64,000 nucleotides of DNA from Sulfurovaceae bacterium (GTDB taxonomy: Bacteria; Campylobacterota; Campylobacteria; Campylobacterales; Sulfurovaceae), in the NCBI GenBank assembly GCA_028715055.1, contig JAQTLE010000003.1, forward strand, positions 62,001 through 126,000. Reading direction: 5' to 3'. Under the pieces are notes generated by a model. It worked only from the letters and a program-made list of their open reading frames with translations. It was not told the origin of the DNA and did not search any database. Shown here piece after piece: positions 1 to 64,000 of the stretch. Every line of letters starts with the position of its first letter. Position 1 is the stretch's first letter. The translations under genes were made by a program, and so were the position numbers.

Positions 1-3
1 AAC

Positions 4-426
4 CTATTTTAAACTCGGTTTCCAGCGGCAAGGCAGCAGTTCATCTAAAGTCATATATTTTTCTCCAGAAATACATATTTTTGTATCTAAATTTTTTTGA
101 TCAATTTGAAACATTAGTTCTCTGCATCGTCCGCATGGAGGCCTGATAGATATTCCATCGGTTGCAACAATCATTTCAATGTGTGTTTCTCTATGTTTTA
201 GCATTTGTGCAATAGCAGAGTGCTCTGCGCAAAATCCAATGCCGCATGCAATATCGAAATTGATACCGGTATATATATTTCCTTTTGCCGTTAAAAGAGC
301 AGCACCAACTGATCCGGCGGAAAAATCCGGAATTGATAATTCATATTTCCCAACAATTTTCATCGCTTCGTTGATAAGTTTTTCCATAGTATTGACATGA
401 TTTGCTTTTTCTTTCAATTTCAACAT
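4..426 (-). CDS. Cytidine deaminase family protein
   Basis: A 140-residue zinc deaminase of the cytidine/blasticidin-S deaminase family, expected to hydrolyse cytidine or a related base to the uridine form in pyrimidine salvage in the cytosol. The zinc site is visible as CAEH (Cys66, Glu68) and PCGRC (Cys98, Cys101), the usual C-A-E plus PCxxC pattern. Length matches single-domain tetrameric cytidine deaminases. The ribosome site before Met1 is weak (taggt just upstream), but Met14 has none, so Met1 is kept. The stop codon lies at bases 4-6, so the gene is complete. Substrate (cytidine or a modified nucleoside) cannot be settled from sequence. Confidence 0.85.
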   Translation of the reverse strand: MLKLKEKANHVNTMEKLINEAMKIVGKYELSIPDFSAGSVGAALLTAKGNIYTGINFDIACGIGFCAEHSAIAQMLKHRETHIEMIVATDGISIRPPCGRCRELMFQIDQKNLDTKICISGEKYMTLDELLPCRWKPSLK

Positions 427-466
427 GACCTAAACCCTGTGTTTATATTGGTTATACGGATGGTAT

Positions 467-1864
467 TCATATTCCTATTTTTTCTCCATGCTTGACAATA
501 TGTGATTTTTTATTCAAACGCTTTTCTATTTCTTTCTGAAATATCTCTTGTTTGTCTCTTTCTCCATGAACGATAAATATATTGTCAAGTTTTTTAAATT
601 TACCCATCCATCCTATAAGACCATTTTGATCTGCATGCGCAGAGAATCCATTGATAGTATATACTTTGGCTTTTATGACGATTTCCTCTCCGTAAACTTT
701 TATCGTTTTTGCGCCGTCAACTATATATCTTCCTAAAGTCCCTTCTACTTGATAGCCTACAAATACTAGCGCATTTTTATCATTCCATAAACGATGTTTA
801 AAATGCTGAAGTATTCTACCGCCATTGCACATGCCTGCACCTGCGATTATAATGCAGCGTGAATCCTCTGAGTTTATTTTTATAGAATCTTCTACTTTTG
901 AAGTATAGTGGAGATAAGGGAAACCAAATATTGTGCCATCGCGTTCCAAAAATTCATTGCAACATTCACTTAATTCTTCATGATAGTTTATATAAACCTC
1001 TGTAGCACGAATTGCCATAGGCGAATCAAGAAATATTTTGCACTCCGGAAGTTCACCTTTGTTGTACATTTGTTTGAGTAGACATAATATTTCTTGAGCG
1101 CGTTCTATCGCAAAAGACGGTATGAGAACATTTCCATTATTTTCTATGATTTCTATAATAACTTTTTTAAATTCGACATAGGTTTCCTCGATTCCTTTAT
1201 GATTTCTATCGCCGTATGTCGATTCAATAAATAACGTATCGGCCTCTTCGATATTGTCAGGCAAAGGTGAGACTAGTTCATCATTGTTACCAAGATCACC
1301 GCTAAATACTATTTTTTTCTGTATTCCTTCTTCTTCAAAAAAGAGTTCTATTATCGCAGAATCAAGAATATGTCCGGCATTTTTGAAATTTACGGATATG
1401 TTATTGCCAAGATCGATCTTTTCATCATATGTAGTGTAAATTATAGGCAAATGCAAGGCAGATTCTACATCGCCTTCCGTGTATAGAGGCTCCCTAACCT
1501 CATTTTCTTTTCCTCGTCGCTGTGCTTTTTTAAAATCTGTGTTGTAGCTCTCTTTCATCAATTTTGCGCTATCTAGCATAACTACTTCAGCAAGATCGAT
1601 CGTGGAGCGGTGCGTGACAATAGAGCCGCTAAAGCCTTCTTTGACAAGCTTTGGGATACGTCCTACATGATCTAAATGACCATGCGTAATTAAAAGAAAG
1701 TCTACTTCTGCAGGTTCAAAACCAAAAGGTTGATAGTTTTGATCTTCTGTATATCCTTGGAACATACCGCAATCTACCAAAATATTGATTCCATTTTGCA
1801 ATTGAAGCAAATGACAAGATCCTGTCACCACCTCTGCCGCACCATATGATTGTAATATAGCCAT
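467..1864 (-). CDS. MBL-fold beta-CASP RNA exonuclease/endonuclease
   Basis: A 465-residue metallo-beta-lactamase protein of the beta-CASP (CPSF73/YSH1-like, COG1236) group, predicted to cut or trim RNA. Metal-binding motifs are HGHLDH (residues 61-66), SGDLG near 190 and a C-terminal HGE near 434. The beta-CASP part shows GAGMCNGGR, VGYQVEGTLGR and GFSAHAD (His near 410). It is distinct from RNase J at 17791-19812, which lacks the GxGMCxGGR signature. It sits 40 bases from the deaminase gene and is divergent from the PEP synthase gene. The RNA substrate in bacteria of this type is not known. Confidence 0.85.
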   Translation of the reverse strand: MAILQSYGAAEVVTGSCHLLQLQNGINILVDCGMFQGYTEDQNYQPFGFEPAEVDFLLITHGHLDHVGRIPKLVKEGFSGSIVTHRSTIDLAEVVMLDSAKLMKESYNTDFKKAQRRGKENEVREPLYTEGDVESALHLPIIYTTYDEKIDLGNNISVNFKNAGHILDSAIIELFFEEEGIQKKIVFSGDLGNNDELVSPLPDNIEEADTLFIESTYGDRNHKGIEETYVEFKKVIIEIIENNGNVLIPSFAIERAQEILCLLKQMYNKGELPECKIFLDSPMAIRATEVYINYHEELSECCNEFLERDGTIFGFPYLHYTSKVEDSIKINSEDSRCIIIAGAGMCNGGRILQHFKHRLWNDKNALVFVGYQVEGTLGRYIVDGAKTIKVYGEEIVIKAKVYTINGFSAHADQNGLIGWMGKFKKLDNIFIVHGERDKQEIFQKEIEKRLNKKSHIVKHGEKIGI

Positions 1865-1973
1865 AAAAACTCCTATACATCAATATATTTTTTATTTTAT
1901 TCCTTTTATATTAACAAAAACATTAATAATGATAGAATTGTATAGATTGGATCTTGATATAGGAGAAACGACA

Positions 1974-4382
1974 ATGAGTTATATCAGATGGTTTAAAGAA
2001 CTAAGCATTAAAGATACAAATATTGTTGGTGGAAAAGGCGCTTCTTTGGGAGAAATGTACCAAAGTCTTACAAAACAGAATATACGAATACCCAATGGTT
2101 TTTCAATTACTGCCGAAGCCTATATGATGATACTAGATATTAATAATGCATGGGAAAAACTTTTTGCACAACTTGATAAGCTTGATATGGACAATGTCTC
2201 TGAACTTCAGGATAAAGGCAAAAAATGCAGGGATATAATTGCCAAATGCATTCTTCCTGATGAGCTTGTCAAGCAGATCACACAAGGATATGAACAGCTC
2301 AAAGAAGAGTATGGAGAGGATGTCACGCTTGCAGTAAGGAGTTCAGCTACAGCCGAAGACTCTCCTCTTGCTTCTTTTGCGGGTCAGAATGAAACATATC
2401 TAAATATTGATTCTTTGAATGCATTGCTTTTGGCTTACAAGAATTGTCTTGCTTCCAATTTCACAGACCGTTCTATTCATTATAAGCACGATCAGGGATT
2501 TGATATGCTAAAAGTTTATATGAGCGTAGTGGTAATGAAAATGGTCAGGAGTGATGCAGGGACAAGTGGAGTTATGTTTTCAATAGACACAGAAAGCGGG
2601 TTTGAAGACGTTGTGTTTATTAATGCCGCTTATGGGATCGGCGAAACAATAGTGAAGGGGAGCGTAGAGCCTGATAGTTTCTATGTGCACAAACCCACTT
2701 TCAAAAAAGGATCTCGTTGTGTTCTCAAGCGAAGATTGGGACAAAAATCAATACAAATGGTATTTGTCGATAAAAATAGTGAAAACAATATCGCTAAAGA
2801 ACATACAAGAGTTATAAATACTCCTTTAGATGACCAAAAACAGTTTTGTATTTCAGATGATGAAGTGATGAATCTAGCAATGTATGCTATAAAAATAGAA
2901 GAACATTACTCGCAAGAAGCAGGGCGTATAAAACCAATGGATATAGAATGGGCAAAAGACGGAATAGATGGTCAGCTTTATATAGTACAAGCTCGTCCAG
3001 AGACTGTTGTATCCAGAAAGAATAAAACTACCTTTGAGATGTATGAACTCAAAGAAAAGTCTGAAATTCTTGTAGAAGGACGTGCTATAGGCACCAAAAT
3101 AGGCAGCGGAAAAGTGCAAAAGATTACAGATATTGGCACCCTTCATGAGTTTAAAGCTGGAAATATTTTGGTCGCAGCTACTACTAGTCCTGATTGGGAA
3201 CCGATTATGAAAATTGCTTCGGCAATCATAACGGACAGTGGAGGGAGAACATGTCACGCCGCTATAGTTTCTAGAGAATTGGGAATCCCAGCCATTGTTG
3301 GTGCAAAAAATGCTACTGAAATATTGCATGATGGACAAGAGGCGACGGTCAGTTGTGCTAGTGGTGAAAGAGGTATCGTTTATAAAGGGATTTTGAAATA
3401 TGAAATCAAACACATAGATCTAGGTGCTGTATCCATGCCAAAAACAAAAATAATGATGAACCTTGGAGATCCGGATCTTGCTTTTTCTCTAGCTTTTCTT
3501 CCTGTGGACGGTATAGGACTTGCACGTATGGAATTTATAATTAATACTTCAATTAAAGCCCATCCTATGGCATTAATTCATCCGGAAAAAACTGACAGAC
3601 ACACCGCAGAAGATATAAGAAAGCTAACAGAATCGTACGAGGATAATGAGACATTTTTTATTAAAATGCTTTCAGAAGGCGTTGCCAGTATCGCCTCTGC
3701 GGTTTACCCCAAACCTTGCATTGTAAGAATGAGCGATTTCAAAACCAATGAATATGCTGCACTTTTGGGAGGTAAGTTCTTTGAGGACAAAGAAGCCAAT
3801 CCTATGCTTGGTTTCAGAGGAGCCTCACGCTATACACATCCAAACTACAAAGAAGGATTTGCCTTGGAGTGTAAGGCAATGAAGCGCGCAAGGGAAGAGA
3901 TGGGATTTGATAATATTATATTGATGATACCATTTTGTAGACGTGTGCAAGAAGGCAGAGGAGTCATAAATGCCATGGAGACATACGGACTCAAGCGAGG
4001 CGAGAATGGCTTGCAGATCTATGTAATGTGCGAGATACCAAACAATGTTATCGAGATGAATTCCTTTAGCGAGTTTTTTGATGGTTTTAGCATTGGAAGC
4101 AATGATCTTACTCAGCTAACACTTGGCGTGGATCGTGACAGCAATATAGTATCATTTGATTACGATGAGCGTGATCCTGGCGTGATAAGGATAATGGAGA
4201 TGGCAGTGCAAGGAGCCAAACGAAATAATAGACATATCGGCATATGTGGACAAGCCCCTTCGGATTATCCTGAAGTGGCAGAAGCCTTGGTTAAAATGGG
4301 AATAGATTCAATAAGTCTCAATCCGGACTCTGTGCTCAAAACCATACAGATCGTAAGCAAGCTTGAAGTGAAGCTAGCTTAG
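1974..4382 (+). CDS. ppsA: Phosphoenolpyruvate synthase (pyruvate, water dikinase)
   Basis: An 802-residue cytosolic enzyme that converts pyruvate, ATP and water to PEP, AMP and phosphate, a gluconeogenic step needed for growth by CO2 fixation or on organic acids. The N-terminal ATP-grasp part has GGKGASLGEM and AVRSSATAEDS. The swivelling domain carries the catalytic His in SGGRTCHAA (near residue 428). The C-terminal PEP-binding barrel has GFRGASRY and GSNDLTQL. The ATG at 1974 is preferred because aggaga lies 7 bases upstream and the protein then starts MSYIRWF as in the family; an in-frame ATG at 1929 would add 15 atypical residues. Its 3' end overlaps convergent mobA by 4 bases. Confidence 0.93.
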   Translation: MSYIRWFKELSIKDTNIVGGKGASLGEMYQSLTKQNIRIPNGFSITAEAYMMILDINNAWEKLFAQLDKLDMDNVSELQDKGKKCRDIIAKCILPDELVKQITQGYEQLKEEYGEDVTLAVRSSATAEDSPLASFAGQNETYLNIDSLNALLLAYKNCLASNFTDRSIHYKHDQGFDMLKVYMSVVVMKMVRSDAGTSGVMFSIDTESGFEDVVFINAAYGIGETIVKGSVEPDSFYVHKPTFKKGSRCVLKRRLGQKSIQMVFVDKNSENNIAKEHTRVINTPLDDQKQFCISDDEVMNLAMYAIKIEEHYSQEAGRIKPMDIEWAKDGIDGQLYIVQARPETVVSRKNKTTFEMYELKEKSEILVEGRAIGTKIGSGKVQKITDIGTLHEFKAGNILVAATTSPDWEPIMKIASAIITDSGGRTCHAAIVSRELGIPAIVGAKNATEILHDGQEATVSCASGERGIVYKGILKYEIKHIDLGAVSMPKTKIMMNLGDPDLAFSLAFLPVDGIGLARMEFIINTSIKAHPMALIHPEKTDRHTAEDIRKLTESYEDNETFFIKMLSEGVASIASAVYPKPCIVRMSDFKTNEYAALLGGKFFEDKEANPMLGFRGASRYTHPNYKEGFALECKAMKRAREEMGFDNIILMIPFCRRVQEGRGVINAMETYGLKRGENGLQIYVMCEIPNNVIEMNSFSEFFDGFSIGSNDLTQLTLGVDRDSNIVSFDYDERDPGVIRIMEMAVQGAKRNNRHIGICGQAPSDYPEVAEALVKMGIDSISLNPDSVLKTIQIVSKLEVKLA

Positions 4383-4963
4383 TTTTTGCCGCTTATTAAT
4401 TCTTTTGCTCGTTCATATTCGTCAGGATGGTTCAGATTCAAAAATGGTTCATTGGAATCAAATGACTTGTATACGCTTTTGCTTTTTGAAAGAAGTGCTG
4501 TAAGTTTATGATTGTTAAGTTCAAAAAATTCTTTTGCAAGAGGCATTATGGAACGGCGATATATGCCGCATAATGGCTCAATTCCTTGTGGACTCTTGGC
4601 AATGACTACGTCTGCATCGCTGCTTGACGATGCAAATTGATATAGTTGTTCTATGACACCTCTATCTATCATGGGAGAATCTACGCTAAGGATAAAAACT
4701 TCATTTTCATTAATTGTTTCAAAAATCGAAATCAGTCCTACAAGCGGCGAACTTTGTTCATATCGGTCTGTTATCAATGGTGGTGAAAAATCAAACTTAT
4801 CATGTTTTACTGATATATAAACAGTTTTAAATATCTCTGCAAACTTTTCGTATTGATACTCGCTCAAAGAGCTATAACCACCAAAAGGGAGCAGCGCTTT
4901 ATCTCTGCCCATTCGGCTGCTTTTGCCGCCGGCAAATATAACTGCTGTATTAAATAATTTCAT
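4379..4963 (-). CDS. mobA: Molybdenum cofactor guanylyltransferase
   Basis: A 194-residue nucleotidyltransferase expected to transfer GMP to molybdopterin, making the MGD cofactor used by molybdo-enzymes such as nitrate reductase and formate dehydrogenase. The nucleotide-binding loop GGKSSRMGRDK spans residues 12-22 and a metal-binding SVDSPMI follows near residue 100. It overlaps the upstream MFS gene by 14 bases, so the two are probably co-translated. Length is normal for MobA. The ModE-like regulator at 44708 fits molybdenum use in this organism but is not linked to this operon. Confidence 0.87.
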   Translation of the reverse strand: MKLFNTAVIFAGGKSSRMGRDKALLPFGGYSSLSEYQYEKFAEIFKTVYISVKHDKFDFSPPLITDRYEQSSPLVGLISIFETINENEVFILSVDSPMIDRGVIEQLYQFASSSSDADVVIAKSPQGIEPLCGIYRRSIMPLAKEFFELNNHKLTALLSKSKSVYKSFDSNEPFLNLNHPDEYERAKELISGKN

Positions 4964-6071
4964 TTGTTACCTTTTTTGGCGGGATAAATAAAACAGCAAA
5001 TGCCATAAGAGCTATAATCGCTTCTATTGCAAAAATCATATCGCCATAAAATTTGCCCGCAACCAAAGCACCTATAGAGGCCCCTAGCCCGAATGCAATG
5101 CCCAAAAAGAATTGCTGAGCTAGTTTTTTTTGCGAATACAGCGTATAAATATAGCTTATCGAAGCAGTGTGATAAAGAGCAAAACTGATAGCATGAAGGG
5201 ATTGAGAAACAAATATTAATTCGGTAGAACTAGGATAAAGATATAATATCAGCCAACGAAAAGCGGTAACAAAAGTTGCAAACTTGATAATAGATAGAAG
5301 ATTTCTATGTAGCAATGGTCCTTGAAAATAGAGCATAGCTATTTCACAAATTACTCCAAAACTCCACATCCAACTTGTTATTTCCAATGAGATGCCATGA
5401 GAAGTTTCATATATAGTAAAAAAATTATAAAAACCACCGAAACTTATCTGCATAAGAAAAACGGAAATCCAAAATGGAGCATTAATTCTCAATGAAAAAG
5501 AGTGTATGTCTTCTTGAATATCAGTATTGGCTTTTGCATCTTTTTTACCTACAATTCCGCCAAATACAAGCGTTAGTAAAGCAGTTGCTGCCAAATAGGC
5601 TAGGCCTTCATCCGGGCTTTCTAAAAATTTGCCAAGCCACAATACGATCACCATAAATCCTATTGATCCCCATAATCTTGTTTTGCCGTATTGAGTTTTT
5701 GATAACAGCGTAAGAGATATGGCTTCTATATATGGCAAAGATATGCCCATGGCTGCTCCAAAAAGAAGATTGCAAGCCAGGTAGCTCCAAAAATTGTTGA
5801 TTGTACCCCAAAAAAGAAATGTTGCAACCACGCTTAATACTAAAGATGCAAGAAATATGCGATTTGTAAGATTAACATAATAACGAAAGATGAAAGGAAT
5901 TATAAATCTCATCATGGGAGCAGAGGAATATATAATGCCTACTTGTGATGGAGTATAGCCCAAATCAGTCAATATTTTTGGCATAAATACTATATAAACA
6001 CCAACCATGGCAAAATAAAAAAAATAATATCCCCTCAAAAGCCATACGGCAAGGATGGAGTTTGTTTTCAT
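4950..6071 (-). CDS. MFS transporter (HcaT/PPP-like, MFS_1_like)
   Basis: A 373-residue polytopic inner-membrane protein with about 12 hydrophobic segments, resembling the phenylpropionate-permease-like MFS group. It opens with a hydrophobic helix rich in aromatic residues (RGYYFFYF) and has YTPSQVGI after the first loop, typical of this group. The substrate is unknown and the family name does not imply aromatic-acid transport here. Its start overlaps the end of the RDD gene by 4 bases and its end overlaps mobA by 14 bases, so the three form one transcription unit. Confidence 0.75.
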   Translation of the reverse strand: MKTNSILAVWLLRGYYFFYFAMVGVYIVFMPKILTDLGYTPSQVGIIYSSAPMMRFIIPFIFRYYVNLTNRIFLASLVLSVVATFLFWGTINNFWSYLACNLLFGAAMGISLPYIEAISLTLLSKTQYGKTRLWGSIGFMVIVLWLGKFLESPDEGLAYLAATALLTLVFGGIVGKKDAKANTDIQEDIHSFSLRINAPFWISVFLMQISFGGFYNFFTIYETSHGISLEITSWMWSFGVICEIAMLYFQGPLLHRNLLSIIKFATFVTAFRWLILYLYPSSTELIFVSQSLHAISFALYHTASISYIYTLYSQKKLAQQFFLGIAFGLGASIGALVAGKFYGDMIFAIEAIIALMAFAVLFIPPKKVTNEII

Positions 6072-6520
6072 AATTGAATGACAGCAGTATTGCTTAGAAG
6101 ATCATGAAGTGCTTTGTGGTCTTTTCTAAAGAACATCATTATCCACCCGAATATTGAGAAAAATGAGAGTATTGCGCATAAATTACGAAAGAATATTATA
6201 CCAAGGTTTGGTATTTTACCTGTGCCCTCATCTATAAGTTTTAGACTATACGCCTTGTATCCTGGAGTTTGTCCATCTTTATAAAAAAATATAGTTTGCA
6301 CAATAACAAGTGGCACAAATATGGCGATCCATCCATATAATTTATGTTCAGCAAAGTCAGCCCTGCTACCCATGATGAGATAAAAAACTACATACATAAT
6401 AGGCATAAGCAACATAAAATTATCTATCAAAAAAGCTTTAAATTTTGACAATTTTGTAGCATAGTGTCTTTTGGGCGTATTGGTTGATGTCGATTTTTTA
6501 TTTTTTGATTTGTGTTTCAT
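6068..6520 (-). CDS. RDD family membrane protein
   Basis: A 150-residue protein with three to four hydrophobic segments and the RDD fold features: a charged N-terminus, AFLIDNFMLLMP (residue Asp of the RDD motif) and GQTPGYKAYSLKL, a signature stretch of the family. The function of RDD proteins is poorly defined; some have been linked to sodium/proton exchange. It is the first gene of the RDD-MFS-mobA unit. In Campylobacter jejuni I recall an RDD gene directly downstream of pyrE; here a HerA-like gene on the other strand lies between the two. Confidence 0.78.
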   Translation of the reverse strand: MKHKSKNKKSTSTNTPKRHYATKLSKFKAFLIDNFMLLMPIMYVVFYLIMGSRADFAEHKLYGWIAIFVPLVIVQTIFFYKDGQTPGYKAYSLKLIDEGTGKIPNLGIIFFRNLCAILSFFSIFGWIMMFFRKDHKALHDLLSNTAVIQL

Positions 6521-6641
6521 GTGTATCTCAATTGTTTAATAACGATATTGTACCACCTTTGGTGTTAGTTTTAGGAGTTACAATTTTGTGTAGATTTTGG
6601 CTACAATTATTTGTAATTTTATTATTTCAAAGGGGGTACTT

Positions 6642-8951
6642 ATGTCATCATCCATCTATGAAAAGTTAGATTTATTCTACTTAGGCAAAGATTTAGATAG
6701 AAATACTATGAAGCCAACAGATGTGCTTACCTTGATAAAAAACAAAGCTTTTACTACGCATGCAGCTATCATAGGGATGACGGGTTCAGGAAAGACCGGT
6801 TTAGGCGTAGGACTCGTAGAAGAAGCAAGTTTAGATAATATACCCTCTATAGTAATAGATCCAAAAGGAGATATGGGAAATTTATGCCTAGTTGATAGTG
6901 ACTTCAACCCGGCTTCATTTGTTCCATGGGTTACCGATGAAGCTATGTCAAAAGAAAAAGATCCACTAGGTTATGCCAAAGAAGTCGCGGCATCTTGGGA
7001 GGAAGGTATAGAGAGTTTCGGTCAAGACAAGGATAGAACAGCAAGATTTCAAGCAGTAGCCAAGACAATATATACCCCAGGAAGTTCTGCAGGAGTATCA
7101 GTTAATGTAATGAGCTCTATCGATGCTCCGCCTGCGGAGATCTTAGAAGACAGCGATTTATTTTCTTTGTATTTAAAAACAACAGTTTTTAGTCTTTTGG
7201 CATTGCTCGACATAGAAGCAGACCCAGTTAACTCCAAAGAATATATTTTGCTTTCACAGATCATATCCGAGTCATGGGTGAGTAGTCAAAATATAAGTAT
7301 CGAGACGCTTATAGGCAGCATAATAAAACCATCATTTGATAAGATAGGAGTGCTTAGACTAGATGATTATTATTCAGCTGATGCGAGGTTTGCTTTGGCA
7401 TCAAAATTTAATGCTCTTATAGCCTCCACTCAATTCCAAGCTTGGATGCAAGGTGAAGTTCTTGACATAAAAAAACTTTTATACGACGAAAACGGCAAAG
7501 CTAAAGTAGCTATATTTAATATATCGCATCTTAATGACAGCGAACGGATGTTTTTTGTTTCCCTGCTTCTAAACCGATATACGGCTTGGATGCGTTTGCA
7601 GAGCGGCACAGAGATATTAAAAACTATTTTTTACATGGATGAGATTTTCGGATTTTTCCCTCCTAGTAAAAATCCACCAAGTAAAGAGCCTATGCTATTG
7701 CTTCTAAAACAAGCAAGAGCTTTTGGTATAGGAGTAATACTAAGCACGCAAAATCCGGTTGATTTGGATTATAAAGGGCTTGCAAATATAGGCACGTGGT
7801 TTATAGGCAGATTGCAAACTACACAAGATATAGACAAAATAATAGATGGTCTTAGCGGCCAGATCGGAGCAAGTTTTAGCAAAGATGAGATACGCTCACT
7901 CTTATCAAATTTGCCAAAAAGAAGCTTTTTTTTGCGGAGCACATATTTGGATGACATTAGACTGTTTATAACCAGATGGACACTAAGTTATCTTAAAGGC
8001 CCGCTAAAAAGAGAAGAAATAATTTCTCTTATGAGTAGCAAAAAAACTATTACTATCAAACAGAAGCCTGTGGATACTGATATACAGACAACCATAGAGC
8101 CGCTAGATGAAAACATACTCCAATATTTTGAATCTGGCACTGAATTATTCAATCCAACAATAGGCGCCAAGGTGAGTATTTATTATTATCAGCAATCAAA
8201 AGGAATTGATGAGAAAAAAGAGTTTTTTATTTCTTTGCCTTTAAATGTACAAGATTCTCATTTGGATTGGTCTTGTGCTTCAAAAAATGATATTGATTTT
8301 ACAAAGTTTGCCACTAAAGCGCCCGCGAATGCTTCTTTTGCATCTTTGCCAGAATTTATTAAATCAGATAAAGGTCTAAAAAAAGCAATTGACAGCCTGA
8401 CTGATTGGTTGTATCAAAATGAGAACATAGAGATTTTGGCTTGCAAATCATTGAACTTAGAATCAAAACCGAATGAGAGCAGGGCAGATTTTATGGTAAG
8501 GGTAAGCGATGGAATTAGGGTCAAAAAAGATGAAGCGATAAGCAAACTTACCGCCCAGTTTGAAACAAAAGAAAAAGGTTTATCAGAGAAACTGCAAAGA
8601 GCAAATGAGCAGATTGAAAAAGAGAAAACAGACTCAACCGGTTCTATGTTAAACACAGGTATAGCAGTAATTGGAGCGTTGTTTGGCGGTTCTAGCAATG
8701 CTTCTAAACTAGGTAAGGTGGTTTCTCACGGAAGTAGACTATTTAAAGAAAATGATGATGTAAATAGGGTCAAAGAAAGAGCTGAGTCAATACAAGATGA
8801 GATAAAAGCACTAGAAGAAGAACTTAAAAATAGAGCCGATGAGATAGCTTCTTTGTTTGTGATGGAAAATTATGAGGTAGAAAGTGTCGTAATTAAACCG
8901 CGCAAGAGTGATATTAGTATAGCTCCTTGCGCTTTAGTATGGAGAGCTTAG
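6642..8951 (+). CDS. HerA-like ATPase (DUF87, helicase HerA superfamily)
   Basis: A 769-residue FtsK/HerA-superfamily ATPase. Walker A is GMTGSGKT (residues 45-52), followed by DPKGDMGNL, and Walker B is FYMDE near residue 331. [13 protein letters not shown] matches the sensor region of the bacterial HerA-like group of about 800 residues. The last 200 residues are Lys/Glu-rich and look coiled-coil, with a short hydrophobic Gly/Ala patch ([14 protein letters not shown]). The ATG at 6642 follows aggggg by 4 bases; an in-frame ATG at 6597 lacks a ribosome site. No NurA nuclease, sirtuin or other partner gene is adjacent, so its DNA substrate and role are unknown. The stop overlaps the convergent pyrE stop by 4 bases. 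Confidence 0.8.
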
Positions 8952-9553
8952 GTTCTGCTTCCTGGTTTTACTGCTACACTGCCTTCTAGGCACATTGGGC
9001 AATTGTCGGGCTCGTACATGGCAAATTCAAAGTCTGCTAATGCATAAAAAGGGATATTCTCCAGCAATTTACAGTTTGATTTGCGAGAAGTATCACTGCC
9101 TTCACGGTGACAAAATCCACGATTTGCAAGAGCAGCGAATGCTACGACTTCCCCGCCAAGTTCAGATATAATTTTTGCTACTTCCATTGCTGAGCCGCCA
9201 GTAGTTATTATATCTTCACAGATGAGGATTTTTTCGCCTTTTTTGATTTCAAATCCTCTGCGAAGTTCCATCTTGCCATCTTTTCTTTCGGCAAATATGC
9301 TTCGTACTTTTAAGGCGCGAGCCAGCTCATATCCAGCTATTACGCCACCAAGCGCAGGAGCGCATACCGTATCTACTTCTGTGCCGCTAGCTTTGATCTG
9401 CTCGGACAAAGCTTTGGCTAATATTTCAGCCGTAGCAGGATTTTCTAGTACTTTTGCACTTTGGAGGTACCTGTTTGAATGATTCCCGCTTGAGAGTATA
9501 AAGTGACCTTCTAGTAAAGCCCCAGCTTCTTTGTATATATTTTCTATGTTCAT
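8948..9553 (-). CDS. pyrE: Orotate phosphoribosyltransferase
   Basis: A 201-residue type I phosphoribosyltransferase that joins orotate and PRPP to make orotidine 5'-phosphate in pyrimidine synthesis. The PRPP loop EDIITTGGS spans residues 113-121, and [13 protein letters not shown] near residues 18-30 is the orotate-binding start typical of the family. It lies two bases downstream of frr in the same direction, an arrangement I recall from Campylobacter, which supports both calls. Confidence 0.92.
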
Positions 9554-9555
9554 AA

Positions 9556-10113
9556 TTAGACTTTTAGTATATCGATTTCTTTTGCTTTTAAAGCCTCGTC
9601 AATTTTGGCTATATGCTCATCTGTGATCTTTTGTATTTGATCCAAGGCTTTTTTGACTTCATCCTCGCTAATAGCTTTGTCTTTTTCAAGTTTTTTGACT
9701 TTATCGTTACTGTCTTTGCGGATATTTCTAACGGCCACTTTAGCTTTTTCACCCATCGCTTTAGCTTGTTTTACTATTTCTTGTCTTTGATCAACAGTCA
9801 TAGGAGGAAAAAACAACTTAATAATACTTCCGTCATTATTAGGATTTACTCCGATATTTGCCTCTTGGATAGCTTTTGTTATAGGATTCAATAATGCTTT
9901 TTCCCATGGACTGATAGCTATTGTTGTTGCATCTTGAACAATCACATTGCCTACTTGATTTAATGCGGTTGGAGTTCCATAATAATCAACTTTTATGTTA
10001 TCAACGATGTTTGTTGTTACTTTTCCTGTGCGAAGCGTAGAAAATTCTCTTCTAAGAGCTTCTATGCTTTTATCCATGTGCGTAGTAGTATAGGTATAAA
10101 TTTCACTTACCAT
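9556..10113 (-). CDS. frr: Ribosome recycling factor
   Basis: A 185-residue cytosolic factor that, with EF-G, splits the post-termination ribosome. The sequence shows the typical [12 protein letters not shown] near residues 19-30, the hinge, and the helix-rich C-terminal half with [11 protein letters not shown] and [16 protein letters not shown]. Length equals the family norm. It is the first gene of a frr-pyrE pair. aggaaac just upstream of the ATG provides the ribosome site. Confidence 0.95.
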
Positions 10114-10262
10114 GCATGTTTCCTCTGCTTTTATCTTTTTTATATTTTACCCTTTTTTTGCTTGTTGTGCACTTCAGGCTTTTTAAGGAGCAGCAAATAT
10201 ATGATAGAATATAATAAAATTCAGCATATAATGCTATAAAAATATTTTATAAAGGACTGCGA

Positions 10263-10409
10263 ATGAGAAAATCTATTTTTTTGTTAGTAATTACTGCTTT
10301 TGTTAGCATGATGGTAATAGGGTGTACAGGCACCGTCAGAGGCGTTAAGCATGATGTTGGAAATGCCTATGATGCTACTAAAGACACAGTTCAAGAGATA
10401 GGAAAATAA
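10263..10409 (+). CDS. Entericidin A/B-like small lipoprotein
   Basis: A 48-residue gene preceded by aaaggact. The product starts MRKSIFLLVITAF, then a lipobox ending VIGC (Cys21), then a short hydrophilic tail with GTVRGVKHDVGNAYDATKDT, matching the size and layout of EcnA/EcnB entericidin lipoproteins. It is expected to be lipid-anchored in the outer or inner membrane. Entericidins have been proposed as an antidote/toxin pair in enterobacteria, but only one copy is seen here, so a simple envelope role is equally likely. A 14-bp hairpin follows the stop. Confidence 0.72.
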   Translation: MRKSIFLLVITAFVSMMVIGCTGTVRGVKHDVGNAYDATKDTVQEIGK

Positions 10410-10417
10410 GTATATTT

Positions 10418-10447
10418 TTCCACAAAAGATAATTATCTTTTGTGGAA
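10418..10447. terminator. Hairpin between entericidin-like gene and terC-like gene
   Basis: A near-perfect inverted repeat, ttccacaaaagata / tatcttttgtggaa, with a 2-base spacer, lies between two convergent genes. Position suggests a shared terminator, but neither strand has a clear run of T after the stem, so termination is an inference from location and stem strength. Confidence 0.45.
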
Positions 10448-10451
10448 TCAT

Positions 10452-11429
10452 CTAGTCAAGCAATTCTTTTTTATTTTCTAAAATAGAATGTAAAAAGGCT
10501 AATACTATTAATCCTATCCCTACTGTGCCTGTTATGAGTTCGCTTATTTGGATATTAATTTTCATTAACATAATGACTGCTAGTATTCCTATAGCATAAT
10601 GTGCTCCGTGCTCTAAGTATCTAAATCTTGATAAAGTTTTATGCTCCACGAAATATAGAGTAATACTCCGAACGAACATAGCTCCTGCACCAAGTCCTAT
10701 CATAATTATAAATATATTGCTGCTTAGTGCAAATGCTCCTATGACCCCATCGAAGCTAAAACTAGCATCGAGCACTTCAAGGTATATAAATCCGGCAAGT
10801 CCATTTTTGACAGCCTCATTGGAAAAAGCATTATCTATCATGCTAAGCAATGCATGAAGTATTATGCCGTACATAAATGCCAAAAGCACACTAAAGTCTT
10901 GCGTCAAATGACCCAAAGTAATCCCGGTAGCTATGGCTATTGTTAGTTCTATATGTGAGAGCAGTGATGCTTTTTTAACAATAGTAGACTTCTCCAAAAT
11001 CGTTATCCAAGACACATCTTTTTCTTCAAAAAAGAAGTCTAAAAATACCATCAGTAAAAATGCACCACCAAATGCAAATATGCTTTTTTCGGTGGACTTG
11101 AGGATCATTTCATATTGTTCCGGATCACCAATGGCCACTTGCAATGTTTCTACAAGCCCCATACCGGTTGCAATTGCCACAATTGCCAACGGGAATAATA
11201 ATCGCATGCCAAATACAGCTATAGGGATACCAAAGATTATAAACCTTTTTTGCCATACAGGATCCATGGTATTAAGAACTCTAGCATTTACTATCGCATT
11301 GTCAAATGAAAGTGAAACCTCCAAGACAACAAGCAGAAATGTTACATACATAGCGGCAATGCCACCCAAGAAAAAAGCCGCGATTAATCCGATTAACATG
11401 ATGATAAATGAACTTATGAAATATTTCAT
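10452..11429 (-). CDS. TerC-like integral membrane protein (DUF475)
   Basis: A 325-residue protein with about eight to nine membrane segments. LLVVLEVSLSFDNAIVNARVL near the N-terminus, repeated later as YLEVLDASFSFDGVIGAFAL, is the inverted pair of acidic membrane motifs that defines the TerC/DUF475 group. Related TerC proteins have been linked to metal export (manganese) or tellurite resistance; the ion here is unknown. It stands alone on the minus strand between convergent and same-strand neighbours with no clear operon. Confidence 0.8.
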   Translation of the reverse strand: MKYFISSFIIMLIGLIAAFFLGGIAAMYVTFLLVVLEVSLSFDNAIVNARVLNTMDPVWQKRFIIFGIPIAVFGMRLLFPLAIVAIATGMGLVETLQVAIGDPEQYEMILKSTEKSIFAFGGAFLLMVFLDFFFEEKDVSWITILEKSTIVKKASLLSHIELTIAIATGITLGHLTQDFSVLLAFMYGIILHALLSMIDNAFSNEAVKNGLAGFIYLEVLDASFSFDGVIGAFALSSNIFIIMIGLGAGAMFVRSITLYFVEHKTLSRFRYLEHGAHYAIGILAVIMLMKINIQISELITGTVGIGLIVLAFLHSILENKKELLD

Positions 11430-11503
11430 CGATTTTATTCCTTGGATTAGTTAAATGCGTATTGTATCATAAGAGCTATTTTATATGGTTTTTGCAATAT
11501 AAA

Positions 11504-12994
11504 TTAAAGCAAAGGACTCATGGTTGCATTTATATTATACCATAGCAAGTTAGGCTTGCTCCAACTATTCACTTCTTCAATGGCTATTCTCATAGATTTA
11601 TTTATATAGACCTGCTGTCTTTCAAGTATATCTTTTGTGAGTTTTTGATCATAAAATATTATATTATTTTCATAATTTAGGTCAAAACTTCGACGGTCTA
11701 GATTAGCAGAGCCTATCATGCCTAACTCACCATCAATTGTTAATAATTTTGAATGCAACACTTCGCTTTGATATTCATATATCTCTACGCCAGCCTCTAG
11801 CAATTCCGGGTAATAGCTATGACTAGCAGCACGCACAAACCATGAATCAGCGTTATGGGATAGTATTAATTTTACTACTACTCCCATTCTGGCAACTGAA
11901 CATATTGCGTTAAGCACTGGTTCATTTGGAACGAAATAAGGCGTAGTTATCGTTAGGTTTTGACGGGCAGAGCTTATTATTACTTGAAATATATCTGACA
12001 ATGCATCATGTCTTTCGGTTGGTCCTGTTCCTACTACTTGTGCGGGACAGCATCTATTTGTTTTGCCACTTATATCTTCCAATATCTTGACATTTGTTAA
12101 ATCAATTATATCTTTTGGTTGTTCAGATTCATACGTTGGTGGTAAATACTCTCTAGTAGCTGCCAGCCAGTCTTGGACAAATAGATGCTGATTTTGTAAT
12201 GCGATCGGACCGGTGAAGCGAACTACGGCATCGACCCAAAAAGCATATTTGTCTTCCGGGTAAAAATTAGCATCGGCACAATTTTGACTACCACAATAAG
12301 TGATGCGATTGTCAATAACCACAATTTTGCGATGATTTCGCAGATCAACGCGCCCTAATATCATTCTCAGTAGCATATTGCCAATTGACAAAGAAGACGC
12401 GACATGTACACCGGATTTGCGCATATCCTTCCAAACATTAGATGAGATTAGTTTGCGCGAACCCACAGCATCAACCAAAACACGACACATGACACCCTTG
12501 TTTGAAGCACGCATAAGGGCATTTGCGATTTTTCTTCCGCTATCATCTGCAAACCAAATATAAAATAATATATGAATATGCTGCTTTGCATTGTCGATAT
12601 CTCTAACCAAAGATTCTATCATATCTTCAGAGTTTTTTAGTAGGCTGTGTTGATTTCCGCCAGTCGGCATAAATCCATTGATAGATTGTCCCATACGAAA
12701 TATATGATGATATTTTTTCGGGATTGTATCAGTAATGGTAACATCTAGAGTCGCTTTAAATTTATTTTGAAATATTTCGCTCTTGAGTTTTTGCATATTT
12801 TTGGCACGAATAAACCCTATGCTTGTTTCACCGAACATAAAATAAAGTATGATGCCAACGATGGGTATTGCTATAGCTACTATTACCCATGCCAATCTAG
12901 AAGCAGGCTCGCGATGTGGACGCATCATCGCGCGATAAACTGCATAGGTTACTATAATATAATGTATGACAATAATTACAGTTATCAAAGACAC
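11504..12994 (-). CDS. cls: Cardiolipin synthase
   Basis: A 496-residue phospholipase D-family enzyme, expected to join two phosphatidylglycerol molecules into cardiolipin at the inner membrane. Two HKD catalytic motifs are visible: HRKIVVIDN near residue 219 and HSKLLTIDG near residue 411, each followed by G-S-x-N. Two N-terminal membrane segments (residues about 4-22 and 34-54) anchor it, as in ClsA. The divergent neighbour is an EEP-family protein, the same pairing as clsB-ybhP in enterobacteria. Confidence 0.9.
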   Translation of the reverse strand: MSLITVIIVIHYIIVTYAVYRAMMRPHREPASRLAWVIVAIAIPIVGIILYFMFGETSIGFIRAKNMQKLKSEIFQNKFKATLDVTITDTIPKKYHHIFRMGQSINGFMPTGGNQHSLLKNSEDMIESLVRDIDNAKQHIHILFYIWFADDSGRKIANALMRASNKGVMCRVLVDAVGSRKLISSNVWKDMRKSGVHVASSLSIGNMLLRMILGRVDLRNHRKIVVIDNRITYCGSQNCADANFYPEDKYAFWVDAVVRFTGPIALQNQHLFVQDWLAATREYLPPTYESEQPKDIIDLTNVKILEDISGKTNRCCPAQVVGTGPTERHDALSDIFQVIISSARQNLTITTPYFVPNEPVLNAICSVARMGVVVKLILSHNADSWFVRAASHSYYPELLEAGVEIYEYQSEVLHSKLLTIDGELGMIGSANLDRRSFDLNYENNIIFYDQKLTKDILERQQVYINKSMRIAIEEVNSWSKPNLLWYNINATMSPLL

Positions 12995-13159
12995 GGCATG
13001 CTCCTTGTGTAAAATATTATAACATTATTTATATAGGTTTTTATTTTTTATTACAGTTTTATTGTATTGTTTATAAAGCTGGATTCGTTGCACTACTTTA
13101 GTTTGAAAACATTTATAAAATAGGTTTTTTATTTTATATCAAATAAGCTATCTTAGTGA

Positions 13160-13165
13160 TATAAT
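13160..13165 (+). promoter_or_regulatory. Candidate -10 element of the EEP-family gene
   Basis: tataat lies 54 bases upstream of the ATG at 13220 in an AT-rich, T-run-containing gap between divergent genes. Campylobacterota housekeeping promoters often have a good -10 and a poor -35, which fits. Low specificity in such AT-rich DNA. Confidence 0.35.
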
Positions 13166-13219
13166 TATTGCTATTAAGAGATATTGCTTATGATCTAATT
13201 TATAATCTGGGATGAACTT

Positions 13220-13999
13220 ATGATTACAGTCGCTACTTACAATATTCACAAGGCTCACTCTATGGCGCATGGCTGCCGTTTAAATGTATTAAAAGAAGCT
13301 CTAAATGAGATAAATGCGGATATAGTTTTTTTGCAGGAAGTCCAAGATATAAATGTAAAACGACATAATGATTCTTCGGGATATGAAGTATCTTCCCAAA
13401 CAAGTGAATTGCAAGGGAAGCTATATCCTTATGCGGCTTATGGAGCTAATGCCTTTTATGAGCATGGTCATCACGGCAACGCGATACTGTCAAAATATCC
13501 TATCAAAACCTGGCAAAATATAAATGTGTCTGATCACAAGCTTGAACAACGTGGTGTTTTGCACGCTATTGTAGAACATCCAAAATATGGAGAAATTCAT
13601 GTCATATGTACGCATTTTGGTTTATTTAAAGTCAGTAGAGTCAGACAGGCAAAAGCTCTTGTAGAACATATACGGCATAGTATTTCAGATAATATGCCAT
13701 TGATCATAGCAGGGGATTTTAACGATTGGAATCTTCATGTTCATCATATTTTGACAGGGGAACTCGCATTAGAAGATGCTATCGAGGCTATGCAGCAGCA
13801 AAATAGAAAAAAAGGTATCGTAAAAAAGGTACCGCTAGGCCGTACATTTCCTAGTTTTATTCCATGGTTTAAATTAGATAGGCTTTACTTGCGAGGTTTT
13901 CAAATAGCCGAAGCACATGTTAAATCTGGACCTAAATGGCATGTTAGATCTGATCATATACCTATACAAGCAACTTTAAAAATAAAGAAGTTGACCTAA
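13220..13999 (+). CDS. Endonuclease/exonuclease/phosphatase family protein
   Basis: A 259-residue member of the EEP (exonuclease III/DNase I-like) fold. Motifs seen are TYNIHK at residue 5, the metal-binding Glu in LQEVQ (near 40), GDFND near 168 and the terminal catalytic SDHIP near residue 247. There is no signal peptide or membrane segment. Being divergent from cls, it resembles YbhP, which accompanies clsB in E. coli; a role in phospholipid metabolism rather than DNA repair is therefore plausible but unproven. Confidence 0.78.
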   Translation: MITVATYNIHKAHSMAHGCRLNVLKEALNEINADIVFLQEVQDINVKRHNDSSGYEVSSQTSELQGKLYPYAAYGANAFYEHGHHGNAILSKYPIKTWQNINVSDHKLEQRGVLHAIVEHPKYGEIHVICTHFGLFKVSRVRQAKALVEHIRHSISDNMPLIIAGDFNDWNLHVHHILTGELALEDAIEAMQQQNRKKGIVKKVPLGRTFPSFIPWFKLDRLYLRGFQIAEAHVKSGPKWHVRSDHIPIQATLKIKKLT

Positions 14000-14048
14000 A
14001 AGAAACTATCAATATTGATTGCTAGCTTCTCCCAATAGAATTAATATA

Positions 14049-14768
14049 TTATTGTCGACAAGGGTCTATTTGCGCATCTTCGTTTGGATACAAATATACC
14101 TCTACACGTCGATTGAGCGATTTATTTGAAGCAGTTGTGTTTGGCACAACTGGTGCGCTATAAGAGCATCCAACGGCTGAAACATTAGACGCTCCAGCAT
14201 TTTCAAAGACATTAGCCACGTTATCAGCTCTTTTTTCAGACAATCCTTGGTTGTAATCATACCCTCCGGTATTATCGGTAAAACCGGCAACTTGTACTAT
14301 TGTTTGTGGATATTTTTGAAGTACTGTGCCTACTTTGTTTATCTTACTTTGGGCGGTTGCTCTTGGAGTAGCAGAATCTACTGCAAACATCATGCTGTCT
14401 CGAAATGTGATTTTTACATAAGTATCTGTTTTAGTTACTATAATTTCTCTATTTGGATCAAGTTCTGCTAGTGGATCGTTGCTTACTCCGGTACCCAAAG
14501 CACGTGCCACTGCGTTTGCTTGTTGATCTAAGCTGTATCCTACACCAGCCCCTACTGCTCCACCTATAAGAGCGCCAATTAAAGCTCTTTTACCCGAATG
14601 GTTACCTGTCGCAGCACCTAAGATGGCGCCACCAATCGCACCCGTAACAGCCCCCGTTTTTGTTCGAGTATATGAATCATCAGCAACCAAACCTTGCTCA
14701 GCACATCCACCAAGCAGCATTACAGCAACACTAGATGCTATCAACGAAGTTTTAATTTTTTTTGTCAT
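14049..14768 (-). CDS. OmpA-family lipoprotein with glycine-zipper region
   Basis: A 239-residue envelope protein. A signal peptide ends at the lipobox LLGGC (Cys near 22). Next is a Gly/Ala-rich stretch (residues about 38-80, GAIGGAILGAATG) of the glycine-zipper type that inserts in membranes. The C-terminal half is an OmpA-like peptidoglycan-binding domain with GFTDNTGGYDYNQGLSEKRA and NRRVEVYL. It should tie the outer membrane to the cell wall, like YiaD-type proteins. The ATG at 14768 is preferred since aaggat sits 6 bases before it; an ATG at 14774 would abut the ribosome site. Confidence 0.87.
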   Translation of the reverse strand: MTKKIKTSLIASSVAVMLLGGCAEQGLVADDSYTRTKTGAVTGAIGGAILGAATGNHSGKRALIGALIGGAVGAGVGYSLDQQANAVARALGTGVSNDPLAELDPNREIIVTKTDTYVKITFRDSMMFAVDSATPRATAQSKINKVGTVLQKYPQTIVQVAGFTDNTGGYDYNQGLSEKRADNVANVFENAGASNVSAVGCSYSAPVVPNTTASNKSLNRRVEVYLYPNEDAQIDPCRQ

Positions 14769-14833
14769 AAACATATCCTTTTTAATTATAATAATATAAA
14801 TTATATCATAAAAATGTGAGTCGACCGTGGAAG

Positions 14834-16018
14834 CTATTTCTTTTTAAAAGTTATTTTTTCGTGCCATTCATTAAGTGTTTTTTCAAAACCGATCATTTTT
14901 GTTTTGTAAAGAGGTATTTGCTTTTTTAGATATTCTTGATCTACCCAGCCTCCAAAATTATGGGGATATAAATACTCGGCGGAATTTGGCTTAATATGTG
15001 ATGGTATAGGAAGTATAACACCATTTTGTACATGTTTTTGAGCATCGCTTATAGCCACATAGGCACTATTTGACTTTGGAGATGATGCTAGATATATTAC
15101 AAGTTGAGCTAGAGGAATTCTTGCCTCAGGATATCCGATATGTTCAACAATATTTAATACACTGCTAGCAAGCATTACGGCATTTGGGTTTGCATTCCCA
15201 ATATCTTCACTAGCCAATATGGCAAGTCTTCTAGCTATAAAAGCAGCATTCTCTCCGCCTTCTATAAGTCTGGCTAGATAATATAATCCCGCGTCAATAT
15301 CGCTTCCTCTTATGCTTTTTATAAGCGCAGATGCCAGATCATAATGTGTGCCAGCCTCACTGCTGCCGCTTTGTAAAGCAAAAGGGCGAAGGGATTTAAG
15401 CGTACTAAGCGTTATAGAGCTATCGATTTTTGAGGCACTATCCAAAAGATTTAACATTGCTCTTGCATCTCCAGAGCTTGAGTGCACTATATATTTTTTT
15501 GCATCTTCGGTTATCTGTATATTTTCTTTTAATAATATTTTTTCTAGCAATACAAACATCTTCTCATTGTTTATATAATGAAGTTCAAATAAATGAGATC
15601 TTGAACGTACTGCAGCAGTCAGAGTGTAGTACGGATTTTCAGTAGATGCTCCTAGAATTATCCCATCATATCTCTCCATAAACGGTAAAAGTACTTCTTG
15701 TTGGGTTTTGCTTAATCTATGCACTTCATCGATGAATATCAGAGGTTTTTGAAGGGAGTTTGTATGATTTTTAAAAATAGTTCTGATCTCTTCTATTTTT
15801 AGCGTAGTAGCATTCATCTCATAAAAAGGGCTTTTTATGATTTTGGCAATAATCCTCGCCAAAGTCGTTTTCCCACATCCGGCAGGACCGTAAAAAAATG
15901 CATGTGTCATAGCATTGGTATCCAGCAGTTTTCTCAAAATTCCATTGCTGCCCAATAAATGTTCTTGACCTGCGATATCATCAATAGATGTTGGACGATA
16001 TTTTAAAGCCAATTGCAT
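14834..16018 (-). CDS. rarA: Replication-associated recombination protein A (AAA ATPase)
   Basis: A 394-residue AAA+ ATPase of the RarA/MgsA/WRNIP1 family that acts at stalled replication forks. Walker A is GPAGCGKTT near residue 45, Walker B with sensor is IFIDEVHRL near residue 95, then GASTENPYY. The C-terminal half has the tetramerisation signature RGSDIDAGLYYLARLIEGGE and ASEDIGNANP. Length is slightly shorter than E. coli RarA (447). Its start abuts the stop of the upstream rluB-like gene. Confidence 0.92.
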   Translation of the reverse strand: MQLALKYRPTSIDDIAGQEHLLGSNGILRKLLDTNAMTHAFFYGPAGCGKTTLARIIAKIIKSPFYEMNATTLKIEEIRTIFKNHTNSLQKPLIFIDEVHRLSKTQQEVLLPFMERYDGIILGASTENPYYTLTAAVRSRSHLFELHYINNEKMFVLLEKILLKENIQITEDAKKYIVHSSSGDARAMLNLLDSASKIDSSITLSTLKSLRPFALQSGSSEAGTHYDLASALIKSIRGSDIDAGLYYLARLIEGGENAAFIARRLAILASEDIGNANPNAVMLASSVLNIVEHIGYPEARIPLAQLVIYLASSPKSNSAYVAISDAQKHVQNGVILPIPSHIKPNSAEYLYPHNFGGWVDQEYLKKQIPLYKTKMIGFEKTLNEWHEKITFKKK

Positions 16019-16807
16019 TTACTCTTCCTTATGACGTGTTTTTTTCTCTTCTTTGGTTTTTTCTTTTAAGAATTTATGCAGATCATCGTATTCTTTGCGG
16101 GTAAAATATCTAGTTTTATTTGTCGGTAGGTTGTTTAGCTCTATTTCTCCATATGCTACTCTTTTAAGATCAAGTACTTTAGCGTCAAAATGCGCAAAAA
16201 AGCGTCTTAATTCCCTATTTTTGCCTTCGTTTATGGTTACCCTTAGTTTTGTGGATTTTGAGCCTTCTGAACGAATTTCAAAATTTTCAAATGGTGCAAA
16301 TGACATATTTGTGATGCTGCTTTTTTCATGACCGCCGGCTTTTGCATCTTCAAGCTCAAGACCATTTCTCATAGCTTCTGCCATCTCTTGTGTGAAAGGT
16401 TTGTCAATTTTTATATTATAAACTCTAGGTAATGAACTGTTCATAAGAACTTCTGCTACCCTTGGAGCGTCAGTTAATATCAAAAGCCCCTCAGATGCAT
16501 AGTCTAGTCTGCCGACAGGTATGAAATGTCTGTATTTGCCGGAAAGTTTATGGTATATCGTTGCCCTGCCTCTGTCGTCTTGTTTTGTGACCAATACACC
16601 TTTTGGCTTATTGTAAACTATGACAGTGATCTCGGTGCGTTTTTCGACCAATCTTCCTTTGACAAATATATTATCTTCGGGTTGAACCGTATAGCTTAAA
16701 TCATTCAATATTTGACGACCTAGCTTTACCTCACCCGCTTTTATGAGCTCATCGGCATCTCTGCGTGAATATTTTGTGTAGTGAGATATATATTTATTTA
16801 TTCGCAT
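16019..16807 (-). CDS. rluB: RluB/RsuA-family rRNA pseudouridine synthase
   Basis: A 262-residue enzyme that isomerises a uridine in ribosomal RNA. It has an N-terminal S4 RNA-binding domain (RINKYISHYTKYSRRDADELI) and a catalytic domain with the Asp in GRLDYASEGLLILT (Asp near residue 102), typical of the RsuA/RluB/RluE/RluF group. Helix III VTINEGKNRELRRFF is also present. The tail is very Lys/Glu-rich. The RluB symbol is given by closest resemblance; the exact target uridine is inferred only. It lies just downstream of kpsF in one minus-strand run (20608 to 14834). Confidence 0.82.
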   Translation of the reverse strand: MRINKYISHYTKYSRRDADELIKAGEVKLGRQILNDLSYTVQPEDNIFVKGRLVEKRTEITVIVYNKPKGVLVTKQDDRGRATIYHKLSGKYRHFIPVGRLDYASEGLLILTDAPRVAEVLMNSSLPRVYNIKIDKPFTQEMAEAMRNGLELEDAKAGGHEKSSITNMSFAPFENFEIRSEGSKSTKLRVTINEGKNRELRRFFAHFDAKVLDLKRVAYGEIELNNLPTNKTRYFTRKEYDDLHKFLKEKTKEEKKTRHKEE

Positions 16808-16815
16808 ATTTTTCC

Positions 16816-17781
16816 TTAGCTTTTTATGCCGGCATTGATTAGGTCGTGAATGTGCAATACACCAACAATATGCTCATCATTATCTGTAATCGGTAAAAGC
16901 TGTATTCGTTTTGATTCGATTAGACCCAAAGCCTCGCTTGCCAAAAGTTCTGTTTCTTTATGACTTTTTGGATTTAATGAAGCATAATTAAGCGCCGGCT
17001 TGTTTAGATCAAAATCATCTTTTGCCAATGCTCTCCTTAAGTCTCCATCGCTCAAAAGGGCAATTAATTTTTCATTTTTATCAACTATAAGTACGGTTCC
17101 GAGTTTGCCTTCGTTCATAATAACAATCGCATCTTTTAAAGCTGTAATATCCTTAACTATAGGCAGATTTTCTGTGCGCATGATATCTTTTACTTTGACA
17201 AACAGTTTTTTGCCTAAACTTCCACCTGGATGAAAAGAGGCAAAATCTTCTTGCCTAAAGCCTCTACGATGCATCAGGGCAACCGCCAATGCATCTCCCA
17301 TTGCCATTGTAAGCGTAGTAGATGTAGTGGGAGCTACGCCTAAGGGGCAAGCCTCTTTGTGGATTTTTATGGGCACTACTATATCCGCATATTTGCCTAG
17401 TGTTGATTCTCTTGAGGCCGTCATGCCAATAAGAGGAATATTTAAACGTTTGATATGAGGCAATATTTTGGCAAGCTCCTCGCTCTCTCCGCTATAGCTA
17501 ATTGCAAGTACGGTGTCGCCTGGACTTATCATGCCAAGATCGCCATGAAGTGCTTCTGTCGGATGCAAAAAAAATGATGGTGTGCCTGTACTTGCAAAAG
17601 TTGCAGCCATTTTGGCTCCCACAAGTCCCGATTTGCCAACTCCTGCTATGACAAGTTTGCCTTTTGTTGACAATATAAGCTTAACTGTTTGCACGAAAGC
17701 ATCATCGAGCATTTCGGAAGCTTTTTGAAGTGCATAAGCTTCTGTAAGCAGCGTATCTTTGGCAATTTCAATCAAGTCCAT
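16816..17781 (-). CDS. kdsD: Arabinose-5-phosphate isomerase (KpsF/GutQ/KdsD family)
   Basis: A 321-residue sugar isomerase that makes D-arabinose 5-phosphate from D-ribulose 5-phosphate, the first step to Kdo for lipopolysaccharide. The SIS domain shows VGKSGLVGAKMAATFASTGTPSFFLHP and the His-containing LHGDLGM; two CBS repeats fill residues about 200-320. Length and domain order match KdsD/KpsF exactly. Paralogues KdsD, KpsF and GutQ cannot be separated by sequence; with no capsule genes nearby the LPS role is favoured. Confidence 0.9.
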   Translation of the reverse strand: MDLIEIAKDTLLTEAYALQKASEMLDDAFVQTVKLILSTKGKLVIAGVGKSGLVGAKMAATFASTGTPSFFLHPTEALHGDLGMISPGDTVLAISYSGESEELAKILPHIKRLNIPLIGMTASRESTLGKYADIVVPIKIHKEACPLGVAPTTSTTLTMAMGDALAVALMHRRGFRQEDFASFHPGGSLGKKLFVKVKDIMRTENLPIVKDITALKDAIVIMNEGKLGTVLIVDKNEKLIALLSDGDLRRALAKDDFDLNKPALNYASLNPKSHKETELLASEALGLIESKRIQLLPITDNDEHIVGVLHIHDLINAGIKS

Positions 17782-17790
17782 ATTAGCACC

Positions 17791-19812
17791 TTAGATTATA
17801 AATATTGTCGGCAAGATGAGCGGATAACGTTTTTTGATCTTTATTACATGTTTGCGTACGCTATTTCGTATCTCGTTTTCTACCGCTTTATGATCTCTTA
17901 ATAGTTCAGGTTTTAAAGATACTAGCAGAGTTTCTAGTATAGCTTCTATGTCTGCAGTAAATCTCTTCATTTCTCTGCTTGAAACCAATCCATGGCATGT
18001 TATGACCGGTTTTCCTACGATCTTTTGAGCTTCTTGTGAAACTTGAGCTACTATATTTATTATGCCGTCTTCGGCTAGTTTTTGTCTATCAAGCACTATA
18101 TCATTTTCGATAGTCACGTTGTTTTGGTTATCAATGTATGTTTTACCGGTTTTTACGGTTTTGACTTTTTTAATATATTTCGGAGTGATCTCTACTTGAT
18201 CTCCGTCGCTCATAAGAAGGATGTTTCTCTCATCAACGCCACATGCAACAGCTGTTTTGGCATGTTGTGCAATATGGTTATATTCACCGTGCACCGGTAA
18301 GAAAAATTTAGGTTGCACAAGACGAAGCATAAGTTTTTGTTCTTCTTGTGCAGCATGTCCGGACACATGCATGTCTGCCAAATCGGTATAATGCACTGTA
18401 GTGCCGCCTTTGACTATATGGTTCATTAGTTTAGATACAGAACCTTCATTGCCAGGTATTGCTCTAGCTGATATAAGAACAACATCGCTTGGTTTTAGCT
18501 TGATATGACGATGTTCATCTGTTGCCATTCTGAATAGTGCTGCCATGGTTTCGCCTTGAGAACCTGTAGTTACGATAAGTACTTCGTTATCAGGATATTT
18601 GGCTACTTCGTGTACTTCTATAAAATGCTTGTCAGAAATGTCGACATACCCCAAGGCCCTGGTGGTTTCTACATTTCTTTCCATGGATCTGCCAATAACA
18701 CATATTTTTCTACCGTGTTTGACAGCTTTTTCCATTGCTTGATATATGCGATGCAGGTTTGAAGAGAATGTTGACATTATCACTCTTCCTTTGGTGGTCA
18801 TAAATATATGTTCAAATGTTTTGCCTACGCTCGCTTCGCTTTTTGTGAAACCTGGATTGTGTGAATTTGTACTATCAGAAAATAAACACAATACGCCTTT
18901 AGATCCATAGTATGCCAAGCGATGCAAATCCGGACCATATCCATCTATAGGCGTATAATCCATTTTGAAATCCGCAGTATGTATAAGTGTTCCGGCCGGA
19001 GTTTGGATAGCAAGCGAACAAGAATCAACGATAGAATGCGTCATATGCATCCATTCTACGACAAAATCACCGATAGGATATGGTTGACGTTTGGTAACAA
19101 AATTAAAATAACTGCTATCATTTCTAAGCCCATGCTCGTCAAATTTATTTTTTATCATTGCTAATGCCAATGGTGTTCCGTATATTGGGAATTTAAGTTC
19201 TTTAAAGAGATAAGGCATAGCACCTATATGGTCTTCGTGAGCATGGCTAATGACAATCGCCTTGATTTTATTTTTAATTGAATGAAGATATGAAAAATCT
19301 GGTACTAGAATATCAACACCATGCATTGTTTCATCAGGGAAACTCATACCCACGTCAAAAATAATAGCACTATCTTCAGTCTCGATTACTGCCATGTTTC
19401 CGCCAATTTCTCCGAGTCCTCCAAGAGGGGTAAATCTAACTTTCGCATTATTATTTACATCTAACATTTTCCATGGATTCATTCTAAGATCTTGAGCCGC
19501 TTTATTGGCTTGAAGTGATCTGTTCATGTCCTCGCTGACAGTTATTGGATTTTTGCGTTTTTCGTTTTTGCCGCCGCTTTGTTGATTCGGATTTTTATTA
19601 GCTTGAGAAGCGTTTTCGTTTTGATTGTTGTTAGGTTTATTATTCTTAGGTCTAAAATGCGGTCTTTTTTGCTGATTTGGACGTGCTTGTTCTTTGTTCT
19701 CACCCTCTTGTTGGACATTACTCCCCTGCGGTCTATTGCTTCTATGAGGGTTTGGATGCCTGCGATGTTGATTTTGTTGTTTTTCTACATTATTGTCTTT
19801 ATTATTTTCCAT
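17791..19812 (-). CDS. rnj: Ribonuclease J
   Basis: A 673-residue MBL/beta-CASP ribonuclease with 5'-3' exonuclease and endonuclease activity, the main mRNA decay enzyme in Campylobacterota. Metal ligands are in HAHEDH (near residue 191), HTADFK and the C-terminal HGEYNH; beta-CASP motifs include GSQGE and HVSGHA. The first 110 residues are Asn/Gln/Pro/Lys-rich and likely disordered; Helicobacter pylori RNase J has a comparable N-terminal extension. Its start lies within the last bases of ksgA (11-base overlap), so translation is probably coupled. Confidence 0.93.
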   Translation of the reverse strand: MENNKDNNVEKQQNQHRRHPNPHRSNRPQGSNVQQEGENKEQARPNQQKRPHFRPKNNKPNNNQNENASQANKNPNQQSGGKNEKRKNPITVSEDMNRSLQANKAAQDLRMNPWKMLDVNNNAKVRFTPLGGLGEIGGNMAVIETEDSAIIFDVGMSFPDETMHGVDILVPDFSYLHSIKNKIKAIVISHAHEDHIGAMPYLFKELKFPIYGTPLALAMIKNKFDEHGLRNDSSYFNFVTKRQPYPIGDFVVEWMHMTHSIVDSCSLAIQTPAGTLIHTADFKMDYTPIDGYGPDLHRLAYYGSKGVLCLFSDSTNSHNPGFTKSEASVGKTFEHIFMTTKGRVIMSTFSSNLHRIYQAMEKAVKHGRKICVIGRSMERNVETTRALGYVDISDKHFIEVHEVAKYPDNEVLIVTTGSQGETMAALFRMATDEHRHIKLKPSDVVLISARAIPGNEGSVSKLMNHIVKGGTTVHYTDLADMHVSGHAAQEEQKLMLRLVQPKFFLPVHGEYNHIAQHAKTAVACGVDERNILLMSDGDQVEITPKYIKKVKTVKTGKTYIDNQNNVTIENDIVLDRQKLAEDGIINIVAQVSQEAQKIVGKPVITCHGLVSSREMKRFTADIEAILETLLVSLKPELLRDHKAVENEIRNSVRKHVIKIKKRYPLILPTIFII

Positions 19813-20608
19813 TAAAAGTTTCCTTTATAAATTTATATATATTTTCATATTGTGCCATGGTTGCTTCGTGCGGTCTGATGTTTGTATCCATCTCTAAAGA
19901 TTTAAATTTCTCTTCAAGTATATGCATGTCTACAATATTCGAGAGATTTCTTATTAGTTTTTTACGTGGTTGTGCAAATGCAGCCCGTAAAAACTCTTCA
20001 AATCCTTCATCTTCCAATGATTTCTCTTTTGTAATCTTCAAAACCGCCGATGTTACTTTAGGTTGAGGCACAAATGCACTTGGCGGTACGTCAAAGCATA
20101 TGATCGGCTCTCCTATGCTGCGAGCCAATACAGACAAAGAGGAAAACTCTTTTTGCTTTGGTTTCGCTGCAAATTTATCAGCAACCTCTTTTTGCACCAT
20201 GACCAAAATAGATTGGCATTGTTTATCTTTTAGTGCCTTTAGGATGATATGAGTGGCGATATAATATGGCAAGTTTGCTACCAAGTTGTATGGTTTGTCT
20301 AACAAAATCCCATTTTCCCAACTGTCGAGCACATCACCGCATCTAAGTTCCAAAGACTTATTGTCAATAGAATCTTTAAATGTACTTTTAAGATGCTCGC
20401 ACAATCGTTTATCGACCTCAAATGCTATGACGCATTTCTCTTCTTTTAGAAGTTCATTGGTCAAATCACCTAACCCAGGCCCAATTTCTACGATACTTTT
20501 ATCGTCTTTGGGCATCGATTGGATGATTTTATGTAAATATAATTCATCTTTTAAAAAATTTTGACCAAATTTTTTATTTGCAAATTTGGATAAATCTAAT
20601 TTAATCAT
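19802..20608 (-). CDS. rsmA: 16S rRNA (adenine1518/1519-N6) dimethyltransferase
   Basis: A 268-residue SAM-dependent methyltransferase (KsgA) that dimethylates two adjacent adenines at the 3' end of 16S rRNA late in 30S assembly. FGQNFL at residues 14-19, the SAM loop VEIGPGLGDLT (40-50) and the catalytic NLPYYIAT near residue 110 are present. The C-terminal domain includes FVPQPKV. It heads the minus-strand run ksgA-rnj-kpsF-rluB-rarA and is divergent from hisF across a 99-base gap. Confidence 0.94.
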   Translation of the reverse strand: MIKLDLSKFANKKFGQNFLKDELYLHKIIQSMPKDDKSIVEIGPGLGDLTNELLKEEKCVIAFEVDKRLCEHLKSTFKDSIDNKSLELRCGDVLDSWENGILLDKPYNLVANLPYYIATHIILKALKDKQCQSILVMVQKEVADKFAAKPKQKEFSSLSVLARSIGEPIICFDVPPSAFVPQPKVTSAVLKITKEKSLEDEGFEEFLRAAFAQPRKKLIRNLSNIVDMHILEEKFKSLEMDTNIRPHEATMAQYENIYKFIKETFNGK

Positions 20609-20671
20609 ACAGTAATTTACCTTATTTTATTTTTAATCATTTACCAAATTACACTTTTTGGAATATTTTTG

Positions 20672-20677
20672 TATAAT
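20672..20677 (+). promoter_or_regulatory. Candidate -10 element of hisF
   Basis: tataat preceded by TG (TGTATAAT) lies 30 bases before the hisF ATG at 20708, with T-rich stretches upstream, as in Campylobacterota sigma-70 promoters. A ribosome site aagga follows near 20699. Confidence 0.5.
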
Positions 20678-20707
20678 CTTACCATATTTATGGATGGTTA
20701 AGGATAT

Positions 20708-21475
20708 ATGGATTATTTTGCAAAGAGAATTATACCTTGTTTGGATGTAGACAATGGCAGAGTCGTTAAAGGCATCAATTTTGTCGGACTTCGTGATGCA
20801 GGCGATCCTGTAGAGGTTGCTTCGCGTTATAATGAAGAAGGAGCCGATGAGATAACATTTCTAGATATCGGTGCAAGCCATGAAGGACGTGCAACGATTG
20901 TTGATGTGGTCAAGCAGGTTGCCAGAGAAGTTTTTATACCTCTGACTGTTGGCGGAGGTATAAGAGAGTTAAATGATATCTACGCGCTTTTAAATGTCGG
21001 ATGCGACAAGGTTAGTATCAATTCCGCTGCCATTAACAGACCGGCTTTTATAGAAGAGGGTGCAAAGAGATTTGGCTCACAGTGCATCGTTGTTGCCATA
21101 GATGCGAAAAGGGTAGGCAAAGATAAATGGCACGTGTTTACTCACGGCGGCAGAAATGATACAGGCATTGATGCTATTAACTGGGCAAGAGAAGCATATG
21201 AAAGAGGCGCTGGAGAACTTTTAGTTACTTCTATGGATGCAGATGGTACAAAAGCAGGATTTGACAATCAGTTAAATGCTGCTATCAGTAAAACTGTCGG
21301 AATTCCTCTTATAGCTAGCGGCGGAGCAGGCACCATGGAACACATAAGAGATGCATTTACCATCGGACTTGCGGATGCTGCATTGGCTGCTTCTATTTTT
21401 CACTTCAAAGAGATAGAAATAAACGAATTAAAAGAATATTTAAAAAAAGAGAATATACCGATCAGGAGTAAATAA
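20708..21475 (+). CDS. hisF: Imidazole glycerol phosphate synthase cyclase subunit
   Basis: A 255-residue TIM-barrel protein that, with glutaminase HisH, turns PRFAR and ammonia into imidazole glycerol phosphate and AICAR in histidine synthesis. Catalytic Asp residues are seen in PCLDVD (Asp near 13) and VVAIDAKR (near 131). Phosphate-binding GGGI and ASGGAG are present. hisH is not adjacent. The gene starts a plus-strand unit: its stop overlaps the next start as TAATG. Confidence 0.95.
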
Positions 21476-22146
21476 TGCAAAAGATGTTTTTTCTATTTTT
21501 ATTGTCTATTAATTTTTTGTATTCTCAAACAGAGATTATATTTTCTAGAACTTTTGAAAAAAAAATCAAGCCTGATACCGTAACGACATCTGTTGGTATA
21601 TCATCGCAAAAATTATCCCAAGAAAAAACCATAGAAAAGCTTACCAAAATTTCTGATTTTATGAACAGCATAAAATATCTAAAAGTTAGCGGCGGAGAAT
21701 ATTCTGTAAATCCACATATAGTCTATGATAAAGACAAAAGCCATCAAGAAGGATATGACGGCTATATCTCATACGGCATATCATCCAAAAATCCAAATGA
21801 TTTAAATAAATTAATCAGAGACATTCAGAGATTAGGCGATGAGGAGAAGCTAGCAGTAACCATTTCTAGTGTGTCTTGGCAGATTGATAACGAGAAACAA
21901 GCATTGGCATTAGACAATGATAGTTTGCGTCTAGATGCTATTATTTGGGCAAAAGAGTATGCAAATAAATTATCATATAAAATAAAGGCCAATTGCAGCG
22001 TATCTAGAGTGGATTTTACAAATCCCGGCTCTGCTCTTGCCTATACAGCCATGAAAGCAGAAACCGGATTTGATCGGGCTCCTGTGCCAATCCAAGATGA
22101 ACAAAGCATTCATGCAACTCCTATTATTACATTGGTATGTAGATGA
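21475..22146 (+). CDS. SIMPL (DUF541) domain exported protein
   Basis: A 223-residue protein with an N-terminal signal peptide (about residues 1-18) and a SIMPL/DUF541 domain, the family represented by E. coli YggE. Typical stretches are the early KPDTVTTSVGISS and the later ARITAKANKL-like segment seen here as EYANKLSYKIKANCS. It is expected in the periplasm. The function of the family is not settled (oxidative-stress tolerance has been suggested). Start and ribosome site aggag lie inside the end of hisF; its stop overlaps the next gene by 4 bases. Confidence 0.75.
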   Translation: MQKMFFLFLLSINFLYSQTEIIFSRTFEKKIKPDTVTTSVGISSQKLSQEKTIEKLTKISDFMNSIKYLKVSGGEYSVNPHIVYDKDKSHQEGYDGYISYGISSKNPNDLNKLIRDIQRLGDEEKLAVTISSVSWQIDNEKQALALDNDSLRLDAIIWAKEYANKLSYKIKANCSVSRVDFTNPGSALAYTAMKAETGFDRAPVPIQDEQSIHATPIITLVCR

Positions 22147-22688
22147 TTGTTTGCGCAGGAAATGGTGAGTTTTTTGATTTTGCTACTCCTATTGGAGTAG
22201 GGCTAATCGATTCTTCTATATCTCTTACTAAAATTTGTTTAAAAAATCCTCCAAAATTTTTACTTTTTTTGGGGAGTGCAGGAAGTTATGGAGAAAAAAA
22301 GATTTTTGATATAATTCGCTCACAAAGCGCTTGCAATATTGAAAATAGTTATTTTACCTCAAATGCTTATACACCATTGGATAATTTAATTAGCACAATA
22401 TTGGATGTTTCACGTGAAACAATAGTTAATTCATCTAATTATATAACGACAGATATATCTCTTGGATCACATTATATCTCCAAAGGTATTCATTTGGAGA
22501 ATATGGAATTTTATGCCGTAATAAAAGTCGCACAGCGATTTAATATACCAGTTGGCGGCATTTTTATTGTTACGAACTATTGTGATTCCAATGCACATAG
22601 AGATTTTAAAGCAAACCATGCAAGGGCCATGGAATTGCTAAAAGATCATGTTTATCAATATAAAGATGAACTATTTGGTAATATTTAA
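22143..22688 (+). CDS. Nucleoside phosphorylase-like protein
   Basis: A 181-residue protein resembling a shortened PNP/MTA nucleosidase fold, as annotated beside rlmN in other Campylobacterota. Visible are [12 protein letters not shown] (phosphorylase glycine motif, residues about 38-49) and, later, [16 protein letters not shown], like the E-x-M-E-x-x-A nucleoside-binding helix of MTA/SAH nucleosidases, followed by a GGIFIVTN strand. It is about 50 residues shorter than MTAN. Catalytic competence and substrate are uncertain. Confidence 0.62.
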
Positions 22689-22699
22689 ATGGACAAACT

Positions 22700-23758
22700 A
22701 TGAAACCTACAATATATGACTATACGCAAGATGAACTATCTGGCATTATAAAACCTACTTTTAGAGTCAAGCAGATTTGGAATTGGCTATATCATCGTTA
22801 TGCAAAGAGCTTTGATGAGATGGCAAACCTTCCAAAAGAACTAAAGGCACAATTGAATAATGATTTTTCTATACAACCATTAAAAATCGCAGCGGTTCAA
22901 CACAGTAATGACGGAAGCACCAAGTACCTTTTTAGATTGCATGATGGGCATACCATTGAGGCAGTTTTGCTTTTAATGAAAGATGATGAATATTATGAAG
23001 ATGGGACTTTAAAGCACCATAAACGATATACCGTCTGCATATCCTCGCAGGTTGGATGCAAAGTAGGATGTGCATTTTGTTTGACTGCAAAAGGCGGTTT
23101 TGTACGCAATCTGACAGCTGGTGAAATTGTTGCACAACTTCTTATTATAAAACGCGAGAATGATATCGCTGCTAATCGACGTGTAAATATTGTATATATG
23201 GGCATGGGCGAGCCTCTTGATAATCTTGACAACGTTGCAAAAGCGGTCAAGATCTTTGCTGATCCTGACGGAATGGCAATATCGCCAAATAGACAAACTA
23301 TATCTACCTCTGGGCTTAGTAATAAAATAGAAAAACTTGGACAAATGGATCTTGGCGTAAATCTTGCAATTTCGCTTCATGCAGTTGACGATGATTTGCG
23401 ACAAAGGCTTATGCCTATTAACAAAGCATATAACATAGCTTCGATAATTGATGCAGTCAAGCATTTTCCTATTAATCAAAGAAAGAGAGTTATGTTTGAG
23501 TATCTAGTCATCAAAGATGTAAATGATGATATAAGCGCAGCAAAAAAGCTTTTACAGTTATTAGAAGGTATCAAGGCAAAGGTAAATTTGATATATTTTA
23601 ATTCATATGAAGGTAGTGAATTTCAGACGCCTTCTAGAAAATCAATGATAGAATTCCAAGAGTATCTCGCCAAAAGAGGGCAGCTTTGTACTATACGTGA
23701 ATCTAAAGGTTTGGATATATCTGCAGCTTGCGGACAGCTACGCGAACAAAATATTTAA
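22700..23758 (+). CDS. rlmN: Dual-specificity 23S rRNA/tRNA adenine-C2 methyltransferase
   Basis: A 352-residue radical-SAM enzyme that methylates C2 of A2503 in 23S rRNA and A37 in some tRNAs. The iron-sulfur cluster motif is CKVGCAFC (Cys120, 124, 127) and the catalytic Cys of the C-terminal AACGQLR is near residue 344. The typical YMGMGEPL precedes the SAM-binding region. It lies 11 bases after the nucleosidase-like gene and 9 bases before a tiny hydrophobic peptide gene. Confidence 0.95.
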
Positions 23759-23767
23759 AGGATAAAA

Positions 23768-23857
23768 ATGACAAGTTTAGACACGGCAATGATATTTATT
23801 ATAGCTATTGTTGCTATCGTAGGAGTAAGTTGGTTGATTTACGAGACAAGAAAATAA
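23768..23857 (+). CDS. Small hydrophobic peptide downstream of rlmN
   Basis: A 29-codon ORF: MTSLDTAMIFIIAI, a single membrane helix (about residues 7-24), then a charged end IYETRK. It starts 9 bases after rlmN with aaagg overlapping the rlmN stop, so it is co-transcribed. I recall that Campylobacter jejuni has an annotated small hydrophobic protein (Cj1714) at the same place, which supports it as a real conserved gene. Function unknown. Confidence 0.6.
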   Translation: MTSLDTAMIFIIAIVAIVGVSWLIYETRK

Positions 23858-23959
23858 GAACGGATGTATATTTTTTGATTGTTTGTTATCCGCTTTCTTA
23901 TGAATTATTTTGGAAGCGGTAAGTTTCATTTGGTCAAATATTGACTTTAAAAAATAATA

Positions 23960-24889
23960 TTACTTATTGAATTTTCTCATTTCTTTGGGTGTAATTAGGT
24001 TCTTTAATTCCTCAAATTTTACCTTGCTTTCTATCTTATATCTGACTTCTTTGTAACTAAAATCTAGGTTTTGGGCATGCAGCATAAGTCTTGAAGCCCC
24101 CGTGTATATGGCCCTATCTTCTTCGCTTAAAATTTTATCCAAGTAAGCATTACTTATATTAAACGGTACGCCATAAATAGGATCCCCAATTATAGGATGT
24201 TTCACGTGAAACAAATGAACTCTTATTTGATGCATTCTCCCTGTATGCGGGAAACATTGTAGTAAAGTGCTATCAAGATCAGGGTCATATTTGATTGGTA
24301 TGAAGTTTGTATGTGACGATTTACCGGATTTTTCAACGGTAACTTTATGTTTATTGAATTCGAAATCCTCATTTTTTTTAAGAGAAACATTTACTTCAAA
24401 ATCTTGAATTATCTTGCCATCCACCCAAGCTAAATAACTCTTTTGAATCTGACGATTCTCAAAGCCATTTTTTATTATAACTTCGGCTTCTCTGTGTTTG
24501 CTTGCAATAAGTAATCCGGAGGTTTCTTTGTCTAAACGATGTGCAGGATTGGCTTCCGCGCCTCCATATTGGCGCATTACATCAAGCATTGAAAATGGTG
24601 TATGTCTGGTTGTGGGATGGACTAAAATCCCTGACGGTTTATCGAAAAGCATAAAATCATCGGTTGAAAAAAGCGGGGGCATATCGGCTGATTCTGGCTC
24701 AAAAACAGTAATTGAAATATCGCCACATATCTTTTGTCCCGTATTTTTAAGCACTTCATTGTTTGCGATAACCCTTCCTTTGTGAATGAGTCTTTGGGCT
24801 TCACCTTGCGTGATATTTAAGGTTCTCATCACAAACAAAAATGCTTGTATCGGAGAACTAAGGGTAAAATGCTTTTGTACGAATGCCAT
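23960..24889 (-). CDS. RluA-family RNA pseudouridine synthase
   Basis: A 309-residue enzyme of the RluA/RluD class. An S4-like N-terminal region (residues 21-55, QRLIHKGRVIANNE) precedes a catalytic domain with the Asp in AHRLDKETSGLL (Asp120). FDKPSGILVHP and TGRMHQIRVH are also present. It modifies uridine in rRNA or tRNA; which site cannot be told. It is convergent with the rlmN unit and divergent from purB. Confidence 0.85.
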   Translation of the reverse strand: MAFVQKHFTLSSPIQAFLFVMRTLNITQGEAQRLIHKGRVIANNEVLKNTGQKICGDISITVFEPESADMPPLFSTDDFMLFDKPSGILVHPTTRHTPFSMLDVMRQYGGAEANPAHRLDKETSGLLIASKHREAEVIIKNGFENRQIQKSYLAWVDGKIIQDFEVNVSLKKNEDFEFNKHKVTVEKSGKSSHTNFIPIKYDPDLDSTLLQCFPHTGRMHQIRVHLFHVKHPIIGDPIYGVPFNISNAYLDKILSEEDRAIYTGASRLMLHAQNLDFSYKEVRYKIESKVKFEELKNLITPKEMRKFNK

Positions 24890-24955
24890 TGCTTTTGCAA
24901 CCTTTTAACACTATTTGGCTAAAATAATACAATAATTTTCCATAAGGGACGAGAG

Positions 24956-26284
24956 ATGGTAGAACGATACTCTAGAAAAGAGATGAGTGATAAATGGACA
25001 ATGCAGGCAAAGTATCAAGCATGGCTCGATGTAGAGCTAGCAGTTGTCAAAGCATGGAACAAGCTAGGTCTCATTCCTGATATTGATGCAAAAAAGATAA
25101 TCGACAATGCTAGTTTTAGTGTAGAGAGAATAGATGAGATAGAACAAGTCACCAAACATGATCTTATAGCATTTACTACAAGCGTATCTGAAAGTCTTGG
25201 GGAAGAGAGCAGATGGTTTCACTACGGAATGACTAGTAGCGATACTGTGGATACTGCAGTTGCTTTGCAAATGAGGGATTCCTTGACTTTGATCATAGAA
25301 GATGTAAAGATGGTTATGGAATCTATCAAAACAAGAGCGTTAGAGCACAAGATGACATTGATGGTAGGTAGAAGTCATGGTATTCATGGTGAGCCTATTA
25401 CTTTCGGTTTGGTGCTAGCTGTATGGTATGAGGAAATGGCTAGACATCTAGAAAATTTAGAACAAACTATGAAAGTTATAAGCGTAGGTCAAGTAAGCGG
25501 AGCAATGGGAAATTTTGCTCATGCACCTCTTGAACTTGAAGAATATGCTTGTGCGGAATTGGGACTTGCTCCAGATCCTGTGTCAAATCAAGTAATACAG
25601 AGAGACAGGTATGCCAGACTGGCAACCGCATTAGCTTTGCTTGCTTCTAGTATTGAAAAATTTGCTGTACAAGTCAGACATTGGCAGAGAACAGAAGTTT
25701 ATGAATGCGAAGAATATTTCGCAGCAGGCCAAAAAGGAAGCTCTGCCATGCCTCATAAAAGAAATCCTATTTTGACCGAAAATATTACAGGACTTGCTCG
25801 TATCATTAGAGCATATGCTATCCCTGCCATGGAAAATGTTGCTCTTTGGCATGAAAGGGATATAAGTCATTCTTCTACAGAGAGATTTTGGCTTCCAGAT
25901 AGTTTTATTACCAGTGACTTTATGCTGCATAGATTTAATAGTGTTATATCGAAGCTCACTGTAATGCCACAGAATATGATGAAAAACCTTAATCTTACAG
26001 GCGGGCTTGTATTTTCACAAAGAGTACTTTTAGAACTTCCTAAGGCTGGTGTAAGTCGCGAAGATGCATATAAAATTATCCAGCGAAACGCTATGAAAGT
26101 CTGGGAAGAGATACAACAAGGCAAAGCCACCACAAATGAAAAAGGTGAGAGCTTGTATCTACAATATCTTTTGGGTGATGAGGAACTGAGATCAAAACTC
26201 AGTGAAGAGCAGATAAGAGAGTGTTTTAATTATGATTATTATACTAAAAATGTAGATGCAATATTCGCAAGGGTATTTAAGTAA
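24956..26284 (+). CDS. purB: Adenylosuccinate lyase
   Basis: A 442-residue fumarase-superfamily enzyme that releases fumarate from SAICAR and from adenylosuccinate in purine synthesis. The family signature GSSAMPHKRNP lies near residues 261-271; catalytic TSSDTVDT near 90 and GRSHGIHGEP near 140 are also present. It has the size of the B. subtilis-type enzyme. The ribosome site gggac precedes the ATG. It stands alone, with an 85-base gap to the following operon. Confidence 0.95.
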   Translation: MVERYSRKEMSDKWTMQAKYQAWLDVELAVVKAWNKLGLIPDIDAKKIIDNASFSVERIDEIEQVTKHDLIAFTTSVSESLGEESRWFHYGMTSSDTVDTAVALQMRDSLTLIIEDVKMVMESIKTRALEHKMTLMVGRSHGIHGEPITFGLVLAVWYEEMARHLENLEQTMKVISVGQVSGAMGNFAHAPLELEEYACAELGLAPDPVSNQVIQRDRYARLATALALLASSIEKFAVQVRHWQRTEVYECEEYFAAGQKGSSAMPHKRNPILTENITGLARIIRAYAIPAMENVALWHERDISHSSTERFWLPDSFITSDFMLHRFNSVISKLTVMPQNMMKNLNLTGGLVFSQRVLLELPKAGVSREDAYKIIQRNAMKVWEEIQQGKATTNEKGESLYLQYLLGDEELRSKLSEEQIRECFNYDYYTKNVDAIFARVFK

Positions 26285-26369
26285 ACAATTTTGTAAATAT
26301 TTTGTTAATTATGTTTTGATATAATTTTAAATTATAATATTAAATTATTAAAAGGTTTAACAGAATATC

Positions 26370-27449
26370 ATGGTCATAGCACTCAAAGCTTTATCAAAAA
26401 ATAAATTTAAAACAACTCTTATTTTTATTAGTATGGTCATATCAATTATGGCCATTTTTCTTATTAGTGCCATTGCAGATGGTGTTGTAGGCATGTACAG
26501 TGCTATGCTTAAAACAGATGGCGATATTGTTGTCACTCAAAAAGGAGTTGCAGATACCTTTTTTAGTGATATAAATCGTTCAATTGGGCAATCGATAGCA
26601 AAAATACAGGGTGTAAAATCAATAAGTTCACTTGTTTTGGGGGCTGCACCGGTAAATAAGCTGCCAATCGTTGGTATTTATGGGGTAAGTCAAAACAGAT
26701 TTAATAGCTATAAATTAAAAAGCGGACACTATCCAAAGGCCGGAGAAGTATTGCTAGGCTATAAAATATACCAAACATTGAATCAGCCTTCGTTTGTCAA
26801 TATTTCAAAAAAAATATTTCGTGTAAGCGGCACATTTGAAAGCAAAATCGGTTTTGAAGATGGCGGCGTAGTGATGAATATAGACGAAGCAGGAGATATT
26901 TTTCATAAAAATGCCTCTATATTGTTAGTTAGCGTTAAAAATATACAAGATGGATTGAGTATAACAAAAAAGATCAATGCAATTAGTAATGAGATTGAAG
27001 CTAAGACCGCAGATAGCTTTATCGATTCATACAACCAATTTAAAATTATCAAAACAAGTTCTGACGTAATAAGCATTTTGGCTTTAACTATGGGAGTAAT
27101 TGGAATAGTAAGCATGATGAGTATGGTTGTAAATGACAGAAAGGCAGAATTTGGGATAATGCGTTCAATTGGACTATCTTCTTGGGGAATAATCAATGAG
27201 CTTTTAATCGAAACTATCATCATCGCTATAGTAGCTTATATTGTTGCTTTCGGAGCATCTGAGCTGGTTTTAGATCTTATAAAGCAGGTTGATAAATTTC
27301 AAGGGTATATCAATGGAGAAATTACGTTTGCTTTAGCATTGAAAGTTGGCATCGTTTCTTTACTTATGGCATTGTTAGGAGCATTTATGCCAGCGATTTA
27401 TGCATCCAGGATAGATCCAATGAGCCTTATACAAAGGGGCGAATCATGA
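26370..27449 (+). CDS. ABC transporter permease (MacB/FtsX-like)
   Basis: A 359-residue inner-membrane protein with one N-terminal membrane segment (residues about 12-34), a large periplasmic MacB-PCD-like domain, and three C-terminal segments of the FtsX fold (about residues 235-257, 278-302, 322-345). NDRKAEFGIMRSIGLS is the conserved cytoplasmic coupling stretch. It overlaps the ATPase gene by 4 bases and should form a type VII (LolCDE/MacB-like) ABC complex that works on periplasmic substrates by mechanical movement. Substrate unknown. It opens a five-gene operon. Confidence 0.82.
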   Translation: MVIALKALSKNKFKTTLIFISMVISIMAIFLISAIADGVVGMYSAMLKTDGDIVVTQKGVADTFFSDINRSIGQSIAKIQGVKSISSLVLGAAPVNKLPIVGIYGVSQNRFNSYKLKSGHYPKAGEVLLGYKIYQTLNQPSFVNISKKIFRVSGTFESKIGFEDGGVVMNIDEAGDIFHKNASILLVSVKNIQDGLSITKKINAISNEIEAKTADSFIDSYNQFKIIKTSSDVISILALTMGVIGIVSMMSMVVNDRKAEFGIMRSIGLSSWGIINELLIETIIIAIVAYIVAFGASELVLDLIKQVDKFQGYINGEITFALALKVGIVSLLMALLGAFMPAIYASRIDPMSLIQRGES

Positions 27450-28087
27450 CAATAGAAGCCAATGATTTGGAACATTATTATGGGACAGAACTTATACTCA
27501 AAGGCATATCATTGTCAATTAAATCTGATTCATTTACTGTCATTGTAGGCGAAAGCGGTAGCGGGAAGACTACATTGTTATCGGTTTTGTCAACATTGCT
27601 CCGCCCGACATCCGGAAGCATTAGATATGATGATAAAAATATTTATAATATTGACAATATTGACATATTCCGTCGTAATTCCATAGGCTTTGTTTTTCAA
27701 TTTCATTATCTAATATCTTATTTATCCCTAAGAGAAAATATATCATTGGCAGTTTTAGATAAATATAAACATAGCGTTGATCCTCTTATGAATCAACTTG
27801 GAATATCACATTTGACTAAACGATATAGCGATGAAGTTTCTGGAGGCGAGAGGCAACGGGCCGCCATAGCAAGGGCATTGATAAATAGACCTAAAATCGT
27901 TTTTGCGGATGAGCCTACCGGCAATCTAGATACTAAAAATGCAATTGGTGTTTATGAGTTATTTAGACAATTTAGAAATGAAGGAATTGGTTTTGTGGTG
28001 GCATCACATGATAAAAAAATACTTGAGTATGCAGATTGCATTATAGAAATGGAGGATGGGCATGTTAAACAAATTACTCAAAGATGA
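27446..28087 (+). CDS. ABC transporter ATP-binding protein (LolD-like)
   Basis: A 213-residue nucleotide-binding subunit. Walker A GESGSGKTT (residues 35-43), Q-loop in FVFQFHY, signature VSGGERQR near residue 130, Walker B VFADEPTGNLD near 150 and switch His in VASHDKK are all intact. The TGNLD ending of Walker B is typical of the LolD/MacB/FtsE class, matching the upstream permease. It overlaps the next gene by 26 bases, pointing to tight translational coupling. Confidence 0.92.
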   Translation: MTIEANDLEHYYGTELILKGISLSIKSDSFTVIVGESGSGKTTLLSVLSTLLRPTSGSIRYDDKNIYNIDNIDIFRRNSIGFVFQFHYLISYLSLRENISLAVLDKYKHSVDPLMNQLGISHLTKRYSDEVSGGERQRAAIARALINRPKIVFADEPTGNLDTKNAIGVYELFRQFRNEGIGFVVASHDKKILEYADCIIEMEDGHVKQITQR

Positions 28088-29606
28088 ATTGCCATTATTG
28101 TTTGTTTGGTTGATTATAGGATTAATATCAGGAATTGTTTATGCTTTTGCAAGAGCAGGCATTATTGTTCCACAAGTTCTTTTAACGCCGGTTGTTGCAA
28201 GGTCGCTACATATTTCACAAATGCTATATGGATTTTTTCCTCTAGTATTATCTCTTTTGCCTTTTGCAATATTTGAAAAGGATGGAGTATTGAGTTCGAA
28301 TGCCGTTTTGAATCTTCGCAGATATTTTGTATTGTGGAATATGTTTTTGCTATTTATGACAATGTCACTTTTGTTTGGCAATCAAAGAGGGCTTCCGTTT
28401 TACGATTTTCCTTATACGCTTAATTTTTTATTAGCATTTAGTGGATTTTTTTATATATTGGCACTTATTGATGCGGTCAAAGCTTACGAGAAGCTTCCTT
28501 TATGGGTTATAGTATCTTTAGCTGTGGTAGTAATTGCGCCGATATTGCTTGTGGTTTTGATGAATCCAGATTTTGGTCAAGTAGAAAAAACTCTTGTTGG
28601 CCCTCATGGTGACAATACGCTTGGCATGAGCTTCGCATTAATTCCGATATACTATCTTATTATAAAACTAGTATCTCCAAATTCATTTAAACCAAGATAT
28701 GCATGGTTATGGATATTGCCATTTGTCGGATACATAATTTCTTTGATTATAAGAAATTTTTTTCATTCGCTTAGTTATAACGAAGAATGGTTTTTCCAAT
28801 ATTTGACATTATTTTATTTGCCGTTACTGTTGATATGGCTAAGAGATAGTGGGCTCAAATGGCATCATAATCCTTATCTTGTTTTATCAATAGCGGCATT
28901 CTTATTTGTAGATTTGGAAGGTAATATTTTATTTATACCACAGATCAGGACATTGATTCATCGCAATGATCTAGTAGTGGGGCATGCACATATTGCTATG
29001 GGCATAGGCGTAGCTTTTATGGCGTTATCCATAGCATCTTATCTGCTACCTTCTATTTTTCGTCGCATTTACGCTTTTTGGTATTTTTTGACAATGTTGC
29101 TTATGGCATTTGCGCTTACTTTAGCCGGATTAGTAGAGGGAGGTTTTATTTCCGGAAATATTGAATTTTTTATGATAGTCCGTGTGATTTTTGGCATAAT
29201 AGTATTTATGCTTATATTGCATATGATCTTAAATACATTTGTTCTTGACATGCGTTCCAAGATGCAGCTTTATCATATTGCAGGATTCATTAGCGATGCA
29301 CTCGGCGGAATAATACTTATAATTGCTGGCGGATTTATATTTTCATTTTTGGGATGGAAGTTTGATCATGCATATATATACGTTATTTTTGCATTTATGA
29401 TCGGAACAGGAATAATTCATCTATTTGGATACATTTACAACTCTTCACTGCTAGGCATGATTAGTGCGCTTGTTAGATTGCTTGTATCATCAATGTTTAT
29501 TTCTTTATATATGGCGCATATGTTAGATGGGTTAGCTCTTGCTGTAGGACTATATGATGGGCTTTTCGCTTTAATTTATTTATTGTATTTAAGAGATATT
29601 AAATGA
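28062..29606 (+). CDS. Heme-copper-oxidase subunit I-like membrane protein, divergent
   Basis: A 514-residue polytopic protein with about 12-14 membrane segments. Its histidines recall subunit I of cbb3 oxidases and NO reductases: His50 in SLHISQMLYGFF (segment 2), His182 in GPHGDNTLGM (like the cbb3 YGHNAVGF), and His308/His310 in VVGHAHIAMG (the two-heme segment 10). The position matching the CuB His pair seems to be Phe233-Phe234 (NFFHSLSYNEEW, compare HHLHYTALPDW), so copper binding is doubtful; a separate His268-His269 exists. NnrS-like heme proteins are an alternative. ATG 28062 is 6 bases after ggagg. It overlaps both neighbours. No other oxidase subunit is near. Confidence 0.55.
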   Translation: MLNKLLKDELPLLFVWLIIGLISGIVYAFARAGIIVPQVLLTPVVARSLHISQMLYGFFPLVLSLLPFAIFEKDGVLSSNAVLNLRRYFVLWNMFLLFMTMSLLFGNQRGLPFYDFPYTLNFLLAFSGFFYILALIDAVKAYEKLPLWVIVSLAVVVIAPILLVVLMNPDFGQVEKTLVGPHGDNTLGMSFALIPIYYLIIKLVSPNSFKPRYAWLWILPFVGYIISLIIRNFFHSLSYNEEWFFQYLTLFYLPLLLIWLRDSGLKWHHNPYLVLSIAAFLFVDLEGNILFIPQIRTLIHRNDLVVGHAHIAMGIGVAFMALSIASYLLPSIFRRIYAFWYFLTMLLMAFALTLAGLVEGGFISGNIEFFMIVRVIFGIIVFMLILHMILNTFVLDMRSKMQLYHIAGFISDALGGIILIIAGGFIFSFLGWKFDHAYIYVIFAFMIGTGIIHLFGYIYNSSLLGMISALVRLLVSSMFISLYMAHMLDGLALAVGLYDGLFALIYLLYLRDIK

Positions 29607-30568
29607 ATTTATTGACATTGGTACTTAGTTCACAGCTTTTATATTATCTATTGATAGTACAAACTGGTGTCGTAGGTTTTTTTAACTCAAACGTGCATGA
29701 TCTGTATACATTGCCGATCGGCGGTGTCCTTGGCGGCATCGCAAGCGCGATACTAAAACACAACCTGCCCAAAAATGAACTTTTAGTGCTTTTTGGTATA
29801 CAGATTGCAATATCTTGTTTTTATCCTCATTATTCTTTAGGAATAATATTTGCCTTAGGATTTGTAGTCGGTTATACTACACCGATTTTGCTCTATGTAT
29901 TTCGATTGCAAGATCCATTGCAGCTAGTGCTTGGATTGGGGCTTTCGTATACAATTGGTACGGCATTGTATACTTATCCATATCATGATAGAGATATTAT
30001 CGCCGTTTTATTACCGTTTATATCAATGATATCACTTTTATTTGTTCCTTATTTGGCAATGGAAGAACGAAGATTAGAGCCATTTGATCGGCTGGTATTG
30101 ATTATGATGATGCTTTATATATTTTTAGATTCGGCACTATTTGAAACTCTTAGCAGGTCCAGGGATATGGATATATGGAGTAGCAATACACTTATAATTA
30201 TTATATTTCATCTTGCGGGATTGGTTGCTGCATATTTAAGACGAGGTTCTTTTATGTCTCATACAAGCACGGTTTTATTATTATTTTGTTTATCATATAT
30301 TTTATATTTGACGAAACAACCACTATATTTATCCGTTGTTTATCCATTTACTATTTCATATTATAATTTTATTGTATTTTATAAAGTTATGAAATACACC
30401 CAGATTCAAAATATAGCATTCACTATGGTTGGAATGGGTTGGTTTGCAACCTCGATTGCGGAAGGCATCGCCTTAGAGCATAAGCTGTGGATGGCTTTTG
30501 TGGTAATGATCATTTTTAGTTTATATTATTTTAGGAGAAATTATGAAAAAAATAAGTCTAATAGCTAA
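29603..30568 (+). CDS. Polytopic membrane protein of unknown function
   Basis: A 321-residue protein that I do not recognise. It has roughly ten hydrophobic segments, short loops and few conserved-looking polar residues; SNVHDLYTLPIGG near residue 30 and TYPYHDRD near residue 128 contain histidines that could bind a cofactor. There is no signal peptide cleavage site. It overlaps the preceding oxidase-like gene by 4 bases and the following YceI gene by 26 bases, so it is clearly part of the operon and probably acts with the oxidase-like protein. Confidence 0.6.
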   Translation: MNLLTLVLSSQLLYYLLIVQTGVVGFFNSNVHDLYTLPIGGVLGGIASAILKHNLPKNELLVLFGIQIAISCFYPHYSLGIIFALGFVVGYTTPILLYVFRLQDPLQLVLGLGLSYTIGTALYTYPYHDRDIIAVLLPFISMISLLFVPYLAMEERRLEPFDRLVLIMMMLYIFLDSALFETLSRSRDMDIWSSNTLIIIIFHLAGLVAAYLRRGSFMSHTSTVLLLFCLSYILYLTKQPLYLSVVYPFTISYYNFIVFYKVMKYTQIQNIAFTMVGMGWFATSIAEGIALEHKLWMAFVVMIIFSLYYFRRNYEKNKSNS

Positions 30569-31076
30569 TCTAGTTTTTTTATTAACATGCGCAAATGGCG
30601 CGACTTTGTCTTTTGAATCAGGCATTATTAGAGCACATACAGAAGTGTTTGGTGATAATAGTATAGACCCTGCATTTCATAAAGCAACTTCACAATTGAC
30701 AATCGCAAATGATATATCTTCCATGAGGGGTATTATAAGTGTTAGTATAAAAAACTTCGTTAGTGATAATGACGAAAGAGATTCACATATGAGAGAAGCC
30801 ATGGAAGAAAATTTATTTCCAAAAGCATCTTTTAATGTAAAAGAAGTATTGGCAAATGGCGGAGATAACTACACGCTTAAAGGCGATATGACAATACATG
30901 GTGTAACAAAGCCTATGACATTTGCGAGTACTATTTCACAGAATGGTAACAATATTCACATTAAAGCCAAACAATCTATGAAAATGTCAACATTTGGCAT
31001 TAAACCGCCAAAACTATTAATGCTCACAGTTAGAGATCAGGTAGATTTATTTATAGATGTTTTGTTAAAAAAATAA
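30543..31076 (+). CDS. YceI-family exported protein
   Basis: A 177-residue protein with an N-terminal signal peptide (MKKISLIANLVFLL, cleavage near residue 19) and a YceI lipocalin-like domain. Typical motifs are SFESGIIRAHTEV, RDSHMREAMEENLFPKASF and GDMTIHGVTKPM. YceI proteins bind isoprenoid chains such as polyprenols or quinones in the periplasm. ggagaa precedes the ATG. As the last gene of the ABC/oxidase-like operon it suggests a lipid or quinone cargo, which is inference. Its 3' end overlaps the convergent MBL-fold gene by 40 bases. Confidence 0.85.
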   Translation: MKKISLIANLVFLLTCANGATLSFESGIIRAHTEVFGDNSIDPAFHKATSQLTIANDISSMRGIISVSIKNFVSDNDERDSHMREAMEENLFPKASFNVKEVLANGGDNYTLKGDMTIHGVTKPMTFASTISQNGNNIHIKAKQSMKMSTFGIKPPKLLMLTVRDQVDLFIDVLLKK

Positions 31077-31951
31077 ACCCTGCCTATTTCGGAAACATGA
31101 CAAAAAAAAGAATATTTGTTTTTAAAAAATAGATTTTCAAGCCATACTAGCGGTTCTATTGGAGATTCATCCGAGAGTTTAAATGTGCCATAGTGGACAG
31201 GAACAAGTATCTTGGCTTTTAAATCTTCTGTGGCTTGGAGAGCTTCTACCGGATTGATATGATAATGACACATAATGTTACGGGGTTCATACGCGCCTAT
31301 CGGTAAAAATGCTTCTTGGATATCAAATTTTTTACCTATCTCACAGAAATGTTGTCCATACGCCGAGTCCCCAGAATGAAAAAAAGTATGTGATTCGCTT
31401 TCTATAACATATCCTCCCCATGAGGCTTTATTTCTGTCAAATAAACCGCGATTGCTCCAATGATGAGATGGCACAAAATTGATAATAATGTTCATAATTT
31501 TGATGTTTTCCCACCATTCAAGTTCTACAAATTGATTTTTTTCTACGATATCCTTAATGTACGACCATGTGCCTTTTGGAGCTACAATAATTGTTTTTGG
31601 ATTATTTTTCAATAATTTTTTTATAGATTTTTTGTCAAAATGATCATAATGAGCATGCGTAATTAAAATAATATCTGTTTTTATTTTTTCTATCTCAATA
31701 GGCAATTTCGTATATCTCTTATAAAACCAGATATTTGTCAATACAGGATCTATAATAATATTTATATTGTTAAGTTTGCATAATAATGAAGCATGGCCAA
31801 GCCACATATAGCTATTATTTTGCATATCTTGATTATGAAAAATAGTTAGTTGTTTGTTGTCTTTTTGCTGTTTTTTAAATAATTTCAATATTTGCCATTT
31901 TAATATTTTATGCCAACCAACAGCCAGTGAGGTATATTTTTCGTTAGACAT
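31037..31951 (-). CDS. MBL-fold hydrolase (NAPE-PLD/UlaG-like)
   Basis: A 304-residue metallo-beta-lactamase fold protein. The zinc motif THAHYDHFD lies at residues 99-107, after WLGHASLL (residues 50-57), and later FHSGDSAYG and VPVHYGTF. This arrangement is that of the NAPE-phospholipase D/RomA-like branch. An N-terminal hydrophobic stretch is weak, so location is uncertain. Substrate unknown. Convergent with the YceI gene; its coding sequence runs 40 bases into it. Confidence 0.78.
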   Translation of the reverse strand: MSNEKYTSLAVGWHKILKWQILKLFKKQQKDNKQLTIFHNQDMQNNSYMWLGHASLLCKLNNINIIIDPVLTNIWFYKRYTKLPIEIEKIKTDIILITHAHYDHFDKKSIKKLLKNNPKTIIVAPKGTWSYIKDIVEKNQFVELEWWENIKIMNIIINFVPSHHWSNRGLFDRNKASWGGYVIESESHTFFHSGDSAYGQHFCEIGKKFDIQEAFLPIGAYEPRNIMCHYHINPVEALQATEDLKAKILVPVHYGTFKLSDESPIEPLVWLENLFFKNKYSFFCHVSEIGRVYFFNKTSINKST

Positions 31952-32106
31952 TTTTAAAACTCTTTTTTTATTTATTGTATCTCTAAAATGCCAAAATTAA
32001 TCTTCTAGGATCATATAAATTTTCTTATTTTTTTAAAACAGAATCAAAGCGATTTTCGGGTAAAATATATATTAATTATGCAATAAAAATAATCAATGAA
32101 TTATAA

Positions 32107-32126
32107 ACATATATTATAATATTTGT
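32107..32126. promoter_or_regulatory. AT-rich palindrome upstream of nrdA
   Basis: acatatatta / taatatttgt is a 20-base near-palindrome (9 of 10 pairs) about 120 bases before nrdA, in a 294-base gap with no gene. Its ends (aca...tgt) recall NrdR boxes, but the match to the NrdR consensus is poor and this DNA is very AT-rich. A possible -10 (tatact) is at 32180-32185. Only a tentative operator. Confidence 0.25.
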
Positions 32127-32245
32127 AATAGGAAATATCTTCGATTTCAAATTCCATAAAGCTAATTTTGAGTAAAATTTATACTAACTAGAAGCTATAA
32201 ATTTTAAAAAATCTTATAAATAAAAGATGATAAAGGTATATTATT

Positions 32246-34621
32246 ATGATTAGAGTAGTTAAACGAAATGGTCGTGTTGAAGCTTTGGATGTCACTAAAA
32301 TTCAAAAATACACATCTGCGTCTGTAGAAAATTTAAACGGTGTAAGTCAAAGTGAGTTGGAGGTTGATGCCAAGCTACAATTTAGGGATATGATCAGCAC
32401 CGAAGAAATTCAACAAACTCTAATTAAAACGGCAGTCGATAAAATCGATATAGATAGACCTGACTGGACATTTGTGGCAGCCAGATTGTTTTTATATGAT
32501 ATTTATCATAAAGTCACGGGTTTTACAGGATACGACCATTTGAGAGATTATATGCTTAGAGGCGAAGCAGAGGGGCGCATCGTATTGGGACTTAAAGACA
32601 AGTATGATCTTGATGACTTAAATAACCATATTAAACCAGAAAGAGACCTGCAATTTACTTATTTAGGTATACGTACTTTGTATGATAGATATTTGCTCAA
32701 AGACAAAGCGGGCATTCCAATCGAGCTGCCACAACATCTTTTTATGGGTGTAGCTATGTTTTTGGCACAAAATGAATTTGATTCACAAACATGGGCGAAA
32801 AAGTTTTATGATGTTTTGAGCAAATTTGAAGTAATGGCAGCTACTCCCACGTTAAGTAATGCCAGAACGCCTAGACATCAATTAAGCTCATGCTATATAG
32901 GCTCAACCCCTGACAATATAGAAGGTATATTTGATGCCTATAAAGAAATGGCATTGCTATCCAAGTTTGGCGGCGGAATAGGTTGGGATTGGTCTTTGGT
33001 GCGTGGCATGGGTTCATTTATAGATGGGCATAGACATGCAGCTGGCGGGATCATACCATTTTTGAAAATCACCAATGATGTGGCTATTGCCGTAGATCAA
33101 TTGGGCACCAGAAAAGGCGCTATTGCTGTATATATCGAGCCATGGCATATTGATGTCAAAAACTTTTTAGACCTTAAAAAGAATTCAGGAGAAGAGAGAC
33201 GAAGGGCTCATGAACTTTTTCCGTCTTTGTGGATAAATGATATCTTCATGAAAAGAGTAGAGGCCGATGGGACATGGACATTGTTTGATCCTTTCGAGGT
33301 TTCTGAACTTACCGGACTATATGGCGAAGAGTTCGATAAGCGATATGAAGAGCTTGAAAAAGATGATAGTTTGACAAAAGAAGTGGTTTCTGCTAAAGCT
33401 TTATGGAAAGACGTACTGAGATCTTATTTTGAAACCGGTAATCCGTTTTTGACATTTAAAGATGCTGCAAACAGAACAAATCCGAATAAACATGCTGGAA
33501 TAATAAGGAGTTCAAATCTTTGCACTGAAATATTCCAAAACACAGCACCAAACCATTATAAAACACGTTTTACATATGTTGATGGCACAATTGATGCCTA
33601 TGAAGAGGATACTCTTATAGCTGTCGATAATGGCACAATAAAACCAGCCAAAAAAGTGACTGCGCTAGATAGTATAAATGGAAAGCAAATCTGGATGGTA
33701 GACAAAGAAAGTAATGATGGAGATACTGCAGTATGCAATCTTGCATCTATTAATCTTTCAAAGATAAATACCCCAGATGATGTAGCACGAGTTGTGCCGA
33801 TTGCCATAAGAATGTTAGACAATGTTATTGATCTTAATTTTTATCCGTTAGCTAAGGTAAAAAAAACAAATCAAAAGACCAGAGCGATCGGGCTCGGTGT
33901 TATGGGCGAAGCGCAAATGTTAGCCGAAGCTTTCATAGAGTGGGGCAGTAGTGAACATTTTGAAAAAATCGATGAGATTATGGAGTCCGTATCATATTAT
34001 GCTATTCGTTCATCAAGTGATTTAGCACTAGAAAAGGGAAAATATTCACAATATGACGGGTCTGACTGGAGCAAAGGCATTTTCCCTATTGATAAAGCCA
34101 ATGAAAATGCTTGCAAACTAGTAGACAGAGGAGGACTTTTCGGCTATACTCATGACTGGCAAGCACTTAAAGAAAAAGTAAAAACCGATGGTATGAGAAA
34201 TGGTTATCTTATGGCAATAGCACCTACAAGTTCTATCTCTATTTTGACAGGAACTACTCAGGCTATTGAGCCGATATATAAAAGAAAATGGTTTGAGAAG
34301 AACTTATCTGGCATGATCCCTGTAGTTGCACCAAATCTAAACTCAAATACATGGAGTTTTTATATTCCAAGCTTTGAGCTTGATCAAAGAATTCTCATAC
34401 GAGCAGCAGCTGTTCGTCAAAAATGGATTGACCAAGGACAAAGTCTTAATATATTTATAACGTTGGACAAAGCTAGCGGAAAATATTTAAATGATATTTA
34501 TATGGATGCATGGAAATTTGGACTCAAATCCACCTATTATTTGAGAAGCGAATCGCCAGAAACCGTGAAGAAAACGGAAAATGTAGCAGATAGAAGCATA
34601 GAATGTGTTGGTTGCCAATAA
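32246..34621 (+). CDS. nrdA: Ribonucleoside-diphosphate reductase, alpha subunit
   Basis: A 791-residue class Ia reductase large subunit that makes deoxyribonucleotides together with NrdB. An N-terminal ATP-cone (residues about 2-90) is present. Active-site Cys residues appear in LSSCYIG (near 215), SNLCTE (near 426) and AVCNLAS (near 496); the C-terminal redox pair is ECVGCQ. Between NLCTE and VCNLAS there is a segment some 40-45 residues longer than in E. coli, which I recall from Campylobacter NrdA. nrdB follows after an unusual structured gap of 238 bases. Confidence 0.95.
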   Translation: MIRVVKRNGRVEALDVTKIQKYTSASVENLNGVSQSELEVDAKLQFRDMISTEEIQQTLIKTAVDKIDIDRPDWTFVAARLFLYDIYHKVTGFTGYDHLRDYMLRGEAEGRIVLGLKDKYDLDDLNNHIKPERDLQFTYLGIRTLYDRYLLKDKAGIPIELPQHLFMGVAMFLAQNEFDSQTWAKKFYDVLSKFEVMAATPTLSNARTPRHQLSSCYIGSTPDNIEGIFDAYKEMALLSKFGGGIGWDWSLVRGMGSFIDGHRHAAGGIIPFLKITNDVAIAVDQLGTRKGAIAVYIEPWHIDVKNFLDLKKNSGEERRRAHELFPSLWINDIFMKRVEADGTWTLFDPFEVSELTGLYGEEFDKRYEELEKDDSLTKEVVSAKALWKDVLRSYFETGNPFLTFKDAANRTNPNKHAGIIRSSNLCTEIFQNTAPNHYKTRFTYVDGTIDAYEEDTLIAVDNGTIKPAKKVTALDSINGKQIWMVDKESNDGDTAVCNLASINLSKINTPDDVARVVPIAIRMLDNVIDLNFYPLAKVKKTNQKTRAIGLGVMGEAQMLAEAFIEWGSSEHFEKIDEIMESVSYYAIRSSSDLALEKGKYSQYDGSDWSKGIFPIDKANENACKLVDRGGLFGYTHDWQALKEKVKTDGMRNGYLMAIAPTSSISILTGTTQAIEPIYKRKWFEKNLSGMIPVVAPNLNSNTWSFYIPSFELDQRILIRAAAVRQKWIDQGQSLNIFITLDKASGKYLNDIYMDAWKFGLKSTYYLRSESPETVKKTENVADRSIECVGCQ

Positions 34622-34859
34622 TATTCACAATTGCTACACAAATACTACATAAAATACTTATTAGAAAGCGTCAAAGTATTTTATCCCCGAAAAGACTTTG
34701 CGGTAGGCTTTCTAAGGCAACTTTTCTCTTTTATTACATACATGTCCCCCAAAATCCCTTCCTCAAAATATTTAAAATGAAAAGTTGCCGCCCTCCTTGC
34801 CTTATCCTAATTATATTGACAGTATAATAAGTAAAATTTTATTTTGCAGGAATTAAAAT
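34622..34859 (+). other. Structured intergenic region between nrdA and nrdB
   Basis: This 238-base gap holds no convincing gene but carries two nested or adjacent hairpins: ttagaaagc (34661-34669) with gctttctaa (34707-34715), enclosing caaagt (34672-34677) with actttg (34695-34700); and an 11-bp perfect repeat ggcaacttttc (34716-34726) with gaaaagttgcc (34779-34789). The first hairpin ends where the second begins. The second loop contains a C-rich patch (tgtccccc). Such structure may terminate, process or stabilise the nrdA-nrdB message, or be a degenerate small mobile element; neither is shown. Confidence 0.5.
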
Positions 34860-35879
34860 ATGGAACGCAAAAAAATATACAATCCAAACTCTCAAGAACG
34901 AACTAATGATAGAAAAATTTTTGGCGGAAATCCTACCGGTATTTTCGAGCTTAATGATATAAAATATCAATGGGCATATAATCTTTGGGAAGTTATGTTG
35001 AATAATACATGGTTTCCCAAAGAAGTTGATATGACTCGTGACGTTGGAGATTATAGACACCTAACGGATGCCGAAAAAACAGCATATGATAAAGTGTTGG
35101 CCCAACTTATTTTTATGGATTCTTTGCAAACCAATAATCTTATTGATAATATTAACCCTTTTATCACATCCCCGGAGATTAATCTTATTTTGGTGCGGCA
35201 AGCATTTGAAGAGGCGCTGCATTCGCAAAGTTATGCTGTTATGGTTGACAGCATTTCAACAAATTCTGCAGAGATTTATGAGCTTTGGAGAAGAGATATG
35301 ATGCTTAAAAGCAAAAATGACGCAATAGCCAATGTCTATGATGAGCTTGCTCAAAATCCTACAGATGAGAACATAGTAAAAGCTATGTTTGCAAATCAAA
35401 TCTTGGAAGGGATTTATTTTTATAGCGGTTTTACATATATCTATACTTTGGCAAGATCAGGCAAGATGTTAGGATCCGCAGATATGATCCGTTTTATCCA
35501 AAGAGATGAAGTAACACACTTAGTGCTTTTTCAAAATATGATCCGTTCAACCAAAAAAGAGAGACCAGAGCTATTTACGAAGGAACTTTTGGATGAAGTT
35601 TATGAGATGTTTAGGCAAGCCGTCAAGTTAGAAAGCGAATGGGGTAAATATATAACACAAGGTCAAATATTGGGGCTTACTAATGACATCATAGAGCAAT
35701 ATATCCAATATCTGGCAGATGAGAGACTTCAAGCAGTTGGACTTAATAAGTTATATAATGTAGAACATCCTATAAAATGGGTTGACAATTTTTCCAAATT
35801 TAATGATCAAAAATCTAATTTCTTTGAAGCTAAAAACACAAACTATTCTGTAGGAAGCCTTGATCTAGATGACTTCTAA
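34860..35879 (+). CDS. nrdB: Ribonucleoside-diphosphate reductase, beta subunit
   Basis: A 339-residue ferritin-like subunit that houses the diiron-tyrosyl radical cofactor for NrdA. Iron-binding residues are visible in [13 protein letters not shown] and the later [12 protein letters not shown], each with the E-x-x-H pattern. Length matches class Ia NrdB of Campylobacterota. gcagg precedes the ATG. Its 3' end overlaps the next gene by 11 bases. Confidence 0.94.
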
Positions 35880-36582
35880 GCCATCACAACTTGAAGTGAG
35901 GCATATAGAATTTTTTTCTAATGCCACGCCAGACAAGCACCTCCAATATTTACTTGATGAAATTGAGGAAAGAAATAATTATAAGAATATTATTTTGACC
36001 CCAGAACTTTATCTAAGCGGATTTGATTATGAAGCCATGGATAAGGCATCAGAATTTTCTGAATATGCCATAGATATTTTAAAACAAAAAGTCAATGAAG
36101 CAATAGTCGTATTGACATTTATTCGTAAATATAGTAATGGTTTTGTGAATCAAGCGATTGTTATTCATCGTCATGAAATTGTGCATATTCAAGAAAAATC
36201 TAAGTTGTTTAAACTCGGAAATGAAGATAAATATTTTATTGCAGGTGATCCAAGTAAAATAAAGCCATTTAAAATTGATGGAATTAGTTACGGAATATTG
36301 ATATGTTTTGAGTTACGTTTTAAAGAATTATGGAAGCAGCTAGAAAGTGCCGATATTGTGCTTATTCCAGCCAAGTGGGGGATAACCAGAGAACTGCATT
36401 TTGAAATTTTATCCAAAGCTTTAGCTGTAATGAACCAGTGCTTTGTTATAGCCACAAGCAGCGGCGATAAAGATATAGTAAATAGTTCTATGATATGTTC
36501 TCCAAGTGGAATACTTTGCGATTCGGTGATAGACTTGAAGGAGATCGATAAAATGCGCAGATATATAGTTATGGAGCAATAA
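35869..36582 (+). CDS. Carbon-nitrogen hydrolase (nitrilase superfamily)
   Basis: A 237-residue single-domain amidase-like hydrolase. The catalytic triad Glu-Lys-Cys appears as Glu46 (TPELYLSG), Lys110 (EKSKLF) and Cys146 (LICFELRF). This is shorter than most nitrilases (about 260-290). No partner domain is present. It overlaps nrdB by 11 bases and ends one base before pcm, so it belongs to the nrdB-pcm unit. The amide substrate is unknown; a metabolite-repair role would suit the pcm neighbour but is a guess. Confidence 0.8.
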
Positions 36583-37215
36583 ATGCTGAAAAAACGACAA
36601 ATTGAAAGAATGATATCGCAGATTGAATTACAATTTCCATTAGATGACAATATAAAAAAAGCATTTTTAGCAATTGATAGAGAAGTATTTGTGCCGTCTG
36701 TGTTTAAACATTTAGCATACCAACTTGATGCGTTGCCGATAAGTGACAATCAATGGATAAGTTCACCGGTTACGGTTGCCAAAATGACACAGCATTTAGA
36801 AATGAATAATGTAGATAGCGTATTAGAGATAGGATGCGGAAGTGGTTATCAAGCAGCAATCTTGAGCCAAGTATGCCGTAGAGTTTTCACGATAGAAAGA
36901 ATAAGCGAGTTGCTCAAAGACGCAAAAAGACGCTTTAGCGAACTAGAAATCCACAATATATTTACCAGGTTTGAAGACGGCCAATTGGGCTGGAAGGAAT
37001 ATGCTCCATATGACCGCATTTTGTTTTCTGCAACGGCAACAAAGATACCGGATATTATTTTTGAGCAATTGGCCGAAGGGGGAATACTTATAGCTCCCAT
37101 GCAAGAAGGACCATTGCAGATTTTAACAAGATACTATAAAATAAACGGCAAAATAAGCAGCGAAACTATAGAACCGTGCCTTTTTGTGCCAATTATAAAT
37201 GGACGGCAAAAATAA
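36583..37215 (+). CDS. pcm: Protein-L-isoaspartate O-methyltransferase
   Basis: A 210-residue SAM methyltransferase that repairs damaged aspartyl residues in proteins. The substrate-binding WISSPVTVAKMTQHL precedes the SAM motif LEIGCGSGYQAAIL (near residues 85-98), both typical of Pcm. It is directly behind the nitrilase-family gene. Confidence 0.9.
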   Translation: MLKKRQIERMISQIELQFPLDDNIKKAFLAIDREVFVPSVFKHLAYQLDALPISDNQWISSPVTVAKMTQHLEMNNVDSVLEIGCGSGYQAAILSQVCRRVFTIERISELLKDAKRRFSELEIHNIFTRFEDGQLGWKEYAPYDRILFSATATKIPDIIFEQLAEGGILIAPMQEGPLQILTRYYKINGKISSETIEPCLFVPIINGRQK

Positions 37216-37281
37216 AATTTTTAGTCCTTTTTTAGTACTTTGTGATATTATTATGTCAAATGATTAAGCAAAGGAGACTTC

Positions 37282-38235
37282 ATGGTAAAATGTTATATTA
37301 AAACCGGCAATAAACTTGAAGTTATCAAAAGCTTGGAATTACTTCAAGAATCCAAACAACAAAAAAATGTTATTTGGATTGATATGCTACGCCCCACTCG
37401 AAAAGAAATCATCTCCATAGAAGAAATGTTCGATATTGAATTTCCAACAAAGCAAGAGAGTGAGGAGATAGAAATAAGTTCAAGATATTGGGAAGAGGAT
37501 AAGAGAGTAGAGATAAATAGTTATTTTTTAATTAACAACGATCCAAACCCGTACAATGAAACAGTTTCATTTATTCTCCAAAATAAAATGCTTTTTTCTA
37601 TTCGATATAAAGAACTTTTGTCATTTGATAAATTCAACAAACAATTAATTTCATCACCTAAAGAGTTCAAAGAAGGGTTTGATATTTTTTGCCAAATTAT
37701 TGATATTCGTATCGATGCGGATGCAGATGCGATTGAAAACCTATCAAAAGAAATTGTTAAACTCAGAAAACATGTATTTTCTGATTATACAAATGATGAT
37801 GAAGAGATATTGGAAAAAATCTCTGCATTTGAAGATCTCAATATGAAAATCAGAGAAAACCTCACTGATAAACAGCGCATATTGACTTCGCTTCTCAAGT
37901 CAACAGTTTATAGATTGTCAACCGATGATATTATGATAATGCTTAAAGACATCAGGTCTCTTATAGAACATACAGATTTTAATTTTGAGAGATTGGACTA
38001 TTTGCAAAATATATTTTTAGGTATGTTGAATATCGAACAGAATAAAACCGTTAAAATCTTTACGATAGTAAATGTTATATTTCTTCCACCTACGCTTATA
38101 GCCAGTATATATGGCATGAATTTCCAATTTATGCCGGAACTTGGCTGGAAGTATGGATATGCATTGTCTATTCTTCTTATGGCAATATCTTCCTTTACTC
38201 CTTTGTATATTTTCAAGAAAAAAGGTTGGATGTAG
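37282..38235 (+). CDS. corA: CorA-type divalent cation (magnesium) channel
   Basis: A 317-residue CorA protein: a long cytosolic alpha/beta and helical part, then two C-terminal membrane helices (about residues 255-275 and 288-310). The selectivity loop YGMNF is near residue 277, at the end of the first helix. It should carry Mg2+ or related ions into the cell. aaaggag lies 7 bases before the ATG. The DedA-family gene starts at its very end. Confidence 0.92.
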   Translation: MVKCYIKTGNKLEVIKSLELLQESKQQKNVIWIDMLRPTRKEIISIEEMFDIEFPTKQESEEIEISSRYWEEDKRVEINSYFLINNDPNPYNETVSFILQNKMLFSIRYKELLSFDKFNKQLISSPKEFKEGFDIFCQIIDIRIDADADAIENLSKEIVKLRKHVFSDYTNDDEEILEKISAFEDLNMKIRENLTDKQRILTSLLKSTVYRLSTDDIMIMLKDIRSLIEHTDFNFERLDYLQNIFLGMLNIEQNKTVKIFTIVNVIFLPPTLIASIYGMNFQFMPELGWKYGYALSILLMAISSFTPLYIFKKKGWM

Positions 38236-38930
38236 TATTGACCTCGTTTTTAAAATGGTTCCAAAATAATTCAGGCAAATTTCTTTTTGTTTTTGTATCA
38301 CTTTTTGCAATTTTACTAATATATGTTTTATATAATGTGCCGGTCAATGGGCTTGAAAATAAACTTTTATATCTGCTTAAACGCTATGGGTATACGATAT
38401 TATTTATATGGAGCATATTAGAAGGCGAGATAGGACTTGTCATGGGTGGATTGTTATGTCACTCTGGGGACATGAATCTTTTTGTAGCTATTTTTATTGC
38501 AGGGTTTGGAGCTTTTGTAGGTGATCAAATATATTTTTATATAGGCAGATACAATAAAAGCTACATCAACAAAAAATTTGCACATCATAGTCGCAAATTT
38601 GCTCTTGCAACGTTAATGCTTCGTAAGTACGGGATGGGTATTGTTTTTATGCAAAGATATATGTATGGCATGCGTACAATTATACCAATCTCAATCGGTC
38701 TTACTAGATATAGCGCCAAAAAATTTGGTATTATAAATTTGATTAGTGCGTGGTTTTGGGCCGCATTTACTATATTGCCGGTTTGGTATTTTGGTAAAAC
38801 TATAATTGCATTTTTTCATTTAGCGCTACAACATTGGTATTATGCCATTCCTGCTGTTTTGATAATTGTAGCATTGATATATAGAGCGTACCGAAAGTAT
38901 TTAAATAATAAAATACAAGAAGATAAATAA
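38226..38930 (+). CDS. DedA-family membrane protein
   Basis: A protein of about 230 residues with five to six membrane segments and DedA features: a Glu in ILEGEIGLVMGG, GAFVGDQIYFYIGR and a later F-x-x-R-Y-x-x-G-x-R-T (here MQRYMYGMRTIIPISIG). DedA proteins take part in undecaprenyl phosphate or phospholipid transport and membrane-potential upkeep. The start is uncertain: the TTG at 38226 abuts the ribosome site aaaagg and overlaps corA, while the TTG at 38238 has better spacing. Confidence 0.83.
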   Translation: MDVVLTSFLKWFQNNSGKFLFVFVSLFAILLIYVLYNVPVNGLENKLLYLLKRYGYTILFIWSILEGEIGLVMGGLLCHSGDMNLFVAIFIAGFGAFVGDQIYFYIGRYNKSYINKKFAHHSRKFALATLMLRKYGMGIVFMQRYMYGMRTIIPISIGLTRYSAKKFGIINLISAWFWAAFTILPVWYFGKTIIAFFHLALQHWYYAIPAVLIIVALIYRAYRKYLNNKIQEDK

Positions 38931-38933
38931 CAA

Positions 38934-39011
38934 TTACTCATTATAAAGTTTTAGCATGTCGATGTGATTTGTCTTATAATATTTTCCATTTCTATAGTTT
39001 TGAATCATCAT
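38934..39011 (-). CDS. Short ORF (25 residues) at arsenic island boundary, possibly a gene remnant
   Basis: A frame open from ATG at 39011 to TAA at 38934 with hydrophilic, coding-like content (MMIQNYRNGKYYKTN...). An in-frame stop lies not far upstream and there is no ribosome site. It could be the tail of a former gene truncated when the adjacent island was formed. Not recognised. Confidence 0.2.
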   Translation of the reverse strand: MMIQNYRNGKYYKTNHIDMLKLYNE

Positions 39012-39106
39012 AAAATCTGCTTTTTGGCATATACTAGGCTAAAGTTGGTGCCTGAGTATGTTATTTAGAACAGATATAAACTTACATATATCCTTTGATA
39101 AAGAAA

Positions 39107-39343
39107 TTAAAAAGTCTTCAGTATCTCCAAAACTTCATCAACACTCAAAAGCTTGCCGGTGCTTTTGACTACTCCATCAACTACAAGAGCAGGGGTTGAT
39201 ACAACATTGTATTTCATAATTTCCATGATGTCATCTACCTTGACAACCTGATGAAAACCACCGATTTTACTAACCGCTTCTTTAACCACAGCTTCTAAAG
39301 CTTTACATTTTGCACAACCTGTGCCAAGTATTTCTATTTTCAT
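39107..39343 (-). CDS. Mini-thioredoxin (redox-active disulfide protein)
   Basis: A 78-residue cytosolic thioredoxin-fold protein. The redox motif is CAKC (Cys10, Cys13) and the cis-proline strand is VSTPALVVDG. This is the type of small glutaredoxin-like thioredoxin often found with DUF318 permeases. It overlaps the permease gene by 4 bases and is the last gene of the arsenic island, so a role in passing electrons or metalloids to the permease is plausible. Confidence 0.85.
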   Translation of the reverse strand: MKIEILGTGCAKCKALEAVVKEAVSKIGGFHQVVKVDDIMEIMKYNVVSTPALVVDGVVKSTGKLLSVDEVLEILKTF

Positions 39344-40338
39344 CCATTTCCTCCTAAAATAAAATTAAACAGATACCCAACCAAGAGTATCCCAAATCCA
39401 ACTATGCCAAAAAATATAGCGATCAGCCTAACATGAAGTATCCTTTTTAGAATCATAGCTTCAGGCAAACTAAGCGCAGTTATCGACATCATAAAACTAA
39501 GAGCCGTACCCATCAACATACCTTTGGATGTGAGTACTTCAATTAACGGCATTACACCTGCTGCGTTAGAGTACATAGGTATTCCGAGCAAAACGGCAAG
39601 TGGTACGGCATACCAACTATTGCCCCCAGCATAGTGAGCGATAAAATCAGCAGGCACATAACCGTGTATAAATGCACCGATTCCCACGCCGAGCATGACA
39701 TAAAGATAGATCTTTTTAAAGATATCGGCAGTATAGTCCCATGCCTCTTTGGCTCTTTGTTTGAAATCCGATTCTATTTTTATATCTTCGAGTTCACCTT
39801 TCATTGGTGTGACGGGGATAAGAACATATTTTTCAAGCCCCATTTTGCCAATTATATAACCGCCAAGTATCGCTACAAGCAACCCAAGAGCGATGTAGAG
39901 TGCGGCTATCTTCCAGCCAAAAAGACTAAAAAGCATTGCTATGGCTATCTCATTGTTCAACGGCGCAGAGATAAGAAAGCTAAACGTAATCCCCATGGGA
40001 ATTCTAGCCTGCATAAACCCAAGAAAAAGAGGTATTGCGCTGCAACTGCAAAAAGGAGTAATAATACCAAAAAGCGCCGCTAAAACATTACTGCTAAACT
40101 CGCTTTTGCCCTGCAAGTAAACTCTAACTTTTTCAGTATTAAAGTAAGTTCTAAGGAAGCTCACCGCAAAAATGATAGCAACCAATAGGATAAAAATCTT
40201 CACTGTATCAAATATAAAAAAGTGTAATGCTTCTCCCATTTGGCTTTTGTGAGCAAGTTTTAAAATATCAAAGACAAAATACCCGCTAAGTTTTTCCCAC
40301 CAATCAAACATATCAACTCCTTTTAGTGTGTATGGCAA
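39340..40338 (-). CDS. DUF318/YraQ-type permease (ArsP-like)
   Basis: A 332-residue membrane protein with about eight segments. The Cys-containing GIITPFCSCSAIPLFLGF near residue 95-112 is the hallmark of the YraQ/ArsP family; the mirrored half shows GIPMYSNAAGVMPLI. Campylobacter jejuni ArsP exports trivalent organoarsenicals. Here it lies in an arsenic operon together with a CxxC mini-thioredoxin, which fits a metalloid exporter. Exact substrate not shown. Confidence 0.82.
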   Translation of the reverse strand: MPYTLKGVDMFDWWEKLSGYFVFDILKLAHKSQMGEALHFFIFDTVKIFILLVAIIFAVSFLRTYFNTEKVRVYLQGKSEFSSNVLAALFGIITPFCSCSAIPLFLGFMQARIPMGITFSFLISAPLNNEIAIAMLFSLFGWKIAALYIALGLLVAILGGYIIGKMGLEKYVLIPVTPMKGELEDIKIESDFKQRAKEAWDYTADIFKKIYLYVMLGVGIGAFIHGYVPADFIAHYAGGNSWYAVPLAVLLGIPMYSNAAGVMPLIEVLTSKGMLMGTALSFMMSITALSLPEAMILKRILHVRLIAIFFGIVGFGILLVGYLFNFILGGNG

Positions 40339-41234
40339 CTAATATCATTTAAATTATAATTTGTGCTTTCCGGTTGAACAATAAAATGAGTAATACCTTT
40401 TTTGCACACTCTTTCTCTTATGCTTTCGATAACTTTTTCAATCTCGCTCAGCAATAAATCATTCTTAAGAACTATATGAACTGAGCCGTATGATTCTTTA
40501 GAGTTTGGACGATAGAGATGCAAGTCATGAATAGATAAAATTTCATCAGATCGAAGTATCAGCTTTTCTATATTTTTTATATCATGATCATTTGAGTCCA
40601 TTAGTGACAAAAAAGAATTTTTAAGAATAGGGAAAGTTATCGCCATAACATAAATGCTAAAAATCATAGACAACAAAGAGTCTATTTTATTGAAGCCATA
40701 AAAATACATAATTATCCCGCCTATAACAACACTAAGCGAAACAAAGGCATCGCCCAACATATGAAAATAAGCTGATTTGATATTCATATCTTCATGGTCA
40801 TGTTCATTATCATGTAGATGCCCAATATCTTTTCTACCAAGAAGCCAAGTACTAAAACCATTTATAAATAAAGCTATCGATGAAACAAAGATAACCACCG
40901 GCGCATTTATATTGAGTGGATTAAAAAATCTATCAACAGACTCTATAAATATAAATATCATGGTTATAAATAAAAAAATCGAGTTTATAAAAGCCGCCAT
41001 AGATTCAGCTCTAATATATCCAAAAGTCATTGTTTCTGTTGCTTTTTTTGCTCCATAAATAATAGCAACCAATGTTATGAATAGAGCTAAGACATCACCT
41101 AAGTTGTGAAAAGCATCAGCAATGAGAGCCATAGAGCTGCTATAAATTCCAGCAACTATTTCGGAAATTATAAGAGTAGCATTTAAAAGAATTACTTTTT
41201 GTATGATAACTTTTTTATCTATTATGCTTTGCAT
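40323..41234 (-). CDS. Cation diffusion facilitator family metal exporter
   Basis: A 303-residue CDF protein with six membrane segments, and a His-rich loop HLHDNEHDHED near residue 148. Metal-binding Asp/His residues in ALIADAFHNLGD (residues about 34-45) and HMLGDAFVS are seen. The C-terminal cytosolic domain has IHDLHLYR. It should export Zn2+, Co2+ or Cd2+. It overlaps the permease gene by 16 bases and the small Cys-rich gene by 13 bases. Confidence 0.9.
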   Translation of the reverse strand: MQSIIDKKVIIQKVILLNATLIISEIVAGIYSSSMALIADAFHNLGDVLALFITLVAIIYGAKKATETMTFGYIRAESMAAFINSIFLFITMIFIFIESVDRFFNPLNINAPVVIFVSSIALFINGFSTWLLGRKDIGHLHDNEHDHEDMNIKSAYFHMLGDAFVSLSVVIGGIIMYFYGFNKIDSLLSMIFSIYVMAITFPILKNSFLSLMDSNDHDIKNIEKLILRSDEILSIHDLHLYRPNSKESYGSVHIVLKNDLLLSEIEKVIESIRERVCKKGITHFIVQPESTNYNLNDISCHTH

Positions 41235-41500
41235 GAATTCTCTTTATCGTTCGAGATCAAACATTTTTGCATCATAGGGGCAATGGTTTGCACTGTGACA
41301 TCACCTGTTATTTTTATCTCTGCTCCATCGCCATGTGAGCAAACCTCGATGTTTTCGATTTTCTCCATTATCTCTGGACTGCAATCACAGCTGCAATTCC
41401 CATCTTTGCATTTACTAACTTTTTTATTCAACTCTTCAACACTAAATCCATTAATGATAGCACTAAAGCCTTTTGTATTTTCTTTAAATTTAATATTCAT
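41222..41500 (-). CDS. Small Cys-rich protein of the arsenic island
   Basis: A 92-residue soluble protein that I do not recognise. A cluster KCKDGNCSCDCS (residues 30-41) has four Cys and a further two are in the C-terminal third, suggesting metal or metalloid binding. No signal peptide. It lies between an exported thioredoxin gene and the CDF exporter gene, overlapping the latter, so it may carry metal ions to an exporter. Confidence 0.7.
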   Translation of the reverse strand: MNIKFKENTKGFSAIINGFSVEELNKKVSKCKDGNCSCDCSPEIMEKIENIEVCSHGDGAEIKITGDVTVQTIAPMMQKCLISNDKENSCKA

Positions 41501-41509
41501 TTTATCTCC

Positions 41510-41905
41510 TTATAATATATCAAATGATTTGAGTTTTCTCTCAAGTTCACTGTATTCGATTTTTCCAAAATGTTTATCAACGACTTTGCCATTTTTGTCA
41601 AGATAGATTTGAGCAGGAATCATCACAGCCCCATATTTCATGGCGGCTTGTTCATCTTTGTAGATATCTATAAAATAAACATTGCTTTGCGGATATTTTT
41701 GTTTTAGTTTATAGAGTGTTTGTCCCATAATTATACATGAGCGGCAATTTGTAGAGCCAAATTCCAGCATCATGGGCTTACCTTTTCCTATTTTGGACTG
41801 TAAGCTTGAAAAGCTTATCGCACCCAGCATAGGCTCGTTTGCAATAGCTTGTGACGGACCAAAAGCAGCAGCCAAAAGTGCAAATACTTTTAGAAATTTT
41901 TCCAT
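41510..41905 (-). CDS. Exported thioredoxin-family protein
   Basis: A 131-residue protein with an N-terminal signal peptide (MEKFLKVFALLAAA, cleavage near residue 22) and a thioredoxin fold. The redox motif is NCRSC (Cys54, Cys57) and the cis-proline strand is VMIPAQIYLD. It lies 9 bases downstream of a CcdA-like electron importer, so it is probably reduced by it in the periplasm. It may keep metal-binding thiols reduced. Confidence 0.85.
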   Translation of the reverse strand: MEKFLKVFALLAAAFGPSQAIANEPMLGAISFSSLQSKIGKGKPMMLEFGSTNCRSCIIMGQTLYKLKQKYPQSNVYFIDIYKDEQAAMKYGAVMIPAQIYLDKNGKVVDKHFGKIEYSELERKLKSFDIL

Positions 41906-41914
41906 TGTTTTCCT

Positions 41915-42616
41915 TTAAAATATAAGATATGCTTTATAAGCAAAATAAAACCCTATAGCAATCAATACAGCGATAAAAACTCTATTGAACCATATACTTA
42001 GAGCGTTTAAAAAACTGTTCTTGGCTATAGATCCCGCAACCCCCACTGAAATACCTGAAAGCAAAAGCAAAGAGGCATGACCGATGGCAAACGCAAGAAC
42101 CAGTAGGTATGAAAATACCAGACCACTTTGCTGTGCGACTGAAACGATGGCAACAAGTGGTGCTGTGGCACATGGAGTGCTTACAAGACCGAAAATAAGT
42201 CCAATTAGTAACGCGCCAAAGAGCTTGAATGGCAAAAATCGATTGGCGACTTTTTGTTTATCTATTTCACCTAAAAATCCAAGTGCATACGCCACTACGA
42301 TAAATGTAGCAATTGAAGCAGATAAATATGCCCAAAAAGGCGCTATGCTAAGCATTACTCCTATTTTCGCGACAAGCAACAACAAGATAGAAAAACTAAT
42401 CACGAGCCCCAATACAAATAAAATTGAATATTGGATAATAAACCGTTTTTTGTTTTGTGGTTCAATGTCTGAACTCAATGCAAGTGCACTACTAACTAGC
42501 AAGGGCAAAGTAACAATAGAACAAGGTGCTATAGACGTAAAAATACCCATCATTAATGATGCTATAATGGCAAAAGTTGTGTGCGCTTCTATCGCTTGGA
42601 TTAAAAAATCTTCCAT
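41915..42616 (-). CDS. CcdA/DsbD-like transmembrane electron carrier
   Basis: A 233-residue protein with six membrane segments that passes electrons from cytosolic thioredoxin to the periplasm. The conserved Cys-Pro motifs are APCSIVTLPLL (near residue 32) and STPCATAP (near 146), one in each half as in CcdA. Its neighbours, the exported thioredoxin and ArsC, support a redox relay. It overlaps arsC by one base. Confidence 0.87.
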   Translation of the reverse strand: MEDFLIQAIEAHTTFAIIASLMMGIFTSIAPCSIVTLPLLVSSALALSSDIEPQNKKRFIIQYSILFVLGLVISFSILLLLVAKIGVMLSIAPFWAYLSASIATFIVVAYALGFLGEIDKQKVANRFLPFKLFGALLIGLIFGLVSTPCATAPLVAIVSVAQQSGLVFSYLLVLAFAIGHASLLLLSGISVGVAGSIAKNSFLNALSIWFNRVFIAVLIAIGFYFAYKAYLIF

Positions 42617-43017
42617 TATAGTCCTAATGCCTCTTTGACTTTTGGAAGTAGTGTCGATTCTATCTCTTTGTAAGTCTCTGCAAATGCTGCAAAATCTTTT
42701 CCATCAGGATCAACGAAACCTACATGGATTTTTTTTACTGGTCGCGGGAACATAGGGCAGGTTTCATGGGCATGGTCACATACTGTTACGACGAGGTCAA
42801 AGTGTTCATTTATCACTTCATCTAAACTTTTTGAGTGATATTCATCTTTCCAAATCCCATTTTGCTCTAATACTTTTTTCGCATTTGGATTGACCTTGCC
42901 GCTGGGAGCTACACCACAACTAAATGCCTCAACATTATCTAGCTTAGCATTTATAAGTGCTTCACCTATGATGCTTCTGCAACTATTTCCTGTACACATT
43001 ACTAATACTTTTTTCAC
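42616..43017 (-). CDS. arsC: Arsenate reductase, thioredoxin-coupled
   Basis: A 133-residue low-molecular-weight phosphatase-type ArsC that reduces arsenate to arsenite. The catalytic loop CTGNSCRS begins at Cys8. The two other redox Cys sit seven residues apart as CDHAHETC (Cys80, Cys87), the pI258/B. subtilis pattern that is recycled by thioredoxin. It lies between ArsB and the CcdA gene. Complete, with all catalytic Cys present. Confidence 0.93.
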   Translation of the reverse strand: MKKVLVMCTGNSCRSIIGEALINAKLDNVEAFSCGVAPSGKVNPNAKKVLEQNGIWKDEYHSKSLDEVINEHFDLVVTVCDHAHETCPMFPRPVKKIHVGFVDPDGKDFAAFAETYKEIESTLLPKVKEALGL

Positions 43018-43028
43018 AAAATCACTCC

Positions 43029-44288
43029 TTAAAATAGATATAACGAAATCAACACCACCAATAAAATTGGGGGCGTGACAATCAAACCAAATTTGCTATA
43101 TTCCCAAAATCCGATGTGTACTCCTTTTTTATCAAGCACATGAAGCCAAAGGAGAGTGGCTAGGCTGCCAAATGGTGTCATCTTTGGTCCTAGGTTGCAT
43201 CCTATGATATTGGCATATGCCAAAGCCTCATTTGGTATATCTTTTAAAGATATATCCATTATCATGATTGTGGGCATATTGTTCATCGTTGCACTTAGAA
43301 ACGCACTGATAAATCCAGTCCCGACTATTGCTATAAAATCACCTTGTTTTGTCAAATTTTGCAAAATCATACTTAGATAATCAGTCAGTCCGGCATTTTT
43401 GAGACCATATACCACGATATAAAGCCCAATACTAAACCATACTACCTGCCATGGAGCTGTGCGGATGATATGTAGAGGCTCTACGGTTTTTGTTATACTT
43501 GATATCGTTAAAAATATCAAAGCCCCACCGAGAGCAAAAAGCGAAATTGGCAAATGGTAAGCATCACCTATAAAATAAGCCATTAAAAGAAAAGCTAAAA
43601 ATACCCAAGAGATATAAAAAAGAGGTTTGCTTTTTAAGGCGTCATCTGGATTTTTGAGCAGTCTAATATCAATAGTTTTTGGAATATCATTTCTAAGCAC
43701 TAGCCACAAAACTATGATTGACATGACTACGCTCACAATAAAAGGAATTATCATCACGCTTAAATATTTACCAAATCCTATATTAAAGTAATTAGCTGTA
43801 ACAATATTGGTTAGATTTGAAAACACAAAAGGAAGAGAAGCACTGTCGCTTATAAATCCACCTGCTAGTAAAAATGCAATGATCGTTTTGGCATTTAGTT
43901 TTAAAATCCTCATTTTGGCTAGCAATATTGGAGTAAGGATCAACGCTGCTCCATCATTTGCAAAAAGAGCAGAGACTCCGGCCCCAAGAAGTAGTGCATA
44001 TACAAACATTAAGTTACCATTTCCGCCTGATAATTTTGCCATTTTTATAGCACACCATTCAAAAAAGCCTATCTCGTCAAGAACCATGGAGAGTATAATT
44101 ATGCCGATAAATGCCAAAGTCGCATCCCATACGATATTTGTGACACTAAGGACATCGTCAAAGTTGACAACACCCAGCATTAAAGCTGTAAAAGCCCCAA
44201 TGAGTGCAGATGTGCCGATCTGTAAACCGCGTGGTTGCCATATTACAAAAATGAGCGTAGTTAGAAAGATTAAACCAGCAATTATCAT
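43029..44288 (-). CDS. arsB: Arsenite efflux pump ArsB
   Basis: A 419-residue membrane protein with about 12 segments, closely resembling E. coli ArsB: the opening IWQPRGLQIG, NIVWDATLAF, DEIGFFEW, ALFANDGAALILTPI and the NLTNIV stretch. It exports arsenite or antimonite using the proton-motive force, or with ArsA (no arsA gene here). Its start overlaps the arsR stop by 4 bases. Confidence 0.94.
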   Translation of the reverse strand: MIIAGLIFLTTLIFVIWQPRGLQIGTSALIGAFTALMLGVVNFDDVLSVTNIVWDATLAFIGIIILSMVLDEIGFFEWCAIKMAKLSGGNGNLMFVYALLLGAGVSALFANDGAALILTPILLAKMRILKLNAKTIIAFLLAGGFISDSASLPFVFSNLTNIVTANYFNIGFGKYLSVMIIPFIVSVVMSIIVLWLVLRNDIPKTIDIRLLKNPDDALKSKPLFYISWVFLAFLLMAYFIGDAYHLPISLFALGGALIFLTISSITKTVEPLHIIRTAPWQVVWFSIGLYIVVYGLKNAGLTDYLSMILQNLTKQGDFIAIVGTGFISAFLSATMNNMPTIMIMDISLKDIPNEALAYANIIGCNLGPKMTPFGSLATLLWLHVLDKKGVHIGFWEYSKFGLIVTPPILLVVLISLYLF

Positions 44289-44593
44289 ATGCTACAACCA
44301 CTTATTAGTTCGGGAATGTCCAAATCTAAATGCTCTATTTCTTTCAAAACAGATTGCCTAAAAATATCAAGCGGAGAACGGATACTATAATATGCCCATT
44401 TACCTCGCCTGTCAACTCTCAAAAAACCAGCATCTTTTAGAATTTTTAGATGTCTAGAGATGCGAGATTGGATCATGTCAAATGAGTTTTCTATATCACA
44501 TACACATACTTCGCCATGCAAGTCTATGAAGCGCAAAATTCGAACTCTGGTCTCATCATAGACCGAGCCAACTGTTTGCAAAAAAATATCCAT
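44285..44593 (-). CDS. arsR: ArsR-family arsenic repressor
   Basis: A 102-residue winged-helix repressor. The metalloid site CVCD (Cys30, Cys32) lies in the alpha3 helix as in E. coli ArsR, and the recognition helix is SRISRHLKIL. It should release the operator on binding arsenite. It is the first gene of the nine-gene minus-strand island; ggag lies 8 bases before the ATG. A candidate operator is just upstream. Confidence 0.93.
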   Translation of the reverse strand: MDIFLQTVGSVYDETRVRILRFIDLHGEVCVCDIENSFDMIQSRISRHLKILKDAGFLRVDRRGKWAYYSIRSPLDIFRQSVLKEIEHLDLDIPELISGCSI

Positions 44594-44625
44594 GGTTGTC
44601 TCCTTATTTGCAATAATAGCATAAT

Positions 44626-44654
44626 GATATTAACAAATCAAGATATGTTGATAT
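44626..44654. promoter_or_regulatory. Candidate ArsR operator
   Basis: An inverted repeat atattaaca (44626-44634) / tgttgatat (44646-44654), 8 of 9 pairs, 11-base spacer, lies 33-61 bases upstream of the arsR start. Position, spacing and half-site length suit an ArsR/SmtB dimer site that would control the island. Sequence only; no binding data. Confidence 0.55.
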
Positions 44655-44707
44655 ATAATAAGTTTGTTTTTGGAATCATTTTTTGTTTTTACAAGAATAA
44701 AAATCGG

Positions 44708-45481
44708 CTATATAGCTACTATTGCACTGCTAGGTTTAAAATGAGCCCATATTGAATTACCGATATTAATCGATTCACAATCAACAGCCTCTATGGAAGC
44801 GACTATTTCCCCGCCGTTTTCTAGTTCTATGGAAGCTTCAGCATAATTACCGCTTATCTCTAAAGATTTTACAGTTCCATGTAGCCAATTGTAAGAAACA
44901 TCTGTCGGGCATTTTTCATGTAAGGTGATAGACGACGCCTTTAGAAGTACAACTATAGACATTTGTTCTTTAAGATCCATTTCTTCTAAGCTTTTATGAG
45001 TGATGGATACTTTTATATCTTGATAATCGTTCAAAGCCAGAGTGAGCATTGTGTTATGGTCGGTTTGTTCTATTTGCGAGATAGTAGTATGCAGTTGATT
45101 TCTAGCGCTTGTGCGAAGCGTGAGTTTAGAAGTTAATGTTTTAAGATTTTTTATAGAATCTATGCGACCACCAAGCGAACCTAAAAAATATCCTTGAATA
45201 GACTCTAGCTCTTTGTAGACTTCAATGTATTCAAGACCCCTCGCTGTAAGTTTAGAGCCACCACCGTGTTTGCCGCCAGTTTGTTTTTCTACTATAAGCT
45301 CATGGGTATTGAGAGCTTTAATGCTATCCCATGCTGCTTTGTAGCTCATCTTCATAATTTTGGCTGCTTGTGATATGGAGCCTGTAGCATGAATATGCTC
45401 AAGTAGTTCTACACGCCCCTTGCCGAGTCTCATATCTTTTGATGGAGATATCCACATTTTGCTATTTATCTGTTTTGGCAT
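44708..45481 (-). CDS. modE: ModE-type molybdate-responsive regulator
   Basis: A 257-residue regulator with an N-terminal winged helix-turn-helix (residues about 18-80: LGKGRVELLEHI, GSISQAAKIMKMSYKAAWD) and a C-terminal region of two TOBE/Mop-like repeats (KLTLRTSARNQLHT, later ISGNYAEASIEL). This is the layout of ModE, which binds molybdate and represses modABC. No modABC is in the window. The ATG at 45481 has ggag at suitable spacing; an upstream in-frame ATG at 45520 adds 13 atypical residues. Confidence 0.83.
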   Translation of the reverse strand: MPKQINSKMWISPSKDMRLGKGRVELLEHIHATGSISQAAKIMKMSYKAAWDSIKALNTHELIVEKQTGGKHGGGSKLTARGLEYIEVYKELESIQGYFLGSLGGRIDSIKNLKTLTSKLTLRTSARNQLHTTISQIEQTDHNTMLTLALNDYQDIKVSITHKSLEEMDLKEQMSIVVLLKASSITLHEKCPTDVSYNWLHGTVKSLEISGNYAEASIELENGGEIVASIEAVDCESINIGNSIWAHFKPSSAIVAI

Positions 45482-45684
45482 TATTTTTCTCCATTTGATA
45501 TTTATTATAAGATTAAGCATTTAAATTTTTTTATAGTTTATTATACCACGTTATGGTTGCTTGAGCACTTTGGTCACAGAGATATTGTACGCGTATCGGA
45601 AATAAATAATGATCAAAATAAGTAGTTATGATCGGATTTTGTTAAAGATTTAGTATTTGTTGGTTATGATTATATTATGATAAG

Positions 45685-45759
45685 TGGTGACCCCACGGAG
45701 ACTCGAACTCCGGTAACATGGATGAAAACCATGGATCCTAACCGCTAGACGATGGGGCC
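45685..45759 (-). tRNA. tRNA-Glu (anticodon TTC), copy 1
   Basis: On the minus strand a full cloverleaf is readable: acceptor ggcccca paired with tggggtc (one G-T pair), D arm gtctagcgg, anticodon stem catgg/ccatg with loop ttttcat giving TTC, T arm ccgga with gttcgag and an encoded CCA end. 75 bases. It is the downstream of two identical copies 92 bases apart, likely co-transcribed. Confidence 0.95.
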
Positions 45760-45776
45760 GATTAAGTATATCAAAG

Positions 45777-45851
45777 TGGTGACCCCACGGAGACTCGAAC
45801 TCCGGTAACATGGATGAAAACCATGGATCCTAACCGCTAGACGATGGGGCC
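45777..45851 (-). tRNA. tRNA-Glu (anticodon TTC), copy 2
   Basis: Identical to the copy at 45685-45759, including the encoded CCA. A 17-base spacer separates the two, so a single transcript would be processed into two tRNAs. Confidence 0.95.
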
Positions 45852-45917
45852 ATCGACAACTTAATGGACGGAATTATAGTGAGATAGCACTTAAATTTCT
45901 CTTAAAAATAGGTAAAT

Positions 45918-46406
45918 ATGAGACATAAATTGTATAATATACTCATTGTTATTGCATTTTTGGCATTCAGCGGATGTGCATTAAAGAAACCAGTGCAACA
46001 AAAAAGCACATTTATAATCCTAAAAACACCGGAAATAAGATATGCCGATATGGGTTTTGTGTCTGAATACCCTGATAGCATTAAAGTACAGATATATAGT
46101 AATGCCCAACCTGTGGTTTCACTGGATATGTACAAAGACCGCATCTGTATGAGTCAATTTGAATGTATGAATAAAAGCGGTTTTTACCGTAAGATATTTC
46201 ATGTATTGTACCCAGATGATACTCTAGAACAGATATTTTTGTCAAAGCCTATTTTTGGAGGAGAAAATCTGATAAAAACAGGTAACGGTTTTACACAAAA
46301 TATAACAAAGCAGGATCAATACTCTATTTCGTATGAAATTTCAGATGGCAAAGTTGAGTTTCATGATAAAATCAATCAAATTATTATCAAGGTGAAAGAA
46401 CAATGA
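45918..46406 (+). CDS. Hypothetical lipoprotein
   Basis: A 162-residue protein with a signal peptide ending in a lipobox AFSGC (Cys near 19). The mature part is mostly beta-strand-like with two further Cys close together ([11 protein letters not shown], residues about 75-85) that might form a disulfide. I do not recognise the family; similar small lipoproteins beside nfo occur in related genomes in my memory, without known function. It overlaps nfo by 4 bases (ATGA type), so the two are co-translated. Confidence 0.72.
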
Positions 46407-47293
46407 AATTCGTAGGAGCTCATGTCAGTGCTAGTGGAGGGGTGCAAAATGCCCCGCTTAATGCAATAGATATAGGAGCTAAAGCATTTGGAATATTTAC
46501 CAAAAATCAACGTCAATGGAACGCCAAACCGCTTACCGCACTTAGCATAGATGAATTTAAGATAAATTTGGCAAAAAGCGGAATACTTCCTAAACACGTA
46601 TTGCCTCATGATAGTTATCTTATCAATCTTGGACATCATGAAGCAGATAAATTGGCTCAATCAAAAGACGCTTTCATAGATGAGCTTGTTCGGTGTGAAC
46701 AACTTGGACTTGAGATGCTCAATTTTCACCCAGGCAGTCATTTAAATAAATTATCCAAATCAGAAAAAGAAGATCAGGTATCTTTGGAGCGGATAGAAAA
46801 TGCATGTCTTGATGTGATAGCTATGTCCATGAATGAAGCTATACAAGCAACACCAAATAGCAAAGTAAAACTTATTATAGAAAACACTGCAGGACAAGGA
46901 AGTAATCTCGGGTATAAATTTGAACATCTAGCTTATCTAATAGATAAAATTGAAGAGAAAAGTAGAGTGGGTGTTTGTTTGGATACCTGTCACACGTTTA
47001 CTGCCGGTTATGATCTCAGAACACCCGAAACATATAAAAAAACCATGGATGATTTTGAGAGAATTGTAGGATTTAAATATTTATGCGGTATGCATTTAAA
47101 TGATTCAAAGCCGCCTCTTGGTTCGCGGGTAGACAGACATGAATCCATTGGAAAAGGTAAACTTGGCTGGGAAACTTTTAGACTAATAATGAATGATGAT
47201 CGGATGAATGACATTCCTTTGATATTGGAGACAACCGATGATTCTATTTGGAGCGAAGAGATAGCAGGGCTATATGCTTTGATTGAAAAATAA
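46403..47293 (+). CDS. nfo: Endonuclease IV (AP endonuclease)
   Basis: A 296-residue TIM-barrel DNA repair enzyme that cuts at abasic sites using three zinc ions. Family signatures are [10 protein letters not shown] (start), MLNFHPGSH near 108, [10 protein letters not shown] near 155, [14 protein letters not shown] near 192 and [23 protein letters not shown] near 230. Length is close to E. coli Nfo (285). Coupled to the upstream lipoprotein gene. Confidence 0.95.
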
Positions 47294-47300
47294 AAGGATT

Positions 47301-47375
47301 ATGAATATGAAAAAAAGTCTTATTTTGAGTATAACGGCTTTGTTTGTATCAATGCCTTATAGTGTCGGGTTCTAA
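47301..47375 (+). CDS. 24-residue ORF resembling an orphan signal peptide
   Basis: MNMKKSLILSITALFVSMPY and four more residues, then stop. It has aaaagg 3 bases upstream and its stop sits one base before the acyl-CoA ligase start. The product looks like a secretion signal without a mature protein. It may be a remnant of a deleted exported protein (a FadL-type outer membrane protein would be a natural partner of the ligase) or a leader that couples translation of the ligase. Low certainty that it is functional. Confidence 0.35.
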   Translation: MNMKKSLILSITALFVSMPYSVGF

Positions 47376-47376
47376 T

Positions 47377-48936
47377 ATGAGTTATCCTTTTGCAACTTTT
47401 TATGAAATGGTAGTGCATAATGCTGATATGCGCGGCAGCAAAACAGCACTTTTTATGGACAAAGAAAAAGTTTCATATAAAGAACTATTGAGCAAAGCCG
47501 ATAATCTTGCAGGATATTTGCATCAATATGGCATAAATCAAGGCGACAGGGTAGCATTATTTTTACGCAATAGCGTAGAGTTCGTCGTATCTTTAATAGC
47601 AATATCAAAAATTGGTGCAATTACAGTGCCAATCAACACTTTTCTCAAAGAAGAAGAATTAAATTATATATTAGAAGATAGCCAGACTTCGTTTATAATT
47701 GCTTCTGAAATTCATGAAAAAGTAATACGCGCCGGATGCCCTAAAAAGCTTTTGGATCATATAGTTTGGGAGGGCGGTTTTCAAAGTAGCGATATAAAAG
47801 ATGTGCATTTCACTGACGCATTAAATAAACAATATCATGTTAATTTTGCAAAACAATCCATAAGCGATACGGCAGTGCTTATTTACACTTCTGGAACTAC
47901 CGGCAAACCAAAAGGAGCAATGCTTAGCTATAAAAATATATTTTCAAATAGCCAATCTGGCATCATTCGTGCACACATAACCCCAAAAGACAGATCAATA
48001 GTCTTTTTACCAATGTTTCATTCTTTTACTCTTTCTATCGGTGTTTTGTTATTGCTTTATGTAGGTGGATCTATAGTTATCATCAAATCAATCCAGCCAT
48101 TTTCCAATATCTTTAAACAAACTTTGCTAAAAAAAGTAACTTTGTTTTTTGCAATTCCTGATGTCTACAATGCTTTAGTGAAAGCTAAATTGCCTTGGTA
48201 TTTTATGTGGTTTAATTCTATTCGCATATTTGTATCAGGCGCAGCCGCTCTTCAAGAAAAGACCTTATTGGCCATGAATGAAAAATTTAAAAACGCAAAA
48301 TTACTAGAAGGATACGGACTCAGCGAGTCCGGTCCGGCAGTCTGTATAAATCCTTCTGAAAAAACTAAGATCAAATCAGTCGGTCCTGCTATGCCGGGAT
48401 ACGAGATAAAAATAGTTGACGATAATTTGATAGAGTTGCCTATGGGAGAAGTTGGTAATATTATATGTCGAGGCGATAATATAATGAAAGGTTATTGGAA
48501 CAGACCAGAAGCTACCGAAGAAACCATAATAAACGGTTGGTTGCTGACCGGGGATATGGGATATATGGATAAAGATGGATATCTATATATAGTCGATCGC
48601 AAAAAAGATCTTATTATATCAAAAGGAATTAATATATATCCAAGAGAGATCGAAGAGTTAATCGATGGATTCGAAGGTGTTAAGGTTAGCGCAGTAGTAG
48701 GCGCATTTGACGATCAATGCGGAGAGATACCGGTAGCTTATATTGAGCTTGATGATGGAACTACTGATATTAATGAGTCAGAGCTCAAACAATATCTAAA
48801 AGAACATTTGGCAAATTTTAAACTACCAAAACATATTTATGTTATAGAGACATTACCAAAAAACGCCACAGGCAAAGTATTAAAAAGAGTTTTAAAGCAA
48901 CAGCTTCTTGAAGCTTCCGGAGTAAATCCTTGCTAA
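47377..48936 (+). CDS. Long-chain acyl-CoA ligase (AMP-forming)
   Basis: A 519-residue ANL-superfamily enzyme expected to activate a fatty acid to acyl-CoA via acyl-AMP. The AMP-binding motif IYTSGTTGKPKGA (near residue 170), the acid-binding GYGLSES, TGDMGYMDKDGYLYIVDRKKDLI and the C-terminal catalytic Lys in NATGKVLKR are complete. The ATG at 47377 begins MSYPFATF; an in-frame upstream start at 47344 would run through the preceding small ORF. FadD-type is likely but the acid is unknown. Its end overlaps nagA by 7 bases. Confidence 0.86.
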   Translation: MSYPFATFYEMVVHNADMRGSKTALFMDKEKVSYKELLSKADNLAGYLHQYGINQGDRVALFLRNSVEFVVSLIAISKIGAITVPINTFLKEEELNYILEDSQTSFIIASEIHEKVIRAGCPKKLLDHIVWEGGFQSSDIKDVHFTDALNKQYHVNFAKQSISDTAVLIYTSGTTGKPKGAMLSYKNIFSNSQSGIIRAHITPKDRSIVFLPMFHSFTLSIGVLLLLYVGGSIVIIKSIQPFSNIFKQTLLKKVTLFFAIPDVYNALVKAKLPWYFMWFNSIRIFVSGAAALQEKTLLAMNEKFKNAKLLEGYGLSESGPAVCINPSEKTKIKSVGPAMPGYEIKIVDDNLIELPMGEVGNIICRGDNIMKGYWNRPEATEETIINGWLLTGDMGYMDKDGYLYIVDRKKDLIISKGINIYPREIEELIDGFEGVKVSAVVGAFDDQCGEIPVAYIELDDGTTDINESELKQYLKEHLANFKLPKHIYVIETLPKNATGKVLKRVLKQQLLEASGVNPC

Positions 48937-50069
48937 GTGCTATAATAAATGCCAAAATCATTACTAAAGATAGGATACTCAAGGATTTTGTAGTGATTTT
49001 TGATAAAACTATCAAAAATATAGTTTCCAAAAACGAATTAGACAAGCATAAAGATTGCCGCATAATAGATGCGAATAGTGCATATTTGAGTGCCGGTTTT
49101 ATAGATCTGCATATACATGGAAGCGGCGGAGCAGATACTATGGATGCAACGCCCGAAGCATTGCAAACCATTAGCGACACAATACTTCAAACCGGAACAA
49201 CTTCATTTTTGGCAACAACAATGACAATGCCAAAAGATGATATAGTAAATGCGCTTAACAATATTAGCAAAAATTCACATCTTGTAAGCGGCGCGATTGT
49301 ACTCGGAGCGCATATGGAGGGACCATTTATAAATCCTGCGCAATGCGGAGCACAAGATACAGAGTTTATCCAAGCACCATCCATTGAAATCATAGAGGAG
49401 TTCGCACCGTATATAAAGATGATGACTTTGGCTCCGGAAGTAGCAGGAGGTATGGAGTTTATTAAAGATATCAATGTCAAATATCCACATATAATATTAA
49501 GCATCGGCCATAGCAATGCCTCATGTGAAGAGGCAAAAAATAGTTTCTATGCAGGTATTTCTCATGCAACGCATCTTGGTAATGCTATGAGCGGTTTTCA
49601 TCATCGCGCTCCAGGAGTATTGGGCGCAACAATGGATAGCGACATAACTTGCGATGTAATAGCTGACGGCATTCATACACATGAGGCATCATTGCGTATT
49701 TTTTGGAAACAAAAAAAGGATAAACTTATACTTATAACAGATGCTATGAGGGCCGGTTGTATGAAGTATGGAGCTTATAATCTGGGTGGACAAGCTGTAA
49801 ATGTATCTGATGGCAAAGCGACTTTGGCTGATGGCAGGCTTGCCGGAAGTGTTTTGAGATTGAATGATGCACTTAAAAATATGCTCAAATTTACAGACAT
49901 GACTTTAGCGGAAGTTATATATAGCGTTACGGCCGCACCTGCAAAAAAACTTATGATCAAAAAAGGGACCATAGAGCCAGGGTATGATGCCGATATAGTT
50001 CTTTTTGATGAAAATTTAGATATTCTTACGACTATAGTCGGTGGTGAGATTAAATATATAAAGGGGTAA
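48930..50069 (+). CDS. nagA: N-acetylglucosamine-6-phosphate deacetylase
   Basis: A 379-residue amidohydrolase that removes the acetyl group from GlcNAc-6-phosphate in amino-sugar or cell-wall recycling. Metal and catalytic motifs: GFIDLHIHGSGGAD (near 55), GAHMEGPFI (near 125), IGHSNA (near 192), HLGNAM (near 215) and LITDAMRA (near 270). It starts with TTG, 7 bases after ggag, inside the end of the ligase gene. The EIIA gene follows one base after it, so sugar-phosphate metabolism and PTS regulation share an operon. Confidence 0.92.
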   Translation: MLSAIINAKIITKDRILKDFVVIFDKTIKNIVSKNELDKHKDCRIIDANSAYLSAGFIDLHIHGSGGADTMDATPEALQTISDTILQTGTTSFLATTMTMPKDDIVNALNNISKNSHLVSGAIVLGAHMEGPFINPAQCGAQDTEFIQAPSIEIIEEFAPYIKMMTLAPEVAGGMEFIKDINVKYPHIILSIGHSNASCEEAKNSFYAGISHATHLGNAMSGFHHRAPGVLGATMDSDITCDVIADGIHTHEASLRIFWKQKKDKLILITDAMRAGCMKYGAYNLGGQAVNVSDGKATLADGRLAGSVLRLNDALKNMLKFTDMTLAEVIYSVTAAPAKKLMIKKGTIEPGYDADIVLFDENLDILTTIVGGEIKYIKG

Positions 50070-50070
50070 A

Positions 50071-50529
50071 ATGTTTGGGTGGTTAAAAGGTAAAAAAACA
50101 GCTATCTATGCACCGGTAGCCGGAGAGATTATAGATCTTGGCGACGTGCCGGATGAAGTGTTTTCTGCCAAAATGGCAGGCGATGGGATAGCAATAAAAC
50201 CTTCTGAAAATATCTTTTGCTCGCCAATTGACGGAACATTAACCAAGGTATTTCCTACAAATCATGCATTTGTCGTTTCAAACAACGGGCTTGAAGTAAT
50301 AGTACATATCGGCATAGATACGGTCGAATTAAATGGAAACGGGTTTACTAGATTGGTTAATGAGGGCACAAGCGTCAAAGCAGGGGATTCTATCATTCAA
50401 ATAGATTTGCCATTGGTCTCTTCAAAGGCAAAGTCAATAGTGACACCTATTGTCGTAAATAGTTCAAAAATATCAATTCACTCACAACATAAGGTATGCA
50501 GTGGAGATTTAATAATGGAGGTAAACTAA
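50071..50529 (+). CDS. crr: PTS EIIA(Glc)-type phosphocarrier
   Basis: A 152-residue beta-sandwich protein of the glucose/GlcNAc EIIA family. The phosphorylatable His lies in VIVHIGIDTVELNG (near residue 89) and the second active-site His in TNHAFVV (near 74), each in the expected place. Starts with MFGWLKGKK, as Crr. No EI, HPr or sugar-specific EIIB/C gene is in the window, so it may either serve a GlcNAc PTS elsewhere or be regulatory. Coupled to nagA upstream and to a 31-residue peptide downstream. Confidence 0.85.
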   Translation: MFGWLKGKKTAIYAPVAGEIIDLGDVPDEVFSAKMAGDGIAIKPSENIFCSPIDGTLTKVFPTNHAFVVSNNGLEVIVHIGIDTVELNGNGFTRLVNEGTSVKAGDSIIQIDLPLVSSKAKSIVTPIVVNSSKISIHSQHKVCSGDLIMEVN

Positions 50530-50624
50530 TGCAAAATTCTTTAGACGATATATACTCTTATATGGCATATATAGCAATTTTGATAGTAGTTTTCTTGGTG
50601 CTTAAAAGCCCTAAGAAGAAGTAA
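50529..50624 (+). CDS. 31-residue single-helix membrane peptide
   Basis: MQNSLDDIYSYMAYIAILIV then a hydrophobic FLVL and a basic end KSPKKK. One membrane helix (about residues 11-26), N-terminal acidic and C-terminal basic. The start overlaps the EIIA stop as TAATG, with ggagg 6 bases ahead, so it is almost surely translated. Function unknown; size resembles small subunits such as CcoQ or KdpF, but no partner complex is nearby. Confidence 0.6.
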   Translation: MQNSLDDIYSYMAYIAILIVVFLVLKSPKKK

Positions 50625-50632
50625 TGAAATTT

Positions 50633-50652
50633 TTTGCTGCCTAAGCAGCAAA
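50633..50652. terminator. Hairpin after the nagA-EIIA-peptide operon
   Basis: tttgctgc / gcagcaaa with a 4-base loop ctaa, followed by ttt on the plus strand. It lies between the convergent peptide gene and permease gene and probably ends transcription from the left; the T tail is short. Confidence 0.5.
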
Positions 50653-50658
50653 TTTAAA

Positions 50659-52077
50659 TTAAAGTTCTGGAAAATTAAATTTATTCTTCTTGTCTTTAAA
50701 ATACACATAAAAAGGCACACCCATAATCATAAGCCCAAGCCCCATTAGTGATTCTGCAGGCCTAGAATAAATAGCATTTATTACTATTATCGCGCATAAA
50801 ATCAAAAACAGCCAAGGTACTACCGGATAACCAAAAGTTATTTTTAGAGAGTCCTCTCTTTTTAGTTTTATGACCGCAACCGCACCTAGCCCATAAAAAA
50901 TAAATGCAGCAAATATGAGCATGTCTGTAAGTTGATCAAAAGTACCGCTAATAATGAGCAATGAAGCCCATATCATTTGTCCTAAAAGAGATATATGCGG
51001 TGTTCGAAATTTAGGATGAACTTTGGAAAATGAATCAAAAAAATAACCTTCTTTGGACATTTGATAATAAACTCTAGCCGCAGACATTGTACTTCCTTGT
51101 GTAGCACCGAAAGTGGATATCATAATTAAAACAGAAATGACAAGAACACCAATACTTCCAAGCGCGGTTCTGGCTACCTCAACAGCAGCGATGGTGCCAT
51201 CGATTTTACTTAATGTGGCAAACTGAGCAGGGGAAAGAACTTTAAAGTATGCATAGTTGACAGCTATGTAAAGTACTATTATAAGCGCTGTGCCGGTTAT
51301 AATGGCAATAGGTATATTGCGTGTCGGATTTTTAAATTCACTTGCCATATTAGTTATGTTTACCCATCCGTCATAAGCCCAAAAAGCACCGAGCATAGCC
51401 GTAAAAAATGCACTTATTTGCATTAGTGTACTTATATCTGTATGAGTCATGATCATAGGCGCTATAGGCGTTATACCGCTTGCAGGCTGTGTGTATGTAA
51501 GTCCGATAATTATCAGCATCAATATGCCGGCTATTTTTGCACTTGTTACTATATTGCTAAGCCATCCTCCGTGTTTAACGCCGCGAATATTGTATAACGT
51601 CAACAAAACAAGCGTTATGATAGCTATTATTTTTACGGTTGCATTCTCAAATGGGAAAATAAACCCCACTAAAGAATAATTTGCATACTTTTGTAATATT
51701 ATAGGTAGTGCAAAAAAGTTGTTTAACGATTCTGCGAATACATATACTATGGAAGCTATAGATGCGGTACTAATGACAGCAAAAAAGCTCCAGCCATACA
51801 TAAAGCCGGAAAATCCGCCAAAAACATTTTCGAAGTATTTGAATTGTCCTCCGGCTTCTTTTGTAGTTGTTGCAAGTGAAGCAAAAGTAAAAGCCCCAAG
51901 CATAGTTATGGCTCCAGCGATAAACCACGCCAGCAAAACCAATGAACTGTCCATCAAAGAAGCAGACATAGGGCTAATTTTTTTGAATACACCAGAACCT
52001 ATCATATTGCCAGCCACTAGTAAAACGGCAGTACTAAGTCCAAGTACAGGTAATAGTGATGGTTTGGTATTGTTCAT
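50659..52077 (-). CDS. APC-family amino acid permease
   Basis: A 472-residue polytopic protein with 12 membrane segments of the APC superfamily (LAT/YveA-like branch). The typical NMIGSGVFKK in the first segment (near residue 23-32) forms the unwound substrate site. ATG 52077 has aaagg 6 bases upstream; in-frame codons up to 52284 encode a Lys/Ile-rich stretch with no family resemblance. The substrate amino acid is unknown. Confidence 0.87.
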   Translation of the reverse strand: MNNTKPSLLPVLGLSTAVLLVAGNMIGSGVFKKISPMSASLMDSSLVLLAWFIAGAITMLGAFTFASLATTTKEAGGQFKYFENVFGGFSGFMYGWSFFAVISTASIASIVYVFAESLNNFFALPIILQKYANYSLVGFIFPFENATVKIIAIITLVLLTLYNIRGVKHGGWLSNIVTSAKIAGILMLIIIGLTYTQPASGITPIAPMIMTHTDISTLMQISAFFTAMLGAFWAYDGWVNITNMASEFKNPTRNIPIAIITGTALIIVLYIAVNYAYFKVLSPAQFATLSKIDGTIAAVEVARTALGSIGVLVISVLIMISTFGATQGSTMSAARVYYQMSKEGYFFDSFSKVHPKFRTPHISLLGQMIWASLLIISGTFDQLTDMLIFAAFIFYGLGAVAVIKLKREDSLKITFGYPVVPWLFLILCAIIVINAIYSRPAESLMGLGLMIMGVPFYVYFKDKKNKFNFPEL

Positions 52078-52257
52078 TAGAAGCCTTTTGTAATTGTTGT
52101 CAATAAGTTTACTCAATATGCAGTAAAATGTAGCTTTGATCTTTATAGCAAATAAGATTTGTTTAAACAGTAATCCTGTCTGATCCACTATAAAATAATC
52201 GTTATCCTTTGTGCTAAAGTGTGATATACTAGTATCAATTAACTTAGGAGTTTTTGC

Positions 52258-52923
52258 GTGGGACTTTTGCCTACCTATAATCACATAATAAATCCGAAAC
52301 TCAAAAATATATATCTGAGTTTTAACAACAGAGGTGAATTAGTAATAAAATCTCCGAAAATACCGATAGAACGAATAGAAAAGTTACTCATTTCAAAAGC
52401 ATCATGGATAGAAAAAACAAGGCGCAGACTTGCACAAAGAAAAGGGCAGCTTTTAGATTTTAATGAACAATCCGTACTTTTTTATATGGGCAATTCATAT
52501 CCTCTCGTTTTAAAAGATAATCATAAAACAACAGAGCTTAGCTGGGATGGTTATCAATTTACGCTATCATATAAGATTTATGACGAAGCAGTTTTTAGAC
52601 GCAAAATCGACCAGTTTTATTTAAAAAAAGCGCAGGAATTATTGCCATCGATTGTTTATGGATGGGCAAACAAGATGCAGCTTGTTCCATCGGACATAAA
52701 GTTTCGCAAGACTATAAGTCAATGGGGTAGTTGCACCGGTAAAAATACACTAAGTTTTAATACAATGATGATGAAGTTGCCACAACATCTCGTTGAATAT
52801 ATCATCATTCATGAACTTTGTCATATTTCACATAAGCATCATCAAAAAAGCTTTTGGAATATGGTTGAGACATTTATGCCAAACTATAAAAGCTCTAGAA
52901 TAGAACTTAAATCATATGCATAA
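52258..52923 (+). CDS. YgjP/WLM-type metallopeptidase (DUF45)
   Basis: A 221-residue protein with the zinc site HELCHISHKHH (near residues 180-190), the H-E-x-x-H plus a downstream His typical of YgjP-like (DUF45) proteases, and KFRKTISQWGSCTGKNTLSFN before it. It starts with GTG, 7 bases after taggag. Physiological substrate unknown; family members are often found with restriction systems or as stand-alone genes; no such system is adjacent. Confidence 0.83.
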   Translation: MGLLPTYNHIINPKLKNIYLSFNNRGELVIKSPKIPIERIEKLLISKASWIEKTRRRLAQRKGQLLDFNEQSVLFYMGNSYPLVLKDNHKTTELSWDGYQFTLSYKIYDEAVFRRKIDQFYLKKAQELLPSIVYGWANKMQLVPSDIKFRKTISQWGSCTGKNTLSFNTMMMKLPQHLVEYIIIHELCHISHKHHQKSFWNMVETFMPNYKSSRIELKSYA

Positions 52924-53003
52924 TATTTTAACTTTATATTAATTCAAAGTCATCTTTATCTAAAAAGCATTATAATTCCAAATCTTATCAATGGACACAT
53001 TTA

Positions 53004-54674
53004 ATGATAAAAAGCACACTTCATATGCTAGAGCCAAAACTAATCACTTTTTTTAAAAAATATGGCTATACAAAATCAGATTTTGTAAAAGATATATTAT
53101 CTGGTTTGTCGGTCGCAATTGTTGCATTGCCTTTGGCAATGGCTATAGCAATTGCTTCGAATTTGCCTCCTGAAAGAGGGTTGTTCACGGCTATAGTAGC
53201 AGGTTTTTTAATATCAGCACTTGGTGGCAGTAGATTTCAGATCGGCGGACCAACAGCTGCGTTTATAGTGACTGTTGCAACAGTAGCTATGAAGCATGGC
53301 TATGAGGGACTTGTGCTTGCAACTAGCATAGCCGGAATATTGCTAATAATTATGGCTTTTGTCAAAGCAGGCGAGCTTATCAAGTTCATACCTTATCCGG
53401 TAATTACCGGCTTTACTTCCGGGATAGCTCTTTTGATATTATTTTCACAGTTAAAAGATTTTTTTGGGCTTCCGATTGAAAATATGCCTCCTGATTTTAT
53501 CGAGAAACTGGTGCTTTATGTTCAAAATCTTCATCTGGCAAATCCAGTGGCTGTGGCTGTGGCTGTGATCAGTATAATAGTTATATTCTTTATGAAAACA
53601 AATTACCCTAGAATTCCTGGCCCGATTGTGGTTGTCGTCTTATCAGCACTTGCAGTTTATTTATTTGGTTTGCCTATCGAGACGATTGAGAGCCGTTTCG
53701 GAGAAATTCCGTCTATGCTTCCTAGCCCATCGTTACCTGATATATCTTTCGAAAAAATAAGAGCAGTTTTTCCCGATGCTGTGACCATAGCGGTTCTGGC
53801 GGCTATAGAATCATTACTTTCAGCGGTAGTGGCAGATGGTATGGCCGGGACCAAGCATAAACCAAACACTGAGCTATTTGCACAAGGAGTTGCGAATATT
53901 GGTTCTAGTATGTTTGGCGGACTTCCGGCTACTGGTGCAATTGCTAGAACTGCTACCAATATCAAAGCAGGAGCTGTTTCTCCGATTTCAGGAATATTGC
54001 ATGCTGTCTGGTTGCTAGTATTTATGTTGCTATTATCTCCATTCATAGTTAAAGTCCCATTAGCGGCTTTGAGCGGAATACTTATTGTTATTGCTTGGAA
54101 TATGTCCGAGATCAAACACATTAAATCAATTATGAAAGCCCCAAGAGCTGACAGGGCAGTACTTTTTATAACTTTTGCATTGACTGTGCTTGTAGATTTG
54201 AATTTTGCAATTCAAACAGGTATATCATTGGCTGCTATATTATTTATTAATTCGATGATGAAGTCAACCAAAATCAGATCCTATGACGAAGAAGAAGAGA
54301 CCGATGATCCGGATTCTATTAATAAAAAAATTGTACCAGAGAGTGTAGAAGTTTATGAAATCCAAGGACCGTTGTTTTTTGGTATAGCAGAAAAACTAAT
54401 TGATGCATTGACAAATATGGAAATTACCCCAAAAGTTTTTATCTTGAGACTTAGACTTGTTCCTATGATAGATGCTGCCGGGCTTCATGCAATAGATACG
54501 GTTCATGAAAGATTAAAAAATAGAGGATCTACTCTTATACTTTCAGGCGTCAATAGGGATGTCAATAAGTACATTCATAAAACCGGATTAGATAAGAGGA
54601 TTGGCGAAGACAATATTCTAGATCATATTGACAAGGCTTTGAATAGAGCTTCTTATTTGATTGATAATATCTAA
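53004..54674 (+). CDS. SulP-family anion transporter (STAS domain)
   Basis: A 556-residue protein with 12 or more membrane segments and a C-terminal STAS domain (residues about 440-550, with LRLRLVPMIDAAGLHA). The SulP signature ALPLAMAIAIASNLPPERG is near residues 35-53. It may import sulfate or bicarbonate; for a chemolithoautotroph the latter is attractive (BicA-like), but the sequence alone does not decide. Followed by a strong hairpin. Confidence 0.9.
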   Translation: MIKSTLHMLEPKLITFFKKYGYTKSDFVKDILSGLSVAIVALPLAMAIAIASNLPPERGLFTAIVAGFLISALGGSRFQIGGPTAAFIVTVATVAMKHGYEGLVLATSIAGILLIIMAFVKAGELIKFIPYPVITGFTSGIALLILFSQLKDFFGLPIENMPPDFIEKLVLYVQNLHLANPVAVAVAVISIIVIFFMKTNYPRIPGPIVVVVLSALAVYLFGLPIETIESRFGEIPSMLPSPSLPDISFEKIRAVFPDAVTIAVLAAIESLLSAVVADGMAGTKHKPNTELFAQGVANIGSSMFGGLPATGAIARTATNIKAGAVSPISGILHAVWLLVFMLLLSPFIVKVPLAALSGILIVIAWNMSEIKHIKSIMKAPRADRAVLFITFALTVLVDLNFAIQTGISLAAILFINSMMKSTKIRSYDEEEETDDPDSINKKIVPESVEVYEIQGPLFFGIAEKLIDALTNMEITPKVFILRLRLVPMIDAAGLHAIDTVHERLKNRGSTLILSGVNRDVNKYIHKTGLDKRIGEDNILDHIDKALNRASYLIDNI

Positions 54675-54984
54675 AAACCCAATAAACAATCAACTACTTA
54701 CTAAGCAGATATTTATAAATTATAAATATCTGCTATATAAAAATATTACATTTTATTCACACTTTGTTTCTATACTTATGATATAATCATTCTGCGTGCC
54801 CATAAAAAATGGACTTTAGCCAACTACTTAGTCAATCAAGGCAGCAGTTAAGTTTAAAGAATTATAAAAATATTTTATTAAAAAATATTTTTATATTTTA
54901 ATACAAACTTAACAAACATGGAATAAACTTTTAGCGTGGGAATTAGTTTCCCTTACAAAATATCAAGCTTTAAAGGAGGATTTT
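54675..54984 (+). promoter_or_regulatory. 310-base regulatory gap before the bd-like oxidase operon
   Basis: No gene is seen. It holds the sulP terminator-like hairpin (54704-54734), a TATAAT-like box in tatgatataatcat near 54780, AT-rich inverted repeats (aaaaatatttt near 54870-54895) and a short hairpin gggaa/ttccc (54938-54952) in the likely 5' leader, 33 bases before the ATG. The decamer caactactta occurs twice (near 54691 and 54820). Strong ribosome site aaaggagg precedes the ATG. Confidence 0.4.
54704..54734. terminator. 14-bp hairpin after sulP gene
   Basis: agcagatatttata / tataaatatctgct, perfect 14-bp stem with a 3-base loop, 30 bases after the sulP stop. There is no clear T run, so efficiency is uncertain. 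Confidence 0.5.
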
Positions 54985-56337
54985 ATGGAAATGTTAGGGC
55001 TTTATCCAGTCTTTTATGTTCCGAATATTGGTACGGCATGGCTCATGGGATTGACAGGGGTGATGCATGTACTTTTTTCTCATACATCTGTTGGTGCATC
55101 TATATTATTTGCATTTTTGGCATATAAAGCGTATCATGAAGATAGACCAGAACTATATTATTATATGAAGAAATATGGTATATTTTTACTTGTATTCTCA
55201 TATGTTATGGGTTCAATTACAGGACCTGGGATTTGGTATACGGCAACCGTTGCAAGCCCAAGAGGCATAAGCTCATTAATTCACAATTTTGTGTGGGTAT
55301 GGGCTACTGAGTGGGTTTTCTTTATATATGAGGTGGTTGGCGTATTTGCGCTTGTTTATTTTATGGATAAAATTGATCGTAAAACCCATCTCAAATTAAC
55401 TTACACTTTTGCTATTGCATCGGTCGGTACATTGGCACTAATCGTTGGTATCATAAGCTTTATGATGTGGCCAGGTAATGATGCATATTACAATACCGGT
55501 TCTGTTAGTGATGCATTTTTTGGCATTAACACATTCCCACATATGTTCCTAAGAATTGGATTTATGGTCATGATGTCAGGAATAATTGGTATGGTAATCT
55601 CTAGTGCAATGAAAAAAGAAAATCCAGCTCTTGGTGTAGAGATGACCCAAAAGATGGGAATTATAAGTATGATCGGTGGGTTTATTACAATGTTGTTTTT
55701 TATGTGGTACATACTTGCTTTGCCAGAAAATGCACATGCACTTATGGGTAAATTACTTCCAGGCATAATAATGAATCGTATTATACTTACTGTTTTATTT
55801 TCAGTTTATTTTGCAATAGCTATCTTCAGACCAAAATGGATTAATAAAAGTCTAGCTTCTGTAATGGTGTTGGTAATTTTGATATTTGGATTGTGGCCAG
55901 GCGAAAAACTTAGAGAGTCTCTGCGTAAACCATATATCGCGGGACATTACATGTATAGTAATCAAATCATAGGCAGAGATGTCCCTGGTAAGGGTATCAA
56001 AAATGAAGTTCCTTTGCTTGCTGCTAAAGGATATCTAAAATTAGATCCATGGGTACCAACAAGACTTCGTACTATAACCCCAGAGAACAAACTTGAAGTT
56101 GGCAGAATGCTTGCAATAAGAGCGTGTTCAAATTGCCACTCACTTGAAAAAGACGGTCTATACAGACCTATTGTTGTATCAATTCGTATAGCTAATTTGA
56201 AAGATGCAGAGTCTATTAAGGGATATATGAAAAATGTAATCGGCACAGGATCTATTCCTTATATGCCAAAAATTGCTTTGCCAGATAATGAATATGATGC
56301 GATAGCTACATATCTCGATGTGCAAGCTAATAAATAA
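54985..56337 (+). CDS. Cytochrome bd-superfamily subunit I with C-terminal c-type heme site
   Basis: A 450-residue protein with about nine membrane segments resembling CydA. His28 in LTGVMHVLF matches the high-spin heme ligand region of CydA (LTAMYHFLF), Glu109 and Glu116 in ATEWVFFIYEVV match the conserved acidic pair of a later helix, and His186 in NTFPHMFLR matches the b558 ligand His. The quinol-loop (Q-loop) GRQPW motif is missing. Residues about 365-450 form a cytochrome c domain with CSNCH (381-385) and a likely Met ligand in PYMP (Met427). It may take electrons from a c-type cytochrome rather than quinol, as proposed for the OR-C branch of this superfamily. Oxygen reduction is inferred. 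Confidence 0.75.
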   Translation: MEMLGLYPVFYVPNIGTAWLMGLTGVMHVLFSHTSVGASILFAFLAYKAYHEDRPELYYYMKKYGIFLLVFSYVMGSITGPGIWYTATVASPRGISSLIHNFVWVWATEWVFFIYEVVGVFALVYFMDKIDRKTHLKLTYTFAIASVGTLALIVGIISFMMWPGNDAYYNTGSVSDAFFGINTFPHMFLRIGFMVMMSGIIGMVISSAMKKENPALGVEMTQKMGIISMIGGFITMLFFMWYILALPENAHALMGKLLPGIIMNRIILTVLFSVYFAIAIFRPKWINKSLASVMVLVILIFGLWPGEKLRESLRKPYIAGHYMYSNQIIGRDVPGKGIKNEVPLLAAKGYLKLDPWVPTRLRTITPENKLEVGRMLAIRACSNCHSLEKDGLYRPIVVSIRIANLKDAESIKGYMKNVIGTGSIPYMPKIALPDNEYDAIATYLDVQANK

Positions 56338-56349
56338 AGGAGGTTTCGT

Positions 56350-57549
56350 ATGGATGCAACTATTTTAAATGCACTTAGAGATCCTGCTGGAGTACCTTTT
56401 TACCCAGTAGTTTTTCAGGGGTTATATATTTTGACATGGGCTTTACATATAGCCTTTGTGTTACTATCTCTTGGCAGCATGGGGCTTTCATTATATGGAA
56501 GTACTAAACAAAAAAGCGATTCAAATTGGAAGATTTTGACTCCACATTTGATTCAAGTTGGTAAAATTAGCGTTTCATTGCTTATAGTGCTTGGTGTAGC
56601 ACCACTACTATTTACACAAGTTATCTATGATTCTGGATGGTATGTGACAAATACTCTTTCTGGTGTATGGGTAGTCGCATTTATTTATGCACTTATGATA
56701 GGTTATTTGATGTACTATTGGTATTCTTATGCGAATAAAGCTGGTAAATCAAGCAATACTCTCATAGGCATCATTTCATTTTTAATACTTGTGTTTGCTG
56801 GTATATTAATGCATAATTTTGCAGTAGAATCCATACAGCCAGATAAATGGATGGAATGGTATGCGCCAAATGGTGTAATTGATAATTCAGGGCTTAATTT
56901 TCACATTGATATTATTAGACTTGCATTTATGATTAGCTTAACTATTCCGGTAACCGGTATTTTCTTGCAAAACTATAGTGACTTTTTGAGTACTAGAGAA
57001 GATTTTTCGGTCGATTATATTAGATTCACAAAATCTCTTGGTACAAAAATGGCTATTACTGGTTTACTTATAAGTGCAGTATTGTTTGTAATTTGGATGT
57101 TAAGAGATGGTTTACTTTTCAATCCTTTAATAATAGCTACGATAATATCTGTAGTTATATTGCTTATTATGGCATCAAGAAGTAATAAAAATAGCTATGC
57201 TACTACAGGCATGCTTGTCATTGTTGCACTTTTTATATCAGGAGTTCGTGAATATATTAGATACTCTATAATATCAGGCATGGGTTATGATATTTATAGT
57301 ATTCCTATGAATCTTGAGTGGGAGAGTATTATAATGTTCTTACTGACTTTTGTATTTCTTGGCTTTACGGGTGTGGCATTTATTGCTATTATGGCTTGGA
57401 AAGTCGGTAAAAATGAAGGACTCGTATATGACTGTGATACAAATCCAGTATTAAGAAAATTAGGTTCAGCTACCTTATGGATACTTATTGCTTGGACAGG
57501 TATCTATTTTGTATGGGGTATGTTTACACTGTTTAAAAATTCACTTTAG
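56350..57549 (+). CDS. Cytochrome bd-superfamily partner subunit
   Basis: A 399-residue membrane protein with about ten segments, starting 12 bases after the subunit I gene with its own aaaggagg. It is not a standard CydB: WALHIAFVLLSLG (His33) resembles a CydA-type first helix, and KISVSLLIVLGVAPLLFTQ and SGVREYIRYS are further conserved-looking stretches. His66, His155 and His185 are other possible heme ligands. It should form a heterodimer with the heme-c-bearing subunit. The family is recognised by context and general resemblance only. Confidence 0.6.
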   Translation: MDATILNALRDPAGVPFYPVVFQGLYILTWALHIAFVLLSLGSMGLSLYGSTKQKSDSNWKILTPHLIQVGKISVSLLIVLGVAPLLFTQVIYDSGWYVTNTLSGVWVVAFIYALMIGYLMYYWYSYANKAGKSSNTLIGIISFLILVFAGILMHNFAVESIQPDKWMEWYAPNGVIDNSGLNFHIDIIRLAFMISLTIPVTGIFLQNYSDFLSTREDFSVDYIRFTKSLGTKMAITGLLISAVLFVIWMLRDGLLFNPLIIATIISVVILLIMASRSNKNSYATTGMLVIVALFISGVREYIRYSIISGMGYDIYSIPMNLEWESIIMFLLTFVFLGFTGVAFIAIMAWKVGKNEGLVYDCDTNPVLRKLGSATLWILIAWTGIYFVWGMFTLFKNSL

Positions 57550-57853
57550 TATTTTTATTTATCCAAAGCTATTTTTGCTTTGGATGATCTTCAAAATTTA
57601 CGATTGCCAATAACTCCTATATTTTCCATACTCCTTTTTTGATCATCTTTCGCATTATTATAAAATGCGCAAAATGAGATAGTATTACTATGCTCATATG
57701 CTGCAACAAATCCAAGATTTTATATATTTGTAATATTTTTTGATCTATTAATCGAGCTTATGCAGTAAACCGTATCTCCGCAAAGGCGGAAACGACGAAA
57801 TATAAAAAACTATTTTCGAAGAAAAAATGGAAGAGTGCCCAAAGGAGGCAAGT
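57550..57853. other. 304-base gap with hairpins
   Basis: No gene found. It contains atccaaagc/gctttggat (57561-57585), a probable end of the bd-like operon, and a compact hairpin tccgc-aaag-gcgga (57777-57790) followed by aacgacgaaat. The second lies near the 3' end of the convergent coiled-coil gene. No known riboswitch core could be matched. Confidence 0.35.
57561..57585 (+). terminator. Hairpin after the bd-like oxidase operon
   Basis: A 9-bp perfect stem atccaaagc / gctttggat with a 7-base T-rich loop, 12 bases after the stop. No strong T run follows, so this is a tentative terminator. Confidence 0.45.
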
Positions 57854-58144
57854 TTAATGTTTGAATTTAGCAGCGGCATCTCTGAGAGCACAGCGTAATC
57901 TTTCCCAAACATTCTCTGCGCCTTCTTTAAGGTGTTCCCATTTGTCTTCTCTCGCCTCGTTCAGTTCTTTGATTTTAGCTTCTGCAGCATTAAGTCCATG
58001 CTCGATCTCCTCCACATGCTTTATGTATTGTATACGGGCATCAGCAACCGCACTTTTAACTCGCGCTTTATACTCGGCTAATTTGGCTTGAGCCAACTCC
58101 AGTTCAGCTTCTATCTTTTGTTTATAGGCTTCTTTTTTGTTCAT
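57854..58144 (-). CDS. Small coiled-coil protein
   Basis: A 96-residue, highly charged, Ala/Glu/Lys-rich protein that is predicted to be nearly all helix (heptads such as AELELAQAKLAEYKARV, and LNAAEAKIKELNEARE). No Cys-based motif, signal or membrane segment. The ATG at 58144 is preceded by aaaggag at 7 bases; an in-frame ATG at 58216 adds 24 residues without a ribosome site. Comparable small coiled-coil proteins are stress-related in other bacteria, but no family is recognised with certainty. Confidence 0.72.
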   Translation of the reverse strand: MNKKEAYKQKIEAELELAQAKLAEYKARVKSAVADARIQYIKHVEEIEHGLNAAEAKIKELNEAREDKWEHLKEGAENVWERLRCALRDAAAKFKH

Positions 58145-58407
58145 AATATACTCCTTTAATTGTAAAAATAGCAGATCATAGATTTGATGTTTTACTTTAG
58201 ACGCATTAAACAACACATTACTCTATAGAATATCCGAAATAATATTAATATAATATAAATTTTTAAAGGGCTCGCAAGATAGTTTTATAGGTATTAAAAT
58301 GATTGTTATATTCAGTTTTTTCGTATATCAAGCTATATCGGAAAATAGTAAGTATATTAGGAAAATATATTTTGAACCAGGCAGAAGATCCTGCCTAATT
58401 TGTAGAG

Positions 58408-58626
58408 TTACAGAATAGTAACGTTTTCTGCTTGTGGGCCTTTTTGACCTTCACCTACAGTGTAAGATACTTTTTGACCTTCTTCAAGAGAAACACGGCC
58501 ATAGCCAGGATTGTTTATTTGACGAAAATGTACAAATACATCTTTACCGCCATTATCTTGTTGGATAAATCCAAAACCTTTTTCACTATTGAACCATTTA
58601 ACTGTTCCGTTTAGAACTTCTGCCAT
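58408..58626 (-). CDS. cspA: Cold-shock domain protein
   Basis: A 72-residue OB-fold RNA-binding protein. RNP1 KGFGFIQQ and RNP2 VFVHFRQI are intact and the end [12 protein letters not shown] is typical. It opens transcripts by melting RNA structure, often on temperature change or as a general chaperone. ATG 58626 has aaagg 7 bases upstream; the in-frame ATG at 58653 would add nine unusual residues. A long 5' leader (58627-58811) lacks a gene and could regulate it, as in other csp genes. Confidence 0.93.
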
Positions 58627-58811
58627 TTGTTTGCCTTTTTTGTAGAAATACACCGTTTTAATGGTGGTCGAAAATATAAAATGGAGTAATCTCTAGGCGT
58701 AACATACTGAAAGAATCAATAACACTAACCAAAGATGACACTCTAAATCACCTTTCTTAATATAAATATATCCAAATAATATTAAATTTAGCAATAAAAT
58801 TAGATAAATTT

Positions 58812-59747
58812 TTAAAATCTTTTTATGTATCCATGACAATATGGTGTTTTGTTATGTTTTGCATAATAATTTTGATGGTAATCTTCTGCTTTATAAAAAG
58901 ATTTAACATCATATATTTTTGTAACTACTTTATAGCCTTTTTGTTTCAAAATGCTTATAAGATTATTTATGATTTCTTTTTCTTTTGCATTACTTGCAAA
59001 TACTGCTGATTGATATTGTTCTCCAATATCAGGTCCTTGCCCATTGGCTTGAGTTGGATCATGTATCTCAAAAAATGCCTTTGCCAATGTTTCATAGCTT
59101 ATTTTGGCAGGATCATATATAACTTTTACTACCTCAAGGTACCCCGTATTGCCACTAGATACATCTTTATATGTAGGATTTTCTCTAGTGCCGCCCATAT
59201 AGCCAGAAATTACATCTTTGACGCCATCTAGTTTTTCTAAATAATATTCCATCCTCCAAAAACATCCTCCGGCAAAATATGCTATTTTTTCATTTGATGT
59301 GTGTATATCTTTTGGTGAATATGTATCTTTTTTATCAAATGTAAGCGAAAGAGAGTTAACGCAATATCTTGTATTTTTTTGGGTCATTTTTTCGCCTCTA
59401 AATACGTGTCCAAGGTGTCCGCCGCATTTGGCGCAGATTATTTCTTTTCTGCCATCGGCTTCAGGAATTTCGCGTATTGCTCCTTTGATAGCATCATCAA
59501 AGCTGGGCCATCCACATTCGGATTCAAACTTTGATTTTGATTTAAATAGTGGCGAACCGCAAAGTTTGCACCTATATATGCCGTCTTCTTTGTTGTAAAC
59601 CAAGGAACCGCTAAAAGGGCGTTCGGTGCCCTTTTCTATGATTATATGTTTTTCTTCGGGCGTCAATTTTTTTATAGCATTATGCCAGGTATCTCCGTTT
59701 AGTAATGTTGACATTAATAATACTCCAGATAATATTTTGAACTTCAT
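58812..59747 (-). CDS. msrAB: Exported peptide methionine sulfoxide reductase MsrB-MsrA fusion
   Basis: A 311-residue bifunctional repair enzyme. A signal peptide (residues 1-18, LSGVLLMSTLLNG) suggests the periplasm. MsrB comes first: zinc Cys in CKLCGSP and CAKCGGH, the catalytic Cys in RYCVNSLSL (near residue 129). MsrA follows with AGGCFWRMEYYLE (catalytic Cys near 162) and QYQSAVF. The B-A order matches Helicobacter/Campylobacter-type Msr fusions. It lies 5 bases downstream of a DoxX gene, likely co-transcribed, in keeping with an oxidative-stress role. Confidence 0.92.
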   Translation of the reverse strand: MKFKILSGVLLMSTLLNGDTWHNAIKKLTPEEKHIIIEKGTERPFSGSLVYNKEDGIYRCKLCGSPLFKSKSKFESECGWPSFDDAIKGAIREIPEADGRKEIICAKCGGHLGHVFRGEKMTQKNTRYCVNSLSLTFDKKDTYSPKDIHTSNEKIAYFAGGCFWRMEYYLEKLDGVKDVISGYMGGTRENPTYKDVSSGNTGYLEVVKVIYDPAKISYETLAKAFFEIHDPTQANGQGPDIGEQYQSAVFASNAKEKEIINNLISILKQKGYKVVTKIYDVKSFYKAEDYHQNYYAKHNKTPYCHGYIKRF

Positions 59748-59752
59748 ATTGT

Positions 59753-60136
59753 TTAATCAGGCTTTACAGCATATTTCCCAGAACCTAATAGAATAATCGA
59801 TAAAGAGCCCAGCAAGTAGAACATCTCTGTTTCAATTGCCCATGCTCCGACACTAGATAGGCTGAATATATCTTTCATGTGTACAAGGTAAATAGCCATT
59901 AGCATATCAAAAACGATTGCAACAGCAGCTAGTCTGCTTTTGTATCCTGCTATAAGGAATAAAGGTGCCAAGACCTCTCCCACATAAACACCATAAGCTA
60001 AAATTACAGGTAAATTATGGCTAACTAGTGTAGATTTTATAAAATCGATTCCATGGGCAAGTTTATCAAGCCCATGAAGCAACATCATGCCACCAACCAT
60101 AAATCTTAATACCAATTTTCCGTAATCTGATTTCAT
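59753..60136 (-). CDS. DoxX-family membrane protein
   Basis: A 127-residue protein with four membrane segments and the DoxX features: LRFMVGGMMLLHGLDKLAHG (start), GEVLAPLFLIAGYKSRLAA and a final helix. DoxX proteins may form oxidoreductase-associated or quinone-linked complexes; the role is not firm. Upstream of msrAB in the same direction. The 165-base gap to the divergent TetR gene contains a palindrome that could serve both promoters. Confidence 0.83.
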   Translation of the reverse strand: MKSDYGKLVLRFMVGGMMLLHGLDKLAHGIDFIKSTLVSHNLPVILAYGVYVGEVLAPLFLIAGYKSRLAAVAIVFDMLMAIYLVHMKDIFSLSSVGAWAIETEMFYLLGSLSIILLGSGKYAVKPD

Positions 60137-60189
60137 TTAAAATCCTTTTATGATAAAATGCTTCAAAAGCAATTATACAAAATAATAAA

Positions 60190-60206
60190 CAAAAGATATA
60201 CTTTTG
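60190..60206. promoter_or_regulatory. Palindrome upstream of the tetR-type gene
   Basis: caaaag-atata-cttttg (6+5+6) sits about 100 bases before the TetR-family start and 54 bases before the divergent DoxX start. TetR dimers bind short palindromes in such intergenic gaps, so autoregulation is possible. Confidence 0.3.
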
Positions 60207-60301
60207 GTAGAATTATTTTTTTGGTTACATAAATTTTTGTATAAGCTTATATCAAAGATATGTTAATATATTTGTAAAGTTCGTCCAAAAAAAGGTATTT
60301 A

Positions 60302-60898
60302 GTGAAAGCAGAAACAAAAAAAGGTAAAAAAAAAGAATCAATTATCAAAGCTGCTTTAGCATTATTTTCTTTAAATGGATTCTATAAAACAACAATTCCG
60401 GATATAGCAAGACGTCTGGGAATGAGTGCAGGGAATATATATAACTATTTTCCGTCAAAAGATATTTTAGCGCAAGAGATCATTAAATATACATCAGAAA
60501 TTCTGGGTCATGAAATACAAAAAATAAATCTACAAACAGATCTGACAACGCATCAAAAAATAAAAAAAATCGTAGAAGTGTATTTTAATATGGCAACACA
60601 AAAGCCAGAAATGATAGAATATTTTTTGCGTGTTTATCTATCAAACAGAGAAGTTTTTACGGGCGAATGCGATAAAATGATCTGTGTCGCAGGATTTATA
60701 ACTGAAATAATGATATTTTTTGCCGACGGTGTAGAATGCGGCGAACTTAGAGACCAAGATTTTTTTTCTGCTTTTGGTCTATTTATGGGATATTTAGGAG
60801 GTATGGCATTTTTGAACGGCGAGTCTATATTGTCTCGTCCACTTGAGTCGTATATAGATGAAATAGCATATAATATCTATCATGCTCTAAAGACATAA
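60302..60898 (+). CDS. TetR-family transcriptional regulator
   Basis: A 198-residue repressor-type protein. The N-terminal DNA-binding domain (residues about 10-60) has ALALFSLNGFYKTTIPDIARRLGMSAGNIYNYFPSKD, spelled in the usual TetR order of helix 2, helix 3 and YNYF. The ligand domain contains three Cys (GECDKMIC, GVECGEL), which may sense a redox state or metal. Start is GTG with aaaagg upstream. It ends 2 bases before the hydrogenase small-subunit-like gene, so it is the first gene of that operon. Confidence 0.88.
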   Translation: MKAETKKGKKKESIIKAALALFSLNGFYKTTIPDIARRLGMSAGNIYNYFPSKDILAQEIIKYTSEILGHEIQKINLQTDLTTHQKIKKIVEVYFNMATQKPEMIEYFLRVYLSNREVFTGECDKMICVAGFITEIMIFFADGVECGELRDQDFFSAFGLFMGYLGGMAFLNGESILSRPLESYIDEIAYNIYHALKT

Positions 60899-60900
60899 AT

Positions 60901-61797
60901 ATGTCCAAAAGTTCCAAACCAAAACTATTGTGGCTTCAATCAATCACCTGTAATGGCAACACACAGTCATTTTTTACTCTTCCTGATTTTATTGTCCTAA
61001 TGAATAAATTTGAGATTATTTATCATCCTATTTTGAACAGCGGCTATACACTTGCTGATGTTACAAATAAAGATTTAAAATGTGACATACTGATATTAGA
61101 AGGCTCATTTAAACAAGACGGCATGAAAAAAGCAGGTCAAGAGATTTTGGCTACGGCGCAAAAATATGCTAAAAAAGCGAAACATATAATAACGGCCGGA
61201 AGTTGCGCAACTTTTGGAGGTATTTTTAGGCAATATGATAAAAATTCTATAAGCGGGTTTTGTTTCAATGATGACATGATAAATGAGAATTATAATTTAT
61301 TTAGAAAAAAATTAATTTCTATTCCAGGATGCCCTGCTCATCCAAGATGGATAGGAAGTGTACTATCAATGATATTGACACACAGAGCCATACCGTTAGA
61401 TGATTTGCATAGACCGCTTGAAATTTATGGTTATAATGCTCACTCAGGGTGTCCTCGAAGCGAGTATTTTGAATGGAAAATTGATAGCAAAAATTATGGA
61501 TATAAAGAAGGTTGTCTATTTTATGAGTACGGATGTCAAGCTCCTTATACCCATGCTAATTGCAATAAAATACTTTGGAATGAGGTAAGCTCCAAAACCA
61601 GAGCAGGCACGCCGTGCTTTGGATGTACTGAGCCTTCTTTCCCAAAAAAAGATTTGTGGCACACTCCTTCACTTATGGGAATACCGGCATCTATGCCGGT
61701 GGGTATTCCCAGAAGAGCTTATTTGACGCTAGCGGGGATTGCCAAAAGTTTCAGTATAAAACGTCTTAATGAACCTATCATAAAGTATAAAAAATGA
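60901..61797 (+). CDS. hupU: NiFe hydrogenase small subunit, cytosolic H2-sensor type (HupU-like)
   Basis: A 298-residue small subunit without a Tat signal, so it stays in the cytoplasm, unlike the uptake enzyme at 63254. Proximal-cluster motifs: ITCNGN (Cys17, but Asn20 where the second Cys of the usual CxxC would be), AGSCATFGG and PGCPAHP. Medial and distal ligands: HSGCPRS, EGCLFYEYGC, NCNK, TPCFGC. This is the layout of HupU/HoxB regulatory subunits. It overlaps the large-subunit gene by 4 bases. The Asn is discussed separately. Confidence 0.82.
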   Translation: MSKSSKPKLLWLQSITCNGNTQSFFTLPDFIVLMNKFEIIYHPILNSGYTLADVTNKDLKCDILILEGSFKQDGMKKAGQEILATAQKYAKKAKHIITAGSCATFGGIFRQYDKNSISGFCFNDDMINENYNLFRKKLISIPGCPAHPRWIGSVLSMILTHRAIPLDDLHRPLEIYGYNAHSGCPRSEYFEWKIDSKNYGYKEGCLFYEYGCQAPYTHANCNKILWNEVSSKTRAGTPCFGCTEPSFPKKDLWHTPSLMGIPASMPVGIPRRAYLTLAGIAKSFSIKRLNEPIIKYKK

Positions 61798-63077
61798 AAA
61801 TAAAACAGCTTATAGAAAAAATTGAAGGCGAAGCCGAGCTTGAATTTGATTTTCAAAATGGTTTAGTAAATGATGTAAATATAATATTTCCATTATATAG
61901 AGGCATTGAAGATATTTTAAGAGATAGAGAGGCTAGAGATGCATTGGTGATTGCTCCCAGAGTTTGTGGGATCTGCAATCATGCACACCTTATTGCCGGC
62001 GTTAGAGCAATAGAAGATGGACTAAAAAAAGCCGGTATAAATATAAATTTGACCTCAAAAGCGATATCACTTAGAGAATTTACGCTTTCTTGTGAAATAA
62101 TACAAAGTCATATTAAATGGATATATTTAGTAGCGTTGCCGCAATTATCAATTTTAAATCGTATAAAACCGCTTGATAGTTATCTTGCAAAAGCTTCTTG
62201 GTCAAGCAATACAGTGGTAAAAGCAATGTCTATATTTTCAGGACAATGGCCTCATAATAGTTATGCGATACCAGGAGGAGTGAGTTGCGATCCAACGTAT
62301 GAAGAGATCATACATGCAGAAACATTGCTAGATGAAACCATTAGATTTATGGAACAAGAATTTTTAGGCATTAATATAGAGGCTTACATGAAAAATCAAG
62401 AGTTATCGGAATCAAAAGGTGATATTGCGACAATTTGGAATCTGATCAATAAACAAAATATACAGTCAAAGGGTAAAAGCCATAATAGATTTATAGCATT
62501 TGGCGAACACGAAATATTTAAAGCCGGAGAATATAGCCAAAATAGAACGAATGAAATAGATACATCACTCGTAAAAGAACATGAGCAGCCAAATTCCAAA
62601 GCAAAATCTGTAACTTACAATTCATTGTGTTATGAAGTAGGCCCATTGGCTAGAGCAATGCTCGCGAAAAATAATCGCATAATGTCACTATATAATATTC
62701 ATAAAGATAGCAATTTAATTAGAATATACGCCAGGATTGATGAGATGATAAATTTGTTATTATATGCAAAAAAATTACTTGCAAATTTACACCCAAAAGA
62801 ACTTTCATGCACATTGTCTAAATTTCCAAAAGGATTTTCGACAAAAGGAATAGGAGCCGTAGAGGCTGCTAGAGGCTCGCTTATTCATGAAACCGTTATA
62901 AGAGACGGTAAAATAGAAAACTATACAATCATAACTCCCACCCAATGGAATCTTTCGCCTGGAACATCAAAAGAATCCGGCATTGCAATAGAAGCGATGA
63001 AGGGAAGCTCTAGCGCAGAAGAGGCATCTTTCGTGTTTCGCATATTCGACATATGCTCTGCATGTACAACTCACTAA
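61794..63077 (+). CDS. hupV: NiFe hydrogenase large subunit, cytosolic H2-sensor type (HupV-like)
   Basis: A 427-residue large subunit binding the Ni-Fe centre through RVCGICNHAH (Cys58, Cys61) and the C-terminal DICSACTTH (Cys421, Cys424). The protein ends directly at the last His, so the C-terminal peptide normally cut off by the maturation protease is absent, as in H2-sensing HoxC/HupV. Ile replaces the usual Pro in the D-P-C motif. Pairs with the small subunit gene (4-base overlap). Confidence 0.82.
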   Translation: MKIKQLIEKIEGEAELEFDFQNGLVNDVNIIFPLYRGIEDILRDREARDALVIAPRVCGICNHAHLIAGVRAIEDGLKKAGININLTSKAISLREFTLSCEIIQSHIKWIYLVALPQLSILNRIKPLDSYLAKASWSSNTVVKAMSIFSGQWPHNSYAIPGGVSCDPTYEEIIHAETLLDETIRFMEQEFLGINIEAYMKNQELSESKGDIATIWNLINKQNIQSKGKSHNRFIAFGEHEIFKAGEYSQNRTNEIDTSLVKEHEQPNSKAKSVTYNSLCYEVGPLARAMLAKNNRIMSLYNIHKDSNLIRIYARIDEMINLLLYAKKLLANLHPKELSCTLSKFPKGFSTKGIGAVEAARGSLIHETVIRDGKIENYTIITPTQWNLSPGTSKESGIAIEAMKGSSSAEEASFVFRIFDICSACTTH

Positions 63078-63253
63078 ATAATTTATATTAAATTATAAAA
63101 ACAACAATCATCAATCAGATAATTTATAACTCTTATTAAAATTAATAATCTATAAAAAATATTTTTTAAATTTATACGTAATTTTATATTTAATTAAGTT
63201 AATCTCACTTACAATATGAATGATTATTCATTTAATAAAAAAAGGAGTGTGAC
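63078..63253 (+). promoter_or_regulatory. AT-rich promoter region of the uptake hydrogenase
   Basis: A 176-base gap with no gene between the sensor pair and the exported hydrogenase. A perfect inverted repeat atgaat-gatt-attcat (63216-63231) lies 22 bases before the ATG and 9 bases before aaaggag. It is well placed to block transcription or translation if bound by a TetR dimer. No sigma-54 consensus was seen. Confidence 0.4.
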
Positions 63254-64000
63254 ATGGGCAAAGATACTATGGAGTCAGTAAAAAAACTTTTTACTACGCA
63301 AAGTTCCAAAGTAGACACAAATCGTGGGGAAGCATATTATGCCGATCTATACAATAGTTGCAGAAAAAGACTGGATGAATTAAAAGCATTGCCGCCTATT
63401 AATAATAAGCTAGATCTACAAGCTGCATTATTTGACGAAGGAATCGATAGACGCGATTTTCTCAAATGGGCTTCAGCAACAACAGCTATGCTAATGCTGC
63501 CTGCATCGTTTACGCCTCTTGTGGCTGATGCAGTACAAGTAATGAACCGTATCCCGGTAATTTGGATAGAGCTTTCAGATTGTGCAGGAAACTCTGAAGC
63601 ATTACTTCGCAGCGACGGACCAAAAATAGATGAAATCGTGCTAGATATTATCTCTTTGGAGTTCCATGAAACACTCCAAGCCGCTGCTGGGCATCAGGCT
63701 GAAAAACAATTAGAAGATGCTATAGCAACATTTAAAGGCAAATATATTTTATTCGTAGAAGGTGCAGTTCCGCTTGGAATGGATGGACAATACGGCACTA
63801 TAGGTGCAAAAGCTGAAACTTTCAAAGATCATTTGATTCGTTTATCTAGTGACGCTGCTGCGGTAATTGCTGTTGGATCTTGTGCTACTTTTGGAGGTAT
63901 CCCAGCTGCAGCTCCAAATCCTACCGGTGCGGTTGGTGTTATGAATGTAGTTTCAGGCAAACCTATAATAAATATTCCGGCATGTCCGGCAAATCCGGCA
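63254..64000 (+). CDS. hydA: Uptake NiFe hydrogenase small subunit, Tat-exported (partial)
   Basis: The first 249 residues of a membrane-bound uptake hydrogenase small subunit; the window ends inside the gene. A Tat signal RRDFLKW is at residues 66-72, after a long 65-residue N-terminal region (usual Tat leaders have few residues before RR). Proximal cluster motifs are SDCAGN (Cys110, then Asn113 in place of Cys) and AVGSCATFGG, and IPACPANP. Ribosome site aaaggag is 6 bases ahead. This is the group 1 enzyme that feeds electrons from H2 to quinones; the large subunit and cytochrome b should follow. Confidence 0.9.
   Translation, partial: MGKDTMESVKKLFTTQSSKVDTNRGEAYYADLYNSCRKRLDELKALPPINNKLDLQAALFDEGIDRRDFLKWASATTAMLMLPASFTPLVADAVQVMNRIPVIWIELSDCAGNSEALLRSDGPKIDEIVLDIISLEFHETLQAAAGHQAEKQLEDAIATFKGKYILFVEGAVPLGMDGQYGTIGAKAETFKDHLIRLSSDAAAVIAVGSCATFGGIPAAAPNPTGAVGVMNVVSGKPIINIPACPANPA

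Follow-up and report, generated by a model that had tools for sequence, protein, structure and literature searches.

Within the cytochrome bd superfamily, the OR-C branch is the one with heme-c motifs: its CydA-like subunit is without the quinol site and carries a C-terminal heme c. This branch was reportedly described by Murali, Gennis and Hemp in 2021 in ISME J. Three branches of the superfamily have been named, qOR, OR-C and OR-N (PMC13189123, PMC10839748, PMC11707229), and the OR-N or CydAA' oxidases of Nitrospirota and Nitrospinota have been proposed to be fed by cytochrome c and to comprise two CydA-type subunits (PMC10839748, PMC12342949). The bd branches without a quinol site have been predicted from sequence only, and no biochemical work on any OR-C enzyme was found in the papers searched.

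The gene pair considered here, subunits A and B, was found in a 64 000-nt stretch of a Sulfurovaceae contig (this whole stretch being referred to as the window) from a genome of 1.76 Mb. Subunit A (54985-56337, + strand) encodes 450 aa, with an eight-helix membrane domain of predicted CydA fold and a C-terminal cytochrome c domain, while subunit B (56350-57549, + strand) encodes a ten-helix, CydA-like second subunit of 399 aa without a cytochrome c domain. Both are intact, adjoining ORFs, exactly where a preliminary description of the window had placed them, and B starts after a gap of 12 nt from the stop of A. AAGGAGG ribosome sites, called strong, precede both ATGs (54973-54979 for A and 56337-56343 for B). 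Chance ORFs or fragments were ruled out by the invariant residues, by synteny and by matches of both proteins to relatives at up to 78-80 % identity.

A scan of named genome contigs identified 188 confirmed relatives, and the best 80 loci of the 188 were used for gene order. These best 80 belong to Campylobacterota (Sulfurovum, Sulfurimonas, Sulfuricurvum, Sulfurospirillum and Arcobacter), Pseudomonadota (Burkholderia, Paraburkholderia, Thiomonas, Hyphomicrobium, Beijerinckia, Achromobacter, Hydrogenophaga, Thiomicrorhabdus, Halothiobacillus and Alcanivorax) and Verrucomicrobiota (Methylacidimicrobium), with 46-78 % identity to A. B was located directly after A in 78 of the 80 loci, the exceptions being L111 and probably L137, in which the contig ends too early. 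The two-gene unit of the preliminary description is thus borne out both by the two ORFs and by their constant neighbourhood. We interpret A-B, with a probability of roughly three in four, as a cytochrome c-fed oxygen reductase, a heterodimer belonging to the cytochrome bd superfamily. This reading draws on fold, residue mapping, gene order and distribution; the analysis itself shows that the two genes form a unit, that their models have CydA folds, how their residues correspond to those of CydA, which topology the charge rule gives and how the pair is placed relative to genes for bc1 and small cytochromes c.

The AlphaFold2 model of A had a pLDDT of 85.9, and its top 10 Foldseek matches were all CydA. 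Alignment with VIA-align matched residues 11-328 of A to residues 2-462 of E. coli bd-II CydA (7ose_A) with a Z of 28.1 over 313 residues (rmsd 3.1) and gave a Z of 27.6 with Geobacillus CydA (5doq); over the CydA chains as a whole, Z was 24.8-28.1 for 308-318 residues with an rmsd of 3.0-3.9. The resemblance to CydA had been proposed on the understanding that a predicted structure lacking this fold would overturn it, and the fold was found. In Pfam searches, A matched PF13442 (E 8e-5) and PF01654 (E 0.003; 16.6 bits, below the cut-off of 26.2), with relatives from the A family reaching 40.6, 33.7, 31.9, 28.4 and 28.3 bits against PF01654 at the same cut-off. Profile comparison of A with CydA gave an E of 0.011 with a narrow CydA set and 2e-6 with a broader one, and a sequence search of A against the solved bd structures returned cytochrome c matches only, with no bd match.

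The next structural neighbours of A, well below CydA, were the alternative complex III subunits ActC/ActF (Z 17-18) and PsrC (Z 15), and the model points to the similarity with the ActC/ActF/NrfD fold being a distant resemblance only. These neighbours are relevant to a reading in which A-B is a cytochrome c:quinone oxidoreductase, working in the forward or the reverse direction, with a bd fold that does not reduce O2. For the bd-like proteins of Nitrospira, which are nitrite oxidizers, reverse electron flow and NXR anchoring have been proposed (PMC6606698), and B might offer a quinone site. However, CydA scores far above alternative complex III (Z 28 versus 18), the O2-site residues His28, Glu109, Glu116, Glu311 and Arg314 are invariant, and A-B stands downstream of bc1, which already performs quinol:cytochrome c transfer. 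A quinone oxidoreductase is therefore unlikely.

Eight membrane helices were predicted for A, with positive charges in the inner loops, which places both ends of the protein outside. By this charge rule the heme-c domain would be periplasmic and, since A has no ninth CydA helix, the domain could sit there. The domain itself includes the heme-c attachment motif CSNCH at residues 381-385 (56125-56139, + strand), of which Cys381, Cys384 and His385 (CxxCH) were invariant in 79 of 79 sequences, and a 'YMP' Met ligand at residue 427. Residues 366-450 of the model matched cytochrome c6 structures (Z 6.7). The cytochrome c domain with CSNCH reported earlier at the end of A is in agreement with all three of motif, conservation and fold.

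Conservation in A was assessed in 79 A sequences and five members of a distant branch. His28 (codon at 55066-55068, + strand) was invariant in all 79 and in 5/5 of the distant branch. As the structure alignment starts with residue 11 of A on residue 2 of the E. coli protein, an offset of 9, His28 corresponds to His19, the heme d ligand of E. coli CydA, and the profile alignment gives the same counterpart. Glu109 and Glu116 (codons within 55309-55332, + strand) were likewise invariant (79/79 and 5/5) and are the putative counterparts of the proton-path residues Glu99 and Glu107; Glu116 aligns with Glu107 by profile and Glu109, at offset 10, is displaced from Glu99 by a single position. The likeness to CydA that had been noted at His28, Glu109 and Glu116 therefore stands, with this shift of one residue at Glu109. 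The segment E311-S-L-R314-K-P316-Y317 (55915-55935, + strand) is the apparent counterpart of E445-Y-G-R448-Q-P450-W451 in E. coli. The structure alignment ends with residue 328 of A against 462 in E. coli and against 395 in Geobacillus and, if ungapped there, the E. coli alignment puts Glu311 on Glu445, Arg314 on Arg448 and Pro316 on Pro450; the motif E-x-x-R-x-P-aromatic agrees with this placement of Glu311. As mapped by alignment, Glu311 would match Glu445, the E. coli heme b595 ligand. The A family always has ExxRKP (n=79), the next residue being Y in 58 sequences, W in 15 and F in 6; the distant branch also keeps the motif.

A had also been described as lacking the Q-loop with its GRQPW motif, and the first half of this claim was sustained, the second only in part. 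In the model, predicted TM6 ends at residue 244 and TM7 begins at 248, a link of about four residues that leaves no Q-loop, but the GRQPW site is kept in the altered form given above. His186, which had been put forward as a heme ligand, was not conserved: position 186 was His in 62 and Gln in 17 of the 79 sequences and Ser or Gly in the distant branch, and His186 was consequently rejected as a b558 ligand. No invariant His or Met was found in predicted TM7 of the 79 sequences. Given the variable position 186 and the lack of an invariant His or Met in TM7, a b558 heme in A is unlikely, and so are three heme b/d sites in this subunit; the residue mapping points to two sites plus heme c. His100 was invariant in the family and is replaced by Arg in the distant branch.

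Compared with canonical CydAB (qOR; E. coli 6rko and Geobacillus 5doq), A has the same fold over CydA helices 1-8 and residues corresponding to His19, Glu99/Glu107, Glu445 and Arg448, whereas the Q-loop, conserved b558 ligands (His186 and Met393 in qOR) and the ninth helix are missing and a heme c is present instead. This comparison bears on whether A-B is simply a bd-type quinol oxidase of the usual kind, with the heme c domain as an accessory, as might be expected from the fact that every solved bd oxidase structure found here is a quinol oxidase. With no Q-loop in the model, no conserved His/Met pair at the b558 position and no CydB, this is highly improbable.

No Pfam or NCBIfam family was detected in B, and a sequence search of B against the solved bd structures gave no match. 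In its AlphaFold2 model (pLDDT 90.3), CydA chains scored best (Z 25.4) and outscored CydB in the VIA list, and profile matches were likewise better for CydA (E 4e-5) and for A (E 2e-8) than for CydB (E 0.06). B was therefore rejected as a divergent CydB on both profile and structure; the partner in canonical CydAB is CydB, while the partner here is CydA-like. This is consistent with the earlier view that B is not a standard CydB and has histidines of its own. His33 in TM1 (codon at 56446-56448, + strand), at a structure offset of 14 the likely counterpart of CydA His19, was invariant in 78/78 family members and 5/5 of the distant branch. The segment R300-E301-Y-I-R304 (57247-57261, + strand) can be aligned by motif with the Glu445/Arg448 site; residue 301 was Glu in 78/78 of the family and, in the distant branch, Glu in 1/5 and His in 4/5, and R304 was kept in 77/78. 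No Glu was seen in the sequence of the third helix of B at the Glu99 and Glu107 positions. With His33 and Glu301 kept and these two counterparts absent, B may hold a heme of its own but probably not an O2 site. The predicted heme sites would then be two in A plus heme c, and possibly one in B.

Gene order suggests where the electrons come from. One strand of L199 carries the genes for a Rieske protein, cytochrome b and diheme cytochrome c1, directly followed by A and B and then by a response regulator gene; in L096, from another genus, the order Rieske, cytochrome b, c1, A, B recurs on one strand. Among the 33 loci that are not from Campylobacterota, about half have a small cytochrome c ORF that starts at most 100 nt after B, two of these ORFs matching Pfam Cytochrom_C. 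The bc1 complex was present in 19 of 20 tested genomes carrying A-B or the distant pair. These include the window's own genome, which has bc1 at C1:165628 and cbb3 at C1:136678 and in which no canonical CydA was found. The complete Campylobacterota genome G217 (L193, 7535-10092) contains bc1, CydAB and A-B and gave no heme-copper oxidase match; that genome may have no cytochrome c oxidase other than A-B. Taken together, the bc1 operon linkage, the small cytochrome c genes and the oxidase inventories make a path from bc1 through cytochrome c to A-B the simplest one. The proposal of a bd-type oxidase fed by a c-type cytochrome has thus kept its central part, through fold, mapping and gene order, and lost the His186 ligand and the absence of GRQPW.

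Two small cytochrome c-like genes (98 and ~111 aa) were also seen beside A-B in the Sulfurospirillum-type loci L085, L089, L090, L106, L099 and L102, four of these loci having them downstream on the opposite strand and the other two upstream on the strand of A-B. In L193, A-B adjoins apparent hydrogenase maturation genes.

Heme content, O2 reduction and the direction of electron flow in A-B can be pictured as follows. Electrons from bc1, or from a small cytochrome c in the periplasm, would first arrive at the heme c of A, in its periplasmic C-terminal domain. With neither a b558-type heme nor a quinol site in between, they would then move directly to an O2 site of two hemes, with His28 and Glu311 as ligands, in the membrane domain of A. 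Protons would reach this site from the cytoplasm via Glu116 and Glu109, and B, as a second CydA-like chain, would complete the dimer, perhaps with its own heme (His33, Glu301). If this is true, cytochrome c oxidases can be run in a second way, without copper. With only two genes, A-B is a compact test case that comes with its own heme c, a bc1 operon link, residues to mutate and a prediction concerning N2 fixation at low O2.

A-B is best filed in the OR-C branch, an assignment made by features of sequence and model. The OR-C features present in A are the C-terminal heme-c motif (79/79) and the absence of a quinol site, as judged from the missing Q-loop in the model. Beyond the OR-C definition, A-B has a CydA-like second subunit with a TM1 His and a Glu/His, the ExxRKP motif followed by Y, W or F, linkage to bc1 and co-occurrence with nifD; no earlier description of the B subunit, the donor operon or the nif link was found in the papers searched. 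A-B also resembles the OR-N or CydAA' oxidases, as described in the literature, in the proposed cytochrome c feeding and in having two CydA-type subunits.

A distant OR-C-like pair was found in Campylobacterota and Pseudomonadota (L057, L058, L059, L191 and L192). Its two subunits are homologous to A and B, with profile E values of 2e-56 and 4e-17, respectively; the pair has the same O2-site residues and a C-terminal heme c on its A subunit, but is only ~29 % identical to A and 19 % identical to B. Its B subunit ends in a CxxCH cytochrome c domain (read in L058, L191 and L192), which the window's B does not have, and Arg is found at His100, Ser or Gly at His186 and mostly His at Glu301 of B.

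Upstream of A lies TTAATACAAACTTAACA (54898-54914, + strand), a direct repeat of the form TTAAC-N6-TTAACA with one mismatch, resembling an OmpR/PhoB-type box. Of 45 Campylobacterota loci, 29 had a box with 0-1 mismatch at a distance of 60-113 nt upstream of A, compared with ~5 in shuffles, although many of these 29 loci are closely related and do not represent 29 independent events. The spacing of this conserved 11-bp direct repeat was 6 in 28 of the 29 boxes. Within the window, the pattern occurs once, upstream of A, with 0.33 expected by chance, and so the window copy alone is not significant. An OmpR-type regulator (PF00486) is encoded beside or near A-B in many of these Campylobacterota loci, and a related OmpR-type response regulator adjoins the distant pair in L057. 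The conserved repeat and the neighbouring regulator suggest two-component control, with the OmpR-type regulator as the candidate protein binding the repeat upstream of A.

Such control, and the patchy distribution of the pair, would also fit a stress function, with A-B acting as an NO reductase or as an enzyme for peroxide or O2 detoxification and not as a respiratory oxidase. Canonical bd oxidases do also handle NO and peroxide. This explanation is nevertheless quite improbable, as linkage with the bc1 operon suggests a place in the main respiratory chain and the association with nifD fits O2 better than NO.

That association was seen in an even sample of 298 Campylobacterota genomes, 29 of which had A. 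nifD was present in 25 of the 29 carriers compared with 18 of 269 non-carriers (Fisher P 7e-21), a value inflated by relatedness in an association that is confounded by phylogeny. At the genus level, nifD was present in 11 of 14 carriers versus 8 of 44 non-carriers (P 7e-5). A was present in 9 of 11 genomes examined from the window's genus, which includes Sulfurovum sp. enrichment culture clone C5 (its contig is L060); within this genus, nifD was found in all seven A carriers of at least 89 % completeness and in neither of two genomes without A. In the window's genome, nifD (C3:342362) is 225 kb from A-B. An excess of nifD among Pseudomonadota carriers was not significant (8/33 versus 38/299, P 0.1). 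A Pseudomonadota sample (n=398) contained A only in the Burkholderia genome serving as the sample centre, with a distant relative in two more. In the nifD-positive genome G304, a 131-aa open frame (C1:116843-117073) matched A at its cytochrome c end alone (E 2e-15) and is possibly a remnant of A.

Nitrogen fixation by Campylobacterota has been documented (PMC11474244). A role of A-B in microoxic N2 fixation in this phylum is a lead, not a result, and is weaker than the main reading: under two-component control, A-B might serve as a microoxic oxidase that helps nitrogen fixers to keep O2 low. A more far-reaching version, in which bc1, heme c and the bd-type pair form a self-contained branch with both subunits CydA-like and heme-carrying, dedicated in Campylobacterota to lowering O2 for nitrogenase, is tentative and on balance doubtful. 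Such a branch would correspond, with cytochrome c as the electron source, to the bd oxidase by which Azotobacter protects its nitrogenase.

Other genes were noted in the window. A 516-aa membrane protein (28056-29606) is weakly like heme-copper oxidase subunit I, scoring 21.5 bits with PF00115, for which the cut-off is 34.8, and is followed by an unassigned membrane protein (29603-30568) and, as read by eye, a small YceI-like protein (30543-31076); divergent COX1-like matches of 519-527 aa occur in several related genomes. Genes for the small and large subunits of a [NiFe] hydrogenase are located at 60901-61797 and 61794-63077, and a second hydrogenase small subunit with a Tat signal follows after 63077 and runs off the window end (64000).
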